Shown here: piece after piece, positions 1 through 64,000 of the stretch
Layout of the letters: every line of letters begins with the position of its first letter
Position numbering within the stretch: the stretch's first letter is position 1
IMG/VR virus record: IMGVR_UViG_3300011113_000257
Location: 46,858 to 110,857 of that record
Origin: a virus
DNA length: 64,000 bases
Strand: one strand, 5' to 3'
Made by a program: the position numbers and the translations under genes
The notes under the pieces: model-generated
Seen by the model: the letters and a program-made list of their open reading frames with translations, nothing else
What the model was told of the DNA's origin: nothing
Databases searched by the model: none

Positions 1-28
1 TAATAACACATCTCCCTGACATTTGCAA
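1..28 (-). promoter_or_regulatory. Leftward sigma70-like promoter, TGTCAGG family
   Basis: On the minus strand a -35 box TTGCAA (23-28) is followed after 17 bp by TATTA, with the last -10 base off the window edge. TGTCAGG sits in the spacer as in the other promoters of this region. It must drive a gene beyond the left edge. Confidence 0.7.
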
Positions 29-92
29 ATTATCTTTTCCGCGTGTCCCCTGACCTAAAAAATTTCAGTTATCTAACTCAGCGCAAAAAGAA

Positions 93-118
93 CCCCGCAC
101 TTTCGCACGGGGAACTTT
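93..118 (-). terminator. Rho-independent-type terminator
   Basis: On the minus strand a CCCCG/CGGGG stem with wobble pairs inside is followed by TTCTTTTT. It ends the 476-to-127 cassette. Confidence 0.7.
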
Positions 119-126
119 TTGTTTGG

Positions 127-285
127 TTAAAGTATTTCTCCTACTGTTGCTTCCTCGCAAGGGTCGCAAATCCAACCCTCTACTCCGTGCTGGTCAAAAG
201 GAATCATAGTGTCCTTGCATTCAACGCATACAACGTATTTTGTCCCGTCTGTAGACGTAGCAACTAAACTATCTAATGCGTTCAT
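127..285 (-). CDS. Zinc-ribbon microprotein, 52 aa
   Basis: A 52-residue protein starting MNALDSLVATSTDG and holding CVEC (20-23) and CDPC (40-43), a spacing that fits a single zinc ribbon. Start ATG follows AGGGGAGGTG, and the gene begins 2 nt after the stop of the gene at 288-476, so the two are cotranscribed and probably translationally coupled. A terminator hairpin follows. No specific function recognised; nucleic-acid or protein contact through the ribbon is inference. Confidence 0.8.
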   Translation of the reverse strand: MNALDSLVATSTDGTKYVVCVECKDTMIPFDQHGVEGWICDPCEEATVGEIL

Positions 286-287
286 CT

Positions 288-476
288 TTACACCTCCCCT
301 GCTTCTAAAGTTTCAAAGTAGTTGTTCACATCAACAATCGAGCAAGGCTCGCATTGTTCATAACCTCCGTCAAGACTGAACTTGTCTAGCGCGTTACCGC
401 ACTCTACGCACTTCTCATCTTCGCCTAGTGCTTCTTCCGCACCGCGTAGTAGCCATTCATCAAATCCTTGTAGCAC
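288..476 (-). CDS. Zinc-ribbon small protein, 62 aa, GTG start
   Basis: The protein starts at GTG (474-476) preceded by AAGGGAGG. A longer reading frame beginning at 515 is rejected because that ATG lies inside the promoter spacer (-35 at 527-532, -10 TACAAT at 504-509). Residues CVEC (23-26) and CEPC (42-45) suggest one zinc site. First gene of a two-gene cassette with 127-285. Function unknown. Confidence 0.8.
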   Translation of the reverse strand: MLQGFDEWLLRGAEEALGEDEKCVECGNALDKFSLDGGYEQCEPCSIVDVNNYFETLEAGEV

Positions 477-503
477 TTTGCTACCTCCCTTTCTTGTATT
501 CCC

Positions 504-532
504 ATTGTAGCGCATTAGCCTGACATTCGCAA
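504..532 (-). promoter_or_regulatory. Promoter for the 476-127 cassette
   Basis: TTGCGA (527-532), 17-bp spacer containing TGTCAGG, and TACAAT (504-509) on the minus strand. This placement decides the GTG start of the downstream gene. Confidence 0.8.
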
Positions 533-553
533 GTTACCGCGCAAAAAGAAAGA

Positions 554-571
554 GCGAGCCTTTCGGCTCGC
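554..571 (-). terminator. Hairpin terminator
   Basis: Perfect 7-bp stem GCGAGCC/GGCTCGC with a GAAA tetraloop, followed leftward by TCTTTCTTTTT. Ends the gene at 584-994. Confidence 0.85.
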
Positions 572-583
572 CCCTCCTAGAGT

Positions 584-994
584 TTAGTAAGTAGCAAAGG
601 TTCGATTAGAGCCTAAGTCCTTAGCAAATTCGTAGATGTGTTCAAGGTTGATTGTTTTGCTTTCGCCCTTGTTGTTGAAAGCAACCGTGTCGCCTTGAAA
701 GTAACGATACTTTTCCCAACCAACCGAGATAATTACCGCAACCCAGTCGTCTTGTAGGTGTCGCTTGAATACTTCTGCCCAGTCTACCTCGACAGTTTCA
801 TCTTCTTCTTCACTCCACACACTCCATAGGTTTGCTTCACCGTCTGGGTCAGCGTCAATAAATCCGTAAAGTGTTACGCCGTCTTTCTCTTGCGTAATTA
901 CTTCAACAGGATAGTTTGCAAGTTCTGTCTTAAACGCTTCCGCGTCTTTAACTGCAAAGTAGTTGCTTCGTGCCTGACCAAAAAATTGAGCCAT
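584..994 (-). CDS. Acidic hypothetical protein, 136 aa
   Basis: A soluble, acidic protein starting MAQFFGQARSNYF. It has alternating beta-like stretches (VEVITQEKDGVTLYGFID) and a Glu/Asp-rich middle. The family is not recognised, though the shape recalls small phage or plasmid host-interaction proteins. It is a single-gene cassette: promoter at 1039-1067, leader stem-loop at 1009-1031, AAGGGAT ribosome site, terminator at 554-571. Confidence 0.8.
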   Translation of the reverse strand: MAQFFGQARSNYFAVKDAEAFKTELANYPVEVITQEKDGVTLYGFIDADPDGEANLWSVWSEEEDETVEVDWAEVFKRHLQDDWVAVIISVGWEKYRYFQGDTVAFNNKGESKTINLEHIYEFAKDLGSNRTFATY

Positions 995-1008
995 TTCTTA
1001 TCCCTTCC

Positions 1009-1067
1009 GCAAGTAAGCCCTTCTTACTCGCTGTATCTATAATACTAAATTACTTGACTATTGTCAA
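1009..1067 (-). promoter_or_regulatory. Promoter plus 5' leader stem-loop for gene 584-994
   Basis: Promoter TTGACA (1062-1067), 17 bp, TATTAT (1039-1044). The spacer has AGTCAAG instead of TGTCAGG. The leader folds into a 9-bp stem (1009-1017 with 1023-1031, one G-U) around the 5-nt loop AAGGG. The ribosome binding site begins at the foot of the stem. Confidence 0.75.
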
Positions 1068-1308
1068 ACTCTCCTTGTAAGAGTCCGCAACTTTTGCACA
1101 CGAAATCATCTATCTCAAGTTCGTAAAAGTATCTGTGCTCGCAGTCTACGCGCCAAATTGAATAACACTCGCAAGCAAAACAACGGTGCTTATCTTCGCC
1201 GAGTTCGATTACCTCATCTTTTTGGATAATCCAATTACAAGTATCACACCGAAAAGATTTCACTTTTTCATTCGAGTTGTTGCTGACGTAAATCCATTCC
1301 TCTGACAT
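1045..1308 (-). CDS. Multi-CxxC zinc-binding small protein, 87 aa
   Basis: Contains CDTC (21-24), CFAC (43-46) and CKSC (71-74), plus extra Cys/His (C48, C56, H58), enough for two zinc sites. Start ATG overlaps the TAA stop of the gene upstream (TAATG), and its 3' end overlaps the -35 side of the next promoter. Third gene of a tightly coupled operon 1633-1409-1308-1045. Function unknown. Confidence 0.8.
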   Translation of the reverse strand: MSEEWIYVSNNSNEKVKSFRCDTCNWIIQKDEVIELGEDKHRCFACECYSIWRVDCEHRYFYELEIDDFVCKSCGLLQGEFDNSQVI

Positions 1309-1409
1309 TAATCGTTCCCTTGTTCATAGCAGTTGTAGCAAGTCCAACCGCTTTCGATTAGGTCATCATCTAGCAAGTCGCATTGGCAGTTTATGGTGTC
1401 CGCGTTCAT
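1308..1409 (-). CDS. 33-aa zinc-ribbon microprotein
   Basis: Encodes 33 residues starting MNADTINCQC, with C8/C10 and C24/C27 (CYNC). Both ends overlap neighbours by a single base as TAATG junctions: its ATG shares a base with the stop of 1409-1633, and its stop with the ATG of 1045-1308. That coupling is strong evidence that this tiny frame is translated. Function unknown. Confidence 0.75.
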   Translation of the reverse strand: MNADTINCQCDLLDDDLIESGWTCYNCYEQGND

Positions 1410-1633
1410 TAGAACACTCTCCCATACTCGTTTTCAACTACTGATAAATCAACAGGTGATGTAACTTCCCATTGTTCGTATGGTGTTGGGTCGTAACTAT
1501 CTCGGCATTCGTTACACCATAGTTCGGGAAACCAACGGTGCTTTTTAGACATTTCGGCGATTGGAAAGTCTTGTTCGCAATCCACGCAAAAATCGTTTTC
1601 TTCTGGTATTTCAACTCCAAGCCATTGTGTCAT
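1409..1633 (-). CDS. Zinc-ribbon small protein, 74 aa
   Basis: Starts MTQWLGVEIPEEND, with CVDC (16-19) and CNEC (40-43), a classic four-cysteine ribbon, and a Tyr/Trp-rich C-terminus. First gene of the three-gene coupled operon. The leader has a small GCGG/CCGC hairpin (1655-1667) and an AAAAAGGAG ribosome site. Function unknown. Confidence 0.85.
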   Translation of the reverse strand: MTQWLGVEIPEENDFCVDCEQDFPIAEMSKKHRWFPELWCNECRDSYDPTPYEQWEVTSPVDLSVVENEYGRVF

Positions 1634-1654
1634 TTTGTTCTCCTTTTTGTTTTC

Positions 1655-1704
1655 GCGGGCTATCCGCTTAGTAATACTTTATCATACTATTTTGTTTGGT
1701 GCAA
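1655..1704 (-). promoter_or_regulatory. Promoter and short leader hairpin for operon 1633-1045
   Basis: TTGCAC (1699-1704), 17 bp, TAAAGT (1676-1681). Unlike its neighbours the spacer lacks TGTCAGG. A 4-bp hairpin with a 5-nt loop lies at 1655-1667, a weak member of the leader stem-loop family. Confidence 0.65.
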
Positions 1705-1710
1705 GTAGTA

Positions 1711-1726
1711 GGGGGCTTGCGCCCCC
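1711..1726 (-). terminator. GC-rich hairpin without clear U-run
   Basis: Perfect GGGGGC/GCCCCC stem with a GCAA-type tetraloop just downstream of the gene at 1738-1908. The following minus-strand bases are not T-rich, so termination may be weak. Confidence 0.5.
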
Positions 1727-1737
1727 CACCGCATTTG

Positions 1738-1908
1738 CTAAACGTATTCACATACTAGTTCTAGTAAATCCGCGTAAGTTTCTACCCCATTTAATAAGCC
1801 GTAGATAGCGTCTGTTAGTTCTGTAGAGTTCCTGATAGTTTCAACTAGCAAACTTTCCTCAACTAGCAAGTCACCTGCAAGACAACGAATTGTCATTTCT
1901 GCACTCAT
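1738..1908 (-). CDS. Small acidic protein, 56 aa
   Basis: Encodes a 56-residue, probably helical protein starting MSAEMTIRCLAGDLL and ending ELVCEYV. ATG (1906-1908) is preceded by AGAAAGGGAAACCAAA, the regional ribosome site, and directly by a perfect leader hairpin. Single-gene cassette; no recognised family. Confidence 0.75.
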   Translation of the reverse strand: MSAEMTIRCLAGDLLVEESLLVETIRNSTELTDAIYGLLNGVETYADLLELVCEYV

Positions 1909-1924
1909 TTTGGTTTCCCTTTCT

Positions 1925-1978
1925 TGTAAGGAGTTTCCTTACATTTCTAATAGTACGGACTTTCTTGACATTTGTCAA
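1925..1978 (-). promoter_or_regulatory. Promoter plus leader stem-loop for gene 1738-1908
   Basis: TTGACA (1973-1978), 17 bp, TACTAT (1950-1955). The -35 region reads TTGACAAATGTCAAG, so TGACA and TGTCA form an inverted repeat over the -35. The leader holds a perfect 7-bp hairpin (1925-1931 with 1937-1943, loop AAACT) ending at the ribosome site. Confidence 0.75.
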
Positions 1979-1982
1979 GTGA

Positions 1983-2135
1983 TTACGCAAACTCGTTTAT
2001 TGCGTGTCGGCGTTGGGCAGACCTGTCACGATTACGGCGTGTACGCCTATCCGCAAACTTTGCAGACTTTTGGTTTAGGACATAGTTCCCTCGACCTGTC
2101 ACTAGATTGTCTAGTGGACTCTTGCGCTTAGCCAT
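1983..2135 (-). CDS. Basic small protein, 50 aa
   Basis: Encodes MAKRKSPLDNLVTGRGNYVL and then an Arg/Lys-rich half (DRRTRRNRDRSAQRRHA). ATG (2133-2135) follows GAAAGGAGTCAGAG. Its 3' end overlaps the promoter of the next gene. The charge suggests nucleic-acid binding, but no family is recognised. Confidence 0.7.
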   Translation of the reverse strand: MAKRKSPLDNLVTGRGNYVLNQKSAKFADRRTRRNRDRSAQRRHAINEFA

Positions 2136-2158
2136 CTCTGACTCCTTTCGATAAATCT

Positions 2159-2187
2159 ATTGTAGCACACTTCCCTGACATTATCAA
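2159..2187 (-). promoter_or_regulatory. Promoter for gene 1983-2135
   Basis: TTGATA (2182-2187), 17-bp spacer with TGTCAGG, TACAAT (2159-2164). This leader is short and has no stem-loop. Confidence 0.75.
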
Positions 2188-2257
2188 ATCGAACCGCGCT
2201 CGGCGTGTCGCAATTTAATAATCTCCGTAAAAAATTTCAGTTATGAAAATAAGAAAA

Positions 2258-2276
2258 CCCCCACTTTTGGTGGGGG
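2258..2276 (-). terminator. Hairpin terminator
   Basis: Perfect 7-bp stem CCCCCAC/GTGGGGG followed leftward by TTTTCTTATTTT. Ends gene 2287-2595; a copy of the 14-bp motif follows. Confidence 0.85.
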
Positions 2277-2286
2277 CTTCCTTGCC

Positions 2287-2595
2287 TTACATAAATCGGT
2301 GGTAGAACTCTACTACCTTTTCCCGTGCCTCTTTCCAGTCTGCCGTAGCGCAGATAGTGACTGTCTGCTCGATACCATTCACATCATCTACCCAACCTAT
2401 GGCTTCATAGATAGTCACGCCGTCATCATAGTCATAGACCCTGACTTCGGCATCTACCGTTTCGTTCATCTCGATAGTGATTGCGTTGTCTGTTACTGGG
2501 TTAAGTAGCACCCGTGTAATTCGACTTGCTGGGTGGCGTAGCGTGGCTAGAAATAATCTAGTGGTTTCGCTGTATGTTGGAATTGTAGTTTCCAC
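2287..2595 (-). CDS. Hypothetical protein, 102 aa, GTG start
   Basis: A mixed alpha/beta protein with several short strands (ITRVLLN, AITIEMNE, AEVRVYDYDDGVTIYEA) and a C-terminal helix. The GTG start at 2593-2595 follows AAAAGGGGTAAAACAAAA. Single-gene cassette with its own promoter, leader hairpin and terminator. Function unknown. Confidence 0.75.
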   Translation of the reverse strand: METTIPTYSETTRLFLATLRHPASRITRVLLNPVTDNAITIEMNETVDAEVRVYDYDDGVTIYEAIGWVDDVNGIEQTVTICATADWKEAREKVVEFYHRFM

Positions 2596-2621
2596 TTTTG
2601 TTTTACCCCTTTTGAGTTATC

Positions 2622-2674
2622 TACCGCGCCTTGCGGTATGTAGTAATCGTATCATACCTTTATGACATTTTCTG
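2622..2674 (-). promoter_or_regulatory. Promoter plus leader stem-loop for gene 2287-2595
   Basis: The -10 TACGAT (2646-2651) lies 9 bp from TGTCATA, as in the other family members, but the -35 (CAGAAA, 2669-2674) is poor. The leader hairpin has perfect 6-bp arms TACCGC/GCGGTA (2622-2638) around loop AAGGC. Confidence 0.6.
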
Positions 2675-2691
2675 TATTTCGAGAAAATAAA

Positions 2692-2709
2692 CCCCGCCCG
2701 TAGGCGGGG
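2692..2709 (-). terminator. Hairpin terminator
   Basis: Perfect CCCCGCC/GGCGGGG stem with a 4-nt loop, followed by TTTATTTT on the minus strand. Ends gene 2729-3244. Confidence 0.85.
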
Positions 2710-2728
2710 CTTATCTCGAGTATCCGCA

Positions 2729-3244
2729 TTAGCAGATAGAGAACCCACCGCTTTCGGCTAAGAACTCCGCGAACTCGCGTACGTTCTGAACATCAAACGG
2801 GTAACTTGCTGCCCAATTCTCTTTTGAGCCAACACCGTCACAACCATTACACCAGCCGAACTCGCGCCCGACAAGGATAGCCACTTCTGGTGATAAGGCT
2901 CGGTCAGGCTGACCCGCACTCACGCCAACTTCATCTGTACGAATACCTGTTGAATTGCAGTGCTTACAATCCTCGCGTGGTAAATCCGCAATCTCTGCGT
3001 AGTAGTCTTTTTGGTACTGGGCGGTATGTCCTCGACCAATCTTTTCAAACAAGATGTTTGATAAAGCAATCGCGCCTTCGGCGTTTAGCCCATCTCCATC
3101 ATTGTATTCACCACTTACTTCTGAAGTAAGTTCAGGTGCAACTTCAATGCAGTAATTCCAAAGTGGTCGCCACCACCATACATTGTTGCGGAAGTATTCA
3201 CCGCGCTCTGTTGTCGGTGCAGTTCCAAAAACGTCCATTCCCAT
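2729..3244 (-). CDS. Phage hypothetical protein of the MGMDVFG type, 171 aa
   Basis: Starts MGMDVFGTAPTTERGEYFRNN and carries a paired-cysteine knuckle (CKHC near 121-124 and CNGC near 162-165). Proteins beginning like this occur in many tailed phages without known function. ATG (3242-3244) follows AGAAGGGAAACC; an upstream extension to 3388 would translate the promoter and is rejected. Its N-terminus resembles that of the gene at 3799-4272, and the two share near-identical promoters and leaders, so they look like a diverged duplicate. Confidence 0.8.
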   Translation of the reverse strand: MGMDVFGTAPTTERGEYFRNNVWWWRPLWNYCIEVAPELTSEVSGEYNDGDGLNAEGAIALSNILFEKIGRGHTAQYQKDYYAEIADLPREDCKHCNSTGIRTDEVGVSAGQPDRALSPEVAILVGREFGWCNGCDGVGSKENWAASYPFDVQNVREFAEFLAESGGFSIC

Positions 3245-3259
3245 TTGGGTTTCCCTTCT

Positions 3260-3317
3260 GTAAGCAAGTCCCTCTTGCTCACTCTGTGAGTTTATCATAC
3301 TAGCCTGACATTCGCAA
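3260..3317 (-). promoter_or_regulatory. Promoter plus leader stem-loop for gene 2729-3244
   Basis: TTGCGA (3312-3317), 17 bp with TGTCAGG, TAAACT (3289-3294). The leader stem has 9 bp (3260-3268 with 3274-3282, one G-U) and loop AGGGA. Confidence 0.8.
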
Positions 3318-3379
3318 CTCAAACGAAAAACTTTTTTCGTGTCGCCATAACTGAAATTTTTTAAGTAGGCAACAAAAAA

Positions 3380-3401
3380 TCCGCGCAATCTTCCGCGCGG
3401 A
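3380..3401 (-). terminator. Hairpin terminator
   Basis: TCCGCGC/GCGCGGA stem, 8-nt loop, followed on the minus strand by TTTTTTG. Ends gene 3413-3679. The 14-bp motif next to it (3349-3362) is in reverse orientation. Confidence 0.85.
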
Positions 3402-3412
3402 CTTTCTTTTGT

Positions 3413-3679
3413 TTAGAACTTGTAGGTGATGTTAAAGTCTTTCCGCGTGAACGGGATAAAGGTTTCCCCGTACTCCACATCTCCAGCGTAATTTGTACCG
3501 ATTTCGTAGCGAACTACAATCTCATCATTCTCTACGAACACGCTAACTAATTCTGAAAGATAACTTGTAGTCGCGTAATCTCTCCAGTTAGTTGTGATGT
3601 CCTCGATAGCGGTGTCTATTGTGTCATACAAAACTTCGCCGTCTACTTCGATAATGTCTATTGTTCTCACGTCTGACAT
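3413..3679 (-). CDS. Hypothetical protein, 88 aa
   Basis: Starts MSDVRTIDIIEVDGEVLYDT and is acidic with beta-strand character (DEIVVRYEIGTNYAG). ATG (3677-3679) follows AGAGAGGAAACAAA; seven extra upstream codons were rejected because they overlap the ribosome site and leader hairpin. Single-gene cassette. Function unknown. Confidence 0.75.
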   Translation of the reverse strand: MSDVRTIDIIEVDGEVLYDTIDTAIEDITTNWRDYATTSYLSELVSVFVENDEIVVRYEIGTNYAGDVEYGETFIPFTRKDFNITYKF

Positions 3680-3696
3680 TTTGTTTCCTCTCTTTC

Positions 3697-3748
3697 GCAA
3701 CCCCTTGTTGCTAGTACCTAGCGTACCCTACTTCCCTGACATTTGCAA
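3697..3748 (-). promoter_or_regulatory. Promoter plus leader stem-loop for gene 3413-3679
   Basis: TTGCAA (3743-3748), 17 bp with TGTCAGG, TACGCT (3720-3725). Leader hairpin GCAAC/GTTGC (3697-3711) closes the loop AAGGG, the same loop as two other leaders with different stems. Confidence 0.75.
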
Positions 3749-3755
3749 GTTGAAA

Positions 3756-3781
3756 AAGGGGCGAGTTTCCCCGCCCCCTTT
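3756..3781 (-). terminator. Hairpin terminator
   Basis: G-rich/C-rich arms (AGGGGGCG with CGCCCCT, one bulge) around GGGAAAC, followed leftward by TTTTTC. Ends gene 3799-4272. Confidence 0.7.
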
Positions 3782-3798
3782 TCGTGCGCCCTCCGCGC

Positions 3799-4272
3799 TT
3801 ACCAAGAACTCTTGTAAGCAAAACTCCAGCCCTCTGGAACTTTAGAGAGTATGCGCCCAAGTTGAACAAGGGTATCTTCAACCTGTTCCCAATACCACTC
3901 GTCAATCTCATACGAGCCGAAGAAGAAACCTGCTTGAGTTGGTAGCAATTCTTCCGCCAACTCTTTGTTCTTGCTTTTCCAAACTTTCATACAGACATCA
4001 TTTAATTCCTGCAACTGCTCTCGGCTAACGTAATACTCCGCGCAATTATCTTCACCCTCTTGCACGTTGTCCACGAACCATTGGTGTATCTGGTTAGCCT
4101 TGCGCCAGTAGCCAACTTTTACCTTGACCGTAATTGACGGGTACTCCTCGTTCTCGAAATCTCCTGCGCCAATCGCATCAGAAACTTTTGCGTATGCATC
4201 TCTGGTTGCTTGTTCTTGCCATTCGCCACCTGATAGGTAGTTACTTGCATAAAGGTACTGGTCTAGTCCCAT
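3799..4272 (-). CDS. Phage hypothetical protein of the MGLDQYLYA type, 157 aa
   Basis: Starts MGLDQYLYASNYLSGGEWQEQ. The MGLDxYLYA opening marks a widespread phage protein family with no established function. It is Glu/Trp-rich and probably helical. ATG (4270-4272) follows GGAAGGGAAAACAAA; the 43-residue upstream extension is promoter and leader. Paralogue-like partner of 2729-3244. Confidence 0.8.
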   Translation of the reverse strand: MGLDQYLYASNYLSGGEWQEQATRDAYAKVSDAIGAGDFENEEYPSITVKVKVGYWRKANQIHQWFVDNVQEGEDNCAEYYVSREQLQELNDVCMKVWKSKNKELAEELLPTQAGFFFGSYEIDEWYWEQVEDTLVQLGRILSKVPEGWSFAYKSSW

Positions 4273-4287
4273 TTTGTTTTCCCTTCC

Positions 4288-4345
4288 GTAAGCAAGTCCG
4301 TCTTGCTCACTCTGTAAGTTTATCATACTAGCCTGACATTTGCAA
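4288..4345 (-). promoter_or_regulatory. Promoter plus leader stem-loop for gene 3799-4272
   Basis: TTGCAA (4340-4345), 17 bp with TGTCAGG, TAAACT (4317-4322). The stem-loop at 4288-4310 has the same arms as that of gene 2729-3244, with loop ACGGA. Confidence 0.8.
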
Positions 4346-4412
4346 CCTGAACGCGAAACTATTTTTTCCGCGCCCGCGCCAGAAAAAATTTCAGTTTTCA
4401 ATTTGAGATAAA

Positions 4413-4428
4413 CGCGGATTTCTCCGCG
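4413..4428 (-). terminator. Hairpin terminator
   Basis: Perfect CGCGGA/TCCGCG stem with a GAAA tetraloop, then TTTATC on the minus strand. Ends the 5422-4441 operon. Confidence 0.75.
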
Positions 4429-4440
4429 CTCTCTCGTTTG

Positions 4441-4830
4441 TTATTCGACTTCGTTATCCGCAAGGATTTGCTTGACGGCTTCAATCGCTTCCTCTAGAGT
4501 TTCGCAAACTTCCCACCACTCATCGTCAGCCTTTGGCTCATAGAACTCAAACCAATTATTATTCACCCAGACATCTTGCTCTGCGTGTGCCGTGTTGAAC
4601 TCTGCCAACTTCGTGTCCGTGTCAATCCCTGCGGAGATTAGGTCGCTTGTGTAACGCCAGACATCTCCGTTAGGTAGGTTGATACGCATCTCGCCGTTAG
4701 ACCCAATGTGAAACTCTCGGTCGCCCGACTTAACTACGGCTAGAACTTCCCAGCCGTTAGTCCAGCAATAGAACGCCGAGTCTGTCTGCTCTGGGTTCTG
4801 CTCTACTAAATACTCAACCGTGTAATCCAT
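4441..4830 (-). CDS. Acidic hypothetical protein, 129 aa
   Basis: Starts MDYTVEYLVEQNPEQTD; Trp- and Glu-rich, with a beta-rich core (REFHIGSNGEMRINLPNGDVW) and a C-terminal helix (EEAIEAVKQILAD). ATG at 4830 is preferred over a GTG one codon upstream because of spacing from AGGTGG. It begins 8 nt after the stop of 4839-5108, so it is the last gene of a three-gene operon. Unknown function. Confidence 0.75.
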   Translation of the reverse strand: MDYTVEYLVEQNPEQTDSAFYCWTNGWEVLAVVKSGDREFHIGSNGEMRINLPNGDVWRYTSDLISAGIDTDTKLAEFNTAHAEQDVWVNNNWFEFYEPKADDEWWEVCETLEEAIEAVKQILADNEVE

Positions 4831-4838
4831 CACGCCAC

Positions 4839-5108
4839 CTAGTCCTCGTCTGACTCAACTCGGACACCGCAAGTAAAACACTTTAAGTTTTCCCAGTCAG
4901 GGTACTCGTAGCAAGTATCGTGGATACAGTCGTTAGTATCGAACACCGCGCCAAGTAGTTCCAACAAACCGTCAAGGTACTCTACGGGGAACGCTTTCAT
5001 CTCGCCGTACTTTGACGGTAAGGAAACAACTCCCGACATAATGTCCTCTGAAAGTTCCGCAAGAAAGTCAAACTGCTCTTGCAACATTTCATAGTCAATG
5101 TTTTTCAT
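4839..5108 (-). CDS. Hypothetical protein with C-terminal Cys pairs, 89 aa
   Basis: An N-terminal helical part (MKNIDYEMLQEQFDFLAEL) is followed by CIHDTC and CFTC near the C-terminus, a possible zinc site. ATG overlaps the TGA of the upstream gene (ATGA). Middle gene of the 5422-4441 operon. Function unknown. Confidence 0.75.
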   Translation of the reverse strand: MKNIDYEMLQEQFDFLAELSEDIMSGVVSLPSKYGEMKAFPVEYLDGLLELLGAVFDTNDCIHDTCYEYPDWENLKCFTCGVRVESDED

Positions 5109-5422
5109 TTTGTTTTCTCCCCATTGAGTTCTAGCAACACCGCATTTAGAGTGTCGTAAAGTTCTTCGTCTTTTGCGTAGTTCGCATCATTGTCAATCGC
5201 GTGAGTCCACTCATTTGTTGCCGTGTCGTAAACAGTTCCGTCAAAGTAACGAGTTTCATTTTCAATGTTCCACTTGCCTGTTTCGGTATCGAAACACACT
5301 ACATAGTGATGCTGTGTAGTTGAGGGGTAGTAACCCTGCTCGCCTTCACAAGTTTTGCAGAACGGTGTGCAGTCGAAACCGCCCCCGTGTTCTGGACACT
5401 CAACCATTTCTAGTTTGCTCAT
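5105..5422 (-). CDS. Zinc-ribbon protein, 105 aa
   Basis: The N-terminus holds C9-P-E-H and C18/C22/C25 (FCKTCEGE), a zinc-ribbon arrangement, followed by a beta-rich acidic domain. First gene of a three-gene operon; its leader has the family stem-loop and AAAGGGAAAC ribosome site. Function unknown. Confidence 0.8.
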   Translation of the reverse strand: MSKLEMVECPEHGGGFDCTPFCKTCEGEQGYYPSTTQHHYVVCFDTETGKWNIENETRYFDGTVYDTATNEWTHAIDNDANYAKDEELYDTLNAVLLELNGEKTK

Positions 5423-5437
5423 TTTGTTTCCCTTTCT

Positions 5438-5495
5438 TAGAGTGAGTCCCTCTCGCTCTATGATAAGTATACGCCCCTAGCCTGACATTTGTCAA
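5438..5495 (-). promoter_or_regulatory. Promoter plus leader stem-loop for operon 5422-4441
   Basis: TTGACA (5490-5495), 18 bp with TGTCAGG, near-consensus TATACT (5466-5471). The -35 is part of the inverted repeat TGACAAATGTCA. Leader stem 5438-5460, 9 positions with one C-A mismatch, loop AGGGA. Confidence 0.8.
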
Positions 5496-5516
5496 ATCAG
5501 GGGCGCACACCGCGTG

Positions 5517-5753
5517 TTACCAATTCAGTTCTTCGCCATTCTCGTCTTGGAAGATTAAGTCACTCGTATCTGCCGTGTGACCCCAACCGCAACTAAAGTC
5601 ATTCTCAATCCACACTTCAACTCTCTGCATAATGTCCCACAGGGTTATTTCACTATGTGGAGTTTCAGTTTCCGCGTGTATGTCGTTAGCAATCTGGTTT
5701 ACGTCATACGAGACAACTTTCATCACGTTAATGCGTTCTGGTAATTCTCTCAT
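5517..5753 (-). CDS. Hypothetical protein, 78 aa
   Basis: Starts MRELPERINVMKVVSYDVNQ; acidic with an amphipathic helix (SEITLWDIMQRVEVWIEND). ATG follows GGAGAAATA and overlaps the upstream stop as TAATG. Second gene of the 5920-5517 operon. Function unknown. Confidence 0.75.
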   Translation of the reverse strand: MRELPERINVMKVVSYDVNQIANDIHAETETPHSEITLWDIMQRVEVWIENDFSCGWGHTADTSDLIFQDENGEELNW

Positions 5754-5920
5754 TATTTCTCCATTCCGTGTCCAACGTGGACTAATCTAATTTCTGGCTC
5801 GCCGACTTCGATTCCCCAGCCATTCTTTAGTAGTTCTAATGCTTCTTCTTCGCTAGTGCAAAGTTTAAGATTCTTAGAGTCAATCTCTAATGTCTTGATT
5901 ACTTGAAACTCGTAACGCAT
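5753..5920 (-). CDS. Small protein, 55 aa
   Basis: Starts MRYEFQVIKTLEIDSKNLKL. ATG (5918-5920) follows GGAAGGGAAACCAA directly after a perfect leader hairpin; the longer frame to 5974 runs into the -10 box and is rejected. Coupled to 5517-5753 by TAATG. Function unknown. Confidence 0.75.
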   Translation of the reverse strand: MRYEFQVIKTLEIDSKNLKLCTSEEEALELLKNGWGIEVGEPEIRLVHVGHGMEK

Positions 5921-5934
5921 TTGGTTTCCCTTCC

Positions 5935-5991
5935 TTAGCAAGCCCTTCTTGCTAATAACTCTATGATACATCAATACCCTGACATTTGCAA
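5935..5991 (-). promoter_or_regulatory. Promoter plus leader stem-loop for operon 5920-5517
   Basis: TTGCAA (5986-5991), 17 bp with TGTCAGG, TATCAT (5963-5968). The leader hairpin is a perfect 8-bp stem TTAGCAAG/CTTGCTAA (5935-5955) with loop AAGGG. Confidence 0.85.
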
Positions 5992-6069
5992 CTTGAACAC
6001 GAAATTATCTTTTCCCGTGCCTTCGCTGAGTTCCGCATAAAAAATTTCAGTTTTGTGAAACCAAGAAAC

Positions 6070-6090
6070 CCCTAGCCTTTCGGCTAAGGG
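6070..6090 (-). terminator. Hairpin terminator
   Basis: CCCTTAGCC/GGCTAGGG stem with GAAA loop, then TTTCTTGG on the minus strand. Ends gene 6102-6278. Confidence 0.75.
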
Positions 6091-6101
6091 CATCTTTTGG
6101 A

Positions 6102-6278
6102 TTAGGCGGTGATTAGTCCCTCGTCTATCAAGGTGCTGGCAATTCTGCCGTAAGAACCTTGCAGTTGCCACGCTAGTCGCGTATCAACTAGTTGCTGAAA
6201 CAAGTTAATTGTTTCTTCTCTGTCAAGATTACCTTCTTCGAACTCGATGATTAAGTTCGTGATGTCGTGTAGTGACAT
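6102..6278 (-). CDS. Small conserved phage protein, 58 aa
   Basis: MSLHDITNLIIEFEEGNLDR followed by INLFQQLVDTRLAWQLQGSY and GRIASTLIDEGLI matches a very common small phage protein (the LVDTGLAWQLQGSYGR family, possibly the one catalogued as DUF7417). Its biochemical role is not known. ATG (6276-6278) follows GAAAGGGAAGC. Single-gene cassette. Confidence 0.85.
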   Translation of the reverse strand: MSLHDITNLIIEFEEGNLDREETINLFQQLVDTRLAWQLQGSYGRIASTLIDEGLITA

Positions 6279-6283
6279 TTGCT

Positions 6284-6350
6284 TCCCTTTCGTATTCGCC
6301 GTACTTCGGCTTATGTAGTAAGGATACACTAAACCCCTGACATTTGTCAA
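6284..6350 (-). promoter_or_regulatory. Promoter and leader for gene 6102-6278
   Basis: TTGACA (6345-6350), 18 bp with TGTCAGG, TATCCT (6321-6326). The leader contains a 4-bp GCCG/CGGC hairpin with loop AAGTA, a weak version of the family stem-loop. Confidence 0.75.
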
Positions 6351-6370
6351 GGGCTTAGTGTCCCGTGTCT

Positions 6371-6799
6371 TTAGTCTTCTTCTTCGTACTCATCTTCGTC
6401 TTCGTCTTCGTCTTCGTCTTCGTCTTCACGGCATCTGTCGCAGATTGAGTCATAGTCCGCGCCAGACTCGCCACATAGTTGGCAAAACTCGTCTTCGTAT
6501 CCCTGTGGGATTATGCTTTCGTATCCCTCGTTAGGGTCGTCCTCGTTAGTTGCTACTGATTGCACAAACTTTAGCCCGCAAGAGCCTTCGTACCAACGCT
6601 TGACTAGGGTAAGCATTTCGTCAGGGGTTGAGTCGGTAACAAGGAAACTTCCGTCCTCGCCATAGCCCCACTCTGCACTCTGCTTGACTTGCTGGTCGTC
6701 TTTCAAGATGTAAATCTTGTGACAACCATCAAACGAGATGCCTTTGGCTTCGTCAAGTTCTGCCTTAACTTCGTCCCAGATGTCTTGGAAAGTAGTCAT
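6371..6799 (-). CDS. Protein with zinc ribbon and poly-(Glu-Asp) tail, 142 aa
   Basis: Starts MTTFQDIWDEVKAELDEAKG. Near the C-terminus is a ribbon (CQLC ... CDRC), followed by an acidic tail of alternating Glu and Asp made by tandem GAAGAC-type hexamers (about 6383-6426), a substrate for slippage. A DNA-mimic or histone-like-protein-binding role for the tail is speculation. Cassette with promoter 6845-6874 and leader stem-loop 6815-6839. Confidence 0.75.
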   Translation of the reverse strand: MTTFQDIWDEVKAELDEAKGISFDGCHKIYILKDDQQVKQSAEWGYGEDGSFLVTDSTPDEMLTLVKRWYEGSCGLKFVQSVATNEDDPNEGYESIIPQGYEDEFCQLCGESGADYDSICDRCREDEDEDEDEDEDEYEEED

Positions 6800-6814
6800 T
6801 TTGATTTCCCTTTC

Positions 6815-6874
6815 TATCAGTAAGCCTTTCTTGCTGATAAAACTATCATACCACACTATCCTGACATTACCTAA
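6815..6874 (-). promoter_or_regulatory. Promoter plus leader stem-loop for gene 6371-6799
   Basis: -10 TATGAT (6845-6850) lies 9 bp from TGTCAGG; the -35 (TTAGGT, 6869-6874) is weak. The leader stem TATCAGCAAG/CTTACTGATA (6815-6839) has one mismatch and loop AAAGG. Confidence 0.7.
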
Positions 6875-6928
6875 TCGGGGCTTTAGCGCGTGTCGCAGAA
6901 AAAATTTCAGTTATCTAAAATTACGAAA

Positions 6929-6955
6929 CCCGTACCAAAAAAATTTCAGTACGGG
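6929..6955. terminator. Hairpin carrying the 14-bp motif in its loop
   Basis: A perfect 7-bp stem CCCGTAC/GTACGGG encloses CAAAAAAATTTCA, the core of the dispersed motif. It lies downstream of the VWA gene with a second motif copy (6899-6912) beside it. Confidence 0.7.
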
Positions 6956-6968
6956 CTTCGCTTAGAAA

Positions 6969-7014
6969 CTGTCGGAAGGCTGACACACGCTGGAAGGACG
7001 ATACCCCCCGACAG
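6969..7014 (-). terminator. Large stem-loop after the VWA gene
   Basis: CTGTCGG (6969-6975) pairs with CCGACAG (7008-7014) across a 32-nt loop, and TTTCT follows on the minus strand. It may be a terminator or a structured 3' end. No gene lies in 6800-7032; the stretch holds the promoter of 6371-6799, two motif copies and these two hairpins. Confidence 0.55.
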
Positions 7015-7032
7015 GGCTTATGGGTTATTCAA

Positions 7033-8841
7033 TTATCCGTTACGGTTTCCCATAGCGGTTAGTGCTTTCGCACACGCTTGTCCGATAGCGTTGGACGCTT
7101 CCGTTGGAGAAGCCACACCGCTTAACGGCTCTACCGTTGTCCCCCTTAGGAGACTTCTGGCACTTGAACCGTTGTCGAACGGTATCCATACTACCGCCAC
7201 GCCGTTGCTCTCACACTGCGACACCCAACTCCGAGCCTTTTGGGTCTCGTCGTAAGTGTACACGCCGTCGGATACCACGACTAAAAGCCTAGCACCGTCA
7301 CCGTTGAGCAGGTTCAACTCGCCGTCTATTGCCTTGAACGCCTTGTCAAACTTTTCCGTACCGTCTGGTGCTGTGTACACCGTTACGTCCGTTAAGTGCT
7401 GACCAGACTTGAGCGTAGGGAACACGTCGTCGCCGTAGTACACCATCGCGCACTTGCCTTGGACTCGCCGAGTTGCTTCCGACATTACCCACGCCGTTGT
7501 CGCCATCGGTTGCATCGCCGAATTCATCGAACCGCTAATGTCTACCATCACGCCGACCTTTAGTGTTGGCTCGTCCGTTGTCTTACGGACTCGCTTACGC
7601 CAAGGTTGCGCCGTTGGTTGCATACCTATCGCCTTGTGTGCTTCGTTCTGCATAGCCGAGCGAGTTCGTAGCCGTCCACCGGGAACAATGCTACGCACTT
7701 CAACAACATCGCGCTCGCGATACTTTGCACGCTCTAATGCGCTCGCCACTTTCACCGCGCTGATACGCTCGTCTGCCGTAGGCTTACGAACCTCTGTTGC
7801 ATAACTACGAGTACGAGTAGATGCTGATGGACCAGTACCTCGCCCGAAAACTTCTTGAGCAACTTTAACATTCTCACGACTTTGCTTTGCACTGTCCGCG
7901 CGATTCTTAACTTCCTCTTTCCATTCCTCTGACTCCTCTTGGTCTGCAAGTTCGGAGTAGTTAGACACCGCAACATTTTCAGATGCTTCTTTCAACTTCT
8001 CAAGTAACTCTTTTAATGCTTCGCCAACTTCAGATGTAGACTCACCACTTCCACCAGAAGTACTTTCACTACCAGAATTATCCTCGCCACGTTCGTTTGC
8101 AAGGTCGCGAACAATCTGTGCCCACTCACGCGCTAATGGATAAACAGGTTCCATGTTTCGATGGTCTGTGTGTGTAATGAAACGCTCGATAACACTGCAT
8201 AACTTTTCAACAGTTTCGTTGCCTAAGTATTCCTCTATAAATTCTGTAACCTCTAGAACATCATCACGCTCTAAAATTCCACCAATGATTCGACCATGCA
8301 CTAGTCCAACTAAAGTTGCAATGTTTGAAACACTACCCTGTGTCAAATCCTCTGACTCAAAATCTGCAATAACAATTTCCATTGCACTTGAGCATAGAAA
8401 TGCGCGATACCGAGCATCAAGCAAAATACCTTGTGCTTCGATTCGTGATTCCTCAAGAAGCATTAGTGCTTCGTACTCGTCTGACTTTAATGCTTCGTAA
8501 GCAGACTCTAAACTCCACTTCGAGAAACGAGCGTGAAATGCTTCGTGCATTATCGCGCCAGTTGCCTTTGGAAATTCGTACTGCGTTGAGCGTTGATTAA
8601 TGTCGCTAATGTGTTCTGGCTTAATGCCAAACCCGAAAGCAATTTCTGTGTTCACTTCAATTTCTGCAATCGCTGGCTTGTAGCACGCTGGCGCATTGCT
8701 ACCTGCAACAGGAGATGCAAGTCCAACTAAATCACCGCGACCTGCGATTGAGTTTGCTAGTTGCGCAATCTGCGAACCAACTGCATACCATTCTGGATGT
8801 CTTTCACCAGAAGTCTTACTGTGTGTGTCAATGTGTGCCAT
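7033..8841 (-). CDS. VWA-domain protein with N-terminal metallopeptidase-like motif, 602 aa
   Basis: The N-terminal half has HEAFH within GAIMHEAFHARFSKW, an HExxH zinc-peptidase signature. A Ser/Glu-rich linker follows. The C-terminal third is a von Willebrand A domain with the MIDAS motif DISGS (VGVMVDISGSM) and later VVVSDGVYTYD. This organisation matches the putative metallopeptidase/VWA proteins paired with MoxR ATPases, as at 8979-10010 here. Start ATG (8839-8841) follows AAAGGAAGGAG; the frame to 8940 overlaps the promoter. Base use shifts sharply near 7.8 kb: CCGT is frequent in the C-terminal part and nearly absent upstream. Role unknown; chaperone-like remodelling is inferred. Confidence 0.9.
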   Translation of the reverse strand: MAHIDTHSKTSGERHPEWYAVGSQIAQLANSIAGRGDLVGLASPVAGSNAPACYKPAIAEIEVNTEIAFGFGIKPEHISDINQRSTQYEFPKATGAIMHEAFHARFSKWSLESAYEALKSDEYEALMLLEESRIEAQGILLDARYRAFLCSSAMEIVIADFESEDLTQGSVSNIATLVGLVHGRIIGGILERDDVLEVTEFIEEYLGNETVEKLCSVIERFITHTDHRNMEPVYPLAREWAQIVRDLANERGEDNSGSESTSGGSGESTSEVGEALKELLEKLKEASENVAVSNYSELADQEESEEWKEEVKNRADSAKQSRENVKVAQEVFGRGTGPSASTRTRSYATEVRKPTADERISAVKVASALERAKYRERDVVEVRSIVPGGRLRTRSAMQNEAHKAIGMQPTAQPWRKRVRKTTDEPTLKVGVMVDISGSMNSAMQPMATTAWVMSEATRRVQGKCAMVYYGDDVFPTLKSGQHLTDVTVYTAPDGTEKFDKAFKAIDGELNLLNGDGARLLVVVSDGVYTYDETQKARSWVSQCESNGVAVVWIPFDNGSSARSLLRGTTVEPLSGVASPTEASNAIGQACAKALTAMGNRNG

Positions 8842-8859
8842 CTCTGGCTCCTTCCTTTT

Positions 8860-8913
8860 GTACGCCCCTTTGACGTACTCTGTGAGTTTATCATACCTTC
8901 TTGATATTTCCAA
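8860..8913 (-). promoter_or_regulatory. Promoter plus leader stem-loop for the VWA gene
   Basis: TTGGAA (8908-8913), 17 bp, TAAACT (8885-8890); the spacer block is degenerate (TATCAAG). Leader stem GTACGTC/GGCGTAC (8860-8878, one G-U) with loop AAAGG. Confidence 0.7.
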
Positions 8914-8923
8914 ATTGAAGGGT

Positions 8924-8959
8924 GGGGAGTCGGGAAACACTCACGAAAACCGACTCCCC
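8924..8959 (-). terminator. Strong hairpin after the MoxR gene
   Basis: Perfect 10-bp stem GGGGAGTCGG/CCGACTCCCC with a 16-nt loop, between the MoxR gene and the VWA promoter. There is no T-run, so it may attenuate transcription or protect a 3' end. The hairpin at 10571-10606 has the same geometry. Confidence 0.65.
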
Positions 8960-8978
8960 TTAGCAAGGATGAAAGGGA

Positions 8979-10010
8979 CTAAATCCTTGCTGGCTTGTAT
9001 TCCGCACCAAACACGCGAGACAGAACATCTGCCACGATTGGTCTGTCCATCTCTGGTGCAGAAGCAAGTAAGTTCGAGATACCAAACGGAACCCCGAATG
9101 TTGTAACGATGTCGCGGAACGCTAAAAGTTCGCGCATCTGTGGAGCCCACGAGACTTCACCAGACTCTTGTTTCTTAGCAAGATTCTGCGCAACAGTAAC
9201 GAGGTTGCTAGGTACACCTAAGGTGCGAGCAAGTGACCAGTCAGTTGCCATCTCTGCTTGAACAGTAAAGCGAGATAGTAAGGCTTCTGAAAGTCGTACT
9301 CCCGGAGCATTAGGGTTAGTTGCACCCACAACATAAAAGTCAGGGTGAACCTTAACAGTACCTCTGTCAGGATTAGCAGTGACAGTAATTTCGCCACGTC
9401 CATCCATCACGCCATACAAACCTGAAAGTTGCTTAGGGTCAATCAGACCAATCTCGTCAATGAACAAGACTGCACCTTCCTCTACTGCTCGCACAAGTGG
9501 ACCATCTACCCACTCGAAACCACCAGCAGGATTCTGTACGAACCCACCAAGGAAGTCTGACATTTCGATGTCAGCAGTTCCAAGTACTGTGTACATATTT
9601 CCACCAAACGCTGCTTCGACTAATGCAGTCTTACCAGTTCCCGGTGCGCCATAAAGCAACGCGAACATTGGCGAGCCAACTTTGTCTGTGACAGACAAGG
9701 TAGTTGCTTCACGAGCCTTGCGTAATGTTGCAACATCTTGATGTTCACCCCAAGTACGAGCGTGGTACACACTTCCATTTGGACGAATGTATTGACTACT
9801 ACTTGATTCAAGTGTGACACCTGATGTTGTAATTGGTGTCGCTACGCGAGCAACGCGAGGTGCGCGTTCTACGAAACGACCTTGTGGTAAAACCTGCGAG
9901 ATTACTCTCATAGATGCTTCTGTTGATACTGACTGCGCAACCATGTCGTCTAACATGGAAGTGAATTCAGTTCCCCACTTTGAATAAATTTCATTTTCTT
10001 TGATGCTCAT
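8979..10010 (-). CDS. MoxR-family AAA+ ATPase, 343 aa
   Basis: Walker A GAPGTGKT and Walker B AVLFIDEIGLI, then the sensor segment FYVVGATNPNAPG with arginines downstream, give a complete AAA+ core of the MoxR/CbbQ type. These ATPases act with a VWA partner, here the next gene downstream (7033-8841). Start ATG follows AAAGGGACTG. It is preceded by 10027-10494 at 16 nt, so the two form an operon. Confidence 0.9.
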   Translation of the reverse strand: MSIKENEIYSKWGTEFTSMLDDMVAQSVSTEASMRVISQVLPQGRFVERAPRVARVATPITTSGVTLESSSSQYIRPNGSVYHARTWGEHQDVATLRKAREATTLSVTDKVGSPMFALLYGAPGTGKTALVEAAFGGNMYTVLGTADIEMSDFLGGFVQNPAGGFEWVDGPLVRAVEEGAVLFIDEIGLIDPKQLSGLYGVMDGRGEITVTANPDRGTVKVHPDFYVVGATNPNAPGVRLSEALLSRFTVQAEMATDWSLARTLGVPSNLVTVAQNLAKKQESGEVSWAPQMRELLAFRDIVTTFGVPFGISNLLASAPEMDRPIVADVLSRVFGAEYKPARI

Positions 10011-10026
10011 AATTTTCAGTCCCTTT

Positions 10027-10494
10027 CTACGCTGTGAACATTTCTGGATAAGATAATGCAGTTCGAGTCTGGTTGATTCGATGCACGACCTTAGTTGGAG
10101 TCTTACCTTCTGTTACATCTGTCAAGTCTTTCTGTGAAACTTCCACAAAAAATGGCTTGCCAATAAGTACGCTACTAATTGAAACGCGCTTCATAAACCA
10201 CGCTAGTGTTTGAAGTCGCTCCTCGCGATGGTTCTCTGATGTAACCCCTGTTGCTGGGTCTACGAGACTACGCTGAAGTGCTTGCACCTTCCATTGTTTC
10301 TTTGGCTGTGATGCCGAAAGACGACGATAGTAGACACGCGCTGTCGAAAAATTTCCAAGTTCATTCCAACCATCTGGAGTAATGAACATCTGAAAAATCT
10401 GTTGGTATTCATTCTTGAATTCCGCGTACAAGGCTGTGCCCTGTACTTTCTTTTCTGGGTCTGTAAGCAGACCAAGAGGTGTTTCTGTTGACAT
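10027..10494 (-). CDS. Hypothetical protein upstream of MoxR, 155 aa
   Basis: A soluble protein starting MSTETPLGLLTDPEKKVQGT with a helical N-terminal half and basic middle (RVYYRRLSASQPKKQWKVQ). No family recognised. Its position 16 nt before the MoxR gene suggests a role with the MoxR/VWA pair. ATG follows AAAGGAAATACTCACT. Confidence 0.8.
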   Translation of the reverse strand: MSTETPLGLLTDPEKKVQGTALYAEFKNEYQQIFQMFITPDGWNELGNFSTARVYYRRLSASQPKKQWKVQALQRSLVDPATGVTSENHREERLQTLAWFMKRVSISSVLIGKPFFVEVSQKDLTDVTEGKTPTKVVHRINQTRTALSYPEMFTA

Positions 10495-10540
10495 AGTGAG
10501 TATTTCCTTTCTTTATGTCTTTTGTCCCTGTGACATTTCT

Positions 10541-10569
10541 AGTTTAGCATAACGCTATGATGGAGTCAA
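10541..10569 (-). promoter_or_regulatory. Promoter for the 10494-8979 operon
   Basis: TTGACT (10564-10569), 17 bp, TAAACT (10541-10546). No TGTCAGG in the spacer, which sets this operon apart from the small-gene cassettes. Confidence 0.65.
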
Positions 10570-10570
10570 A

Positions 10571-10606
10571 TCGGGGTAGGAGTATGTCTAAGGAGACCTA
10601 CCCCGA
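10571..10606 (-). terminator. Strong hairpin after gene 10619-10951
   Basis: Perfect 10-bp stem TCGGGGTAGG/CCTACCCCGA with a 16-nt loop and no T-run, adjacent to the -35 of the next promoter. Confidence 0.6.
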
Positions 10607-10618
10607 CCTGACTTCTAA

Positions 10619-10951
10619 CTACTTAGCGACAATGATGTCGTAAGTAGAAACCTTTGAACAGGTTTCGTATGCTTCTGGATAAACTTCTTTCAGAAGCGTT
10701 GAGTCCACATTGGTGCGTGAACGTGGTGCAAGTTCCACTACTGGAAGCCCTGCGACAGTACCAACCTTGGCAGAACCAATTAGGTCACGAATTGCGCTGT
10801 CAAGTTCTGACTTTGCTTTTTCGAGTTCCTTGATTGCAAGTTTTGCGTTAGCAAAATCTGCAAGCAGGTTCGCGATGTTGGTGTTGTCCAATTCAACGGT
10901 GGACGTTTCCGTGACAACCTGTGTTGTCGTTACCTGTGTGCGTATGCTCAC
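10619..10951 (-). CDS. Coiled-coil protein resembling the tail of YqaJ-type exonucleases, 110 aa
   Basis: A coiled coil (LLADFANAKLAIKELEKAKSEL) is followed by an Arg-rich motif and VDSTLLKEVYPEAYETCSK, which resembles the region C-terminal to the catalytic core in YqaJ-type phage exonucleases. No nuclease residues are present, so it may be a stand-alone accessory. GTG start (10949-10951) after GAAAGGGGAATCGCC is preferred over an ATG at 10990. Confidence in function is low. Confidence 0.7.
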   Translation of the reverse strand: MSIRTQVTTTQVVTETSTVELDNTNIANLLADFANAKLAIKELEKAKSELDSAIRDLIGSAKVGTVAGLPVVELAPRSRTNVDSTLLKEVYPEAYETCSKVSTYDIIVAK

Positions 10952-11006
10952 TTTGGCGATTCCCCTTTCAAGGAAAGTTCGATAGACCATCTAACGAACA
11001 GTTCTA

Positions 11007-11036
11007 ACTTTACGCCCTACACCTGACATTTGTCAA
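11007..11036 (-). promoter_or_regulatory. Promoter for gene 10619-10951
   Basis: TTGACA (11031-11036), 18 bp with TGTCAGG, TAAAGT (11007-11012). It carries the full TGACA-AA-TGTCA inverted repeat at the -35. Confidence 0.8.
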
Positions 11037-11085
11037 ATCGAGCGTTTCCACCCCGATTTCTCGGGCTGTTTTCGTTCATAGAACC

Positions 11086-11114
11086 AATGTAACACATTAC
11101 CCTGACATCCGCAA
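11086..11114 (-). promoter_or_regulatory. Second, upstream promoter of the same cassette
   Basis: TTGCGG (11109-11114), 17 bp with TGTCAGG, TACATT (11086-11091). Between the two promoters lie a CCCGA/TCGGG hairpin and a possible 20-codon leaderless frame. Two TTGATAACG direct repeats just upstream (about 11120-11139) resemble GATAACG repeats near 15020-15045. Confidence 0.7.
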
Positions 11115-11143
11115 GTTTATTTGATAACGATTTGATAACGGAC

Positions 11144-11169
11144 CGGGAACTGAAATTTTTTAGTTCCGG
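11144..11169. repeat. Hairpin with the 14-bp motif in the loop
   Basis: CCGGGAAC and GTTCCGGG form a perfect 8-bp stem around TGAAATTTTTTA. With 6929-6955 this is one of two sites where the dispersed motif is presented in a loop. Confidence 0.75.
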
Positions 11170-11218
11170 GTTGTTGAAGGCGGGCTCCAATAAAAAATTT
11201 CACTTTTGGGCAAAAAGA

Positions 11219-11256
11219 AACCCCCGTTCGAAACTCACTGGTTTCGATTTAACGGG
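11219..11256 (-). terminator. Strong two-part hairpin terminator
   Basis: Outer arms AACCCCCGTT/AACGGGGGTT and an inner CGAAAC/GTTTCG stem, followed leftward by TCTTTTTG. Ends the operon 12234-11266. The stretch 10952-11265 otherwise holds two promoters and two motif copies, and no gene. Confidence 0.85.
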
Positions 11257-11265
11257 GGTTGGTCT

Positions 11266-11454
11266 TTAGAGTTCTTGCTCCCACTTTTCGATGTCAAACA
11301 TTTCCCAGATTTCATCATCTGTGAAATTTTCCTTCAACCAAATAGCGGTGCGCTTTTGGACTACTGGGTTTTCGTCTACTGGCTTAGCAGTTCCGAAGAT
11401 GCTACCCATAAGGGCTTGGTATGCGTGTGCGTTTGCTTCATGCGGTTTGTTCAT
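11266..11454 (-). CDS. Hypothetical protein, 62 aa
   Basis: MNKPHEANAHAYQALMGSIF then a helical acidic C-terminus. ATG follows TAGGAGT and overlaps the upstream TGA (ATGA), so it is translated with the Pyr_excise-like gene. Function unknown. Confidence 0.75.
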   Translation of the reverse strand: MNKPHEANAHAYQALMGSIFGTAKPVDENPVVQKRTAIWLKENFTDDEIWEMFDIEKWEQEL

Positions 11455-11915
11455 ACTCCTACGGTAACACGAGGCACTGACATTTCTTCAGGTGTCCAAA
11501 TGTAGGGGAGGTCACTTGGCGTATCGGGAAAAAATTCAGAGTAGTACTCAGGGGCTTTGCGCAAGAGATTCGAGCGGTGCGATTCGTGGAACCGTGAGTT
11601 CCCGATGAACCAAGGCAAGCCTTCGTACCGCTTACCTTGCACCGTTAGGTCTCGCATCTTCTCGATGAAGTACGGTAGCAGGTTGTCGACATACCCTCTC
11701 CGTTTCCACTCCAGCGACATTATTGAACCGTAGTACGCGAGTGCGAACTCGTGCCCACGCCACATCTTGGTCGCAGGGTGGTTGACCCAACCCGTTGTCT
11801 CGCCGTTGAGCGCCATCAGTATTTGCTTGGTCTCAACCCGTTGCTTCCCGAGCCGTCGGTAGTCCAATACCCTCGCCGTCTTTTCAAAATCGGCGTATGG
11901 CAGGAACGTCTGCAT
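11451..11915 (-). CDS. Pyrimidine-dimer glycosylase-like (Pyr_excise/MSMEG_6728-type) protein, 154 aa
   Basis: MQTFLPYADFEKTARVLDYR, RLGKQRVETKQIL, GWVNHPATKMWRGHEFALAYY and EWKRRGY match the actinobacterial MSMEG_6728 family, related to T4 endonuclease V (PF03013), which removes UV photoproducts. A repair role is inferred from family. Start ATG (11913-11915) overlaps the upstream stop as TAATG; a 19-codon extension lies inside the upstream gene and is rejected. Confidence 0.85.
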   Translation of the reverse strand: MQTFLPYADFEKTARVLDYRRLGKQRVETKQILMALNGETTGWVNHPATKMWRGHEFALAYYGSIMSLEWKRRGYVDNLLPYFIEKMRDLTVQGKRYEGLPWFIGNSRFHESHRSNLLRKAPEYYSEFFPDTPSDLPYIWTPEEMSVPRVTVGV

Positions 11916-12076
11916 TAGCCCTCGCCGTTCTCTCGAACTAGCGCGATGGCTCTCGCCATGCCTGCAGACCAACCGTCGTTAAACGCGACATCCGTCTCGT
12001 CCATTTCCTCAGCGTCCGTCATGTCTTCTTCGGTTACCCGTTCCCACTCCTCCATTAAAATTTCTAATAGTGTCAT
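11915..12076 (-). CDS. Acidic small protein, 53 aa
   Basis: MTLLEILMEEWERVTEEDMT then FNDGWSAGMARAIALV, an acidic helical protein. ATG (12074-12076) overlaps the TGA of 12073-12234 (ATGA), and its stop overlaps the next start (TAATG). Function unknown. Confidence 0.75.
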   Translation of the reverse strand: MTLLEILMEEWERVTEEDMTDAEEMDETDVAFNDGWSAGMARAIALVRENGEG

Positions 12077-12234
12077 GTGGTCACGCCCGCTAACGCCCAC
12101 GCCTTCTTGAGGTCGCGGTCGAAGTCGCGTTGCAACTTATCCCACGCCGTTTCGTCAAAAAGGATTGGGTGCGCCTCTTGCTTATTTCTGCTAAGCACTC
12201 GCCGTATAAAAGATTTCAGTTCCGTGTAGTTCAT
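12073..12234 (-). CDS. Basic small protein, 53 aa
   Basis: MNYTELKSFIRRVLSRNKQE then HPILFDETAWDKLQRDFDRD; helical and charged. ATG (12232-12234) follows GGAGGAGCAAGAAC. First gene of the coupled operon 12234-11266. A degenerate copy of the 14-bp motif lies in its 5' coding region, next to CTCGCCGT. Function unknown. Confidence 0.75.
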   Translation of the reverse strand: MNYTELKSFIRRVLSRNKQEAHPILFDETAWDKLQRDFDRDLKKAWALAGVTT

Positions 12235-12294
12235 GTTCTTGCTCCTCCTTTGTTTTGCGGGGCACGCCGTGTGCCTCGCCGTCGTGATGTATTA

Positions 12295-12323
12295 ACTTTA
12301 TGATAAAAGTTTCTAGATGTCAA
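12295..12323 (-). promoter_or_regulatory. Promoter for operon 12234-11266
   Basis: TTGACA (12318-12323), 17 bp, TAAAGT (12295-12300). The -35 overlaps the last codons of the gene upstream. No TGTCAGG block. Confidence 0.7.
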
Positions 12324-12597
12324 GCGCGTACTCTGGGAGTTCCATCCCTGCCCCAACTAACGCGCGCCGTATTAAACCTTGCTGACGCGAAGTTGTCTGC
12401 GAGTATTTATCTACGTTCAGATAAGTAACCTGACGTTTTTCTGTGTTTATACTAGCCATCCGTGTTGAGTAAGAGTAGATGTCGTAGATGATGTCGCCAC
12501 CAGCGTCGCACCATTTCGAGGCTCTCATGCTGTGACCGTGCTTGAATGGTTTGAATGCTGGAATAAATTCTTCTGCAATTTCTTTGTAACTAGGCAT
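12313..12597 (-). CDS. Hypothetical protein, 94 aa
   Basis: MPSYKEIAEEFIPAFKPFKH then IIYDIYSYSTRMASINTEKR; a mixed alpha/beta basic protein ending with YALDI. ATG follows GGGAAGGGAAATAAAA after a leader hairpin. No family recognised. Confidence 0.8.
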   Translation of the reverse strand: MPSYKEIAEEFIPAFKPFKHGHSMRASKWCDAGGDIIYDIYSYSTRMASINTEKRQVTYLNVDKYSQTTSRQQGLIRRALVGAGMELPEYALDI

Positions 12598-12613
12598 TTT
12601 TATTTCCCTTCCC

Positions 12614-12668
12614 GTTGATGTGTCTCACCAACAAGAACCATTCTATCATACCAACCTGACATTCGCAA
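12614..12668 (-). promoter_or_regulatory. Promoter plus leader stem-loop for gene 12313-12597
   Basis: TTGCGA (12663-12668), 17 bp with TGTCAGG, TAGAAT (12640-12645). Leader stem GTTGGTG/CATCAAC (12614-12632, one G-U), loop AGACA. Confidence 0.75.
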
Positions 12669-12682
12669 CTTAAGGCACGCCA

Positions 12683-12982
12683 TTAGATTTCTTCAGTGTC
12701 TTCCATTAGTTCAGGAAGATTTTCCTCAACCATCTCCCAGAAGGTATCAAAAATTTCGATATTCTCTCGAACCTCTTCAACGGGTGCATCGTATTCAATG
12801 GTAACGATTTCGTGGACGTGCTCTTCGTCTTCCTCAACGTGGTGAGTTCGAAACACATAGTCACCGTCTTCGGTGATTAGGTAATTAATAAACATCACGG
12901 AGCACTCAGATGTGAGCGCGACTTGGTATGTCTCGGTTAGGGGGTCGTAGATAGGACAGCAAGCAGAAATGATGTCGTGCAT
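12683..12982 (-). CDS. Acidic beta-rich hypothetical protein, 99 aa
   Basis: MHDIISACCPIYDPLTETYQ with many Glu/Asp and alternating strands. The start at 12982 follows AAAAAAGGGCACTAC; the ATG at 13054 overlaps the -10 region. An intermediate ATG (MNKPNN, about 13036) would give a leaderless start and cannot be excluded. Function unknown. Confidence 0.7.
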   Translation of the reverse strand: MHDIISACCPIYDPLTETYQVALTSECSVMFINYLITEDGDYVFRTHHVEEDEEHVHEIVTIEYDAPVEEVRENIEIFDTFWEMVEENLPELMEDTEEI

Positions 12983-13043
12983 GTAGTGCCCTTTTTTGAT
13001 GACACGGCTTGGGTGAATGTTGTTCGGTTTGTTCATACTAGCA

Positions 13044-13072
13044 GTATTGCACATCCGTCTGACATTTCCAAA
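13044..13072 (-). promoter_or_regulatory. Promoter for gene 12683-12982
   Basis: TTGGAA (13067-13072), 17 bp with TGTCAGA, AATACT (13044-13049). A copy of the 14-bp motif lies at 13095-13108. The remainder up to 13206 contains an AAACGGTT/AACCG-type inverted repeat and nothing else recognised. Confidence 0.65.
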
Positions 13073-13206
13073 TCGGGCTCAGGGCACACCGTTTAAAAAA
13101 TTTCAGTTTTGAGTTTGCACGGATGGATTTTGCGGTCCTAGCCCGGAAAATATAAAAAGGAGGCGGGTGGCCTGGGCGGCTCTTCCAGGCTAAGCGGTTT
13201 AACCGT

Positions 13207-13284
13207 TTAAAAGATTGCGTCAACAATCAGGGCGGCTAGAATAAGCGCCCCGAGAAATGCAAAAGGAAATTTAAACTCGCTCAT
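13207..13284 (-). CDS. 25-aa transmembrane microprotein
   Basis: MSEFKFPFAFLGALILAALI then VDAIF: one hydrophobic helix. It overlaps the 3' end of 13271-13438 by 14 nt in another frame, typical of coupled phage genes. Could be a holin-related or membrane-associated peptide; supported only by hydrophobicity and position. Confidence 0.5.
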   Translation of the reverse strand: MSEFKFPFAFLGALILAALIVDAIF

Positions 13285-13438
13285 CGGTCATCTCGGCGGT
13301 CAGCATCTTAACCAGTTCCGTTGCGCGGTTGGCTCTTGCGGTTACGCGGATGTGCTCTTCGCGGGTCTTCGCAAGCGGGATGTCTGCGGTTAGGTCACGG
13401 GCTAATTCTTCGGCGACTGCTAATAAGTTATTTGTCAT
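13271..13438 (-). CDS. Helical small protein, 55 aa
   Basis: MTNNLLAVAEELARDLTADI then AKTREEHIRVTARANRATEL; almost wholly helical. ATG (13436-13438) overlaps the end of the upstream gene by 11 nt. It follows the terminase-small-like gene, and short helical proteins of this kind are common there. Function unknown. Confidence 0.7.
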   Translation of the reverse strand: MTNNLLAVAEELARDLTADIPLAKTREEHIRVTARANRATELVKMLTAEMTDERV

Positions 13439-14411
13439 CAGGGCTCGCCGCCTGGTCTTCTGAGGCTGCATCCGTTATTATATTTTCCGGGCGGTCATCA
13501 GGATTGGATACAATCACGGCATCCGTTATCTCGTAGGTGGCTACATCCGTTGGTGTTTCTTCCGGGGACAGGACGCTATAAACGCTCGCCGCTCCTGCAG
13601 CAAGCCGTTGCAATCTTTCAGCAACAATGACATGTGGCGGTCGCGCATCGTTGACTTCGACATCAACGCTAAGTTCCATTCCTCCGCGCACGCCCGCACG
13701 GTCGAGAATCTCCGTCGCCGCTTTTAACTTAACGGGTTCAGACTCAGCGTTCTCCATCATATCTTCTAGAACGTCGACTGCATACGGTGCGGCTTGGATG
13801 AGTTTGCGTCTCGCCCGTTCTACATCTTCGCCCGGTTTGCGGACGGACTTTAAGTGGGCTCGGCACAAGCCGTCATCTTTGAGGCGACCAGATGCCCACA
13901 ACATACAGCGCAAGCCGTCATCCTTGATAGTTCGGCATCGCGTCGGGAGAACTGCGGGTTGCTTTCTTTCGCTCGCCGTTGGTTCGTTTTGTTCCGCTAC
14001 CCACTTACGGGTCGCGCCGATAACCCAAGGCGGAGAAATCTTCATGGCGTTGTCATCAAGCAGGAGGTCAACACCCGTTAGGTAATCTGAATTATTATTT
14101 GAACCGTCAACTAAAAGCGGTCGCTTCTCAACGAGTGAGAGGACACGCCGTTCGCGCATTGCCTCTGGAGACCGTGCGGCTATCATACCCGTTGGGTTAC
14201 CCGTTGCGTCGTAAACGGAATCCCAGTTGTAATGGGCTCGCCGTAATAGGGAGCGGTTGTCGTAGGTGTCGTCGCACACGCCCCGTTCGTGCTCTATGAT
14301 ACCGAGTTCGGAAAGGTCGGGGCGTAGGTCTAGCGGTGTATCAAGGCGTGGCGCTCTATCCGTTGGGTCATCTTTGGGACCCTCGGAATCAAACTTTATA
14401 ACTTCTGTCAT
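13428..14411 (-). CDS. Terminase small subunit-like protein, 327 aa
   Basis: The central part has a Cys/His cluster (CRTIKDDGLRCMLWASG ... GLCRAHLKS), and a helical segment (AAPYAVDVLEDMMENAESEP then VKLKAATEILDRAGVRGG) follows, the pattern seen in actinophage small terminases. The N-terminus is charged and probably disordered. Against this, the large terminase is 22 kb away on the other strand, and 35870-36325 is a competing small-subunit candidate. GC and CCGT use are higher than in most of the window. Moderate confidence. Confidence 0.75.
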   Translation of the reverse strand: MTEVIKFDSEGPKDDPTDRAPRLDTPLDLRPDLSELGIIEHERGVCDDTYDNRSLLRRAHYNWDSVYDATGNPTGMIAARSPEAMRERRVLSLVEKRPLLVDGSNNNSDYLTGVDLLLDDNAMKISPPWVIGATRKWVAEQNEPTASERKQPAVLPTRCRTIKDDGLRCMLWASGRLKDDGLCRAHLKSVRKPGEDVERARRKLIQAAPYAVDVLEDMMENAESEPVKLKAATEILDRAGVRGGMELSVDVEVNDARPPHVIVAERLQRLAAGAASVYSVLSPEETPTDVATYEITDAVIVSNPDDRPENIITDAASEDQAASPDDK

Positions 14412-14526
14412 GCCTCGCCGTTCAATAAAAAATTTCAGTTATCGTCTCACAATGTGGAACGATTGCTCGCCGTTAAAAAATTTCAGTTTTGCGGGCGGGG
14501 AAGCCGCCGCTGCCTGGAAGTTGTAA

Positions 14527-14742
14527 CTATTTTTTCTTGGGGGCGGGAGTCGCCGTCTTCTTTTTGGCAGGTGCCTTTTTAGCCGGGGCTTTCTTGGCTG
14601 GTGCCTTTGTTGCGGATGGTGCAACAACTGGGGCTGGGGCTGGGGTGGTGTCTAGGAAACGACCCTTTTTGTCGCGTGGCATTTTCTCGGCGGCTTTGCG
14701 TCGTGCGCGGGAGCCAAGAAGTTCTTTTAATTTTTTAAGCAT
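14527..14742 (-). CDS. Histone H1-tail-like basic protein, 71 aa
   Basis: MLKKLKELLGSRARRKAAEK then a Pro/Ala/Lys-rich tail with repeated APAKK units. Such tails resemble H1/HU-type DNA-compacting proteins in actinobacteria. ATG follows AACTCCCA with a weak ribosome site, 13 nt after the holin candidate. Two motif copies (14427-14440, 14475-14488), each led by CTCGCCGTT, lie in the 115-bp gap downstream. Confidence 0.75.
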   Translation of the reverse strand: MLKKLKELLGSRARRKAAEKMPRDKKGRFLDTTPAPAPVVAPSATKAPAKKAPAKKAPAKKKTATPAPKKK

Positions 14743-14755
14743 TGGGAGTTCCGTT

Positions 14756-14977
14756 CTAGTTCTTTGTGATGGAGGCGGAGTTTGAGTCGCCGACCTGTGT
14801 GGATGCGATACTGGACAAAACGGACAAAAGGGCAGCGCCGAGGGAAACCTTTAGGGTGTCTACGGTTGCGATGGTAAAGATGCCAGCCATGTCTGAACCG
14901 ACAAGGGCAATGAAGGTTTGGGCAAAGGTTTTAATCGCTCTTTCGGCGAGGTCGTTCAAGAACTTTTTATTATACAT
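14756..14977 (-). CDS. Putative holin, 73 aa
   Basis: MYNKKFLNDLAERAIKTFAQ then a hydrophobic run (FIALVGSDMAGIFTIATV) and VSLGAALLSVLSSIASTQVG match the r1t-type phage holin pattern (ERAxKTFxQ, two membrane spans). It would permeabilise the membrane to release endolysin. A second promoter-like pair, TTGACA then TATAAT, lies so that TATAAT overlaps the second and third codons. Confidence 0.75.
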   Translation of the reverse strand: MYNKKFLNDLAERAIKTFAQTFIALVGSDMAGIFTIATVDTLKVSLGAALLSVLSSIASTQVGDSNSASITKN

Positions 14978-15149
14978 AAAATGTCTCCGTTGTCAAATCC
15001 AGCGTGTGTATCTTTTATAACGATTAGATAACAAGATGATAACGGTTTAAATCTCGGACGATTTTTTTGGCGCGTGGAGAGAGTGGCGAGCCGTTTTGCC
15101 CCTTCTATAAAGAGAACCCCATAAAATAAGGGTTTTCTAGTAACTAAGT

Positions 15150-15178
15150 ATTATACACTTTTAGCCCTAAAAAAGTGT
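15150..15178 (-). promoter_or_regulatory. Promoter with operator-like inverted repeat upstream of the holin
   Basis: A perfect -10 TATAAT (minus strand, 15150-15155) abuts an inverted repeat ACACTTTT/AAAAGTGT (15155-15178). Downstream are an ACCC/GGGGTT hairpin (about 15114-15137) and GATAACG-type repeats (15020-15045). The stretch 14978-15198 holds no gene. Confidence 0.55.
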
Positions 15179-15198
15179 TTATATTTGGGCGTGTCGCA

Positions 15199-15294
15199 TC
15201 ACTTTTCTGGGTTCAGAACTGCCCAGACTGCCCAAGCACAGACTCCAACACCGATAGCCAATCCGACAACTAATCCAACTAGAAACTCAAACAT
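15199..15294 (-). CDS. 31-aa transmembrane microprotein
   Basis: MFEFLVGLVVGLAIGVGVCA then WAVWAVLNPEK: a glycine-patterned membrane helix. ATG overlaps the stop of 15294-15767 as TAATG, after GAGGAAG. Its place between a zinc-ribbon protein and the holin suggests lysis or membrane work. Confidence 0.7.
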   Translation of the reverse strand: MFEFLVGLVVGLAIGVGVCAWAVWAVLNPEK

Positions 15295-15767
15295 TAGACT
15301 TCCTCTCTACATTCCTGACATAATAAAGCATCATACCCTGTTGCGTATGACGTGGCGTGTCCGCTCTTAGTTACAGGAACGGGAGTCACAATCTCGTCAA
15401 CTTTTCCGCATCTGTCGCACTTCAAATCAACAATCCATTCTGCTGATTTACCTGACATTATCAAGGCACTCAATCCGCGACTCAAGGCGTGCATAGCCCC
15501 ACCACCCACAGTCCTGCGTAGGAATGCGCGAGTATCGTCAACTTCTAGAACTGCTCTAGGAGATTTGCAAGGGCAGTCCAACCGAGAAGGCTTACACATA
15601 ATTTCCCCAGCAATTTCCTTATGTCGTGACATTCCGTGCCCACAGATACAGATTCGGCTATCCCTGACTTTTCCCCTCTGCTTGTGAGCATTGTCGGTTA
15701 TTACTGCCATATCAGGGTCAACCCCAATGGCTATCAAAGCATTTCTTGCACTGTCGTCAGTCGTCAT
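15294..15767 (-). CDS. Zinc-ribbon protein, 157 aa
   Basis: Starts MTTDDSARNALIAIGVDPDM. Cys/His groups are CICGHGMSRH, a CPC pair, and a C-terminal ribbon CDRC ... CQEC, suggesting two zinc sites. ATG at 15767 overlaps the upstream gene by 11 nt. Function unknown. Confidence 0.8.
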   Translation of the reverse strand: MTTDDSARNALIAIGVDPDMAVITDNAHKQRGKVRDSRICICGHGMSRHKEIAGEIMCKPSRLDCPCKSPRAVLEVDDTRAFLRRTVGGGAMHALSRGLSALIMSGKSAEWIVDLKCDRCGKVDEIVTPVPVTKSGHATSYATGYDALLCQECREEV

Positions 15768-15957
15768 AATTTTCCATTTCTTTGGATAGGTTTTCCGCAA
15801 TCTCGATAAAAGTCATTTCATCCTCGATGCTCTTTTTTAACTCGGAGTAGAGCCCTAGCATGGCTTGCGTTTTCTTAAAATTAAGGTATGATGTATAGCC
15901 CACCACAGCCAGTCCTGCACCCAAAAAGGCACTCAGTCCTACGAGCAAATATTCCAT
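15757..15957 (-). CDS. Single-pass membrane protein, 66 aa
   Basis: MEYLLVGLSAFLGAGLAVVG is a membrane segment followed by a cytoplasmic amphipathic helix (LYSELKKSIEDEMTFIEIAE). This layout resembles spanin-like or phage membrane anchors, but no family is recognised. ATG lies 4 nt after the upstream stop. Confidence 0.75.
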   Translation of the reverse strand: MEYLLVGLSAFLGAGLAVVGYTSYLNFKKTQAMLGLYSELKKSIEDEMTFIEIAENLSKEMENYDD

Positions 15958-15960
15958 CAA

Positions 15961-16152
15961 CTAATCCCCATCTCTAGTCTCCAACAATACTTCCTTAACC
16001 CCGTGACTGTCAAGCAGTGACTTCACAACTTCCTTAGCCTTGACTTCCCATCTGTCTTTTTCTTCCTGACTTAAATCATTCATACCATTTGGGAACCAAT
16101 ATCTCAGGGTATCGTCCACGAAATTCTCGTAGGCTCGCTTCATCCGACTCAC
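15961..16152 (-). CDS. Small charged protein, 63 aa, GTG start
   Basis: MSRMKRAYENFVDDTLRYWF then a helical charged body. The GTG start (16150-16152) follows AAGGAGTTA. It is the first leftward gene next to the candidate origin. Function unknown. Confidence 0.7.
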   Translation of the reverse strand: MSRMKRAYENFVDDTLRYWFPNGMNDLSQEEKDRWEVKAKEVVKSLLDSHGVKEVLLETRDGD

Positions 16153-16588
16153 ACTAACTCCTTAAAGTTATCCACAGGCGCACCCTGATTCCAACTATAG
16201 TACCGACTATAACATAAAAAAACTAAACATTAAACATAAAACATAAAAGTCAACTATATTTTACCAACCCCCCTAAGCGCACGCATACGCGCGTATGGAA
16301 AATATAGTTAACTTTTATGTATGGTGTATAGTTATTTTAGTGTTACTAGTCAGATTATTTTATCCGAAAATATTTTTTTCTGCTAGTAACTTACCACTTC
16401 GACTCATTTCGACCCGAAACTAAACATTAAAAAACCATACACTATAAACCATACACTAAACATAAAAGTCGACTATATTTCCCAGACCAAAATCACAAAT
16501 CCAACACAAAGTTATCCACAGCCCTTACCTCAAAAATTGCCACATCACCCCCCTTGACAGACCCAAATCCAAGGAGTAACCTACCGAT
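16153..16588. other. Candidate origin of replication in a divergent, AT-rich non-coding region
   Basis: Two perfect DnaA boxes TTATCCACA (16168-16176 and 16512-16520, same orientation) flank AT-rich DNA. A 22-bp inverted repeat (16241-16262 and 16299-16320, 21 of 22 matching) brackets a perfect 14-bp palindrome CATACGCGCGTATG (16284-16297). A third copy of the repeat arm is at 16460-16480. ACCATACACTA is directly repeated at 16434-16444 and 16448-16458. A GTTACTAG.../CTAGTAAC inverted pair lies between about 16343 and 16390. Transcription diverges from here. A TTGACA at 16555-16560 may drive the rightward genes. Confidence 0.7.
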
Positions 16589-16897
16589 ATGAATTCTGAA
16601 ATATACCTGACTCTTGAAGAGTACAACGATTTTGTGTCACAGGCACATGCTCAATATATGATAAACCGTCTGCAACATACTCCGTCAGACACCTACAAAA
16701 AGTATCATCCGTCTGACCTTGCAATCGAAACCGCATCATTCTTTGAAGCGTCCTATTTAGTGCTTGACTCCTATCTAGATATAATCACAGCACGACTACG
16801 CGCAGAGAGAGAAGCAAAACAAGAACCCGTAGAACCATTCTTTGACCACAAACCAACCAAGCCAAAGAAGGAAAGAAAGCAAGTAAAAGAGAAATGA
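16589..16897 (+). CDS. Hypothetical protein, 102 aa
   Basis: MNSEIYLTLEEYNDFVSQAH; helical with a Lys-rich C-terminus (KPTKPKKERKQVKEK). ATG follows AAGGAGTAACCTACCGAT. First rightward gene beside the candidate origin; the position suits a replication or regulatory role, but no family is recognised. Confidence 0.75.
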   Translation: MNSEIYLTLEEYNDFVSQAHAQYMINRLQHTPSDTYKKYHPSDLAIETASFFEASYLVLDSYLDIITARLRAEREAKQEPVEPFFDHKPTKPKKERKQVKEK

Positions 16898-16980
16898 GAT
16901 ATTTAATGAAAAAAATTAAACTAATAAAAACCAACCGACTCCTAAAAAAGCACGTTGGTAAATCAACTTACTGGGATTAA
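16894..16980 (+). CDS. 28-aa basic microprotein
   Basis: MRYLMKKIKLIKTNRLLKKH then VGKSTYWD. ATG overlaps the upstream TGA as ATGA, which supports translation; otherwise only length and charge can be described. Confidence 0.5.
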   Translation: MRYLMKKIKLIKTNRLLKKHVGKSTYWD

Positions 16981-16992
16981 GTAGGAGAACTA

Positions 16993-17142
16993 ATGACACA
17001 TATGATTTCGGTAGGGACACACGAATTATTACTAAACCTGTTTGAGGAAAAGATAGACCTAGAAACATTTAAGAATCTTTCTAATCTACCTGAAGAAGAA
17101 CTCAACGCAATTTTAGAACTCTTATTAGAAACAGGTTGCTAA
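16993..17142 (+). CDS. Small acidic protein, 49 aa
   Basis: MTHMISVGTHELLLNLFEEK then a Leu/Glu-rich helical body. ATG follows TAGGAGAACTA. Function unknown. Confidence 0.7.
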   Translation: MTHMISVGTHELLLNLFEEKIDLETFKNLSNLPEEELNAILELLLETGC

Positions 17143-17147
17143 AACTA

Positions 17148-17306
17148 ATGTCTATGTTTCGCATATTTGTTTTAACTACGGCTACAGGATTGGCATGGCT
17201 TACTTTATTTAATCAGTTAAATAGAGAGACTATTATAAAAACTACCCTGTTTTCATTATTTCTTTCTTTTGTATTATCTTTGATTAAGAACAAGCAACAA
17301 AAATAA
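17148..17306 (+). CDS. Two-helix membrane microprotein, 52 aa
   Basis: MSMFRIFVLTTATGLAWLTL and TTLFSLFLSFVLSLI are two hydrophobic segments with a short polar link and a Lys-rich end. It begins 5 nt after the previous stop without a clear ribosome site. Function unknown. Confidence 0.6.
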   Translation: MSMFRIFVLTTATGLAWLTLFNQLNRETIIKTTLFSLFLSFVLSLIKNKQQK

Positions 17307-17380
17307 ATAAGCAATTCATTATATCCGCAACGACAAACAAAATTGGACAATCAAAAAAGTCCAATAAAGAAAGGGCTTTT

Positions 17381-17671
17381 ATGCTTCTTAGAAAGTATAT
17401 CGGAGAGACACTATTAAAAGAACGCACCAAGCAAGGAAGAACACTAAGAGACGTATCTACTCAAGCAACTGTTTCTCTAGGATATCTATCTGAACTAGAA
17501 AGAGGTCTAAAGGAAGTTTCTTCTGAACTCTTAAATGCAATCTGCGAGGCTTTAGTTATAAGCCCCGTTGACCTGTTAATAGATGTAACTGCATCTATGA
17601 GCCAAGATTTAGGGAGGGAGTTGGATAATGAGTTATATTCCATCAACCATAAAGAATCAATTAGTATCTAA
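17381..17671 (+). CDS. ClgR-like XRE-family transcriptional regulator, 96 aa
   Basis: LLRKYIGETLLKERTKQGRT and VSLGYLSELERGLKEVSSEL are nearly the helix-turn-helix of ClgR (Rv2745c-type), the actinobacterial activator of clp proteases and recA-related genes. The RGxKExSSELL recognition segment is well conserved. The length is about that of the ClgR core without its C-terminal extension. Likely role: to capture or override host ClgR promoters, or to regulate phage genes. Preceded by AAAGGGCTTTT. Confidence 0.9.
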   Translation: MLLRKYIGETLLKERTKQGRTLRDVSTQATVSLGYLSELERGLKEVSSELLNAICEALVISPVDLLIDVTASMSQDLGRELDNELYSINHKESISI

Positions 17672-17918
17672 ACTTCTAGACCTAAACGATAAGTCAGCAT
17701 TCCTTAGAGACCAAAATCCCTCCTATAAAAAAGTAGTATGCACAGCAATAGTTGAGACACTAGAAAAAGGACTTAGAGAGTGTTATGCAAGAGAGATACT
17801 TGCTTATCACGAAGTGGAGTGTCAGAATGATGGCTACCCATATTCCTGTACCTGTAGAGATGTTGCAGACATGATTATTGGAGAGATTTTAGGGGATGAA
17901 ATTGGTGAATTTAAGTGA
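17628..17918 (+). CDS. Hypothetical protein, 96 aa
   Basis: MSYIPSTIKNQLVSKLLDLN then a helical body with four cysteines (C38, C52, C65, C75 approximately; CTCRDVADMI). It starts inside the ClgR-like gene (44-nt overlap) with GGGAGGGAGTTGG upstream. Function unknown. Confidence 0.75.
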   Translation: MSYIPSTIKNQLVSKLLDLNDKSAFLRDQNPSYKKVVCTAIVETLEKGLRECYAREILAYHEVECQNDGYPYSCTCRDVADMIIGEILGDEIGEFK

Positions 17919-18322
17919 AGAACTCTGACTTTGATATTGACTTCTCTAACGGAAGAGCAGGGGAAGACTCTGTTGCCCAAGTATTAAACATCTCTACCGT
18001 TGAAGTTAAGCGCGACCTAAAATGGTTTGACACCAATAACTTCTTTATAGAGTACGAATGCTTTAACATCACCCAAAACAAATACATCCCAAGCGGTCTT
18101 AAAACCACCAAGGCTACGCACTACGTCTTTGTTTTAGGTGACACTTTTATAGGGCTTCCGACCCAGCAACTAAAAGATTTAATCAACAAGAAGTTCCATG
18201 AAGGTACCCTAAGAGATGTAGACTGCTATATACCACCAAACCAAAGCAGGGGTTATCTTGTCACCGTTCAAGACATTCTGGAATACCAAAAAGAAAAAGG
18301 AAGAGAACTTACAAATGCATAG
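17915..18322 (+). CDS. Putative PD-(D/E)XK nuclease, 135 aa
   Basis: The order VKRDLKW, IEYECF, SGLKTTKATHYVFV is that of small phage Holliday-junction/VRR-like nucleases: an Asp-bearing strand, an ExE strand, then a helix with a conserved Thr/Ala-Thr. GTG start overlaps the upstream TGA (GTGA). Catalytic assignment is by motif only. Confidence 0.7.
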   Translation: MKNSDFDIDFSNGRAGEDSVAQVLNISTVEVKRDLKWFDTNNFFIEYECFNITQNKYIPSGLKTTKATHYVFVLGDTFIGLPTQQLKDLINKKFHEGTLRDVDCYIPPNQSRGYLVTVQDILEYQKEKGRELTNA

Positions 18323-18752
18323 TTCCGTAAACCCAAAAGACATTGCTTCCTACGGTGAACTTTTAGAAGAACTTCATAGGTATCAAAAGATGACTGCAAA
18401 CCTTGCACACTTCCAAGACATCACCTATGAGTTAGCAACTATTCATCAAAAACAAGGAGATATCTGTTTAGGTTGTCCCCGTTCTATGACTGCCAAAGAT
18501 GGTGTCATCTACGGTAAGTATTCTGAATGCAGTGTTGCTATCTGCATTGAAAAGCATAAGATAACTCCTAACCTAATGACCCGTCACGACATGGGAATAC
18601 AGATTAATAAACTTACAAATAAAATAAATAAGTTAGAAGAGCAACTTAAGAATATTAAAGAAGAACACTGCGAAGTTGCAGAAGGTGTTTGCAGTTTAAA
18701 CCCGTGCCCAACAAAACATTTCTGCATAACATCTGGTTTTACTAAGGGGTAG
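18315..18752 (+). CDS. Cys-rich protein, 145 aa
   Basis: MHSSVNPKDIASYGELLEEL is helical; a CLGCPRS/CSVAIC group and a C-terminal CEVAEGVCSLNPCPTKHFC group could bind zinc or an Fe-S cluster; a coiled coil (NKLTNKINKLEEQLKNIKEE) lies between them. ATG overlaps the upstream stop by 8 nt. Unknown function. Confidence 0.75.
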   Translation: MHSSVNPKDIASYGELLEELHRYQKMTANLAHFQDITYELATIHQKQGDICLGCPRSMTAKDGVIYGKYSECSVAICIEKHKITPNLMTRHDMGIQINKLTNKINKLEEQLKNIKEEHCEVAEGVCSLNPCPTKHFCITSGFTKG

Positions 18753-18755
18753 AAT

Positions 18756-18926
18756 ATGAAGATGGAATACTACACACCTACATTTATCAAAAAGAAAATG
18801 GATGCCATCAAGCGCGTTCGCAACCTACACCAACCCAAAATGTGGAGTTTGCACGATGTTAAAGATATATGTTCAGAATGCAAAGTTCCATACCCCTGCA
18901 ACACCATTAAAGCATTAGACGGTTAG
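18756..18926 (+). CDS. Small protein with terminal Cys motif, 56 aa
   Basis: MKMEYYTPTFIKKKMDAIKR then CSECKVPYPCNTIKALDG. The ending CxxCxxxYPCxTxxAL recurs in many small actinophage proteins, which supports a complete gene despite the adjoining open frame downstream. ATG follows AAGGGGTAGAAT. Confidence 0.75.
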   Translation: MKMEYYTPTFIKKKMDAIKRVRNLHQPKMWSLHDVKDICSECKVPYPCNTIKALDG

Positions 18927-19096
18927 TAGCGCGAGAACATACCTGTAAGTTTTGCGGAGTATTACTTACAGCAACATCTGTAAAAAAGATTGAGAAAGAG
19001 TACGAACTTCACATCAAAACCGACTACCATATATCTCAAGTAGAGTTAATAAAAGAGATACGCAAGCAAAGACTTCTTTTACTAGGAAACAAATGA
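18914..19096 (+). CDS. Small zinc-knuckle protein with no standard start codon
   Basis: An open frame encodes REHTCKFCGVLLTATSVKKI then a basic helix, and its TGA overlaps the next ATG (ATGA), which suggests real translation. No ATG, GTG or TTG lies in frame after the stop at 18908-18910; ATT (18914) is the best candidate. The alternatives are a +1/-1 frameshift from the gene at 18756-18926 or a sequencing indel. Confidence 0.5.
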   Translation: MRRLVAREHTCKFCGVLLTATSVKKIEKEYELHIKTDYHISQVELIKEIRKQRLLLLGNK

Positions 19097-19377
19097 GCGA
19101 TAAAGAGAACGAAGAAGAAGAAGAATACCTAGCAGGTGTACGAGAATCTATGCAAGGTTTATCTGACGCTCTAACAGCAAGACTAGAGAGAATGCAAATG
19201 TTTCACAGATACACTCAAGCAATGATGCGAGACGATTTTGTTGGGATGGTAGAGGCTCTTGGCTATTCAGAGGATATTCTTAAAGATATGACGTACCCAG
19301 AGATAATGGAATCAATGGTTGTACGAGTAGCAGACTTAGCAAAAGAAGTTGGCTTCGACATAAATGGCAAAGATTAA
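19093..19377 (+). CDS. Acidic helical protein, 94 aa
   Basis: MSDKENEEEEEYLAGVRESM then a helical body with many Met. Coupled to the preceding frame by ATGA. No family recognised. Confidence 0.75.
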   Translation: MSDKENEEEEEYLAGVRESMQGLSDALTARLERMQMFHRYTQAMMRDDFVGMVEALGYSEDILKDMTYPEIMESMVVRVADLAKEVGFDINGKD

Positions 19378-19389
19378 AAGGTTCAAATA

Positions 19390-19563
19390 ATGTGTAATCA
19401 AATGGAAGATGCTGCGCATGTTTATAAAATGAAAAAAGAAGTTTGGTTAGAAGTACTAAGCGATTACCCAAGCGAAGGCGAAGAAGAGCGGTTATGGCAT
19501 TGCTTGCATGGCAGGGCTTATGGAATCAACTGCAAAAAATGCGAGAGAGATGACGATGACTAA
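19390..19563 (+). CDS. Small protein with WHCLHG motif, 57 aa
   Basis: MCNQMEDAAHVYKMKKEVWL then LWHCLHGRAYGINCKKCERD: a His/Cys pair followed by CxxC, a possible zinc knuckle. Overlaps the HAD gene by 8 nt. Function unknown. Confidence 0.65.
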   Translation: MCNQMEDAAHVYKMKKEVWLEVLSDYPSEGEEERLWHCLHGRAYGINCKKCERDDDD

Positions 19564-19972
19564 ACCAAAAGCAATCATTGTTGATATTGATGGAACCGTC
19601 TCACACAAAAACGATAGAGATATTTACGACTACGAAAAGTCTCTTGATGATTCCTCTGACGCAGTAATCATTGAAATAGTTAAATCTCTCTGGCTCCAGA
19701 ACTACAAGATTATTTTTATAACAGGTCGCTCGGACGAATGTATTGCAGTAACCCGTGAGTGGCTACGACTTCATTGTCCTCCATACATCGGTCTTTATAT
19801 GCGACAAGCAGGAGACTTCCGTAAGGACTCAATCATTAAGAAAGAACTCTATGACCAATACGTTAAAGACCAATACGATGTGCTTTGCGTATTTGATGAC
19901 CGCAATCAGGTTGTGGACATGTGGCGCGAGATTGGTCTTAAGTGTCTACAAGTACAGCCAGGAGATTTTTAA
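19556..19972 (+). CDS. HAD-family phosphatase, polynucleotide-kinase 3'-phosphatase type, 138 aa
   Basis: Motif I VDIDGT (DxDGT), motif II FITGRSD and the C-terminal VFDDRNQVVDMWREIGLKCL are those of the phosphatase half of T4 Pnk-like proteins, with no kinase domain. The likely reaction is removal of 3'-phosphates from nucleic-acid ends or from nucleotides. Start ATG at 19556 is favoured by spacing from GAGAGAG; ATG at 19550 is possible. Confidence 0.85.
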   Translation: MTKPKAIIVDIDGTVSHKNDRDIYDYEKSLDDSSDAVIIEIVKSLWLQNYKIIFITGRSDECIAVTREWLRLHCPPYIGLYMRQAGDFRKDSIIKKELYDQYVKDQYDVLCVFDDRNQVVDMWREIGLKCLQVQPGDF

Positions 19973-20215
19973 GTGGAACGCTCTTTCGAGGATAAGTTAG
20001 AAATTGTAGCATCAGCGTTTTATAGTCGCTTTGATGAAGAAGGTGAAGCAGAAATTTTACAAAAGATTTTTAATTCACACGACCTATCAGGTGCTGTTGC
20101 ATTAGCAGTAGTCGGAGGAGATGTCGAGATTAAATCTGACGAAGCAAAAGGTTGGATTGAAGAAACATATAGAGTTCTAGATGCTATCTTTGATTTCCCA
20201 GAGGAGGAGTCTTAA
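19973..20215 (+). CDS. Acidic hypothetical protein, 80 aa, GTG start
   Basis: MERSFEDKLEIVASAFYSRF then ILQKIFNSHDLSGAVALAVV; starts at GTG directly after the HAD stop, with AGGAGATTTTTAA upstream. Function unknown. Confidence 0.7.
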   Translation: MERSFEDKLEIVASAFYSRFDEEGEAEILQKIFNSHDLSGAVALAVVGGDVEIKSDEAKGWIEETYRVLDAIFDFPEEES

Positions 20216-20341
20216 ATGAACCAAGACGATTATGAAGAAGACAATTATGAAGAAGACGTAAAAGATTCTTTAAAACTTTTTGCTTCCATTACTGTTCCCG
20301 TACTTATATTCTCTATTGCTATTTGGTTTCTATCTGCCTAG
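20216..20341 (+). CDS. 41-aa membrane microprotein with acidic N-terminus
   Basis: A Glu/Asp/Tyr repeat (DDYEEDNYEEDV) precedes a C-terminal membrane helix (LFASITVPVLIFSIAIWFL). ATG follows the previous stop with GAGGAGGAG upstream, a strong site. Function unknown. Confidence 0.7.
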   Translation: MNQDDYEEDNYEEDVKDSLKLFASITVPVLIFSIAIWFLSA

Positions 20342-20350
20342 ACTTATCTA

Positions 20351-20995
20351 ATGCATACATACGACGTAAGACAGATAGAATCCAAAGAGACACACGACTA
20401 CCTTCTTAACATCCACTATGCAAAGCGTCTCCCACAGATTATGTACGCATACGGTCTATTCCGAGATGACAACCTTGTTGGTGTAATTACTTATGGTCGT
20501 CCACCTGCACCGTCTGTGTCTAAGGGCGTTTTAGGAACTGAACATAAGAATCTAGTTCTTGAACTTAATCGTTTATGTCTTAAAGACAATCTTAAAAACG
20601 AAGCGTCACAACTTGTCGCAGGTTCTTTCAAACTTCTTCCTACTCCACTTGCAATTATTTCTTATGCAGATACATCACACGACCATCTCGGTATTGTGTA
20701 TCAAGCAACAAATTTTCTCTATACAGGGCTCTCATCTAAACATACAGACTGGGCAGTAAAAGGAATGGAAGGGACTCACACAAGAACTTTTAATCACATC
20801 GCTGATGCAATACCCGGAGATAAAAAGAATCTCGAAAAGATTAAAGAACTTTATGGTGACCGCTTCTACTACATTGACAGACCAAGAAAACATCGGTACA
20901 TTATCTTGTTAGGGAGCAAGTCAGAAAAAAGAACTCTTAAAAGTCTTTTGAAGTACCCTGTTCTTCCATATCCAAAAAGGAGTAAAGATGCTTGA
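20351..20995 (+). CDS. Mom-like DNA modification protein (GNAT fold), 214 aa
   Basis: HYAKRLPQIMYAYGLFRDDN, GVITYGRPPAP, LELNRLCLKDN, EASQLVAGSFKLL, ISYADTSHDHLGIVYQATNF match the Mom family. Phage Mu Mom converts adenine to N6-methylcarbamoyl-adenine and protects DNA from restriction; Mom proteins have an acetyltransferase-like fold. Length fits the family. It sits between a membrane microprotein and a short gene before the RNR. Whether this phage DNA carries the modification is inference. Confidence 0.8.
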   Translation: MHTYDVRQIESKETHDYLLNIHYAKRLPQIMYAYGLFRDDNLVGVITYGRPPAPSVSKGVLGTEHKNLVLELNRLCLKDNLKNEASQLVAGSFKLLPTPLAIISYADTSHDHLGIVYQATNFLYTGLSSKHTDWAVKGMEGTHTRTFNHIADAIPGDKKNLEKIKELYGDRFYYIDRPRKHRYIILLGSKSEKRTLKSLLKYPVLPYPKRSKDA

Positions 20996-21224
20996 TAGCA
21001 AAGGTGATTACCACCCTAATGACCCATCTGCAGAGAACGAAAGACTGTACAGAATTTTAGATAAACTGAACAGTATTAGAAAGCACTCTCAAGTACGAGG
21101 AGACTCAGAGCAGTTTATTCTTGGCATCTTGCTAAGTACTGACATCGTAACTGCCGAAATACGTGGAGAAATTCATAAAATAGATGGCAGTAATACCCAC
21201 CCCGACCAAATACCCCTAATCTAG
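20988..21224 (+). CDS. Hypothetical protein, 78 aa
   Basis: MLDSKGDYHPNDPSAENERL then ILDKLNSIRKHSQVRGDSEQ; helical with a C-terminal helix pair. Overlaps the Mom-like gene by 8 nt with AAAAAGGAG upstream. Function unknown. Confidence 0.75.
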   Translation: MLDSKGDYHPNDPSAENERLYRILDKLNSIRKHSQVRGDSEQFILGILLSTDIVTAEIRGEIHKIDGSNTHPDQIPLI

Positions 21225-21277
21225 CACTGCTAGTATTTTAACTCTTACTCAAATACCACCCCCAAAAAAGGATACTT

Positions 21278-23332
21278 ATGTCTGCCGTCACTTTTGTTTT
21301 TCGTCTAAATGAAGAGTTTGTTGCTTCTTATAAAGATAAGAAAGCACCATTTGGATATAGAGACGCAGGCGGTAACTCGGTAGGTGAAATTACTTTCCTA
21401 CGCACTTACTCACGCAAGAAAGAAGACGGCACTAAGGAAACTTGGGTGGATGTTTGTGAGCGCGTTATTAACGGAATGTACTCGCTTCAGAAGGAACACT
21501 GCAAGACTAATCGTCTTCCTTGGTCTGATGCTAAGGCTCAGGCTTCTGCAAAAGAAGCATTCGACCGTTTGTTCCATCTCAAGTGGACACCACCAGGTCG
21601 CGGACTTTGGGTTATGGGAACTCCGATTGTAAACGTACAAAAGAACTCCGCAGCACTACAGAACTGCGCGTTTGTATCAACACTTGAAATGACTAAGAAC
21701 AATCCTGCTAAGCCATTTGGTTTCTTAATGGAAGCATCAATGCTTGGCGTTGGCGTTGGCTTTGATGATAAGGGTGCTGAAAAAGAATTCACTATCTACG
21801 CACCTAAATCAGAGTGCACAACAATGGTTATCCCAGATACTCGCGAGGGCTGGGTTGAATCAACTGTTGAACTTATTAACTCTTACCTAAAGGCAGACCA
21901 CAACTGCTTAGAATTTGACTACTCAGAGATTCGTCCTGCTGGCGCACCTATTGCAACTTTTGGTGGAACAGCAGCAGGTCACGAACCTTTAGAGCGTCTA
22001 CATAACTACATCCACAAACTATTCAAAGGACGCGCTGGTGAACTCGTTACTAAAAAAGATATTGCTGATATCGGCAATCTTATTGGCGTTTGTGTTGTTA
22101 GCGGTAATGTTCGTCGTAGTGCTGAACTTCTTATTGGCTCCATTGATGACGCTGATTTCCTTAATCTTAAAAACGCTGATGTATTCCCCGAACGAAACTC
22201 CTACGACCCCGACGCTCCTGGCTGGGGTTGGATGTCTAATAACTCGGTAGCAGTTAGCGTAGGTCAAGACCTTTCACCAATCGTTGATGGTATTGCTCGC
22301 AACGGCGAGCCAGGTGTTATTTGGATGGACGTATCAAAGAAGTACGGTCGTCTTGCTGACCCAATCAACAACAAAGACCATCGCATTGCTGGCTACAATC
22401 CTTGTGCAGAACAGTCACTTGAATCATTTGAAATGTGCACCTTAGTTGAAACATACCTAAACCGTCACGATTCATTAGAGGACTACAACCGCACACTTAA
22501 GTTTGCATACCTCTACGCTAAGACTGTAACTCTTCTTCCAACACACTGGGAAGAAACAAATGCAATCATGCAACGTAACCGTCGTATCGGAACCTCGATG
22601 TCAGGCGTAGCAAACTTTGCTGACCGTAAGGGTTTACCTGTTCTCCGTGACTGGATGGATAAGGGCTACGAGAATGTTAAGAAGTATGACACTATCTATT
22701 CAGAGTGGTTAGGTATTCGTGAATCAATCAAAACAACAACCGTCAAGCCATCAGGAACAGTATCTATCCTTGCTGGTGAATCGCCCGGAGTTCACTGGAC
22801 ACCAGGTGGAAAGTTTTTCAACCGAGCAATACGCTTTGCAAATTCTGACCCTATGCTCCCACTTTTCAAAATGGCAAACTACAGAGTCGAACCAGCAAGC
22901 GAATCCCCAGACACCACTTCAGTAGTGTTCTTCCCAATCAAGTCTGATGCAGAACGCGCAGAACGCGACGTAACCATCTTTGAGAAGATGTCACTTGCTG
23001 CAGTTGCTCAGCGTTACTGGTCAGATAACTCAGTATCCGTTACCGTTTCATTCGACCCAGACACTGAAGCAGAGCATGTTGGAACTGTCTTGCATATGTA
23101 CGACGGTCAGTTAAAGACTGTTTCATTCCTACCTTCAGGTAACTTCACTTACCCACAGATGCCTTACACGCAGATTACTGAAGAAGAATATGAAGCAGAA
23201 CTTTTAAAGTTGTTCCCAATCGACTTCACTGGTGTCTATGCAGGTATGGCAGCAGATGCAATCGGCGAAGCGTACTGCACCACCGATGCTTGCGAAATCA
23301 AACTCATTACAGAGAACAACAAGGATAAGTAG
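21278..23332 (+). CDS. nrdJ: Class II (B12-dependent) ribonucleotide reductase, 684 aa
   Basis: NCAFVSTLEM, FGFLMEASMLGVGVGFDD, GNVRRSAELL, NPCAEQSLESFEMCTLVETY, TVKPSGTVSILAGESPGVHW match the monomeric adenosylcobalamin-dependent ribonucleoside-triphosphate reductase family. The NPCxE segment and the radical-site cysteine region are present, and the C-terminal CTTDAC pair is the redox-active CxxxxC. Product: dNTPs for phage replication. The host must supply B12. Thioredoxin follows with a one-base overlap and is the likely reductant. ATG follows AAAAAAGGATACTT. Confidence 0.95.
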   Translation: MSAVTFVFRLNEEFVASYKDKKAPFGYRDAGGNSVGEITFLRTYSRKKEDGTKETWVDVCERVINGMYSLQKEHCKTNRLPWSDAKAQASAKEAFDRLFHLKWTPPGRGLWVMGTPIVNVQKNSAALQNCAFVSTLEMTKNNPAKPFGFLMEASMLGVGVGFDDKGAEKEFTIYAPKSECTTMVIPDTREGWVESTVELINSYLKADHNCLEFDYSEIRPAGAPIATFGGTAAGHEPLERLHNYIHKLFKGRAGELVTKKDIADIGNLIGVCVVSGNVRRSAELLIGSIDDADFLNLKNADVFPERNSYDPDAPGWGWMSNNSVAVSVGQDLSPIVDGIARNGEPGVIWMDVSKKYGRLADPINNKDHRIAGYNPCAEQSLESFEMCTLVETYLNRHDSLEDYNRTLKFAYLYAKTVTLLPTHWEETNAIMQRNRRIGTSMSGVANFADRKGLPVLRDWMDKGYENVKKYDTIYSEWLGIRESIKTTTVKPSGTVSILAGESPGVHWTPGGKFFNRAIRFANSDPMLPLFKMANYRVEPASESPDTTSVVFFPIKSDAERAERDVTIFEKMSLAAVAQRYWSDNSVSVTVSFDPDTEAEHVGTVLHMYDGQLKTVSFLPSGNFTYPQMPYTQITEEEYEAELLKLFPIDFTGVYAGMAADAIGEAYCTTDACEIKLITENNKDK

Positions 23333-23649
23333 TGGCAATACTGAATCTAAAAACAAACGAGTTCGACAAGTTTATTGCCAACGCAGAAGTCCCAGTAGTC
23401 GTTGATTACTGGGCAACTTGGTGTTCACCTTGCAAGATGGTTCTACCAATTCTTGAAGAACTTTCTACTGATTATGAAGGCAAGGTAATTATTGCTAAGG
23501 TAGATGTTGACGCAGAACCAGAACTTATGGATGGTATCCGTTCTGTTCCGACAATCCGCGTCTTTCAAAAAGGCAAGAAAGTCAAGGAAATTGTTGGAGC
23601 AAAGAATAAGCCAGCGTTGCTCAAGGAACTAGAAGACTACTTAGGGTAG
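23332..23649 (+). CDS. Thioredoxin, 105 aa
   Basis: Active site WCSPCK (usual WCGPC with Gly to Ser), cis-Pro region SVPTIRVFQKG, and full thioredoxin length. GTG start shares its G with the RNR stop, so the two are coupled and it probably reduces the RNR. Confidence 0.95.
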   Translation: MAILNLKTNEFDKFIANAEVPVVVDYWATWCSPCKMVLPILEELSTDYEGKVIIAKVDVDAEPELMDGIRSVPTIRVFQKGKKVKEIVGAKNKPALLKELEDYLG

Positions 23650-23658
23650 AATACTAAT

Positions 23659-23847
23659 ATGCCTACATATGATTACACCTGCTCAAATGAGCACGTCTAC
23701 ACAGAAGAGCGTTCAATCCACGAGGACCAGAAGATAACTGAGTGTCCAGAATGTAAAGAAACTCTTAAGCGTATTTTTATTGCTGTTCCAGTTTCTTTTC
23801 AAGCACCTGGCTTCTACGCAAAAGAACGAAAGAGTTTAGGACTGTGA
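23659..23847 (+). CDS. FmdB-like zinc ribbon protein, 62 aa
   Basis: MPTYDYTCSNEHVYTEERSI then CPECKETLKRIF is the FmdB putative regulatory ribbon (MPxYDYxC...H...CPxCG). Follows thioredoxin. Function in phages not established. Confidence 0.9.
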   Translation: MPTYDYTCSNEHVYTEERSIHEDQKITECPECKETLKRIFIAVPVSFQAPGFYAKERKSLGL

Positions 23848-24113
23848 GCCTCCAACCACTAACAGGTTCAGGTATCCAATTAGATACAGTAACCAATACT
23901 GCTCCAGTAGAACCCGGAGACCACGACAAGTTTGCGCACTATGCTCCAAAAGATGAGATTACCTACGCACTTATTTACGGCGTTCCAATCATTGCTCTTT
24001 GCGGTAAGCAGTGGATTCCATCCAGAGACCCCAAGGGTTTTAGTATCTGCCCTGCTTGCAAAGAAATTTACGAACAACTATCTGAAGACAATCCTGACGA
24101 CTACATGTCTTGA
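23844..24113 (+). CDS. DUF3039-like protein, 89 aa
   Basis: HDKFAHYAPKDEITYALIYG, ALCGKQWIPSRDPKGFSICP and CKEIYE match the actinobacterial DUF3039 family, including its Cys pair. GTG start overlaps the upstream stop (GTGA). A strong pointer to an actinobacterial host. Confidence 0.85.
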   Translation: MSLQPLTGSGIQLDTVTNTAPVEPGDHDKFAHYAPKDEITYALIYGVPIIALCGKQWIPSRDPKGFSICPACKEIYEQLSEDNPDDYMS

Positions 24114-24189
24114 TAAACTAGACGTTGACATACGTTTGGCATAGTAAATAGGACTGTGCCTGTTTGTAACTGGAAGTACAGGCAGGAAT

Positions 24190-24711
24190 ATGAAGAAATA
24201 CAATGCGCTTATCTGCGCACTCATTTTAGTTATTGGAGCCTCGGCTGTCCCAGCCTTAGGTCTTAATAGAGGCGATTACCAATTAAAAGAATCTAAATCT
24301 AACCAAGTAATTAAAACTGGTAAATGGACTACTTTAAATTTTAAGGGCGATGACTCCCTTAAAAGAACAAAAAACTACCGAACCCTGTTCTGCACAAAGG
24401 TTCATCTTGATACCAGAAAAGGTTCTCCCACCTATGTGAAGGTACGCTTTGCTCGCGTCAAAGGCGGACCAAATGACACCACTGGAACAAATACTTGGGT
24501 CACCAAAGGGTTTACAGGTAGATATTGGCAAGGCGCTCTGTGCTGGACTATAGACACAAAATACCCGATTGTAGCCCAAATCAAGATTGAAGGACCTAAG
24601 AAAACCTACACTTCACACCTTCGTCAGTTCAAGGCTTGGTCTCCACCTTATGAACTCCCGGCTGATATGACAACACCCGCTCCAACTGCTACGGTGGATG
24701 TAGTTCAATAG
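24190..24711 (+). CDS. Secreted beta-rich protein, 173 aa
   Basis: Signal peptide MKKYNALICALILVIGASAV ending near PALGL, then a beta-sandwich-like domain (KWTTLNFKGDDS ... YVKVRFARVKGG). It resembles the neighbour 24745-25137 and looks like a duplicate with an added signal sequence. A GCCTGT/ACAGGC hairpin lies just before the ribosome site (AGGCAGGA). Ligand unknown; a carbohydrate-binding role is guesswork. Confidence 0.8.
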   Translation: MKKYNALICALILVIGASAVPALGLNRGDYQLKESKSNQVIKTGKWTTLNFKGDDSLKRTKNYRTLFCTKVHLDTRKGSPTYVKVRFARVKGGPNDTTGTNTWVTKGFTGRYWQGALCWTIDTKYPIVAQIKIEGPKKTYTSHLRQFKAWSPPYELPADMTTPAPTATVDVVQ

Positions 24712-24744
24712 AGTAAAATAAAACTCTACTTAGAAAGGACGACA

Positions 24745-25137
24745 ATGACTGTTGAATATGTTTCATGGAAAGCAGGCGACCCAAAGATTAAACCTGCTCC
24801 ACAGGTAATCAAGCCTAAGACTTGGACACAACTAGATTTTGGTGCACAAGATTCAATTGTTCCTAAAAACTCAGGTATTGCTAACTGGGCATTTTACTTA
24901 AACGTAAGCAAAGATGGCGGAGCAAAGCATATGAAGATTCGCTTTACTCGCGATATCGGAACTAAGGATGCAGACTTTACTGGTCAGCGTATGCTCGACC
25001 TAACATTAGACAACATCCACTCAGGTACTTGGTTCTTTAAGGCTAACAAGGGTCAACCAGTTGGTCTTGAGGTTTACCACGAAGGAACAACCGCAATGAC
25101 AATCATCACTCGTGAATTGAAGATGTGGATTCCGTAA
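24745..25137 (+). CDS. Beta-rich protein, 130 aa, paralogue of 24190-24711
   Basis: VIKPKTWTQLDFGAQDSIVP, HMKIRFTRDIGTKDADFTGQ and TIITRELKMWIP align with the mature part of 24190-24711; no signal peptide. ATG follows AGAAAGGACGACA. Possibly a virion or capsid-decorating protein; unproven. Confidence 0.8.
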   Translation: MTVEYVSWKAGDPKIKPAPQVIKPKTWTQLDFGAQDSIVPKNSGIANWAFYLNVSKDGGAKHMKIRFTRDIGTKDADFTGQRMLDLTLDNIHSGTWFFKANKGQPVGLEVYHEGTTAMTIITRELKMWIP

Positions 25138-25690
25138 CCTTTAATCTGAAGAGGCGGTAGATTTTTCTACCGTCTTTTCTTTTTTTCCAAACACGGAAGA
25201 ATCCAAGTTCAGAACCAATCACGCGAACTCTTTTATAAACTCCTGTGCGGGTTCCTTCTGTATCAGAACCTGCTTGGTCACTTGTTGTATCACCCTCGAC
25301 AACTTCATAACCAACTGTTAACCCCCACTTGCGAACCACCCCAACAACAATACCTACATGCGTTGCTCTTCCTTCTTTCTCGAAGTCATAGAACGCTAGG
25401 TCTCCTTCTTTAACTCTCCACCATTGTATCTGTTCAGAGTTTTTAAGTAAGTGTTCATAACCAATATTACAAGACGCAAACCCTTTTTTACTTGAAACTT
25501 CAACTAACTCACTTGCACCGATTTTTGCAAAGCACCACGAAACGAACATGGCAGAGTATGGATTGTTGTTTAACCCGTACCACTTTCCGTACTTACTATC
25601 TCGATTAGGTCCGTTGGTGTAACCAACCTCTTCTAAAGCGACACTTATAAGTTCGGACTTGGAAGTTTTAATCTTCGGAGGATTCTGCAT
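25106..25690 (-). CDS. CHAP-like protein lacking the catalytic Cys, 194 aa
   Basis: NNNPYSAMFVSWCFAKIGAS corresponds to the CHAP active-site segment PWCAMFVSWCFA, but the nucleophile Cys is Ser (TAC TCT codons). The catalytic His segment (RATHVGIVVGVV) is intact. Length and flanks fit phage CHAP amidase/endopeptidases. It may be a cell-wall binder or have altered chemistry. The 3' end overlaps the convergent gene by 32 nt; start overlaps 25668-26000 by 23 nt. Confidence 0.8.
   Translation of the reverse strand: MQNPPKIKTSKSELISVALEEVGYTNGPNRDSKYGKWYGLNNNPYSAMFVSWCFAKIGASELVEVSSKKGFASCNIGYEHLLKNSEQIQWWRVKEGDLAFYDFEKEGRATHVGIVVGVVRKWGLTVGYEVVEGDTTSDQAGSDTEGTRTGVYKRVRVIGSELGFFRVWKKRKDGRKIYRLFRLKVTESTSSIHE
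25155..25190 (+). terminator. Terminator between convergent genes
   Basis: CGGTAGA/TCTACCG stem with a TTTT loop, followed by TCTTTTCTTTTTTT, for the rightward operon. It is embedded in the coding end of 25106-25690. Confidence 0.75.
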
Positions 25691-26000
25691 TTTCCAGTTT
25701 CTTTTGCTCTTTACGTTCTTTCACAACATTCTCGACTGTCTTATTCTTCCAGTGTACCGTCTTTACTCTGGACATATAGAACGAACGAAACACGGAGTAC
25801 CCTTTTCGACCACCAACAACATCAATCCATTCAGCAGTTGGAGTCTTAACATGCTTAACAAATCTAAATCTACCTGCCTCACCAGTAATAGATAGTTCTG
25901 TACCAGCAACTACAGTTCGACCATTAACTTGAATCTCATTCTTTACTGTCCAAGTATCTGGATATGCTTTGGTTTTTCCCTTGCTAGATTTTTTCATCAT
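25668..26000 (-). CDS. Hypothetical protein, 110 aa
   Basis: Basic N-terminus (MMKKSSKGKTKAYPDTWTVK), SH3-like strands (VNGRTVVAGTELSITGEAGR, WIDVVGG) and a Lys/Glu-rich tail. Similar proteins occur in actinophages without assigned function. Driven by the promoter at 26007-26035. Confidence 0.8.
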   Translation of the reverse strand: MMKKSSKGKTKAYPDTWTVKNEIQVNGRTVVAGTELSITGEAGRFRFVKHVKTPTAEWIDVVGGRKGYSVFRSFYMSRVKTVHWKNKTVENVVKERKEQKKLENAESSED

Positions 26001-26006
26001 AGTTAA

Positions 26007-26035
26007 ATCGTATCATACCTTCCTGACAAACGCAA
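26007..26035 (-). promoter_or_regulatory. TGTCAGG-family promoter outside the early region
   Basis: TTGCGT (26030-26035), 17 bp with TGTCAGG, TACGAT (26007-26012). It is the only clear member to the right of the candidate origin. Confidence 0.75.
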
Positions 26036-26087
26036 ATCCCCTGCGAGTTACAAGGTCTAAACTACTTTTTATGATACCGTTTACTCT

Positions 26088-27164
26088 ATGCCTGAAGTAT
26101 CAATACCAAAGAGTGTACCAACTGCTGATGACTTATTTGGTGCAAAGACGAAACAACTTGCGCGTTTCTGCGAAGAACCAGCGTGGTCTGCCTATAACCC
26201 GTCTATTTGCTACACCGAAGAGCATGGCTACTTGGTACTCCTACGCTCCTCAAACGGCTGGCTACGCGACCACAGACCAGAGTGGCAAGTAGAAACAGGT
26301 GAAGAACTTACCACCGAAGATTCTTATGAAACTCCCGGAGAATGGTATCAGGCTTCATATATTAATTCCGTTTTAGGAACAGAGAAGTATTTTAGAAATA
26401 GAATGTTTCTTGCAAGTCTAAACACAAAAACACTTAATCTTTCTTACTTGAAAGAAATAGACCTAACTCAGGCTTACGCACAAGCCCCAGCAAAACTTAT
26501 AAGAGGAATTGAAGATGGAAGACTCTACTACGACGGAGAAACGCTACGAATCTCTGCGACGGTATTTGAAATTGGGCACATTAATGTTGCTCGTATTTGT
26601 TCTGTTGAACTGGACTTAAGCGGAGATAGCCCACGCGGTGTTTCTTTTGAGATGTTTGATTCTCCTATTAATGAAGACACCGTTGAGAAAAACTGGATGC
26701 CTGTTCACAAGTCATCTATTTTTAATCCAGATGATGTTAATTTTGATTATCTCTATTCTTCAGGAAAGACTTACACGATTAAAGACCACTCCCTCAAAGA
26801 AGTTGGTGGACCAGCACCATCCGTTAGAGGTGGCTCACAACTTATCGGTTTAGAGAATGGAACTATGTTAAGCATTGTTCATCAGTGCGTTTCAGCCGAG
26901 TACATCAGATTTGCTAACCTAAGCAAGGAAGCACTATTCCGTCGTCGCTATGTTCACCGCTTTATGCAATACGACGAAAAGGGAAGAATCATTAAAGTTT
27001 CCGATATGTTTAACTTCCTAAACAAGTCAATAGAGTTTGCAGGTGGAATGGCAATCCACGAAAACAAACTGCTAGTTAGTTTCGGTGCCCTAGATTCATC
27101 AGCACACATAGCATCCATCCCCCTTAAAAACGTCTTGGCGAATCTTCGTCCTCCTCGTATTTAA
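26088..27164 (+). CDS. GH130-like five-bladed propeller protein, 358 aa
   Basis: WSAYNPSICYTEEHGYLVLL, FRNRMFLASLNTKTLNLSYL, RGIEDGRLYYDGETLRISAT and KNWMPV are the pattern of GH130-type mannoside phosphorylase/mannosidase propellers. It is paralogous to 31896-32825 and 61919-62929. Catalytic Asp positions cannot be assigned with confidence. The -10 TATGAT lies about 10 nt before the start, so the mRNA may be nearly leaderless. Likely acts on mannosyl-type glycans or is a lectin-like derivative. Confidence 0.75.
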   Translation: MPEVSIPKSVPTADDLFGAKTKQLARFCEEPAWSAYNPSICYTEEHGYLVLLRSSNGWLRDHRPEWQVETGEELTTEDSYETPGEWYQASYINSVLGTEKYFRNRMFLASLNTKTLNLSYLKEIDLTQAYAQAPAKLIRGIEDGRLYYDGETLRISATVFEIGHINVARICSVELDLSGDSPRGVSFEMFDSPINEDTVEKNWMPVHKSSIFNPDDVNFDYLYSSGKTYTIKDHSLKEVGGPAPSVRGGSQLIGLENGTMLSIVHQCVSAEYIRFANLSKEALFRRRYVHRFMQYDEKGRIIKVSDMFNFLNKSIEFAGGMAIHENKLLVSFGALDSSAHIASIPLKNVLANLRPPRI

Positions 27165-27209
27165 GTCCTATGAAGTCGACAAAATCGAACTTTACATTAT
27201 AGAGGAACA

Positions 27210-27587
27210 ATGGTACTTAGCGGAGAAGACGACGACAACGAGTCTGAAAAAGATGTAGAAGATGTAATTGACTTCCTCGTTGCAACAGGTGCTTTAGAAC
27301 TCACCTCTATAGATAAAAACGGAGACCCTGTTTACAGGATTACTAGTATTTGTAAAGACTTGTTTCCCGATTTGTATTATGAACATATGAGACAAGCAGA
27401 TGACACCTCCTTTGCTTTATGGCAAAAAGGTTTACTAGAAATTGCTTTTGGTGAAGATGGTACTAACTATGTCACGATGACCGCAGAGAACTACTTAAAG
27501 TATTTAGATATTGCTGACGAGTTATCCGAAGAAGAGGAAAGCGTTATGTTTGTCTTAATAAATAAGAACATCTTGGACGCTCAGTAA
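27210..27587 (+). CDS. Acidic hypothetical protein, 125 aa
   Basis: MVLSGEDDDNESEKDVEDVI then winged-helix-like segments (DFLVATGALELTSIDKNGDP, YRITSICKDLFPD). Possibly DNA-binding or an anti-regulator, by fold guess only. ATG follows GAGGAACA. Confidence 0.75.
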   Translation: MVLSGEDDDNESEKDVEDVIDFLVATGALELTSIDKNGDPVYRITSICKDLFPDLYYEHMRQADDTSFALWQKGLLEIAFGEDGTNYVTMTAENYLKYLDIADELSEEEESVMFVLINKNILDAQ

Positions 27588-27814
27588 AACTTGACACCAC
27601 TCTAGGCTTTTTGTAGCCTATACATAGTTCTTGATGTATTAGGTGTTTTCTGCCAGTTCTACTAATACACCAAGACTTTTCGCAGAAATGTGGTTTGTTC
27701 TCCTTTCCTACATTTTTTTGGAAGCGGGTTGCTCCGCCACTTGCGAACACGGAGCATATATAAAAACCGCCCCACCGAATTTAATTCTGCGTAGGGCGGT
27801 TTATTTATTAAGTT
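27588..27814. other. Non-coding stretch with hairpins
   Basis: Holds a TAGGCT/AGCCTA hairpin (27603-27620), a 13-bp inverted repeat (27630-27642 with 27662-27674, one mismatch), and the bidirectional AAACCGCCC/GGGCGGTTT terminator (27764-27802) serving the leftward NlpC/P60 gene. No gene or tRNA recognised. Confidence 0.7.
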
Positions 27815-28336
27815 TTATAGTCTTCTAAACTGGATTTTCTTACTCCAGATTTTTTCAATTTTTACTACTCCACCAGGCTTCGGAGAATGTAAAACTTTTC
27901 CGTTTCCTGCGTAGATTGCGACGTGGTAAATATGACCACCTGACGAAAAGAAAAATACCAAGTCACCGACCTTAGCATCGCTACGAGCAATCTTTTTTGA
28001 CTGCTTGTATTGACCTCCAGTGGTTCTTGCTACTTCCTTACCTTTCTTCTTGTAGATGTACTGAGTAAACCCAGAACAGTCAAAACAGTTAGGACCTGTT
28101 CCACCTTTGCAGTAAGGGGTTCCTAAATACTTTAGACCAGTTTTGTATGTGGATAGAAGGTTTGCTAAAAGGCTTTGATTAGCCCTAGCCTTACTTTTTA
28201 TTTCTCCTAGACTTATATTCGACTTTACTGATAATTCATTAGCGTTGGCTTGACCCTGGGCTACTGGTGGCGATACGACCATGACGGACATAAGAAGCGC
28301 AGTAACGGTGGTCAAAACCTTGGTTCTGACTAACAT
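27815..28336 (-). CDS. Secreted NlpC/P60 peptidase, 173 aa
   Basis: Signal peptide (KVLTTVTALLMSVMVVSPPV then AQGQA), then an NlpC/P60 domain with catalytic Cys in NCFDCSGFTQYIYKKKG, DLVFFFSSGGHIYHVAIYAG with catalytic His, and the C-terminal third residue region. Cuts D-Glu-meso-DAP-type peptide links in host wall. ATG (28336) is preferred over one at 28396, which overlaps the promoter (TTGTAA, 17 bp, TATTAT). Confidence 0.9.
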   Translation of the reverse strand: MLVRTKVLTTVTALLMSVMVVSPPVAQGQANANELSVKSNISLGEIKSKARANQSLLANLLSTYKTGLKYLGTPYCKGGTGPNCFDCSGFTQYIYKKKGKEVARTTGGQYKQSKKIARSDAKVGDLVFFFSSGGHIYHVAIYAGNGKVLHSPKPGGVVKIEKIWSKKIQFRRL

Positions 28337-28487
28337 AGGCTTTAAGTTTACCAGACTGGTATAATATTCGGCAAATCCAAACCTTACAAACCCCACTAAA
28401 ACGGTTTTTGGATTTGTCGTCTTCTAAAGTTTTTTATCCAGTGAAGTCTGAAAAAATGACTTTTCTATTATATAGAAATCAAAACTG

Positions 28488-29231
28488 TTACTTTTTCTTC
28501 TTCTTTTTACTGTTTGGGTTATATCCAAGAGCCTTTTTCTGCGTAGCAAGCCACTCATCGTAGTTTGATTCAACAACCCATACTTGCTTATGATGCCCAA
28601 ATACAGCCCCTGTATGAGCCACCATAGGGATTTTAAGAGACTGTACGCGCTCACAGAAGGTTAAATCCTCAGAGAGCCACTTGTTATCCCCAATCGGACC
28701 GTCTTGGAACCAAGCCCAATCCTCACCAAAATGCTTGCTGTACCCCTTACGGACTTCCTCAAGCACGGAACGGTGAATCATCATTGCACCAGTTCCCGCT
28801 GCATAAATCTCAACTAAGGAATTCTTTGGATAGTTGTAAAAAGGTTGAACACCTAACTCCCCACCAAGGTTCACAAAGATAAGCGGAATAGGTTCTAACT
28901 TCCCTGGCTCTGGAACACTACCTGCGAAGTAGAGTCCGCTAACAAAAGGATAAACGTCTTTGTCTGCACTGTTCACAAGTTTCTCAAAACCGTCTTGACT
29001 GATGTGCTCATCAGCATCAACCATAAACAACCAGTCATCTGTTGTTGAATCAAGAAAGTTTTTTACTTGAATGTTTCGACTTTTGGCTAATAAACCTAGC
29101 CCCTGAACACTATGAAAGTTGCCTACTCTTTTAGGATTATTCCTAATCAATTCCATTATACTATGCGCAAAGAACGCATCAACATCACCGTGGTGACACC
29201 AACTAATACATACTGTTTCGTTATCCTGCAT
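28488..29231 (-). CDS. Family 2-like glycosyltransferase, 247 aa
   Basis: FMVDADEH is the DxD metal/sugar-nucleotide site, and GEDWAWFQDG ... SEDLTFCERVQSLKIPMVAH is the acceptor/base region found in phage-encoded GT2-like enzymes. A poly-Lys tail (SKKKKKK) ends the protein. Start at MQDNETVCISW (29231). It is isolated between the peptidase and the divergent ABC-GNAT gene. Sugar and acceptor unknown. Confidence 0.85.
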   Translation of the reverse strand: MQDNETVCISWCHHGDVDAFFAHSIMELIRNNPKRVGNFHSVQGLGLLAKSRNIQVKNFLDSTTDDWLFMVDADEHISQDGFEKLVNSADKDVYPFVSGLYFAGSVPEPGKLEPIPLIFVNLGGELGVQPFYNYPKNSLVEIYAAGTGAMMIHRSVLEEVRKGYSKHFGEDWAWFQDGPIGDNKWLSEDLTFCERVQSLKIPMVAHTGAVFGHHKQVWVVESNYDEWLATQKKALGYNPNSKKKKKK

Positions 29232-29289
29232 GGAAAAACAATAGCACAGTCGTCTTGTTATCTCCATCCAACAGGCGTATGATTTCCCT

Positions 29290-30390
29290 ATGACTGACGA
29301 AATATGGCACAAATTAGAACGCTCAAACTCACCCCTGACTTCTCAAGTGCAGATGGATGATGTTACAGAGAACCTAATCAAACCATTTGACTATCAGTCA
29401 GAAGGTGAAGAATCCTTCTACCCATATCTAGTCCCTCTAGATATTCCTAAGGACTTCGGTATCGGAGTCATTGTTGGAGCCTCTGGCACGGGCAAGTCGA
29501 CTCTTCTCAAATCATTTGGTAACCCAGTACATCCCGAATGGTCAGCACAATCTATCGCTTCTCACTTTGAGAGCGCAGTAGAGGCAAATGAGAAGTTCTC
29601 GGCGGCGGGTTTAATGTCCGTGCCAGACTGGGTAAAGCCTTACAGCGTCTTATCTACTGGTCAGCAATTCCGAGCAGACCTTGCTCGCTCGCTTCACGAC
29701 GGCGCAGTCATTGACGAGTTCACTTCTGTTATTGATAGAACTGTTGCCAAGGCAGCGTCTACGGCTATGTCTCGGTATGTACGCAAAAACGGAATACGCA
29801 ACATTGTTCTAGCAACCTGCCACAGAGATGTCCTTGAGTATTTAGAGCCAGACTGGGTTATTTACACAGACCGTGGCGAGTGGACTACTGGGAGGTCACT
29901 TCGGCGACCAGAACTGGACATCACGATTTATCCTTGCTCAAACGAAGTTTGGGGCTACTTCGCTAAGCACCACTATTTATCCGAATCGCTCAACAAGTCA
30001 GCACACTGCTACTTGGCATTCAGCGATGGAAAAGTAGTTGGCTTCGTTGCTTCACTGGCGTACCCCTCAGGAAGCGTACAGAACGCTTACAGAGAGCACC
30101 GCTTAGTAATCCACCCTGATTATCAGGGCTTTGGCATTGGTCCACGTCTTTCCGAAGTTATAGCCAACCACTACATTAGTAACGGCAAGCGTTACTTCTC
30201 AAAGACTTCCCACCCCCGTCTAGGTGGATACCGCGACCAGTCCCCTGTATGGAAGCCAACCTCAAAGAACCACATGAAACGAAAAGACGGACAAGACGCT
30301 ACAAAAACACGGTGGACTATTAATCCTGACCGTTGGTCTTATTCTCACGAATTCATCGGAGAGCCCGGAAAAATCGATTCTAAGATATAA
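29290..30390 (+). CDS. ABC-ATPase/GNAT acetyltransferase fusion, 366 aa
   Basis: N-terminal ABC-type ATPase: Walker A GASGTGKST, signature LSTGQQFRADLARSL, Walker B AVIDEFTSVID. C-terminal GNAT domain: HRLVIHPDYQGFGIGPRLSE is the acetyl-CoA loop. No membrane segments, so not a transporter. Such fusions are rare. With the Mom-like GNAT at 20351-20995 it may form a DNA-modification or nucleic-acid-acylation system. Promoter TTGTTA, 17 bp, TATGAT ends 8 nt before ATG: probably leaderless. Confidence 0.85.
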   Translation: MTDEIWHKLERSNSPLTSQVQMDDVTENLIKPFDYQSEGEESFYPYLVPLDIPKDFGIGVIVGASGTGKSTLLKSFGNPVHPEWSAQSIASHFESAVEANEKFSAAGLMSVPDWVKPYSVLSTGQQFRADLARSLHDGAVIDEFTSVIDRTVAKAASTAMSRYVRKNGIRNIVLATCHRDVLEYLEPDWVIYTDRGEWTTGRSLRRPELDITIYPCSNEVWGYFAKHHYLSESLNKSAHCYLAFSDGKVVGFVASLAYPSGSVQNAYREHRLVIHPDYQGFGIGPRLSEVIANHYISNGKRYFSKTSHPRLGGYRDQSPVWKPTSKNHMKRKDGQDATKTRWTINPDRWSYSHEFIGEPGKIDSKI

Positions 30391-30531
30391 TAAGTACAAT
30401 TATTTATGTGCTTATACACATAAAGTTATCCACAGGCTAAAAGTGGCGTGTTTGATGGCTTATGGACATAACCATCGTATACACTTAAACTTAAGTGTTT
30501 ACGTTTTATTGCCTAAGAAAGGGCGCAAACA
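30391..30531. promoter_or_regulatory. Regulatory intergenic region with DnaA box and palindromes
   Basis: A third perfect DnaA box TTATCCACA (30426-30434), an inverted repeat TATGTG/CACATA (30404-30421) and a palindrome ACACTTAA/TTAAGTGT (30481-30498). It may be a secondary origin, an operator site or both. Confidence 0.6.
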
Positions 30532-30807
30532 ATGGATATTAATTGGAGATTACCGTTTGAAATCTTAGCCGAACTGTTTTTGTTCGTTTTAGGGTGGACT
30601 TTAGTTGCAGTAATGGCTTTTATTACATTTGCAATTGTTCTTGGTTTAGCAAAAGGAACTAAGCAAGTCATTGTTGGAAGTAGAAAAGAAAAGAAAGCAA
30701 AGGTAGAAGAAGAAGAACCTATTCAACCTATGCTTGGTGTTATTGAGCCCCCAGACAATCTAACTAATCTCCAACTCAAAAGACTCTTTGAGCGTGGAGC
30801 AGACTAA
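30532..30807 (+). CDS. Membrane protein, 91 aa
   Basis: A long hydrophobic segment (ILAELFLFVLGWTLVAVMAF) followed by a basic and then acidic cytoplasmic tail. ATG follows AAGAAAGGGCGCAAACA. Overlaps the dCMP deaminase gene by 20 nt. Function unknown. Confidence 0.8.
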   Translation: MDINWRLPFEILAELFLFVLGWTLVAVMAFITFAIVLGLAKGTKQVIVGSRKEKKAKVEEEEPIQPMLGVIEPPDNLTNLQLKRLFERGAD

Positions 30808-31195
30808 CCGACCTTCGTGGGATAACTACTACTTAGATATTGCTAAGGCTGTCTCGGCAAGAGGCGATTGCATTCGCGCTCAACACGGAGCAGTAATTGT
30901 AAAAGACCACAAGATTGTATCCACTGGATATAATGGAACTCCAGCAGGGGATGAACGCTCCTGCGGTGCTACAGGTCAATGCCCAAGGGCTCTTGATTAC
31001 TCGTCGGAACACTCAAAGGGTCAATATGACCTATGTTGGAGTACCCACGCAGAGTCAAACGCGCTTCTACGGGCTTCCTGGAGCGACCTTCAGAACGCAA
31101 CTATCTATATAACTGGTCAACCTTGCCCCGGTTGCTCAAAACTAATCGCATCATCAGGAGTAAGCAGAGTCATATGGGAAAGAGACCAACAATAA
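30788..31195 (+). CDS. Deoxycytidylate (dCMP) deaminase, 135 aa
   Basis: Zinc site THAESN (HxE) and PCPGC (PCxxC), full family length. Converts dCMP to dUMP, the ThyX substrate; the ThyX gene follows with a TAATG overlap. TTG start at 30788 or GTG at 30794. Confidence 0.9.
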   Translation: MSVEQTNRPSWDNYYLDIAKAVSARGDCIRAQHGAVIVKDHKIVSTGYNGTPAGDERSCGATGQCPRALDYSSEHSKGQYDLCWSTHAESNALLRASWSDLQNATIYITGQPCPGCSKLIASSGVSRVIWERDQQ

Positions 31196-31899
31196 TGGAT
31201 GCCACATTCAGTTCAGAAATGACAGTAGAACTTGTCAAGCACAGCGCTTCTGATTCAGACATTGCTTTCGCTGCCAGAGTCTCTACCCAAGGTGAGCGCT
31301 CTAAAGAAACCACCATGGGAGAGATTGGTGGTCTGATTAACTTTCTAATGCGCGAGAGACACGGCTCCCCATTCGAGCACTCTACGATGACTTTCTATGT
31401 CAAGGCTCCAATCTTTGTTTGGCGTGAGCATATGCGTCATCGCATGGCAAGTTACAACGAAGAATCAGGACGCTACAAGACACTAGAGCCACACTTCTAT
31501 GTTCCAGACAAAGACCGTAAGTTAGTCCAGATTGGAAAGACTGGCTCTTACACATTTGAAGAGGGAACTCTTATGCAATACGGAAGCGTGCTTGCTGGAT
31601 ATCTTAAAGGCTCTAAGGCTTCATACGAAGCGTACTTAAAGATGCTTGAGTCTGGTATTGCTAAAGAAGTTGCTCGCGGAGTTCTACCAGTGAATATTTA
31701 CTCCAGTGCTTATGTAACTATGAATGCTCGTGCGCTTATGAACTTTCTTAGTCTGCGTAAGTCTGACCCTGAATCGCACTTTCCTTCCTACCCCCAGCGA
31801 GAGATTGAGATGGTTGCGGAGCAGTACGAAGAAATCTTTAAAACTTTGATGCCACTTACCTACAATGCTTTTGTTAAGAATGGAAGAGTTGCACCTTGA
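31195..31899 (+). CDS. thyX: FAD-dependent thymidylate synthase ThyX, 234 aa
   Basis: ThyX motif RHRMASYNEESGRY (RHRxxSxNxxSxRY). Makes dTMP from dUMP with FAD and methylene-tetrahydrofolate. ATG (31195) overlaps the deaminase stop as TAATG; upstream ATGs lie inside the deaminase gene. Confidence 0.95.
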   Translation: MDATFSSEMTVELVKHSASDSDIAFAARVSTQGERSKETTMGEIGGLINFLMRERHGSPFEHSTMTFYVKAPIFVWREHMRHRMASYNEESGRYKTLEPHFYVPDKDRKLVQIGKTGSYTFEEGTLMQYGSVLAGYLKGSKASYEAYLKMLESGIAKEVARGVLPVNIYSSAYVTMNARALMNFLSLRKSDPESHFPSYPQREIEMVAEQYEEIFKTLMPLTYNAFVKNGRVAP

Positions 31900-32825
31900 C
31901 TTATCCAACCATCTCAGACTTAGGCGGTGAGGCTCACCTTATTCGCAGGTACGCCATGCCTCCTAATAAGAGTTGGAGCGCGTTCAATCCATCGATAGTA
32001 CTTTCTAATGAAGGAGAGTATTGGATTGCATTCAGAGCAAGTAACTATATTTTTTCTGACACAAGAATATCTGTAAAACTTACAGCAGGTAATAGAGTAC
32101 GAAACAAGATGTTTATTGTTCGTCTCAAGGATGACTGGTCGTTTGATGAAGAGACCCTAAAAGAAATTACTGTAACTAATGTTAGAGACAACATCATTAG
32201 AGGGTTAGAAGACCCAAGACTTTTCTGGGATGGAACAAGTTATTGTATTAGTTCTACCTATCTAGAAAAAGATAATCCAATAGCAAGAATTTCAAAGATA
32301 AGAATTAAATCTTTAGAAGACCCTGAAGTTTTATCTATAGAAATCTACCCGTCTCCCAAAAATCAAATTGAGAAAAACTGGATGCCAGTACAAGATACAG
32401 AATCTTTTATCTATGATTACTGTTCCGTGGTTACTAATGGACAGGTCATACAGCACAGCGTAAATAAGAAGTACGAAACATTTAGAGGTGGTACTCAGGT
32501 AATACCGCTCGGAGACGGAACAAGTATTGCACTTATTCACGAAATCTACTCGGTAGTCGTTAGAGCAGTCAATCCAACAACTTTTTCATCTACAACAAAT
32601 GTAAGAAACTATAGTCATAAATTTGTTAGATACAACAAAGACTTAAAACCAATTCAGTGCTCAGAAGACTTTATCTTTGTAAAAGAAGGAATTGAGTTTG
32701 CTTCTGGCATAGCGCCTATAAAAGATGGATTTGTTATTAGTTTAGGCAGGTCAGATTTGGCTTCGTATGTGGCAACCATAAGTAAAGAAAATGTACTAGC
32801 AACACTTAAGGATTTAGATGTCTAA
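31896..32825 (+). CDS. GH130-like propeller protein, 309 aa
   Basis: WSAFNPSIVLSNEGEYWIAF, RGLEDPRLFWDGTSYCISST, EKNWMPV and HKFVRYNKDLKPI align with 26088-27164. TTG start overlaps the ThyX stop (TTGA). Second of three paralogues. Enzymatic activity unproven. Confidence 0.75.
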   Translation: MTYPTISDLGGEAHLIRRYAMPPNKSWSAFNPSIVLSNEGEYWIAFRASNYIFSDTRISVKLTAGNRVRNKMFIVRLKDDWSFDEETLKEITVTNVRDNIIRGLEDPRLFWDGTSYCISSTYLEKDNPIARISKIRIKSLEDPEVLSIEIYPSPKNQIEKNWMPVQDTESFIYDYCSVVTNGQVIQHSVNKKYETFRGGTQVIPLGDGTSIALIHEIYSVVVRAVNPTTFSSTTNVRNYSHKFVRYNKDLKPIQCSEDFIFVKEGIEFASGIAPIKDGFVISLGRSDLASYVATISKENVLATLKDLDV

Positions 32826-33480
32826 CGGAATTGCTTATTTATATGCTCGCGTCTCTACCCAGATTCAGGTAAACGACGGAGTAAGTCTCGATGCTCAAGT
32901 TAGACAAATGGAGTATGCAGCACTTGCAGCGGACTATGAACCCGTTGTTTTAAGAGAAGAAGGGCGCTCAGGTAAAAGTATTCAGGGTCGTCCAGTACTA
33001 CGAAACGCGCTAGATGACCTAGACGCAGGAAGGGCTCAGGCTATTTATGTCACAAGACTCGATAGATTGGCGCGTTCGACTAAGGACTTTCTTTCAATTG
33101 TTGACCGTTCACATAAATACGGTTGGCGTTTGGCTTTACTTGATTTGGGGCTTGATACTGCTACGCATCAGGGAAGGTTTGTTGTTACGATTATGGCGGC
33201 GATGGCGGAAATGGAACGCGGAATGATTTCTGAGCGTCAAAAAGATGTACATAGAGACCGAAGAAGTAGTGGAAAGAAGTGGGGGATTGACTTAGGACCA
33301 CTGCCAGATATTGAACAAAACATAAGAGAACGCATTTATAAAGAAAGAAATTTAGGACTTTCTTATCAGTTGATAGCAGACGGATTAAATGCAGAAAGCA
33401 TACCAACTGCGCATGGTGGAGAGAAATGGTACGCAGCAACAGTAAGAAATTCTTATTTAGCGTACAAAAAAACAATGTAA
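32818..33480 (+). CDS. Small serine recombinase (resolvase/invertase family), 220 aa
   Basis: Catalytic Ser in YLYARVSTQIQ, followed by YVTRLDRLARSTKDF and MAAMAEMERGMISERQ, the complete catalytic domain, then a C-terminal HTH. At 220 aa it is too short for a large serine integrase. It may resolve concatemers, invert a segment or be a moron. No attachment or crossover site was recognised. Overlaps the previous gene by 8 nt. Confidence 0.9.
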   Translation: MSNGIAYLYARVSTQIQVNDGVSLDAQVRQMEYAALAADYEPVVLREEGRSGKSIQGRPVLRNALDDLDAGRAQAIYVTRLDRLARSTKDFLSIVDRSHKYGWRLALLDLGLDTATHQGRFVVTIMAAMAEMERGMISERQKDVHRDRRSSGKKWGIDLGPLPDIEQNIRERIYKERNLGLSYQLIADGLNAESIPTAHGGEKWYAATVRNSYLAYKKTM

Positions 33481-33542
33481 AATAAGAACAAGGTTCGCGC
33501 TGACACACGAATTAATATTCTGCCCTTGCTGGAGGGGTTACT

Positions 33543-35537
33543 TTGTTTAAGACTCTAAGAGTTCTTGGTGCTCTTTTTTACTTATCTTTATTTGCTTTAA
33601 TTGCACCACCCCCTCCAGCAAGTGCGTCTATTGCCGAACAACCTTGCAATCAAGTCTCTTGGACTCAAGAAGACGATGTTGCCCACGAAATGGCTTTGCC
33701 TTATAGCCTTCCTCTTGGAGACACTACATACAATACAACCTATGTAACTACCAACGGAACTTTAACTTTTGGGACACCTGACCCAACATTTCACACATAT
33801 CCAAGTACTCCTTCCATCTCTCTTGCAGGCTGGGACTGGGTTACTTGGAGTGGTGGCTATTTAAGTTATGGAGTTACTGATACAGGCTTCTGCGTTGAAT
33901 GGAAAGTTCGTCCATTCCCACAGAGTTCAGGTGATTTTACAACAATCAAACTAACTGTTGACACTTCACGCCTACCTACTTGGTCTGGAATTGTTGAAAC
34001 AACAGGCTGGCTTCCTTCAGATTTACGTCGCGGTATTCGTTTCCAATCAGGTGAAGAGGTGGTCCAAATCTCAGAGGCGTTCACCATTAACGGTGGACTC
34101 CCAGTTGAAATGCAGACTTGTTGGGATGGAACAATTATCCCAATGTCTGCAACATGTCCTGCAGAACCACCACCCGGTCAATGCTGGGATGGCTCTACAG
34201 TTGTTTACGGGCAAACCTGTCCACCAGTCCCACCTGACACACAATGCTGGGACGGTACTTGGATTGCATGGAGTCAAACCTGTCCACCTCAACCGCCCCC
34301 AATAACTTGTTGGGATGGTTCAGTAATTGCTCACAACCAAACCTGTCCACCAACTCCGCCTGACACACAATGTTGGGACGGCTCAACTATTCCTTGGAAT
34401 CAAACTTGTCCACCAACTCCTCCAGATATTGTTTGCTGGGATGGCTCAACTATTTCTTGGAATCAAACCTGCCCACAAACACCACCACTAGTTGAGTGTT
34501 GGGATGGTTCGGAAGTTAACTGGAATGAGCAGTGTCCACCAGAGCCACCACCTGCAATTGTTTACCCAGACGATGCAATATACATTACAACTAACGAAGG
34601 GGGAGAACTTACTTATGTTGCCCCAGTTGGTATGAAAATTAATCAAATCTTATTTGCATCATATGGAACACCAAATGAGTACCAATACGGAACATGTCAC
34701 GCTGAAAACTCTGCAATGCTTGTATCGAATGCTGTATCTAATGACACCTTAGTCATTAATGCAAATAATGGAGTCTTTGGAGACCCTTGTGGTGGAACTG
34801 AAAAATATCTTTCTGTAGTTCTTACTATTGAAGTTGACCCTAACTATGTAGAACCAACTCCAACTCCTACTCCAGAACCGACACCCACTGAGACAGTAGA
34901 ACCCACCCCAACGCCAGAACCAACACCAGAGCCGTCACCATCAGTATCACCGACACCAGAACCGACTTTAGAACCTTCACCTACACCGACACCCACACCA
35001 ACAGTCCTGCCCACATCAGAACCAACAGTAACTCCAACAGTTGAGCCGAGCCCAGAACCAATACCTTCAGAGACTTCAACACCAGAACCAACTCCTACTC
35101 CTACTGAACCAATTATAGAGCCTGTTCAAGAAGTCATAGATAACGCTTCTGCTGATGGAATTATTACTGACAGTGAAAGAGAAATAATCTCTAATGCTCT
35201 CGTCGAGGAATATGCTGATACATCAATTCCATTTGATGTTTTTGAAGAGTCTGGTTTGGATTACGAAGACTTGCCACCCGAGCAACCAGTTACTTTAGAA
35301 AACGGTGTAGTTATTACTGCTGAAATTGCCGATGCACTTGAGATTTTTGAAGACCCTTCCGAACTCCTTTCCGCAGTTTTAACTGACCCAGGGAAGGCAC
35401 TTAAAGCCATTGCGAATGTTGGTGCCGATTTGTCACCAGAGGTTCGTAAGGACGCACAGGCAATCACTGTTTCGGCAGTCATTGTGTCACAAATAATTGC
35501 TGGAACTTCAGCACTAACCCTAGCGAGGAATCAATAA
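33543..35537 (+). CDS. Secreted repeat protein with SUEL-type lectin domain, 664 aa
   Basis: TTG start after GGAGGGG; signal peptide [18 protein letters not shown]. An N-terminal beta domain (about 30-200) is followed by seven repeats of CWDGSxxxxxQTCP (about 205-340). Then comes a domain with [17 protein letters not shown] and [16 protein letters not shown], the signature of rhamnose-binding (SUEL/Gal_lectin) lectins. A Pro/Thr/Glu linker and an acidic domain follow, ending in a hydrophobic segment. Possibly a host-surface or virion adhesin. Known mainly from animals, SUEL on a phage is notable. Confidence 0.8.
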
Positions 35538-35767
35538 TGAAAGCCATACTGATATGGATTAAAGATGCCTTCATTGAATCACTAAACCAAACATGGACTT
35601 TATTAGGTATGTTTATCGCTTGGTGCGTTCTTGAAGGAAGTGCAAAGACCGTTGTAGGTTATGCAATAACACTGTCACTAGCAATCTGGCTGCTTACAAT
35701 TAAATTAAGAGGTCCACTTGACCTTGAGATTGTGCATAAAGATGAAGACGAAGAAGCCCCCAAATAG
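35537..35767 (+). CDS. Two-helix membrane protein, 76 aa
   Basis: TLLGMFIAWCVLEGSAKTVV and GYAITLSLAIWLL are hydrophobic segments, with an acidic tail. ATG overlaps the lectin-gene stop as TAATG. Terminator follows. Confidence 0.75.
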   Translation: MKAILIWIKDAFIESLNQTWTLLGMFIAWCVLEGSAKTVVGYAITLSLAIWLLTIKLRGPLDLEIVHKDEDEEAPK

Positions 35768-35778
35768 GGGGCTTTTTC
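35755..35778 (+). terminator. Rho-independent terminator
   Basis: AGCCCCC/GGGGGCT stem, AAATA loop and TTTTTCC. Confidence 0.85.
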
Positions 35779-35828
35779 CTTTATACAAGCAATTTGCATA
35801 AGAGATACAAAGTCTGTACCATAGAGTT

Positions 35829-35873
35829 ATGACACACGCTAAAGACATAAAGAAATGGAGAAAGAAAAAATGA
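35829..35873 (+). CDS. 14-aa leader peptide candidate
   Basis: MTHAKDIKKWRKKK ends with TGA overlapping the next ATG (ATGA). The promoter (TTGCAT, 17 bp, TACCAT at 35817-35822) ends about 7 nt before it, so the leader would be read from the mRNA's very 5' end. Likely a coupling leader for the HTH gene. Confidence 0.45.
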   Translation: MTHAKDIKKWRKKK

Positions 35874-36325
35874 GTGATTTACTCCTTGAGTACACTGAAA
35901 AAATCCTTCCAATCTTGCCTTTAGCAAAAAAGGCATATGGTTCTAGGTCGCAAAAAAGCGTAGAGCACGATGCAAGTCGTCAATACACGGATTTTCTAAT
36001 TGAATTTCAATCAAAAGGTGGCAGTCTTCCGCAGTTAGCAAAGAGTCTAAATGTTGCTTATCCCGGTGTAAGACGACGAGTTGTAATGAATGACGTAAAT
36101 TTGTCTTCAATAAAGCCAAAAACTCGTGCTACAAAGCAAGAAAATATTGAAGCAGTAGACCGTGTAAAAAAGGCAAAAGAAATTGGTGTTGACCAGTATC
36201 ACGACCAACTTGCTGTTGAATATAAAAATGGCGTATCTTTGTCAGTTTTAGCCCGCGAAATGGGTCTCAGTTCCGCCGCACCACTGTATTATGGAGTACA
36301 GAGTAGTTTGAAGCGTAACGTCTAA
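35870..36325 (+). CDS. HTH protein, candidate terminase small subunit, 151 aa
   Basis: Two helix-turn-helix-like segments (SLPQLAKSLNVAYPGVRRRV and SLSVLAREMGLSSAAPLYYG). Directly precedes the large terminase. DNA recognition for packaging is likely by position. Terminator follows. ATG 35870 after GGAGAAAG. Confidence 0.7.
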   Translation: MSDLLLEYTEKILPILPLAKKAYGSRSQKSVEHDASRQYTDFLIEFQSKGGSLPQLAKSLNVAYPGVRRRVVMNDVNLSSIKPKTRATKQENIEAVDRVKKAKEIGVDQYHDQLAVEYKNGVSLSVLAREMGLSSAAPLYYGVQSSLKRNV

Positions 36326-36339
36326 AACAAAAATTTAAG

Positions 36340-36375
36340 CCCTCATGCTACTCAGCGTGAGGGTTTTGTTTTTTG
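36340..36375 (+). terminator. Terminator between HTH gene and large terminase
   Basis: CCCTCATGC/GCGTGAGGG stem (one G-U), TTTTGTTTTTT. The terminase gene begins just after it and must use readthrough. Confidence 0.75.
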
Positions 36376-36383
36376 GAGGAATA

Positions 36384-37793
36384 ATGGGTAAGAGTTTAAT
36401 GGAGCAAATTGCCATGCTCTCCGAGGAAGAACGTAATGCTGTTCTTTCTGATATGGATATGGACTCTCTTATCTGGGACTGGAAGGCTTGGGGAAGACCA
36501 GAACAACAAACACCAGAGGGTAACTGGAATATTTGGGCATATATCGCTGGTCGCGGTGCTGGTAAAACTAGAACTGCTGCTGAATGGGTTCGTGAAGAAG
36601 CCAAGCATACAAATAAGGGACAACTTAGATTTGCTTTAGTTGCTCGTACTGCAGCAGACGTTCGCGACGTTATTGTCGAAGGTGAGTCAGGAATTATCAA
36701 TGTTTCGCCACCGAGTGAGAAGCCACACTATGAACCGTCTAAGCGTCGTCTAACTTGGTCTAACGGAAATACTGCAACTTGTTTTACTGCTGACGAACCT
36801 GACTCACTTCGTGGTCCGCAATTTACTCACGCATGGGGCGACGAAGTTGCTGCTTGGCGACAGACTCCAGATGCTGCTGGTATGACTGCCTTTGATAACT
36901 TACGAGTTGGTACTCGTCTTGGGGACCGACCAAAAATTATGTTGACTACAACACCAAAGCGCGTACCGCTTTTATATTCTTTAATAGAAGAATCAAAGAA
37001 AAGTGAAAGTGTAGTAATTACACGCGGTAGCACTATGGATAATGCAGGTAACTTATCTGGCGCTTACATGGAAGCAATTATGGGTGTGTATGAAGGTACC
37101 CGTCTTGCTGCTCAAGAACTTTATGGCGAAATGCTTGACGACATTGAAGGTGCTCTTTGGACTATTGAAATGGTTGAAAGAAACCGACATGGGTCATTTC
37201 CTCTAGGAACACCTCTTAGATGTATAGGAGTAGACCCATCTGTGGCAGAAAATCCAAGAGATGAGTGCGGAATTGTTGTATGCGCTTCTACTGGAGATAG
37301 AGATTTATACAAACGCGAAGCATGGGTACTTGAAGATGCATCTATTCTAGGCTCACCTGAAGTCTGGGCTAATAAAGTTGTAGAGATGGCTCGTAAGTGG
37401 ATGTGTCCAGTTATTGCTGAAGTAAACCAAGGTGGGGCTTTAGTTCGTAATGCAATTAATGCTATTGACCCAAATGTTAAAGTTTTAGAGGTTCACTCAA
37501 AGCACGGTAAGCAACTTCGCGCTGAGCCTACTGTTCTTGCATATGAGCAAGGACGTGTTCACCATATTGGATTCTTAGCAGAACTTGAAGACCAAATGAC
37601 TTCATGGATTCCCGGTGAAGGAAAATCTCCAGACCGTGTAGATGCTTTAGTACATGCACTAACAGCATTACTTATTAAACCACCTCAAGGTTTTGTAGGC
37701 GGAAAAATAACCGCCCACTCCCCTGCCCGTCGAAAGATTGACTTAGGCAGGAGAGGTGGCGGTATGGGTGGTGCTAGGGTCTTTAAACCTTAG
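36384..37793 (+). CDS. terL: Terminase large subunit, 469 aa
   Basis: Walker A AGRGAGKTRTAAEW, Walker B HAWGDEVAAW, RNase-H-like nuclease with IGVDPSVAENPRDECGIV. Packages DNA into the prohead. ATG follows GGAGGAATA; the frame to 36345 lies in the terminator. It is isolated from other virion genes and ends with 4-nt overlap to the endolysin. Confidence 0.95.
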   Translation: MGKSLMEQIAMLSEEERNAVLSDMDMDSLIWDWKAWGRPEQQTPEGNWNIWAYIAGRGAGKTRTAAEWVREEAKHTNKGQLRFALVARTAADVRDVIVEGESGIINVSPPSEKPHYEPSKRRLTWSNGNTATCFTADEPDSLRGPQFTHAWGDEVAAWRQTPDAAGMTAFDNLRVGTRLGDRPKIMLTTTPKRVPLLYSLIEESKKSESVVITRGSTMDNAGNLSGAYMEAIMGVYEGTRLAAQELYGEMLDDIEGALWTIEMVERNRHGSFPLGTPLRCIGVDPSVAENPRDECGIVVCASTGDRDLYKREAWVLEDASILGSPEVWANKVVEMARKWMCPVIAEVNQGGALVRNAINAIDPNVKVLEVHSKHGKQLRAEPTVLAYEQGRVHHIGFLAELEDQMTSWIPGEGKSPDRVDALVHALTALLIKPPQGFVGGKITAHSPARRKIDLGRRGGGMGGARVFKP

Positions 37794-38524
37794 ACCAACT
37801 TAAATCCATATTTCTTTGCCATCTCTGACATAGACTTTTTGCCAGGAATACCATCAGCATCTTTACCATGGTAGCCCAACTTATGTTGCCACAACTTGTA
37901 GGCTTCTCTAGTCTTCTCATCAAAAGTTCCGTTAGCAGGAATTTTTGCACCGCATAGGTCAATTAATGCTGACTGCACGACTTTAACATCGTCATTAGTG
38001 GCACCATAAACAAGACCAGATAAATGTACAATCTTGTTTGGTTTCTTTGGTGTAGGAGTTACAATTGCAACACCCTTTTTCCAAAGACCAATCTTGCGTT
38101 CTGAAGGAGCATTCTTGTCAATAATGCCAGGCATATCTAGGAACGGATTGCTTACATCATTACCATAACGGAATGGTGAAACACGAGTTTCTAAGTGTAA
38201 GTGCGGCCCGGTGGAGTTACCTGTATTCCCAGAGAGCCCCAATTCCTCTCCTTCAGCAACTTTTTGACCTTTTTTCACAGTTGGCTTTGACATATGGCAA
38301 TACCAAATATCTACAGTTCCTTTATCGGATTTGCAAGTAAGAATTACAACTTTGCCATATGACTTGTCGTTAAGAACATCTTTGATTGTTCCTGCAGCAA
38401 CTGCAAATAAAGGAGTACCAACAGGGCAAGCAAAATCAATTCCCGTGTGACGCTTTGCTGAATAGCGAGGGTTTGGACGACCCCAAGGTTGAGAGACCTT
38501 AGGGTTTTTTAGTGGACTAGCCAT
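37790..38524 (-). CDS. M23 peptidase endolysin with peptidoglycan-binding domain, 244 aa
   Basis: HTGIDFACPVGTPLFAVAAG (HxxxD) and GPHLHLETRV (HxH) are the zinc ligands of LytM/M23 peptidases; a C-terminal helical peptidoglycan-binding repeat (VKVVQSALIDLCGAKIPANG, TFDEKTREAYKLWQ) follows. Cleaves wall cross-links. No signal peptide, so it would need the holin. Confidence 0.9.
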   Translation of the reverse strand: MASPLKNPKVSQPWGRPNPRYSAKRHTGIDFACPVGTPLFAVAAGTIKDVLNDKSYGKVVILTCKSDKGTVDIWYCHMSKPTVKKGQKVAEGEELGLSGNTGNSTGPHLHLETRVSPFRYGNDVSNPFLDMPGIIDKNAPSERKIGLWKKGVAIVTPTPKKPNKIVHLSGLVYGATNDDVKVVQSALIDLCGAKIPANGTFDEKTREAYKLWQHKLGYHGKDADGIPGKKSMSEMAKKYGFKLV

Positions 38525-38585
38525 TTTTAAATCCTTAGTAGGTAGAAAAACAATGTTCTTCTATTTTACCTGAACTAAAGTTTTC

Positions 38586-41225
38586 CTATCTAGCAAATCT
38601 AGTAGCAGTGCCCCAGTCAATTTCGTTATTAGTCACCTGACGAGGCTTCAAGGAACGACCCATAATTATTGCTTGAGAACCCTGACCTACGACTTCTACG
38701 TTTCTTTCCAACATCTTACGCTGGAATGCAGTCTGAGTCATAGGTTTTTCGCCACGCTCTTCAGCCCAAATACGGTAAATAACATACAAAGACTTAATTG
38801 GGGTAGTAGCACCCTCATTTAAAATAGTTTCTTCTTCAAGGAACAATCCAATACGGTCTTCATTCTTTCGGTAGATTTCTGCTGCTTCAGAGACAACTGA
38901 ACACCAACCAAGAGCATCACGAGAACTTGAACCAAGCATTTTTATTGCACCTTCAACAGCCCAAGAAAGAACAGCAGGAAGAGCGCCCTCTGGGTCAAAA
39001 ATGTATTCTTTTAAGTCTGGGTCTGGATTCTCGGGAACAAATGTAAATGGAATTGGACGAATACGTCTCCACATTGCATCATCATTAATAATTGGACGAT
39101 GATTAGTAGATATCCAAAGTTTTGCTTGAGCCTTAAAAGTAAATGGACGCTCACCAGGAGAACGCGCAGAAATTTCTTCGGAGCCAGTTAATTTTTTAAC
39201 TGAGTTCTCTTTTAAGCGCTCTGAGTCAGGAAGTTCGTCAACCCAAACCATACGGCGACCACGAAGTTCAGCCCAGTGATAAAGGTCAGAACCTGATGCA
39301 TTACCGTCACCACTAGCAAGAATGCTTGAGTCAAATGGCCAGGCATATTGTTGTGTACCAAGACATTTTACAATTGCTTCAACAAATGTATTCTTACCAG
39401 AACCTGCAGGACCGTAAACCAAAAACATCAAGTCATACTTACTAAGACCAGTAAGAGAGTAGCCAGCAGCACGTTGTAGCCAATCTTGGAACTCTTTATC
39501 TCCACCAGTTGCAAAATTTAGAAACTCCTCCCAGCGTATGTTACGAGTACCAGGAGAATAAGCAACAGGTGCTCTACGAGTTATGTATAGGTCTGGTCTA
39601 TTTTTTAGTAGTTCTCCAGAACGTAAATCAACAACGCCATTTAAGACTCCAAGCATGTGAGGATTAGAATCCCACTGGTCTACTGCAACTCTAATACGAC
39701 GGTCAGAGTTTGCGTTCTCGATTGCAGACTTTAGTCTGGCATTTGATTTAGAATTTTGCGCCCATTTAATAACGTCTGATTGTTTGTCAGAATCACCATC
39801 ATAGTTTTTTACTTCACTAGCAATAACAGGAGCAAGACTTTTTGCAAGTTCTTGCATTTCTAAACCCTCAATGTCTGGCTTCCAGTAACCACCGTCCCAG
39901 TGAAACCAACCAAGACCCTCTGAGTAACGAACTGCTTCACCGAATGTATCTACAAATCTACGACCATTACCTGTATCGGATAAGGTACGTTGCCCAACGA
40001 TTCCGCCATCTTCTTCGCTAATAGCATCAGTATCTTTTGGAACATTTAAGTTAGCAAGAGAAGATGCTTCAGCAACTGATTCACCTTTGTGGATACTTTC
40101 AGATACGGCACCAGCAAGAGTTCCCGGCAAAAATTCTGACTCTCCAGAAAAATCTGATGTTGATTTAGGATTAAATTTTGCTTGAGTTTCTTCAGTTGAT
40201 TTTTTAGCCCAACCGTTTTCCGCATCGCCAATACCGGGCCAAAGCATATTTGACTTAGGGTTGTTGGCAACAAAATCTATGGCGCGACGAACGTGCATAA
40301 GTAGACCGCCCTGACCTTCAAGAGGTAGAGGTGGTTTTACCTTTTCAGCATTAAAGCGAATCATTAAAGTTTCAAGCGCCTCGCGACCGTGAGGTTTATC
40401 TACTGGATATTCATTAGCAAGAGAGCAAGTTAGTTTATAAATATCTACAGCGCGAGAGCCTTCTTCAATTCCATCTTCAAGAATTTTACGAATTTCTTCT
40501 TTGTTTTTACCAAAATCAACATCGTCAAAGGTTGCACTCCAGTCCATAGCCCCAAGAGAAGAACTTAGAGATTTCGAAGAAGTAGAACGACGACCACGCT
40601 TACGCAAAAAATTTAAAAGTTCTTCTGGCGCTTGAGCCATCTCGGTTTCCCAAGGAGCCTTTCCTTCAGCCCATTCATAATTTTGACCAGAGAAGTGGCG
40701 TGAAGGTGCAATAAGAACATAACCATTGTGCTTAATATCAATACCTTTGATACCAGCAGATTTTAAATTTCCAACTAAATCTTCAGATGCATCGCATCGA
40801 TAAAAAATATGACGACCACGCATAGTCTTTCCACCAAGCGTGTACTCACCAGTGAGTGCTTCAACAGTTGGAGGCAGATTACCTTCAACTAGTTTTTCAA
40901 ACTCTTCAAAAGAATCGTGACCACCCGAGCGAGGGTCAATATCAATTACAAAAAATCCTGAAGGACGACAGAAGACACCAATATTTGCTTCTGAATCACG
41001 CTCCCACCAGCGTTCAATAACATTTACGTCACTAGATGCTTCAGTGTGCCATCCGCTAATCGCTGGATGCTTACCTACATCTTTAGGTTCAGCGTGGGCT
41101 TGGCTACAAGTACAACGACCGCCAACAATTCCATAACAAGGGAGAATTTTCCATCCTTGTGAGGCATACCAAGAAGTTGCCTTACTAAATCTGCCATCAA
41201 TGTTTGCTTCATCATGCCGAGACAT
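38586..41225 (-). CDS. Primase-polymerase/SF3 helicase fusion, 879 aa
   Basis: N-terminal bifunctional primase-polymerase (AEP) domain with IGVFCRPSGFFVIDIDPRSG, then a D5-type region, then SF3 helicase with Walker A GPAGSGKNTF, Walker B MVWVDELPD and motif C WISTNHRP. Would prime and unwind at the origin. ATG follows GAGGTGATTT. Confidence 0.95.
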   Translation of the reverse strand: MSRHDEANIDGRFSKATSWYASQGWKILPCYGIVGGRCTCSQAHAEPKDVGKHPAISGWHTEASSDVNVIERWWERDSEANIGVFCRPSGFFVIDIDPRSGGHDSFEEFEKLVEGNLPPTVEALTGEYTLGGKTMRGRHIFYRCDASEDLVGNLKSAGIKGIDIKHNGYVLIAPSRHFSGQNYEWAEGKAPWETEMAQAPEELLNFLRKRGRRSTSSKSLSSSLGAMDWSATFDDVDFGKNKEEIRKILEDGIEEGSRAVDIYKLTCSLANEYPVDKPHGREALETLMIRFNAEKVKPPLPLEGQGGLLMHVRRAIDFVANNPKSNMLWPGIGDAENGWAKKSTEETQAKFNPKSTSDFSGESEFLPGTLAGAVSESIHKGESVAEASSLANLNVPKDTDAISEEDGGIVGQRTLSDTGNGRRFVDTFGEAVRYSEGLGWFHWDGGYWKPDIEGLEMQELAKSLAPVIASEVKNYDGDSDKQSDVIKWAQNSKSNARLKSAIENANSDRRIRVAVDQWDSNPHMLGVLNGVVDLRSGELLKNRPDLYITRRAPVAYSPGTRNIRWEEFLNFATGGDKEFQDWLQRAAGYSLTGLSKYDLMFLVYGPAGSGKNTFVEAIVKCLGTQQYAWPFDSSILASGDGNASGSDLYHWAELRGRRMVWVDELPDSERLKENSVKKLTGSEEISARSPGERPFTFKAQAKLWISTNHRPIINDDAMWRRIRPIPFTFVPENPDPDLKEYIFDPEGALPAVLSWAVEGAIKMLGSSSRDALGWCSVVSEAAEIYRKNEDRIGLFLEEETILNEGATTPIKSLYVIYRIWAEERGEKPMTQTAFQRKMLERNVEVVGQGSQAIIMGRSLKPRQVTNNEIDWGTATRFAR

Positions 41226-41429
41226 AAATCACCTCGGAAAGTAAACTAGGCAGAAATCCCTGTGTCATTTAATCGTTTTCTCCTTTCAAGGACGTTTGCG
41301 CGTCGTAAGAAGACTATACCTTAACCCAAGCAAAAAGCAATAGAGCCACCCTAAAATAGTAAGGTTTATGCTATAGTAGTCATACGCGCTATAAGCGAAT
41401 CTACAGTATACACCTTGAAAGGTGACACC

Positions 41430-41753
41430 GTGTCGTTATTTTCTCAATTCGTAATGTTTATTGGCGGGGCAGTAACCATTACAGGTGCTCTATATGCCAT
41501 ATATAAAATTGCTAAAAGACTAGAAGATGCTATCGGAACTGACTCAAAAGGCAGAACCATTTCTGAGCGCCTAGATAGGGTAGAGCACCAACTATGGGAG
41601 AATGGTGGCTCGTCTCTAGCAGATAGAGTAAATACTATTGAAATGCATAGTATAAAAACATCAACTGAAATACAGTTTATTAAAGAACTTATTGTAAATA
41701 GTTCAACTTCAGTTGCTGCTGCTAAAAAGCCTAGAACAAGAAAAACATCATAG
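41430..41753 (+). CDS. Membrane/coiled-coil protein, 107 aa
   Basis: N-terminal membrane segment (FVMFIGGAVTITGALYAIYK) and a coiled coil (ISERLDRVEHQLWENG). GTG start after AAAGGTGACACC. A CACCTT/AAGGTG hairpin covers the ribosome site and may gate translation. Transcribed divergently from the primase gene. Confidence 0.8.
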   Translation: MSLFSQFVMFIGGAVTITGALYAIYKIAKRLEDAIGTDSKGRTISERLDRVEHQLWENGGSSLADRVNTIEMHSIKTSTEIQFIKELIVNSSTSVAAAKKPRTRKTS

Positions 41754-41880
41754 TTTTCTAACAGTTTTATACATTATATAAGTTTCGACACACCAGTAAC
41801 ACGAGTCACATAAATTGTAATTATTTCTGTTAAAGTTCTTATATGTCTAGTCACAAGACTTGATAACAAGAAGGACTGTT

Positions 41881-42171
41881 ATGGGTAAATTAGCAGAAAA
41901 AGTCTCGGAACTTTCAGCACCTCAATTTGGACTCCCCTGCGGAGTTTCAAAAGTAATGACAAAAATGGACAAAGACGACAAAAGTACTTTAGAACTAATT
42001 TTATTTCCGCAAACTGAAAAAGTTAAGCGATTCTCTAATCGCCAAATTTACGAACTACTTCTTTCTGAAAATTACGATGTTGCTCAATCATCAATTGCAC
42101 TACATCGTCGTAAGCAGTGTCGTTGTTTTACAGGAATTAATGCTCGTATTGAAGCACTTGGAGATAAATAA
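41881..42171 (+). CDS. Hypothetical protein, 96 aa
   Basis: MGKLAEKVSELSAPQFGLPC then FSNRQIYELLLSENYDVAQS, a helix-turn-helix-like segment with a basic Cys-bearing end (RRKQCRC). Coupled to the metallophosphoesterase gene by TAATG. Function unknown. Confidence 0.75.
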   Translation: MGKLAEKVSELSAPQFGLPCGVSKVMTKMDKDDKSTLELILFPQTEKVKRFSNRQIYELLLSENYDVAQSSIALHRRKQCRCFTGINARIEALGDK

Positions 42172-43382
42172 TGTCTGAAAGTTTTGCAAAAAAAGTTTTA
42201 GAAGAGTTAGCAACTCCAGGACAAACTGGCTCAGATAGACGTTTGCAAGACACCCCTGAAGCATGGAAACCTCGTATGGACATTGACCATAAAACAGGTG
42301 GCTTTGTTGTAAGTACTCCACGACCAGCAGGTAATACCGCAGATGCAGATGCAATCCTACGAGATTTTGATTTAGACCCTGCTTCTTGGCGAGTCACAAG
42401 TGTGCGCCAAAGTAAGTGGCAGTCTGCTAACCAAGAATGGCTTGAATCCTATCGAGTATCTGTTGTACCAGCAGATATGGTTGCAGAAGAAGATGTAGTT
42501 GATATAGAAAAACTTATTGATGAAGTAAAAAAGTGGAAGCCAGAAAAAGGTATTAAAAAAATATCTGGAAAAGGCGCATACGTTATAGTTCCAAGTGACC
42601 AACAAATTGGTAAAAAAGCAAATGGACAAGGCACTGCAGAGTCTGTAGCAAGAATTCTTGACTTAACTGACAGCGCACTTGCTCGTTATAAAGAACTTGT
42701 AAAAATAGGTCGTCCATTAGGAACAGTTGCTTTTTTATTGGCAGGTGACCACGTTGAAGGTAACGTATCTCAGAATGGTCGCTTACAAAGTCCAGCAGCG
42801 TCAGACTTAGGTCAGACAGAGCAGACTCGTGTTGCTCGTAGAGTACTCATGCAACAAATTAAAGCGTTTGCTCCTCACTGCGAAGAACTAATTATTGCAG
42901 TAGTTAACGGAAACCATGATGAAGTAACGCGACAAGTTGTGGCAGACCCTTCAGATGGTTGGAACGTAGAGATTGCTTCAGCAGTACAGGATGCCTGCGC
43001 AGAAAATCCAGCATTATCTCATGTTAAATTTCGCTACCCAGAAAAAGACCACCAAACACTTACTGTAAATATTTGCGGAACCCTTGTTGGGCTTTTTCAT
43101 GGACACCAAAGTGGTAAGGACGTAACTAAATATTTATCGGGACAGGCAGCAGGTCAAACTGCACTTGGACAAGCAGACATGTGGGTATCTGGTCACTACC
43201 ACCACTTCAAGGCTCTTGATGTTGGTTCGCGTTTATGGTTACAGGCTCCAACTACTGACCCAGGCTCTCCTTGGTGGCGTGACCGTTCAGGTTTAGAAAG
43301 TAAGCCAGGACTACTAACATTTACAGTTGGTGAAGATTTAGACCCACGCGGAGATATCAGCGTGATTCAAACAAAACTATAA
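42171..43382 (+). CDS. Calcineurin-like metallophosphoesterase, 403 aa
   Basis: Motifs LLAGDHVEG, VNGNHDE, LFHGHQSG and SGHYHHFKAL supply the metal ligands of the family. Likely a DNA end-processing or nucleotide-cleaving enzyme; SbcD-like action is inference. ATG follows GGAGATAAATA. Confidence 0.9.
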   Translation: MSESFAKKVLEELATPGQTGSDRRLQDTPEAWKPRMDIDHKTGGFVVSTPRPAGNTADADAILRDFDLDPASWRVTSVRQSKWQSANQEWLESYRVSVVPADMVAEEDVVDIEKLIDEVKKWKPEKGIKKISGKGAYVIVPSDQQIGKKANGQGTAESVARILDLTDSALARYKELVKIGRPLGTVAFLLAGDHVEGNVSQNGRLQSPAASDLGQTEQTRVARRVLMQQIKAFAPHCEELIIAVVNGNHDEVTRQVVADPSDGWNVEIASAVQDACAENPALSHVKFRYPEKDHQTLTVNICGTLVGLFHGHQSGKDVTKYLSGQAAGQTALGQADMWVSGHYHHFKALDVGSRLWLQAPTTDPGSPWWRDRSGLESKPGLLTFTVGEDLDPRGDISVIQTKL

Positions 43383-43392
43383 AAAATTTTAG

Positions 43393-43881
43393 TTAGGGCT
43401 TCTTTCGAGAAGCCCTTTCTTTTTTCTTATTTTCACGGTCAGCGTGGTAAGCCTCTACAGCATTTGCGCTGGAGCGTCCACGCCAAGCAAAACCACATTC
43501 AGTGCAGGTAACTACTTTTGCGCGAGTCCAGCGTCCACCAGGCGGAAGTTTTTCAATAGATGTTGCTAACTTGCTAGGACGGGCAGTGCAGTAAGGACAG
43601 TTTGGCGGACGGTTACGTTTACGTTCTTCGCCATTGTAAGCCACAGAGAGCGCTCTACGGAGTTCAATCTCGTCCTTGCCTCCCCAGATACCCCAAATCT
43701 CTCTGTGCTCCAGTGCCCATTGTAGGCAGTCCTTTCGAGCAGGACAAGAGAAACATAAATTTTTTGCTTTATTTCTTTCTTCTGAATCCTTTGAATGGAA
43801 CCATGTCATATATTTTTTGTTTTCTGGTTTTGCGCATAAAGCATCGCGTTGCCAGTTAAGACTAATAGCAGGTTTCCACAT
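43393..43881 (-). CDS. WhiB-family regulator with C-terminal zinc ribbon, 162 aa
   Basis: Fe-S cysteines: an upstream Cys in RDALCAKPE plus CFSCPARKDC; G-I/V-W-G-G turn GIWGG; then a ribbon CPYC ... CTEC. Binds DNA or sigma factor through an Fe-S cluster. ATG (43881) sits about 8 nt after TATAAT: probably leaderless. The ribbon extension is unusual. Confidence 0.9.
   Translation of the reverse strand: MWKPAISLNWQRDALCAKPENKKYMTWFHSKDSEERNKAKNLCFSCPARKDCLQWALEHREIWGIWGGKDEIELRRALSVAYNGEERKRNRPPNCPYCTARPSKLATSIEKLPPGGRWTRAKVVTCTECGFAWRGRSSANAVEAYHADRENKKKERASRKKP
43395..43425 (+). terminator. Terminator for the metallophosphoesterase operon
   Basis: AGGGCTTCT/AGAAGCCCT stem with TTCG loop and TTCTTTTTT tail, inside the coding end of the convergent WhiB gene. 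Confidence 0.8.
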
Positions 43882-43928
43882 AGAACACAATTATATTAAA
43901 AGATACAAAAAAACAGCAGGCAGACACG

Positions 43929-44264
43929 CTAAAAATCTACTAAAGTTACTTTTTTTATTTCCTCTACTAAATCTCCATACTCTGTGTATCCGTCCGAATC
44001 GCAGATACTAAGTTCAGAATCAGTATCCGTAACCCCAGCGTATGCGTGTGTGACAGATGCTTTTGAAAGCATGTTAAAACCATCAAGTAACGAGTCAGCA
44101 ATTCCATCTCTTTGAAGGCAAGATGCTAGAGCCCTTAATACAACATCTTCATCTAAAGTTACATGGTCAACTGTATAAAAAACCATACTATTTGGGTGAG
44201 ATTCATCGTAGCCTAAACCGTACCACTCTTCCCAGAGAGATTGACCTACTCTAGAATCCTTCAT
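43929..44264 (-). CDS. Acidic hypothetical protein, 111 aa
   Basis: MKDSRVGQSLWEEWYGLGYD; Asp-rich. The start at 44264 (GAGG 6 nt upstream) lies inside the previous gene; ATG at 44276 is also possible. Function unknown. Confidence 0.7.
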   Translation of the reverse strand: MKDSRVGQSLWEEWYGLGYDESHPNSMVFYTVDHVTLDEDVVLRALASCLQRDGIADSLLDGFNMLSKASVTHAYAGVTDTDSELSICDSDGYTEYGDLVEEIKKVTLVDF

Positions 44265-44562
44265 CAAAAGCCTCGTCATCATCTCCAAGAGACATAACAA
44301 AATTACTTTCTAGTTCATCATCTTCTAGAAAATATACTTCTTTAGGATTCACCATTTGATAGATTCCAGCAACGGTGATTGAACCACACATGCAACAAGT
44401 TTCTACTGATTCAGTGTTTACTTTTTCTGGGACATCTACACTAATCAATTTCATTAAGATTTGACCATCTTCATTCATGCTCTCTGGCTCCCAGAGAATG
44501 TGGTCATCTAAATAACATAGTTCGCACATAGCCATTGGTCTAGGGGCTTGTTCTGCTGACAT
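44251..44562 (-). CDS. Zinc-ribbon-like protein, 103 aa
   Basis: MAMCELCYLDDHILWEPESM and CCMCGSITVAGIY give two Cys pairs; an acidic C-terminus. ATG follows GAGGTCTTTGAG. Function unknown. Confidence 0.75.
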   Translation of the reverse strand: MSAEQAPRPMAMCELCYLDDHILWEPESMNEDGQILMKLISVDVPEKVNTESVETCCMCGSITVAGIYQMVNPKEVYFLEDDELESNFVMSLGDDDEAFDEGF

Positions 44563-44595
44563 CTCAAAGACCTCCTGAGGACTATGTGAAACAGT

Positions 44596-44895
44596 CTACA
44601 GCAACTTAAAATTAGTTATAGTCCGTAAAGGTATTCTTTTTTGACTTCTTATATTGGACAGTTCTTTAGGGGATAGACCACCCCAAACACCAAAAGTTTC
44701 GTGATGTATGCCCCATTCAGCACAATCATTTATGTGAACACAGTTAGCGCATAACTTCTTAGCCAAATGCACATTAGTAAAGTTTGTGTCTATTTGTTCT
44801 GGGTCATCTTCGTCTGCAGAATAAAAAAGGTCTCCACCAACTTCTCTACAAATAGGAGTTTCAAATTCCCAAGGTTCGCGAAGTTTTTTACTCAA
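44596..44895 (-). CDS. WhiB-family regulator, 99 aa
   Basis: Upstream Cys (ICREVGGD), CANCVHINDC, GVWGG: a canonical WhiB core. Second WhiB copy in this phage. Confidence 0.9.
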   Translation of the reverse strand: MSKKLREPWEFETPICREVGGDLFYSADEDDPEQIDTNFTNVHLAKKLCANCVHINDCAEWGIHHETFGVWGGLSPKELSNIRSQKRIPLRTITNFKLL

Positions 44896-44922
44896 GACCG
44901 TCCCGTTTCTGTTTTAAAAAAT

Positions 44923-45234
44923 TTACTTACTACTTTCTACACTACCTACTTCAAAACCGCAACCAGCGTATCCAGCAATATCAATCCATGTATCAGGTTG
45001 GAAACCAGACTTTGAAGCGTAACGCGCTAACTTCAAACCAACCATCATCATTGCAACATCTTCAGGAGTAATCTCTGTGCCAACAATTACAGACCAAATT
45101 TTTGCAATACGAGTAAAGTTTTCTTCTGGACCGCCATACTGTAAATCTCTATCTCCAGATATAATTTTTGCTGCTTCACGCAGAGCCTCTACACGAGGAA
45201 GGACATTTTGTTCCTGAGGGACCTGTTCAGACAT
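44923..45234 (-). CDS. DUF6378/MazG-like protein, 103 aa
   Basis: REAAKIISGDRDLQYGGPEE, NFTRIAKIWSVIVG and ITPEDVAMMMVGLKLARYAS match the phage DUF6378 family related to MazG-like nucleotide-binding proteins. Possibly alters nucleotide or (p)ppGpp pools. ATG follows GGTAGAG... in the previous gene. Confidence 0.85.
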   Translation of the reverse strand: MSEQVPQEQNVLPRVEALREAAKIISGDRDLQYGGPEENFTRIAKIWSVIVGTEITPEDVAMMMVGLKLARYASKSGFQPDTWIDIAGYAGCGFEVGSVESSK

Positions 45235-45442
45235 CTCTACCTCTTACTATTATGGTTGCTTCGTAGTCGTTATCAGCAGATACATCTACATTCTCAACTA
45301 CATTAATTTCATAATTAAATTTTGATTTTACATCTTCTACATCTATTTGAAAAAAATCAGAAATTCTGTGCTCAGCAATTTCTATCAATTCATCGTGACT
45401 ATCAGCATATACAGTAAATTTAAGAGATGTTACAACACTCAT
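45227..45442 (-). CDS. Small protein, 71 aa
   Basis: MSVVTSLKFTVYADSHDELI, a ferredoxin-like-fold-sized alpha/beta protein. Overlaps both neighbours by 8 and 4 nt. Function unknown. Confidence 0.75.
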   Translation of the reverse strand: MSVVTSLKFTVYADSHDELIEIAEHRISDFFQIDVEDVKSKFNYEINVVENVDVSADNDYEATIIVRGRDV

Positions 45443-45864
45443 AGAATTGCAATCAGTTTTTCTAGTTTATATGGTGAGTAGTGAGAGCCATCTAGTACTG
45501 GCTCTTTTCCATCTGTAGTTTTAATAATAATGTCGCCATAACGAACGGCTACTACACGACCTCTTCTTCCATTGTGAAGTTGACCTAATTCTCCTTCAAA
45601 TGCATCTGCCATAACACGAACCTCATCCCCAACTCTTACAAAACCCGGACGCGCTGGTTCCCAGATTTCATCCGAAGGAGATTCAACAATTGAAACGCTA
45701 CAAGCAAGAAGAGAGAATAGTTGAGTAACTTTATTGTCATTCTTATCTTCGTGACTTAGTGTTGACCAAACTTCTAGTAGTTTTACTACAGAAGTTCCAA
45801 CGTCAACAGGAACCTTTGCTTGCTCTAGTTGGCTCTTAGCCCAATTAGTGTCTAGTTTTTTCAT
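45439..45864 (-). CDS. KOW/SH3-like protein, 141 aa
   Basis: GFVRVGDEVRVMADAFEGEL then HNGRRGRVVAVRYGDIII resembles a KOW/SH3 barrel, with a helical N-terminus. ATG 45864 has GAGGT 6 nt upstream. Possibly nucleic-acid binding; unproven. Confidence 0.75.
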   Translation of the reverse strand: MKKLDTNWAKSQLEQAKVPVDVGTSVVKLLEVWSTLSHEDKNDNKVTQLFSLLACSVSIVESPSDEIWEPARPGFVRVGDEVRVMADAFEGELGQLHNGRRGRVVAVRYGDIIIKTTDGKEPVLDGSHYSPYKLEKLIAIL

Positions 45865-45899
45865 ATACATACCTCGCTGTGTAGTTTAATTTTAGTGTA

Positions 45900-46913
45900 C
45901 TAATCGTTAAATATCGCTGATGAAACTCTTTCTAAAGTTTCTTCATAAGTATTAATTGCTTTTTTATAGTCTTTTTCCTGACTTATAGCAAGTTGAACTC
46001 TTTCAGAGTCAGACATATCCTCAACGGTATGACCAAGAACTGACCAAGACTCTCCAAGATATGATGTATGTTTCCAATCAGAAATCACAGGAGTTTTAAC
46101 AAATAAAGATTGAGCAAGGTTTACTGACCACCAAGGCTCGTCATTTTTGTATACCGAAATAAGAGAACCAATAGATTTATTTAAGTTAGATAGAACTGAA
46201 GAATTCCCTGCAGTTTTTGAGACAACCATAGGAGATGCTTCCCTAGATAAAGTTTTAGATATTTTAGATATCCAAGGGGTCTTGGTGTCATAAGACCAAC
46301 CAGAAACGTCTGACTTCATATATAAACCAGTACTACTAAGATTTTTAAAAGTAACAGAATCTAGACATAATGGCTCTACTAAATCATCAGATAGATTAGG
46401 TATGTGATTAGTGACATTAGAATTTTTAAACCAAGGAAAAGACGGAACTAAAGTAGAGTTCCAATTATTTTTATATAAATCTTCTACTACAGACTGAAGT
46501 CTTTCTAGTTCCTTATGCTTGCTTGCGTTAAAAAACTCACTTCTACGAGAGTAAAAGTCTTTTACTAAATCATCTGGATTCTGAGATATCGCCCTAATTC
46601 CGTTCCACAACCTGTGAGGCTCTGGAGCATCAACTAGATATTTTAGATTAGTTACAGATTTAGCCCTGTCAATAACTGACAAAGCACCATATAAACGATA
46701 CGCAGTAATACTTGTAGGGGCTGTAAGACCGACAACTACTGTGTCATATTTACTTAACTGCGCCTCTGTGAGTCGCATTGACGGCGTATCCCACACAACT
46801 TCGTGACCTGCTTCGGTTAAAGATTGAACAAGTAAACCAGTAAATGTAGGAATTTTTTTAGCAACAGACGACGAAGTTTGAGCAGAACTACATCCAGTGA
46901 TGAGCACTTTCAT
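45900..46913 (-). CDS. GT-B glycosyltransferase-like protein, 337 aa
   Basis: Rossmann start MKVLITGCSSAQTSSSVAKK, TVVVGLTAPTS and a C-terminal donor-like domain (PVISDWKHTSYLGESWSVLG). Resembles phage proteins annotated as glycosyltransferases, but catalytic residues are not obvious. Alternatively a nucleotide-binding protein. Confidence 0.65.
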   Translation of the reverse strand: MKVLITGCSSAQTSSSVAKKIPTFTGLLVQSLTEAGHEVVWDTPSMRLTEAQLSKYDTVVVGLTAPTSITAYRLYGALSVIDRAKSVTNLKYLVDAPEPHRLWNGIRAISQNPDDLVKDFYSRRSEFFNASKHKELERLQSVVEDLYKNNWNSTLVPSFPWFKNSNVTNHIPNLSDDLVEPLCLDSVTFKNLSSTGLYMKSDVSGWSYDTKTPWISKISKTLSREASPMVVSKTAGNSSVLSNLNKSIGSLISVYKNDEPWWSVNLAQSLFVKTPVISDWKHTSYLGESWSVLGHTVEDMSDSERVQLAISQEKDYKKAINTYEETLERVSSAIFND

Positions 46914-46958
46914 ATTTGTAACCTATCTCGTTTCTATACTTTGTGAACTAATAAGAAA

Positions 46959-46982
46959 ACCTTCCAACTTTCGCTGGAAGGT
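46959..46982 (-). terminator. Terminator for the replication operon
   Basis: ACCTTCCA/TGGAAGGT stem followed leftward by TTTCTTATT. Confidence 0.8.
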
Positions 46983-47002
46983 AATCTTACTAAGTCAAAG
47001 AC

Positions 47003-47539
47003 TTAGAACGGTGCTGACGGCGCTGCTGGCGCTGGAGCAGGTGCTGGCGCTGGAGCAGGTGCTGGAGCAGGTGCTGGAGCAGGTGCTGCTTGAGCCTGTT
47101 CTACAGCCCAAGGGTCTGTAGTAGGTGCTGCTGACTGAGCAGAGAAGTAACGCTTGATTTCGTTCTTCTTGTTACCCTGCCATACGCGACTACCAACCTG
47201 TGCACGGAATGCACGACCACGAAGAGCCTGCTCAATTTGAGCGTTGCTTGGACCTTGGTCAAAGAAATCTTTACCAAGACCAAGTGCCGACATCTTCGAG
47301 AAGAAGATACCAAGTGCGCTTGGATTGTCTGTAGTTACAACTAAGTTGTCCCAAACAAGACGCTTGTTATGAGGTCCACCCTGAACTTCAGCCTTAACTG
47401 AGAACATAGTTTTACCCGATTGAGTTTGCTTTGCAACGCCCTCAAGAACTACCAAGTCGTAGTCACCGTCTGGTAGTGGTTCGTATGATGATGTTTCTCC
47501 AGCCTCTTTAATGAGGTCTGACCAGTTTAAGGTACTCAT
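47003..47539 (-). CDS. Single-strand DNA-binding protein-like, 178 aa
   Basis: DUF669/SSB-like core (YEPLPDGDYDLVVLEGVAKQ, KTMFSVKAEVQGGPHNKRLV) and a Pro-Ala repeat tail coded by GCTGGAGCAGGT-like tandem repeats (about 47029-47090), then APF. ssDNA binding in recombination is inferred from neighbours. Confidence 0.8.
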   Translation of the reverse strand: MSTLNWSDLIKEAGETSSYEPLPDGDYDLVVLEGVAKQTQSGKTMFSVKAEVQGGPHNKRLVWDNLVVTTDNPSALGIFFSKMSALGLGKDFFDQGPSNAQIEQALRGRAFRAQVGSRVWQGNKKNEIKRYFSAQSAAPTTDPWAVEQAQAAPAPAPAPAPAPAPAPAPAPAAPSAPF

Positions 47540-47542
47540 ACC

Positions 47543-48322
47543 TTATCCTTCTTTCTTTGTCGTTTTGGTAGCCGATGCTACAGGTTGCTTCTCACCGAAA
47601 ACAATGTCAAGCATACGTTCGATGGAAAGATTTTCTTGATGAACAGCAGAGCCAAGGCGACCTTGAACACGCTCTCCTGCTTCGTACTGATTATTACGTT
47701 CTACATACATCTTACGAACTTTGTATGCAGGACTTAATGGGTCAGGATTAGGAACTTCCTCAGTTGTAATTGCACCAAGGATGTCATAAAAGTATGGAGC
47801 CTGAATTGCTAACTGACCCTGCAAGTAAGGACGCATACGTCCATCTTGACCTGTACGAGCCATTGCAGTTAAGACTACTGCTTCTAATGGATTAGTTGCG
47901 TGCATAGTTAAATCACGAAGGTCGCGTAAAAGACCGCCCATGTGACGAAGTAATTCGCCCCATTGTTGCATCTTCATTTGCTCGCTACCTGCGATGCTAT
48001 CTACACACTTAACTTGAAGTTCAGAGATTGAGTCAATAATAAGACTCTTAAACTGATGTTTTCCGCTCTGAAGCCACTGATATGCCTTAATGACATCTTG
48101 ATAGTCTCGAACTTGTACGACACATGTGTCCCAAGTTCCGTCTGCTACTGGTGGCTCCTCTCGGAGTGGGTCCCAATACTTAACAATGATAGGGAGGAAT
48201 CTATGTCCACCCTCAACGTCAAGCATTAGGCGCGGATACGGCGCGGTGACCGCAAAAGTGGACTTTCCAACTTTTGACTCACCGTAGACCATAACTGTTA
48301 GTGAACGCTGAATGTCACCCAT
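47543..48322 (-). CDS. Sak4-like RecA ATPase, 259 aa
   Basis: Walker A YGESKVGKST, RLMLDVEGGH, LIIDSISELQ (Walker B) and a Sak4/AAA_24 layout. Single-strand annealing recombinase helper. Confidence 0.9.
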   Translation of the reverse strand: MGDIQRSLTVMVYGESKVGKSTFAVTAPYPRLMLDVEGGHRFLPIIVKYWDPLREEPPVADGTWDTCVVQVRDYQDVIKAYQWLQSGKHQFKSLIIDSISELQVKCVDSIAGSEQMKMQQWGELLRHMGGLLRDLRDLTMHATNPLEAVVLTAMARTGQDGRMRPYLQGQLAIQAPYFYDILGAITTEEVPNPDPLSPAYKVRKMYVERNNQYEAGERVQGRLGSAVHQENLSIERMLDIVFGEKQPVASATKTTKKEG

Positions 48323-48325
48323 AAG

Positions 48326-49252
48326 TTAATCGCTACCTTTCTTGTCATTTTCGTAATATGAATAGGGGTCTCCCTCTTCAAACATTTCTGTCAATGCTTG
48401 TTCTCCTGCACTTCCATCGTCAAACAGAGTACATACAGTAAAAAATTGACACTTCCACTTACAATCACGGGTCGCATGAGGATACGCAACTGATGCATGG
48501 CTTGTACCTTCGTCAAGTGCTGTACGCACTCGCATTAGGTCTGCAATAGTACCGTGGATACGGTCCCAAAATGAGCGCAACGTGAAGATATTATGTCGCA
48601 CTTCAATCTGGTCGTAGAACGGTGGTTTTGCTGAAGCAGTACGCTTTACCTTTTTTAGCATCGTAAAGATGCCACCTTCGGAGCGTTCTCCTTCTTTATT
48701 CTGGAAAGACTCCAGAAGCATATAAGTTAGCACCTGTTCGTTCATAGGTGCAAGATTGGCAAAGTCTGAGAGCGACCCACCAACAGTTTTAAAGTCACGA
48801 AACATACGCACACCGTCAATCCTGCGACGAACACGCATATCCAACTTACCTTGAAGTTCTACTTCACCGTTGAATAGAGGAGCAATAATTGTTTCTTCTG
48901 TAGAAATCATTTCTAGTTCAGAGTCAATACCGTTCTCTTCAACCCACTGCTCGTAGCCCTCAAGCATAATACGACCTAGTTCGGCTTCGCTATCAAGAGT
49001 GTCAGTGTCCCGAAACTCCGAGATAAGAGTCTCTCTATCAAGGTCAACTAATCGAGAATGAGCCTTTAGTAGAGGAACACCATTTGCATAGTGGTCGTCA
49101 AGGGCAGCATGGATACGAGAACCTAATGCAAGCGCACCCGTGTAGTCTTGATTACGAGGCTTAAGTCTACGGTAGTAAGTAAACCACCACCGTCTACGGC
49201 AATCTTTAAATGTTTGAATCTCTGAATTAGAGAGTCTAACTATTCCTGTCAT
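48326..49252 (-). CDS. RecB/Cas4-like PD-(D/E)XK exonuclease, 308 aa
   Basis: LSNSEIQTFKDCRRRWWFTY (first Cys), GKLDMRVRR and FRDFKTVG (D...DxK core) and C-terminal CKWKCQFFTVC: a Cas4-type Fe-S nuclease. Forms ssDNA tails for Sak4/SSB. Confidence 0.9.
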   Translation of the reverse strand: MTGIVRLSNSEIQTFKDCRRRWWFTYYRRLKPRNQDYTGALALGSRIHAALDDHYANGVPLLKAHSRLVDLDRETLISEFRDTDTLDSEAELGRIMLEGYEQWVEENGIDSELEMISTEETIIAPLFNGEVELQGKLDMRVRRRIDGVRMFRDFKTVGGSLSDFANLAPMNEQVLTYMLLESFQNKEGERSEGGIFTMLKKVKRTASAKPPFYDQIEVRHNIFTLRSFWDRIHGTIADLMRVRTALDEGTSHASVAYPHATRDCKWKCQFFTVCTLFDDGSAGEQALTEMFEEGDPYSYYENDKKGSD

Positions 49253-49273
49253 TATTCCGTCCTTATGTAGTGT

Positions 49274-51079
49274 TTACAACTTACCTGATTTGTCTTGCTT
49301 TAGCAAGTCAAGTAATTTTGCTTTGTCGTGAACAATTTGCTCAAAGTTATCTGCTTTAGTTTCTAGAACTTGAAGCACACGTTCTTCGATAGTTCCTTCG
49401 GTAACGTAGTCAGTAATAATTACTGAATCGTGAATCTCGGAGCCAATACGATGAACTCGGTCCATTGCTTGTTTGTGGTCAACAAGTGACCAAGGGCGCT
49501 GAAGCATTACTAAACGACGAGCAGCAGTTAGCGTTACACCAACGCCACCAGCCTGAGCAGTAAATAGAATCCATTTAATTCGACCTGATTGGAAATCGTC
49601 AATAGCCTGCTGACGTTCGTCTTCATCCTGAGCACCAGTAATTAACCCGTGCTGAATGTCAGCCTTTGTTAGAGCCTTACTTAGGAGTTCAATCAACTGG
49701 CGTGACACAGCACAAACGGCTACAGAATCTTCTCCAAAGTCTCCGTTTTTAATATCGTCCATAAGTGAGTCAACTTTACAAGAAGGCTCTGACAAAACTG
49801 CACTAGGTTCTCCAGTAGTTTCGTTAACAACCATATCTGCATAAGAACTAGCAAACTGAAGCAAACGTATTGTTTGAGTAAGAACGCTAGGTGCAGATAA
49901 TGCTTCACCAGATTCAAGTTCAGCAATCATATGGTCGCGCATTTGTTCGTAAGCCTTCTTTTGCTTAGTAGACATTTCTATATCGCGACGTTCATTTACT
50001 ACATCTGGAAGCCACGGCAAAACGCGAGCCTTAAGCATACGACGCATGTGGTGACTAATTGTCTTTTGGAATTCTTCTTCCATATGTGGCTTTACGCCAA
50101 TAACCATCATGCCACCAAAAGCGTTCATCATAGTGTCAATCATTCGGTCAATCCATTTAGTTTTTGAGGACCAGTCTTCAGGAGATAGCCAATGGAGAAT
50201 TGACCACATATCAACAACATTGTTTGCTATCGGAGTTCCTGTAAGAGCAAAACGAATCTTTGCATCTGCAGTTGCAGACCAAAGCGCACGGGTTTGCTTA
50301 GACTTAGGGTCTTTAGAGCGGTGAATTTCATCTGCAACTACGGACTTAAAATCAATCTTATTTAGTTCTCTTTCGTGTACCTCACAGCGATTCAGAGAAA
50401 CTCTTTCATCGTGACCTCCACAAGCAGAGCATCGCGCTAGAGCAATAGAGCCGTAAGGAGCAAGCCTTGAGTGAGTACGCAAAGATTCCCAGTTAATTAT
50501 GTAAATATCTGCTGGAGTGTCAAACTGCTTTTTACGCTGAGTAGTTGTTCCCTTAATTACTTGAGTAGTTACTCCGGGATACCAACGAGCAAACTCGCGA
50601 GCCCAGTTCTTTTTAAGGGTATTAGGGCAGACAATAAGAGCAGGAAATACGTCTTCGCCTTGCTCATTAAGTTCTTTAAGTGCACGAATAGCCTGAGCAG
50701 TCTTGCCTAAGCCCGGCTCGTCAGCAAGCAAAGCACGTTTTGCAGTTACCAAAAACTTAACACCAGCGCGTTGATGAGGAAATAAGTCTTCATTCTTTGG
50801 GTCAGCAAATTCTTCTAAATCGCGCAACTCGTTTGCTGGAGCAATACGAGAAGTTAGTTGAGTGTTAGCCCACCCAGCAAGGTCTTCATTAATTACTAAG
50901 TCATCACGGAATGTAGAGCGTAAGGCTAGGCAACTAGACCAACTAAGCGGGATGCGCCAAACTTGGTCAGAGGCAGACCAAGAAGAACCTGGAATGCTTT
51001 TACATAATTCTTTGTACCGCCACTCAACGTCTAAACGAATATGTTTTCCGCTAGGGTCAAGGCTTGCTGTTACTGGCAT
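49274..51079 (-). CDS. SNF2-family DNA helicase, 601 aa
   Basis: Walker A LLADEPGLGKTAQAI, DEIH box VVADEIHRSKD, FALTGTPIAN, QAGGVGVTLTAA and RVHRIGS cover the SF2/SNF2 motifs. N-terminal HARP-like segment. Replication-fork remodelling. Confidence 0.95.
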   Translation of the reverse strand: MPVTASLDPSGKHIRLDVEWRYKELCKSIPGSSWSASDQVWRIPLSWSSCLALRSTFRDDLVINEDLAGWANTQLTSRIAPANELRDLEEFADPKNEDLFPHQRAGVKFLVTAKRALLADEPGLGKTAQAIRALKELNEQGEDVFPALIVCPNTLKKNWAREFARWYPGVTTQVIKGTTTQRKKQFDTPADIYIINWESLRTHSRLAPYGSIALARCSACGGHDERVSLNRCEVHERELNKIDFKSVVADEIHRSKDPKSKQTRALWSATADAKIRFALTGTPIANNVVDMWSILHWLSPEDWSSKTKWIDRMIDTMMNAFGGMMVIGVKPHMEEEFQKTISHHMRRMLKARVLPWLPDVVNERRDIEMSTKQKKAYEQMRDHMIAELESGEALSAPSVLTQTIRLLQFASSYADMVVNETTGEPSAVLSEPSCKVDSLMDDIKNGDFGEDSVAVCAVSRQLIELLSKALTKADIQHGLITGAQDEDERQQAIDDFQSGRIKWILFTAQAGGVGVTLTAARRLVMLQRPWSLVDHKQAMDRVHRIGSEIHDSVIITDYVTEGTIEERVLQVLETKADNFEQIVHDKAKLLDLLKQDKSGKL

Positions 51080-51164
51080 TTTTTTCCTTCTTTAATGTCA
51101 TTTTGTCCGTAGAGAGATACTAGCACACATTTTGTTAAATGCAATAATTTCTTGCTAGTACTTT

Positions 51165-51635
51165 TTATTGTAGAAGTTGTCTTGGTATCCAACCAGTTTT
51201 AACTAATCTTAATAGCCCATGTCTAATGGCATCATTAGCATGACCTTCTCCACCTTTGTGCCAATATTTAAGTGTTTTTAAGGCTTCGTTGGGAAACATT
51301 TTCTTTGCATCAGCAGGACTTTGCCAAAAAATACCTTCACGGTCTAGACCAAAATCTTGAAGAATCTGCTTAAGAACACCAATTTGCTCTAAACTGTACG
51401 GCGCTTGAGAGTTTCTAACAGTTTGAGCATTAATAGTAAATTTCTCACACACTATGCTAAATGTATCGTAATCTTCTCCAACATCTTTTATTATTTTTCT
51501 AATGGCATCAGCAAATTCCTCGGGCTGTACTTCGCACGAATATAGAATTTCTGGTTCTTTATTGGTTGCTATAGATAGCAGAGCAACTCCTGTTGCTTTT
51601 CCAGGGTCTACTGATAAAACATATTTAGTTTGCAT
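51165..51635 (-). CDS. RuvC-like Holliday-junction nuclease, 156 aa
   Basis: LSVDPGKATGVALL (Asp), VCEKFTINAQ (Glu) and GHANDAIRHGLL (Asp) are RuvC-fold acidic residues. Start MQTKYV overlaps the polymerase gene by 11 nt. Confidence 0.85.
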   Translation of the reverse strand: MQTKYVLSVDPGKATGVALLSIATNKEPEILYSCEVQPEEFADAIRKIIKDVGEDYDTFSIVCEKFTINAQTVRNSQAPYSLEQIGVLKQILQDFGLDREGIFWQSPADAKKMFPNEALKTLKYWHKGGEGHANDAIRHGLLRLVKTGWIPRQLLQ

Positions 51636-53463
51636 ATTTAACTCCCCAATTCTCCATCGGTCCATCAATACCTGAGGTAAGCGGAACTGCCCAGCCTTCA
51701 GTTGTTGTCATACATTCTTTAACGGTACGCATAACTTCCTCAACTTGGTCGCGAGGACAGTTAAGAACAATTTCATCGTGCACAGGGACAATAAGAAGTT
51801 CCGTTAAATCTGCTTGGTCAAGTTTAATTAAATTTGATTTGAATACTTCGGCAGCGCCACCCTGAATAAGATAATTTGTCAGGGTATAGGTACGGTCATC
51901 ATCACACGGCAAACGGCGACCAGTCCAAGTATGAACATAGCCTTGACCTTCAGAACGAAGACGGCGCATACCAATATCTTCAATCTTTTTTTGGAAAGAA
52001 ATCATTCCTGGATAGTTAAGGTCAAACGAGTCAGAAACCGCTCGCATCTGAGATTCTGGAACACCAGCAGTAAGTGCCTGCTTAGCCACGCCAGCGCCAT
52101 ACAGACGACCATAGACAACACCTTTAATAAGAGTACGTCGCTTATCTGAGCGAGACATATTAGGTTCTTGGTAGACCTCGCGACCAATTTCAGTAAACGG
52201 GTCAGAGCCAGTTGCATCAGAGCGATGAAAAAGATGAATCAAGTTTGGGTCTTGCGATAACGAAGCAAACATACGGAACTCAACTTGGTCAAGGTCAGAT
52301 GTCACAATAACGTGGTCATCATCTTTAGGTAAAAATGCGGTACGAACTACATCGTCACCCTTTGGTAAAGTTTGTAGCGCTGGGTCAGTGATTGACATAC
52401 GACCAGTTCGAGCACCCATTGTCTTTACAGACGGATGCACGAAGCCATCTACATTTTTGTTAATAAAGTTAAGGAAGTAACTTCCAGCAATTTTGTCTGC
52501 TTTTCTTTGTTTTAGAGCAGTTGCTGCTAACTCTTTTACTTCGTCGTTTCCTGTAATAGTAAGAAGTTTAAGTTGGTCTTTAGTTACTGCTTTATTTCCT
52601 GTAGGAGTAAACTCAGTAATCTCAGCGCCAAGACTTTCAAATAAACGAACCAATTGCATATTGCTAGTTATGGAAGTTCCGTTGTATGTCTTTTTGCACC
52701 AGTCTTTAACTGATTCCGTGTAGTCAGACAGTTCTTGATACTTACGCTTTGAGTACTCGACATCTACGCGAGCGCCATTAATTTCCATGCGCGTTACAAT
52801 TTTACGCGCTGCCATTTCAATTTCGTAGGCTTTGTTGTATGGACCTGTTGGACCGCATTGCTCATAAAACTGCTCCCACAAACGCATTGTTAGAACAGTA
52901 TCAAGAGCGCCGTAAGACCAATAAGGCTGAAAGTTTGTAGGAACAGTTCCCCAAGTCCAACCATTCTGAGAAAGCGACACGTCAAGAGTTTCTTGTAAAG
53001 CAACAGCGCGAGGGTCAACATAACGAGAAGCAAGACGCTTTAAGGCACCAGAACCAAGAGGGTCAATAATCTGAGCCATAATCATTGTGTCGTGAGCGCG
53101 ATGCCACGGCATGTCCCATTTTGAGTTAACAGCAAACCAACGCGCCTCAAAAGCAATATTGTGGCAAACAATTTGTCCTTCGTATCGGTTCATTGCTTCA
53201 TAAAAAACACCAGACCACTCAAGCCAAGGAATAGACCATCCTTGCTCTCCGTCTCCAATTTGAACTAAACGAATATCTCCATGCCAAGGAGAGAGTGCAT
53301 CCGAGCGTTCACCGCCACGACGTTCACCAGTCTCTATATCAACTGCAATGGCATTATATGGACGACGTTGACCAAGCCAAGTTAAAAATTCAGAAGCCTT
53401 TTCTATAGAGTCAACTAAGTGCAGTTGTACTTTAGAAAGGTCTGTCGTTTGTATTTCTGTCAT
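51625..53463 (-). CDS. Family A DNA polymerase with 3'-5' exonuclease, 612 aa
   Basis: Exonuclease motif AVDIETGE; polymerase motif A VTSDLDQVEFRMFA, motif B RRTLIKGVVYGRLYG, motif C VPVHDEIVLN. Replicative polymerase of the phage. ATG after GGACAATACAAA. Confidence 0.95.
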   Translation of the reverse strand: MTEIQTTDLSKVQLHLVDSIEKASEFLTWLGQRRPYNAIAVDIETGERRGGERSDALSPWHGDIRLVQIGDGEQGWSIPWLEWSGVFYEAMNRYEGQIVCHNIAFEARWFAVNSKWDMPWHRAHDTMIMAQIIDPLGSGALKRLASRYVDPRAVALQETLDVSLSQNGWTWGTVPTNFQPYWSYGALDTVLTMRLWEQFYEQCGPTGPYNKAYEIEMAARKIVTRMEINGARVDVEYSKRKYQELSDYTESVKDWCKKTYNGTSITSNMQLVRLFESLGAEITEFTPTGNKAVTKDQLKLLTITGNDEVKELAATALKQRKADKIAGSYFLNFINKNVDGFVHPSVKTMGARTGRMSITDPALQTLPKGDDVVRTAFLPKDDDHVIVTSDLDQVEFRMFASLSQDPNLIHLFHRSDATGSDPFTEIGREVYQEPNMSRSDKRRTLIKGVVYGRLYGAGVAKQALTAGVPESQMRAVSDSFDLNYPGMISFQKKIEDIGMRRLRSEGQGYVHTWTGRRLPCDDDRTYTLTNYLIQGGAAEVFKSNLIKLDQADLTELLIVPVHDEIVLNCPRDQVEEVMRTVKECMTTTEGWAVPLTSGIDGPMENWGVKYAN

Positions 53464-53482
53464 TTTGTATTGTCCTTGTTAG

Positions 53483-53956
53483 TTAAGGAATAATTTCTAC
53501 CTTATAAACCTGTTCTATTTTTTTGTCTTTTTTAGAAGCATCTTCTAGAAGCCTTTGCGCAACCTTTGTAAGATATCTTGCCCCACCGTCATCGTACTTG
53601 TAAAGCGCTTCAAGTACTGCCTCTGGGTCATCAGAAACTTGAGCCCATGTACGGTTTTTTTCAGGGAAAACTACTGGAACTCCTACAAGAGACGGAGCAC
53701 ATTCTTCGCAACCAACTGCATCTTCAACAATAGAGTTAGTTGAAACTTCAACTAATCCATATTTTCTGACAAGCGGACAAACAGAGCCGTGATAGACAAG
53801 AGAAACACCAATACGGGAAAGAACATATGAACCATTATCTGTTTGATACAAGGCAAACTCAATCCAACGAGTAGAACCTTTACGCCAAGACGTTGATTCT
53901 CCAAGAAGTCTGCCGTTAAATTGCAGAGTCCTTGAACCGTCTTTTACTTCATACAT
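53483..53956 (-). CDS. Conserved hypothetical protein, 157 aa
   Basis: SRTLQFNGRLLGESTSWRKG, WIEFALYQTDNGSYVLSRIG, a GCEECAP Cys pair, and a Lys-rich helix. Similar proteins occur in actinobacteria and phages; function not known. Confidence 0.75.
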   Translation of the reverse strand: MYEVKDGSRTLQFNGRLLGESTSWRKGSTRWIEFALYQTDNGSYVLSRIGVSLVYHGSVCPLVRKYGLVEVSTNSIVEDAVGCEECAPSLVGVPVVFPEKNRTWAQVSDDPEAVLEALYKYDDGGARYLTKVAQRLLEDASKKDKKIEQVYKVEIIP

Positions 53957-53958
53957 AA

Positions 53959-54180
53959 CTACACCGCAGGTGGAGTTGGCTCAGGGTGCGTCCATGAACC
54001 GTCAGAGTTCCGCGTGGAGCCAATGTTAATGTATGTATAAGAGTTATCTTCCTCACGAGGATGAGCCTCTACAGAAAGTCCTTCGCCAGGATTATATTCT
54101 GCAACACCATCATACATAATAATATTGACTACTACGTTGTTCTCGTTTAAGACGAGATATCTATCTACTTCAGCCATCAT
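53959..54180 (-). CDS. Small fibre-associated protein, 73 aa
   Basis: VDRYLVLNENNVVVNIIMYD and GSWTHPEPTPPAV; the pattern resembles tail-fibre-adjacent domains. Follows the Gly-rich fibre gene by 18 nt. Possibly a virion or fibre-tip protein. Confidence 0.7.
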   Translation of the reverse strand: MMAEVDRYLVLNENNVVVNIIMYDGVAEYNPGEGLSVEAHPREEDNSYTYINIGSTRNSDGSWTHPEPTPPAV

Positions 54181-54198
54181 TTTATCCTTGTCTTTGTC

Positions 54199-54990
54199 TT
54201 ACGCTGATAACCATGTTACTACAATTACTATGCCTTGAATTCCATTGGTTCCGTTAGTTGAAGTTCCACCTGAATCAACTGAATAACCAGTACCACCATG
54301 ACCACCTGCACCGTAACCTGCCCCAACAGAGCCTATTGCAGGTAAGTTTACTAAACCCCCAGCCAGTCCATAAGGTACTTGACCTCCACTACCTCCACTA
54401 CCAGTGAAAGCAATACCAACACCCCCACCACCGCTACCCCCACCAGCACCACCGTTTACGTATAAATTAGTGCCGTTTGACCGAGGCTCCCCATTTACGC
54501 CATCAACAAACCCGTACTCACCATCGCCTCCACTGCCGCCAGTACCATTAAACGAACCAGAAAACATTCCGTAGTTAGAACCATCACTGCCTAATGCTTT
54601 TATACTAGCAAAAGTGGAAGAAGTGCCGTTAACAACTCCTCCGTTAATTCCACCAGTTCCTATTGTCACAGACTCTGTAGAACTTAAAAGAGATGCATCA
54701 TAAAAAATAGTTGAGACGCTACCACCACTGCCACCATCACCGCCAGTTCCTACATTAAATGTCCCATTACCACTCCCCCCGGCTTGTCCACCGCCTACTG
54801 CAACCACATAAACAATGTCTGCGTTTTCAGGTTTAGTCCAAGTCCCAGATGAAGTAAAAACAGAAATAGAGGGTGCACTAAGTTTTTGCCAGTCAATAAG
54901 TTCCCAAGCACCTTTGGATGAAACATATTCCCACGTGACATTGTCAATAGTGTATTGCTCGCCACTATCGGGATTAGAAGGAAAAGACAT
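54199..54990 (-). CDS. Gly-rich tail fibre-like protein, 263 aa
   Basis: N-terminal domain MSFPSNPDSGEQYTIDNVTW like the next two genes, then long GGxGG runs. ATG (54990) lies 2 nt after the upstream stop. Probably a virion fibre/adhesin. Confidence 0.8.
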   Translation of the reverse strand: MSFPSNPDSGEQYTIDNVTWEYVSSKGAWELIDWQKLSAPSISVFTSSGTWTKPENADIVYVVAVGGGQAGGSGNGTFNVGTGGDGGSGGSVSTIFYDASLLSSTESVTIGTGGINGGVVNGTSSTFASIKALGSDGSNYGMFSGSFNGTGGSGGDGEYGFVDGVNGEPRSNGTNLYVNGGAGGGSGGGGVGIAFTGSGGSGGQVPYGLAGGLVNLPAIGSVGAGYGAGGHGGTGYSVDSGGTSTNGTNGIQGIVIVVTWLSA

Positions 54991-54992
54991 AA

Positions 54993-55895
54993 CTAACCAT
55001 ACCAAACTGTGAATGTAACTAAACCAGCACCGCCAGTACCACCAGCACCACCACGTCCAGAAGCACCAGCAGTAGAGCCTTCTCCACCACCACCGCCACC
55101 TCCGCCATAGGAGCCTCCAGCACCACCAGTAAATCCATTAGTTGTACTAGAAGCACCACCAGCACCACCACCGCCAGCGCCATTGTAGTAAGCATTAGAC
55201 CCTCCAGCGCTACCATTAGCACCAGCAGAACCTGTAGCAGCAGTTAGCGTAGATGAAACTGGGATTCCGCCAGAACCGCCAGCACCAGCGCTTCCACCTT
55301 GTCCTCCTTGACCACCACCAGGAAGTGATGAACTGTACCCAGAACCGTTTCCACCAAACATTCCAATTCCACTGGCACCAACAGCGTTAGTTCCCGTAGT
55401 AACGCCACCACCCCCTGCTTCTCCGCCAGTTGCGCGTAGGAATGTTGATGCACCTGAACTTATAGAAGTTGTGCCTCCAGTACCACCAGAATTACCAGCA
55501 AGCGCTGTTGTTCCTGTTGCGGTCACCGTGCCAGCAGTTCCACCTGTTCCAACAGTTACAGTAACTGATGCGCCCGCGCCACCCAAGTCCTCTGCTCTAA
55601 ATATATAGTCTGAAAGACCACCACCTCCGCCACCACTTCCGCCAGAGTAGGTACCAATAGTAGAGTTTCTAGCACCGCCACCGCCACCGCCACCCCCACC
55701 AATGCAAGTTACTTTAATAACTTTTGCTCCAGCAGGAATTGTAAATGTATTACTAGCAGTAAAAAATGAGAATGTAGGCGAATTTAATTCATTAAAAGTT
55801 GTAACTTCCCAAGAATTTGTGGCAGAGTAGTAAGTATAAGTAATGTTATCTAAAGTATATGTTTGACCATTTGTAGGACTAGATGGAAAAGGCAT
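54993..55895 (-). CDS. Gly-rich tail fibre-like protein, 300 aa
   Basis: MPFPSSPTNGQTYTLDNITY and a Gly-rich body with serine and alanine, ending VTFTVWYG. Paralogue of its neighbours. Confidence 0.85.
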   Translation of the reverse strand: MPFPSSPTNGQTYTLDNITYTYYSATNSWEVTTFNELNSPTFSFFTASNTFTIPAGAKVIKVTCIGGGGGGGGGARNSTIGTYSGGSGGGGGGLSDYIFRAEDLGGAGASVTVTVGTGGTAGTVTATGTTALAGNSGGTGGTTSISSGASTFLRATGGEAGGGGVTTGTNAVGASGIGMFGGNGSGYSSSLPGGGQGGQGGSAGAGGSGGIPVSSTLTAATGSAGANGSAGGSNAYYNGAGGGGAGGASSTTNGFTGGAGGSYGGGGGGGGEGSTAGASGRGGAGGTGGAGLVTFTVWYG

Positions 55896-55897
55896 AA

Positions 55898-56956
55898 TTA
55901 TTCATACCAAACCGTGATAAAAACACAACCTTGAGCGCCAGCGCCACCGTTACCACCAAAAGCCTCGTCACCGCTTCCACTAGGAGTGGTTCCTCCGCCA
56001 CCTCCACCACCACCGTAGAGACCTCCAGTACCACCGTAGTATCCTAAGGCTGATGAAGCAGTAATCATGTATCCCCCACTTGGCGCACCATTACCACCAC
56101 CACCTGAGCCTACTACAGCAGGTGGAGTTTTTGCAGGATAGTAAGTATTCACAAATTGAGTTGGGCTATTAGTTCCAAGAGTGGTTATATTAGCGTCAGT
56201 TTTAGAGATAGCAGTACCAACTGCTGTACCAAGTGTTAAGGCAGATGCTCCTGCACCTCCGTTGCCAGTATTAGTTAAGTTGTAAGTGCCTCCACCGCCA
56301 CCTCCACCTCCAGGAGAAGTTTGAAGACTTGCTGAAGTTGCAGAAACACCGTTATTAGTTGCAGAAGTTGTACCACTCCCACCAGAACCACCAACGCCTC
56401 CTACCCACATACCAAAACCACCGCTCCCACCAGTAGTTGCGCTTGTAGACCCTGAAGATGGGGCAGTACTACCGCCTCCACCCCCAAACGCACTTACGGT
56501 ACCTGCATTACCGCTATCAGCAAATTTTATGCTAGAGGTTCCCCCTGTAGTCCCAGCAGTTCCTAAAACATATTGAGCAAGAGAGTTAGTACCTCCGCCA
56601 TTACCGCCAGAACCGCCAGCACCAACTGTAATAACTGCAGTAGTTTTATATCCAGTTACAAGATTGTAAGTAAATATTGACAGTCCACCACCACCACCTC
56701 CAGCCCCTCCTGGAGTGTCGTCGCCACCGCCTCCGCCTCCGCCTCCGCCACCAATACAAATAGCATGTACCACGCGAGCGCCAGTTGGAATAGTCCAAGA
56801 AGACACGGAAGACGTAAAAAGATGCGTTGTTGGAGCCTTTTTAGGGATAGAAGTATCTATTTCCCAGCGATTGTCTGTAGCATTATAGGTATAACGAGTG
56901 TCAACAGAAATAAACTTATCACCGTTAGAAGGTGATAGAGGAAAAACTGTAGCCAT
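55898..56956 (-). CDS. Gly-rich tail fibre-like protein, 352 aa
   Basis: MATVFPLSPSNGDKFISVDT, same N-terminal module, a longer Gly-rich body, ending VFITVWYE. First of the three tandem fibre genes. Confidence 0.85.
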   Translation of the reverse strand: MATVFPLSPSNGDKFISVDTRYTYNATDNRWEIDTSIPKKAPTTHLFTSSVSSWTIPTGARVVHAICIGGGGGGGGGGDDTPGGAGGGGGGLSIFTYNLVTGYKTTAVITVGAGGSGGNGGGTNSLAQYVLGTAGTTGGTSSIKFADSGNAGTVSAFGGGGGSTAPSSGSTSATTGGSGGFGMWVGGVGGSGGSGTTSATNNGVSATSASLQTSPGGGGGGGGTYNLTNTGNGGAGASALTLGTAVGTAISKTDANITTLGTNSPTQFVNTYYPAKTPPAVVGSGGGGNGAPSGGYMITASSALGYYGGTGGLYGGGGGGGGTTPSGSGDEAFGGNGGAGAQGCVFITVWYE

Positions 56957-57015
56957 ACCCGTGCTCCGTCATGTGGTCTTTGTGGTAGTTATAGTTTACC
57001 TTAAGACGGAAAAGG

Positions 57016-57711
57016 CTATCTGACCCAAATCATACCAACAGAGGGGTCTTGAGTATAACCACCAGCCTGTTTCCAACCTATAGTTCTCCACGCATCATTA
57101 GTATCAGAAATCCACTCATAAATTGATTCAATTTCTGAGATTGGACGGTACTCTTCAGGCTCTAAAAGATGATGAGTAATCCGCTGGAGCGCGTATTCTG
57201 TGTAGCCATTTACCTCAAAGAGTTTTTTGACATCTAAAATATGCTTATCCATGTACTCAAGATGCCATTCAAAACATAGGCGCTCGGTCTTACATGACAT
57301 TCCAGCAATAACGCGAGATTCTCCGCCTTCAACATCAATCTTGATAAGTTCTGGAACCCCATACTGTTCAACAAGAGTGTCAACTGTGCAAGTTACTGCT
57401 TTAGTTACTCTATAACTCATCCCTGTGACACGAGAAACACCATCTGTAAGCCAAGAAATCTCGGTGGTAGAACTTCCATCACCTTTTCCGTATTCGCCAT
57501 TACCACACTCATAAAACTCAATATCTAAGTTTGGAGTATCACTAACTGCAAACTTTAGAGGTACTACGCGAGGGTCATTAAAGAAATTTTTAACCAAAAG
57601 GGGATACATACGTTCGGCTGGTTCAAGAGCGATAACTTTATCAAACCCTTGCTTTAGAGCAATATCCGTAGCCTCACCACGATTTGCACCAATATCAAAG
57701 AACAAACGCAT
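57016..57711 (-). CDS. FkbM-family methyltransferase, 231 aa
   Basis: DIGANRGEATDIALKQGFDK (SAM loop), IKIDVEGGES. O-methylates sugars in many pathways. TAATG overlap with the epimerase gene. Confidence 0.9.
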   Translation of the reverse strand: MRLFFDIGANRGEATDIALKQGFDKVIALEPAERMYPLLVKNFFNDPRVVPLKFAVSDTPNLDIEFYECGNGEYGKGDGSSTTEISWLTDGVSRVTGMSYRVTKAVTCTVDTLVEQYGVPELIKIDVEGGESRVIAGMSCKTERLCFEWHLEYMDKHILDVKKLFEVNGYTEYALQRITHHLLEPEEYRPISEIESIYEWISDTNDAWRTIGWKQAGGYTQDPSVGMIWVR

Positions 57712-58715
57712 TACATCAGCCTTTGCGACCAAGTTTTAGGAGTTTTTTCTGTGACAAACTCCAAAGGTAAATGATAACTAAAAGGCTTAGCACCTTCAGA
57801 ATCAATCCATGCTACAAGTTCTTTTAGACCTTCATCAAGTGTTGTAGAAGTTTGGTATCCAAGCAGTTCACGGGCTAGTTCTGAAGAACACTCAGCGCGA
57901 TAAACTTCCTGAGGACGACCAGGCATATAGATAGGGTCTAAATCAAAGCCAATGATTCCAGCCAACTTTTCTGCAAGTTGGTTAATTGTGATTGTTTCCT
58001 CGTCTGGACCAATATTTACAACTTTACCATCAGCAATATTTGTCGTTGCAGCGAGTGCAGATGGGTTAATAACATCTTGAATAAATGAAAAACAGCGTTG
58101 CTGAGTTCCGTCACCATAGATAATTGGTTGCTTACCCTGAAGCATACGATTAGTCATAATTGAAGCCACGTTACGATATGGGTCATCATACTTTTGACGC
58201 GGACCAATGATGTTATGCGGAACCATAATTGTGTATTCAAGACCATGAGTTGTAGCAATGTTTGCTACAAGACGTTCTGCTTCGTACTTTGAGATACCGT
58301 AAGGGTCTTGAGGCTTTGGAGTCATATCTTCGGTGTATGGAAGAGTATCCTGCGTACCATAACGTGCCATAGAAGAATACTGAACAACTTTACGGACTCC
58401 GCACTTTACTGATGCGCTCATTACTGAAGCCACAAGCAACGAAGTATTACGAACAATTAATGCAGGAGAGAATACAGAAAGACCTTCGTAGGCAGTGCAG
58501 GCTGTGTTAAGAACAATATCTGCGCCTTCAAATGCTTTATGTAAGTTTTCAGGCTCAGTTGCGTCGGTCTCAAAGAACTCAACGCCTTCTGGAATGTTAC
58601 TCTTGTAGCCACCAAGAAGATTGTCTACACCAGATACTTCCCAGCCCTGAACAAGAAAGTGGTCAGCCATGTGACTTCCTAGAAATCCTGCGACCCCTGT
58701 AATTGCTACTTTCAT
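57711..58715 (-). CDS. NAD-dependent sugar epimerase/dehydratase, 334 aa
   Basis: TGVAGFLGSH (GxxGxxG), YSSMARYG and YGISKYEAE (YxxxK) are the SDR motifs. Interconverts nucleotide sugars. ATGA overlap with the GT17 gene. Confidence 0.95.
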   Translation of the reverse strand: MKVAITGVAGFLGSHMADHFLVQGWEVSGVDNLLGGYKSNIPEGVEFFETDATEPENLHKAFEGADIVLNTACTAYEGLSVFSPALIVRNTSLLVASVMSASVKCGVRKVVQYSSMARYGTQDTLPYTEDMTPKPQDPYGISKYEAERLVANIATTHGLEYTIMVPHNIIGPRQKYDDPYRNVASIMTNRMLQGKQPIIYGDGTQQRCFSFIQDVINPSALAATTNIADGKVVNIGPDEETITINQLAEKLAGIIGFDLDPIYMPGRPQEVYRAECSSELARELLGYQTSTTLDEGLKELVAWIDSEGAKPFSYHLPLEFVTEKTPKTWSQRLM

Positions 58716-59479
58716 GCTATCCACTCCGTAAGTTTGTCTAAGTTTTCTTTTATGTATTCGGGGTATGTATCATCGACAGGAACAACAACTAAGTCCATGC
58801 CTTGTCTACGAAACAAATCCGTTCGGGACTCAATACTACTAGCAATATTGTCTAGGTTAGTTATTGAATCAAAGTTAAATTCTTGGTGCGAGAACGCTTC
58901 AATCTTTTTCTTGATATTTTCTGGAGTCTTGATGTAGGAAAAATGCCAACCAGCATCAGGGATTAGTTCATGGTCCATAAATCTGACTTCCGTGTGGTTT
59001 GTAAAGTGCTTGTAGGAAATGTACTTAGAACGCCAACACATCTCAGTTGTAAGAACATTAAATTTGTAATAATAAGTCTTGTAGTGAAAAGCACCACCAA
59101 ATTCATTAAATCCGTTTTTAAGGCTCTCAATCAAAGACCTACGAGGAATCTCGTCTGCATCTGATAAAAGAATAAGGTCTTTATCCTCCAACTCAAGATA
59201 CTGTAGGTTTTCCTTGCAGAGATGATTTTTCTGGAAATATTCTCTGTCCCACTGATTTGCAAACTCCGCTCGTGGAACAGTAATAATTTCTACCTTGTCA
59301 GCGTACTGAGGATAGCGCTGATGTAGATGCTCAGAGAGGTATAGAGGCTTTGGAATTCCTGTAAAGGTTTCCTCGCACTCAACAACAACAAACTTATCTA
59401 CTAAGTCGTAAAGTTCTCTAAAACGTACATCTAAGATAAGAAATTCATCAAAGAATGGAAAGCAATCAACTACTTTCAT
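58712..59479 (-). CDS. Glycosyltransferase family 17-like, 255 aa
   Basis: MKVVDCFPFFDEFLILDVRF, VVVECEETFTGIPKPLYL and LSDADEIPR match the GT17 N-acetylglucosaminyltransferase family. Overlaps both neighbours (ATGA). Confidence 0.9.
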   Translation of the reverse strand: MKVVDCFPFFDEFLILDVRFRELYDLVDKFVVVECEETFTGIPKPLYLSEHLHQRYPQYADKVEIITVPRAEFANQWDREYFQKNHLCKENLQYLELEDKDLILLSDADEIPRRSLIESLKNGFNEFGGAFHYKTYYYKFNVLTTEMCWRSKYISYKHFTNHTEVRFMDHELIPDAGWHFSYIKTPENIKKKIEAFSHQEFNFDSITNLDNIASSIESRTDLFRRQGMDLVVVPVDDTYPEYIKENLDKLTEWIA

Positions 59480-59997
59480 TTAACAGCCTTTAACTCCCAA
59501 ATAAGCCAATAAGGAATACTTTCATGCCAATGTTGACTTACTAACTCAAAGTTCCCAACAAAACCGTATTGATGGCACAAATCCATTGACTGGTCCCAGT
59601 TTGTTTTTTCAGATGGCTGTATAAAATAAAGAATGCTGTTCCCACTAATGTAATTCACATGCTGAGGGTCTTGAAAAGCCTCGTGATGAGGAAGTGCTGG
59701 AGTAGCAAAGTATGCAGTTCCACCAGGCTTAAGAACGCGCCATACTTCACCCATAATGTCAATGAATGGTTGCTTACGCTCTCGACCTAAGTAGATAACA
59801 CGAGGGATATGTTCTAGGAAATCATAACCTGAAACGTAATCAAAAGAGTTGTCATCAAATGGAATAGGGTCAATAGTTAGGTCAGCAACTTTAATATTTG
59901 GGTTACCAAGGTCAACAATATCTACGCCGTAAATCTCATCTGCGTTGTATGGATTTTTAGGATTACTTCCGCAACCTAAGTCAAGAGTTTTTGTCAT
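59476..59997 (-). CDS. SAM-dependent class I methyltransferase, 173 aa
   Basis: LDLGCGSNPKNPYNADEIYG and FDYVSGYDFLEHIPRV with EVWRVLKPGGTAYFATP. Substrate unknown; context suggests sugar methylation. Confidence 0.9.
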   Translation of the reverse strand: MTKTLDLGCGSNPKNPYNADEIYGVDIVDLGNPNIKVADLTIDPIPFDDNSFDYVSGYDFLEHIPRVIYLGRERKQPFIDIMGEVWRVLKPGGTAYFATPALPHHEAFQDPQHVNYISGNSILYFIQPSEKTNWDQSMDLCHQYGFVGNFELVSQHWHESIPYWLIWELKAVK

Positions 59998-60686
59998 TAT
60001 GCACCTATTCTTTTAATTTTTTCTATGTCTTTGGTAAATTTTTCTTTTATGTATTCGTAGTAGCCTGCTTTGTCGCTCTCCATAAGAATAGAAACTTTTT
60101 TACTTATGTCATCTAGAGGCGCTCTTCCAACAAAAGAATGCATATGTTTCATAATAACTTCATCAAAATATTTAATATTTCCTGTTTCCTTACCAACAGC
60201 CATCCAAAAATTATCAAAGAAGTTATGAGCAACCGCAGGACAACCAAAGAATCCAAGAGTAGTGACAAGATTACTAGAGACGCATGGGTGGGTAGGAAGT
60301 CTCTCACCGTGAATTGTGTCATTTCCATAAACTACTCCGTAAGGAACACTCTTTAAGTAGTCTATAAATTTTGATTCCCAAAGAGTCTCAAAAACAATGT
60401 CATCAGCCGTAAAAGCCATATATTTGTATTTACTAGCAATATCTAAAGCAATGGTGTTTAGTTTTTGCATCAAAGTATTACTGGCAGATTGAACTGTAAT
60501 ACTTGTGATTCTTTCGTCTGAGTTAAGGTAATCAAAGACTTCTACATTGTCATCGTCAATAATTACATGTAAATCTGATAAACCTTCAGATTGCTTCTGC
60601 CAAGAATCAATAGCGTTAGTAAGACGAACTTTACGCTCTTCTCCTGCATAACGTATTGGAAGAATTACTGCAATTTTATCCAGCAT
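59997..60686 (-). CDS. GT-A-like glycosyltransferase, 229 aa
   Basis: IAVILPIRYAGEERKVRLTN, LHVIIDDDN, MAFTADDIVFETLWESKFID. Paralogue of the C-terminal half of 60676-61929. ATG (60686) overlaps the previous gene by 11 nt. Confidence 0.85.
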   Translation of the reverse strand: MLDKIAVILPIRYAGEERKVRLTNAIDSWQKQSEGLSDLHVIIDDDNVEVFDYLNSDERITSITVQSASNTLMQKLNTIALDIASKYKYMAFTADDIVFETLWESKFIDYLKSVPYGVVYGNDTIHGERLPTHPCVSSNLVTTLGFFGCPAVAHNFFDNFWMAVGKETGNIKYFDEVIMKHMHSFVGRAPLDDISKKVSILMESDKAGYYEYIKEKFTKDIEKIKRIGA

Positions 60687-61929
60687 TGATGTAGTCCTTA
60701 ATCTTTTGTAGGTCGTCATTGAATCGGGTGCTCTTATACTCAGCATATTTTTCTCTATCAGACTCAAGCAGACCAGTAACCTTATGGTAGATAGAGTCTG
60801 GAGTCCAACCAGTTCTACGATGGTCCATAATCACATCTGGCATAAACTTTTCAGTACCAAGTTCTTTGGCTACCTCACTCCAGAAGTTATCAAAAAAGTT
60901 ATGAGCAACTACTGGACATCCATAAAATCCAAGCGCACGAACCATGTTTGTTGTAATACATGGATGAGTGCCCCAGTCAATATGGTCTGGTAAATCTAAG
61001 GTATTCCCATGCACAAGACCAGCAGGAACGCTACTTAAATACTCAATGAACTGAGACTCCCATAGTGTCTTAAACACTAAGTCATCTCCAACAAACATCA
61101 TGTATTTGTATGTTTTTGCTAGTTCTGGTCCAACTGTATTTATCTTCTCCATAAGCGTTAACTCTGGAGATTGGACAGTAACACTGAACTTATTTACGTG
61201 CTCATTAAGGAATTGAAAATTATGAACGTCATCAGAATCAATAATAATGTGGATATCTGAAAGACCTTCAGTAACCTTTGACCACGAATTAAGACACTTA
61301 ATAAGCCTCTGCGCTCTACCTGTACCGTTATCTCTAACTGGAAGAACAATAGCAATCTTGTCTAACTGAACATTAAAAGTTTTAAGACTGTTATGTACTG
61401 CAAACCTATGAGCAGGGTCAAGTTCTTTAAGGTTTCCTAGTTTAATGAAAATATCTAGGCTTTCACTTTGACGGTCTAACCACCAAGCACTAAGACCTTT
61501 TTGGAACTGCAAAGCATGTACACCAACATACCCAACATCAACAGGAAGTGGTGATAATTCTTTGTTTGCATGGACAAGACCTAATTCAGCAAAAGTATGA
61601 CACTCTTGCCAGTTTGCTGTCTTCTCATAAAATTTAGATAGTTTGTAGTACGCCTCTGGTCGCTCTGGGTCGTGCTCAACAGCCTGAAGAAAACTATTGC
61701 TAACATTCCAATCACGTTCCCCTTGACGCTCTAAACAGATTCCAACTTTAATGAGAGAAGAGTAGACAATTTCTTTAGTTGTTCCATACTCTGCTGCCCT
61801 AAGGTAGAAAGAAATTGCTGAAGCATTTTGACCAATGTTTTCATACTCAACGGCTATCTTAAAATTAAGTTCCGCGCTGTGGGGCTCAAAAGATAGGGCT
61901 GAAACTAGTTCTTGAATATTATTGTACAT
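60676..61929 (-). CDS. TPR-glycosyltransferase fusion, 417 aa
   Basis: N-terminal TPR-like helices (about 1-190; HSAELNFKIAVEYENIGQNA, EAYYKLSKFYEKTANWQECH), then the GT-A domain IAIVLPVRDNGTGRAQRLIK ... MFVGDDLVFKTLWESQFIEY. The TPR half may hold the acceptor protein, as in O-GlcNAc-type enzymes. Overlaps 61919-62929 by 11 nt. Confidence 0.85.
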   Translation of the reverse strand: MYNNIQELVSALSFEPHSAELNFKIAVEYENIGQNASAISFYLRAAEYGTTKEIVYSSLIKVGICLERQGERDWNVSNSFLQAVEHDPERPEAYYKLSKFYEKTANWQECHTFAELGLVHANKELSPLPVDVGYVGVHALQFQKGLSAWWLDRQSESLDIFIKLGNLKELDPAHRFAVHNSLKTFNVQLDKIAIVLPVRDNGTGRAQRLIKCLNSWSKVTEGLSDIHIIIDSDDVHNFQFLNEHVNKFSVTVQSPELTLMEKINTVGPELAKTYKYMMFVGDDLVFKTLWESQFIEYLSSVPAGLVHGNTLDLPDHIDWGTHPCITTNMVRALGFYGCPVVAHNFFDNFWSEVAKELGTEKFMPDVIMDHRRTGWTPDSIYHKVTGLLESDREKYAEYKSTRFNDDLQKIKDYINAG

Positions 61930-62929
61930 TTGACAGAGCCTCTAATACGTATTTGTCTACAATTTGTTTTGGTACATCAAGAACATACGCAGCGTTGTCT
62001 TGAAATCCAAAGGTAACTAATAAGTTTTCACCGCGAATAGCAGCGCCAGCGCAGAACTCTACGCGAGCATCTAAAAATGTAATTGGATTTGGAGAGATAC
62101 CAACTAGATTCCATTGGTCATCCCACACGCAAAATCTGTGTCGGTAGATACCATCTTTGCGACCTAAGTAATTGTTAAATAGGTATACCTCATGCGTAAT
62201 TGATACGCGATAGTTACCCCAACGAAATACTTGAGAACCACCTCTTTGGTCTGCTGGAGCAGAGACTCCTTTACGAACAAAGAGTTGCTCGCAACGAGGA
62301 GGGTTGTCTAAGTGTGCTTTAACAAGTTCTGTAGGAGCGGTCCATTTAACCATATGAAAAGGCATATCAAGAACTGGGACCCAGTTCTTTTCGCAGTACG
62401 AATTACCGTCAAATGGAGCAGGAATTCTATGACGAGAGATTTCTTTTGCAGTCCAGTTTTCTTTGTCAAGTTCGATTTCACTGAACTCCATACGACCTTG
62501 ACCATTTGTAGTTGTGTCGCGACGAACACCAATTAGGTAATACTTATCGTCCCAATAAATTAAACGAGCATCTTCAAGACCAACAAACTCCCAAAGAGGT
62601 TCAACATCAAGCAGAGATGTGTCAACAACTGTTGATTTTTCTATTTCTAGGTTTTCGTTTAATTTACATAAATAATTTGTTGTAGCAAGACGTTGGTCTG
62701 TTTCAGGATGTAAATATGCAAGTGGACCCCAACGACTAGTAAATCGTTGATTTCCCTCAGAATGGTAGAGCGTGTAATTTACGTGTCTTAGGTTTACAAG
62801 AATATCCCCGTCTTTATCAATAAAAACAGATGGATTCATTAGACCAGTACTATTACTAGCCTCATTAGCAATAATAAGCGGAGATATTTTTCCACCACTA
62901 GCCAAAGTTTCTTGCACGAATGTTGTCAT
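61919..62929 (-). CDS. GH130-like propeller protein, 336 aa
   Basis: TGLMNPSVFIDKDGDILVNL, VGLEDARLIYWDDKYYLIGV, CEKNWVPVLD. Third GH130-like paralogue, here inside the glycosyltransferase operon. Might trim or phosphorolyse a mannoside, or act as a lectin. Confidence 0.75.
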   Translation of the reverse strand: MTTFVQETLASGGKISPLIIANEASNSTGLMNPSVFIDKDGDILVNLRHVNYTLYHSEGNQRFTSRWGPLAYLHPETDQRLATTNYLCKLNENLEIEKSTVVDTSLLDVEPLWEFVGLEDARLIYWDDKYYLIGVRRDTTTNGQGRMEFSEIELDKENWTAKEISRHRIPAPFDGNSYCEKNWVPVLDMPFHMVKWTAPTELVKAHLDNPPRCEQLFVRKGVSAPADQRGGSQVFRWGNYRVSITHEVYLFNNYLGRKDGIYRHRFCVWDDQWNLVGISPNPITFLDARVEFCAGAAIRGENLLVTFGFQDNAAYVLDVPKQIVDKYVLEALSNVQ

Positions 62930-62963
62930 ATGTAGTCCTTTAGTTACCTAATGTTACTACATA

Positions 62964-64000
62964 CTATACGTAAACCTCGACAATAACTACACCAGCAGCA
63001 CCTGCACCACCTGACCTATTGGTTGCTTGGCTTGCGGTATTAACTCCTCCGCCTCCGCCCATTCCATAAACTAGACCAGCAGTCCCATTACCGCCACTAG
63101 CACTTGCTTGTGCATAACTTTGAGGAGATAGCGCAGTCCCACCACCATAAATCCAAAAAATAGAATCTCCACCCGTGTTAATACTAAAACTTCTACCACC
63201 AGCAGTACCAGAAAGATTTAAGTCACCACCTGAACCAACACCTGGTGCAGCGCCAGCAGCACCATAAATAGGTGCAGCACTGGCAACGTCACCACCTGCT
63301 CCACTACCACCAGTGGCTTGCAGAAGTGCTCCAAAAGAAGTTGTGCCACCAGAAGCACCAGCGTTATTACCTGCAGTACCGCCAGAGCCTCCTGCTCCTA
63401 CGGTAACTGTTTCAGTTGCACCGAGAGCAGAAGCAAGAATAAATTCTTCAGAGTATCCACCTCCGCCACCAGCACCTCCAGCAGCAGACTGACCAGCAGC
63501 AGTTGTGGCGCATCCACCGCCACCACCGCCACCACCTACAAGTCTTACCCTAACTGCGCGAATGCCACTGTATGAAGCCTTGGTAAAGTTAGCACTTCCA
63601 GAAGTGTAGTAAATGGTCTGTAGTAGACGGTAACCGTCTACCCAGCCAACATCATAATTAGTTGCAGAAAGTTTAGTTAATACGGTTCCTGTAGCGCCAC
63701 CAACTGGAACACCAGCACCTTGTAAACCCTGAATACCTTGGAAAGATAAGCCTTGAATACCTTGTAATCCTTGCGTACCCTGTGCTTGAGCAAACCCAAG
63801 ACCTTGAATACCTTCTATGCCCTGTAAGCCTTGAATGCCTTGTGCGCCTGTAGAGCCTACAGTTCCTTGAATTCCAGTTGCGCCTTGAGTTCCTGTAGCA
63901 CCCTGAGTGCCTGTGCTACCAGTTGTTCCTTGAGCGCCTAAGATTCCTTGGATACCCTGTAGACCTTGAATTCCTTGAGTGCCTGTAGCACCTTGAGTTC
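62964..64000 (-). CDS. Collagen-like and Gly-rich fibre protein, C-terminal part (runs off the window)
   Basis: The stop TAG is at 62964-62966. The upstream end carries GxQ/GxT collagen-like triplets ([10 protein letters not shown] type, about 63700-64000), followed by a domain containing [20 protein letters not shown] and a Gly-rich end ([17 protein letters not shown]). Tail-fibre protein. N-terminus missing. Confidence 0.9.

Follow-up and report, generated by a model that had tools for sequence, protein, structure and literature searches.

We identified a phage gene for a predicted secreted lectin that, together with a small gene directly downstream, appears to form a two-gene surface display module of actinophages. 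The gene lies in a window of 64,000 nucleotides (the whole stretch of DNA that we analyzed) within a 110,857-bp virus record. Its protein carries an exchangeable head, here a lectin domain of the SUEL family, on an anchor that stays constant among relatives, as does the downstream partner. The case for this architecture is strong, and from it we infer a function. The displayed head may mask the receptor glycans of the infected cell, which would exclude superinfecting phages and protect released progeny. We assign this reading a probability of about 0.4. Freshwater Actinobacteria are abundant, and their phages are nearly all uncultured, with most genes lacking an assigned role.

Domain organization of the lectin protein

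The open reading frame at 33543–35537 (+ strand, 664 aa) was confirmed to be present and is conserved in relatives. It is preceded by a GGAGGGG ribosome-binding site and begins with a TTG start codon (33522–33545, +). Residues 1–29 (33543–33629, +) form a signal-peptide-like N-terminus with an AxA cleavage motif, as judged from the sequence and its hydropathy. This reading agrees with the signal peptide of the original prediction, and complete relatives start with the same kind of signal-peptide-like N-terminus. Next comes a conserved N-terminal domain (residues 32–193; 33636–34121, +) that is all beta. Its mean column identity is 87% over the 19 rows of alignment A1, and it was modeled by AlphaFold2 (AF2) with a pLDDT of about 69–93. 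Pfam, PDB profile, and PDB fold searches with this domain gave no match, INPHARED gave none, and a search of GTDB contigs found no relative. A nidogen-like (NIDO) identity, guessed from the motif TTNGTLTFG, was dropped: Pfam gave no match at a threshold as loose as E=1, and PDB profile and fold searches gave none either.

Seven CWDG[ST]-x7-C repeats follow at residues 193–331 (C193–C331; 34119–34535, +), each unit being a disulfide-type C-x11-C loop. Seven repeats had been predicted, and all seven are there. The strict formula CWDGSxxxxxQTCP originally given for them fits four, and the looser CWDG[ST]-x7-C is needed to fit the full set. TRF detected the array in the DNA as a tandem repeat with a 63-bp period (34182–34507, score up to 289), and relatives carry three to nine copies. 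Because the array is evident at the DNA level and recurs in relatives, we do not regard it as a product of chance.

The lectin cassette (34551–34848, +), which includes the domain at residues 346–432, is succeeded by a Pro/Thr/Glu/Ser-rich stalk (residues ~433–530; 34839–35130, +) that is also found in lectin-bearing relatives. The protein ends in a conserved anchor (35202–35534, +), defined by alignment A8 and the AF2 model, in which a small helical domain with the motif N[VIL]GAD[ML] leads into a terminal hydrophobic helix. AlphaFold2 draws a single helix over residues 632–663 at the C-terminus, with low confidence at the helix end. Both the stalk and the hydrophobic end had been anticipated. 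This combination of Sec leader, stalk, and terminal hydrophobic helix would suit a protein held in the host membrane with its head outward.

Identity and ligand site of the lectin domain

Three approaches, namely Pfam, PDB profile searches, and AlphaFold2 with Foldseek, concur with the SUEL/rhamnose-binding lectin domain of the original prediction. The Pfam SUEL_Lectin model PF02140 has a curated cut-off of 31.4 bits. It scored just under this value against the whole protein (28.6 bits, E=1.9e-6) and over it in a whole-genome search (32.6 bits) and against the isolated domain. The profile search against Gal_lectin (PF02140) that had been proposed as a check thus returned a match, at 33.4 bits for the isolated domain. 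A profile built from 46 phage and bacterial domains matched sea-urchin SUL-I (1.6e-57), CSL3 (1.6e-27), and RemA (5e-23) in the PDB, along with CSL2 and latrophilins. When the AF2 model of residues 31–432 was searched with Foldseek, the top 11 PDB matches were all SUEL lectins with a probability of 1.00, and SUEL lectins were the only confident PDB fold matches. The pLDDT of the SUEL domain in this model is about 55–88. Such lectins had been described as best known in animals. Animal lectins do match, and the family is also bacterial, as seen in the RemA match and in the SUEL domains that we found in 45 bacterial genome contigs. Matches to PDB 8zvk and to the Plasmodium circumsporozoite protein were discarded as low-complexity stalk matches, and a mixed alignment with lectin-only rows (A5) proved to be misaligned and was left out of the model.

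The FGDPCxGTxKYL-type motif occupies residues 412–423. Only two cysteines, C385 and C416, are present in the domain in place of the multi-disulfide set of animal members. Multiple disulfides are not needed for Pfam membership, since 45 of the 46 aligned domains in our phage and bacterial set match PF02140.

A structure review assigns Glu7, Tyr27, Lys86, and Gly83, with Asn74 and Asp79, to the monosaccharide site of CSL3 (PMC3269628). All six residues are present in the phage domain, where Glu7, Tyr27, Asn74, Asp79, Gly83, and Lys86 correspond to E352, Y374, N409, D414, G418, and K421. The six positions are conserved at 98–100% across the 46 domains; N409 and D414 fall within the search patterns, which partly select for their conservation, whereas E352, Y374, and K421 lie outside those patterns. 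A lectin that has lost both cysteines and is 33% identical (L002) keeps all six contact residues. Between the window and two relatives (L001 and L028), the lectin has a dN/dS of 0.14–0.16 and is under purifying selection. We do not claim horizontal transfer of the L006 lectin, which was considered on account of its lower dS (0.55 versus 2.39 and 1.55); its dN/dS value is anomalous, the comparison covers a short segment, and the DNA aligns without a break. The SUEL head is likely to bind sugar. Given the conserved sugar-contact residues, binding of a rhamnose- or galactose-type sugar is a reasonable prediction.

SUEL domains also occur in other settings. In phages, they stand at the C-terminus of leaderless fibre-like ORFs, possibly as receptor-binding tips (L037, 1–1959; L207, 4662–5330; L208, 4641–5351; L211, 4626–5267). 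A second family of stalked phage proteins (L040–L044) combines a cysteine-free SUEL variant with an N-terminal domain of its own. Actinomycetota genomes, one of them from Ilumatobacteraceae, also have SUEL proteins of their own, with a C-terminus that is strongly hydrophobic (L116, 4017–6056; L119, 3918–6050).

Heads are exchanged on a constant anchor

Relatives of the window protein have the leader, N-terminal domain, CWDG repeats, stalk, and C-terminus in common and differ in the middle. The head is a lectin in L001, L006, L028, L057/L159, and L058/L158, and a cysteine-free version of the lectin in L002. It is a beta-helix in L003, L004, L005, L007, L008, L013, L017, and L022, with the beta-helix of L003-type heads identified by a Pfam match. 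L056 carries a stretch that reads by eye as RTX-like, and L009, L010, and others have no lectin and just more CWDG units. The SUEL cassette is thus swapped out or missing in close relatives. L009 and L010 lack exactly 34551–34848, the lectin, between flanks with about 77–90% DNA identity to the window. For L009, the identity is 82% up to 34550, 77% from 34849, and 90% further on. The cassette breakpoints fall within the CWDG repeats and the low-complexity stalk DNA; homologous recombination between such repetitive stretches offers a simple explanation for head exchange.

The anchor extends beyond these proteins. Outside the CWDG family, most of the secreted phage proteins with a lectin match its HMM (A8), and scanning IMG/VR with A8 yielded at least 549 confirmed stretches. 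The anchor was found in 0 of 397 Actinomycetota genomes, which are a sample of the phylum searched without a cellular positive control and thus not proof of absence. As far as we searched, its distribution is phage-only. Among INPHARED phages, the whole protein, the lectin, the N-domain, the C-domain, and the partner had no match in a search whose terminase control worked. Pfam identified heads of several kinds among 43 anchor members (SUEL, 8; PA14, 6; FN3, 2; GLEYA, 1; beta-helix, 1), although these members were picked partly for carrying lectins and the counts are not population frequencies. Because known adhesins bind carbohydrates through domains of the SUEL, PA14, and GLEYA families, the heads look like alternative glycan binders on a common mount. 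Several heads (CWDG-only and N-domain-only) are without any known sugar-binding domain.

Heads from several glycan-binding families (SUEL, PA14, and GLEYA) would also be expected of an adhesin on the infected cell. Here, the lectin would bind sugars on neighboring cells or particles in trans, and the resulting aggregation would bring new hosts to the lysis site or alter grazing. RemA, a bacterial surface protein with a lectin domain of this family, binds both rhamnose and galactose, and aggregation increases when it is overproduced (PMC11205867). The long stalks of the phage proteins would suit contact in trans. However, planktonic freshwater actinobacteria are not known to aggregate, and we consider an adhesin rather unlikely, if the best of the alternatives to masking.

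A conserved partner follows the anchor

The lectin gene is followed by a gene for a 76-aa partner (35537–35767, +) whose start overlaps the lectin gene stop. A partner-type protein of 53–76 aa is encoded directly 3' of all 44 complete anchor genes (44/44), and the partner also lies directly downstream in nearly all complete members of our earlier sets. Partner proteins contain a motif like WTLLGMFIAWVVLDGSAKTVVGYAI together with two hydrophobic segments, which are probably transmembrane (TM) to judge by hydropathy. In L033, L035, and L182, the surface ORF runs on into a C-terminal extension with a partner-like hydrophobic pattern, which hints at a physical link between the anchor protein and the partner. 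A terminator-like hairpin, AAGCCCCC AAATA GGGGGCTT TTT (35748–35785, +; fold -24.8 kcal/mol, z -6.7), closes the two-gene unit.

Another small membrane protein (RIVAVFAASGLSVIGAG) is often encoded after the pair, sometimes just before an endolysin (L161, 7039–7329; L184, 6832–7218; L185, 6318–6590; L012, 11987–12271). PHROG labels its family a nuclease, and the label looks doubtful.

The partner raises the question of whether the pair assists lysis. Class II holins are small proteins with two TM segments, and the partner is like them in size and apparent TM number. A lysis accessory of this kind would join a holin-like two-TM protein to a stalked protein that ties the membrane to wall glycans, somewhat like a spanin suited to a Gram-positive envelope. 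Endolysin-type genes (CHAP, M23, and NlpC/P60) adjoin the pair in many relatives, and the anchor is single-copy in 15 of the 16 phage records tested, as such a role would favor. However, the partner matched no Pfam or PHROG family, holin families included. Swappable carbohydrate-binding heads would be unexpected in a lysis effector, and no endolysin adjoins the pair in the window, where the probable endolysin lies on the opposite strand at a distance of 2.3 kb. We judge a lysis role to be improbable.

Genome context and host

Endolysin neighbors in relatives suggest that the module is expressed late. Late timing is not clear from the window itself because the lectin gene sits beside nucleotide-metabolism genes and the terminase, and the nearest probable endolysin, an M23 peptidase with a peptidoglycan-binding domain (37790–38524, - strand; PF01551, E=1.4e-25; PHROG endolysin matches), is downstream on the opposite strand. 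A serine recombinase is encoded directly upstream of the lectin gene (32818–33480, +; PF00239, E=2.5e-33). We considered it as a head switcher, but its position beside the gene is conserved only among close relatives of the window, and we treat it as context outside the module. Directly upstream of the recombinase, a 309-aa protein (31896–32825) has no confident family and by eye resembles a glycosidase-type beta-propeller.

A role in the virion or tail, with binding to the host receptor during adsorption, is the least likely explanation and a very remote one: SUEL domains end leaderless fibre-like ORFs (L037, L207, L208, and L211) that are apparently receptor-binding proteins, but the lectin gene lies outside any tail cluster in the window, and its product has a leader, stalk, and C-terminal membrane helix that fit cell-surface anchoring and not tail assembly. 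Display on either the infected host or the virion had been suggested originally; the Sec-type leader and the membrane helix point to the host cell surface, which we favor over the virion.

The carriers of the module point to actinobacterial hosts. The window terminase shares 77% identity with that of the lake phage DSL-LC01 (assigned to Actinomycetia) and is placed next to those of Microbacterium and Gordonia phages. Of 20 records, 18 encode WhiB, an actinobacterial marker (PMC10202952), and the record analyzed here is among them; this points to actinophages. Elsewhere in the window, a DNA polymerase I type gene (51625–53463) has a sub-threshold match to DpoZ, the aminoadenine-incorporating type (123 bits against a cut-off of 500).

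A proposed model of glycan masking

We propose that the lectin protein leaves the cytoplasm through the Sec pathway and remains fixed in the host membrane through its C-terminal helix. The stalk would carry the head out through the cell wall, and the outward-facing SUEL head may bind residues resembling rhamnose or galactose. Translated immediately afterwards, the two-TM partner probably assembles with the anchor or stabilizes it. Heads are traded from phage to phage as a cassette, with both anchor and partner unchanged, and a constant mount with changing glycan-binding heads fits a surface job that requires a match to host sugars. By covering the surface glycans of the infected cell, the head would cause further phages and released progeny to fail to adsorb to the cell or its debris. 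Masking would explain the single copy of the anchor, its wide presence, its proximity to lysis genes, and the diversity of heads. It predicts that each head matches the phage's own receptor.

The original prediction captured the lectin domain, leader, stalk, and membrane end of the protein; it had missed the exchange of heads, the partner that consistently follows, and the link to actinophages. The presence of the platform in hundreds of phages, with a constant anchor and partner and varying heads, suggests one shared step at the cell surface. The platform supplies candidate reagents as well as predictions on host glycans that can be tested, and masking, if true, would represent superinfection exclusion by means of a lectin. 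Stated broadly, the view that freshwater actinophages carry an undescribed two-gene display platform, whose heads are exchanged like tail-fibre tips and whose lectin is matched to host sugars for masking or aggregation, falls just short of even odds.

Comparison with known systems

The phage lectin resembles SUL-I, CSL3, and the latrophilin lectin domain (PF02140) in fold and in the FGDPCxGTxK motif, and it keeps the six CSL3 contact residues. It differs from animal rhamnose-binding lectins, which usually have multiple disulfides, in its cysteine pair and in occurring as a single domain within a surface protein. It does not conserve the Arg39/Gln43 loop that governs oligosaccharide specificity in CSL3. 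RemA of Flavobacterium johnsoniae (8gl6) is likewise a cell-surface SUEL protein and is reported to bind rhamnose and galactose. RemA, however, is secreted by a T9SS and serves gliding in a Bacteroidota cell, whereas the window protein is encoded by a phage gene and has a membrane anchor, a stalk, and a two-TM partner.

Open-access literature yielded no description of phage SUEL or rhamnose-binding lectins and none of the two-gene platform; two freshwater-phage papers (PMC6802176 and PMC9878933) make no mention of lectins. Related proteins are present in databases from uncultured Caudovirales phages. A0A6J5NGG5 (BFVD/UniProt) has a SUEL domain and C-terminal anchor in common with the window protein, and A0A6J5NEV5 and A0A6J5P6J9 have the N-terminal part and the anchor in common with it. 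A0A6J5NGG5, A0A6J5PD65, and their relatives carry automatic annotation only, and we found no descriptions of an operon, head swapping, or function for them. Since SUEL domains in phages have already been annotated automatically (A0A6J5NGG5 and A0A6J5PD65), the two-gene platform is the noteworthy part of our findings.

A parallel in function is offered by receptor-masking superinfection exclusion proteins such as Llp of phage T5. Llp is a small lipoprotein that acts on a protein receptor in a Gram-negative host, and we claim no sequence relation between it and the window protein. The likeness is one of role: Llp is a phage product on the infected cell that blocks adsorption and protects progeny, as we propose for the display module.
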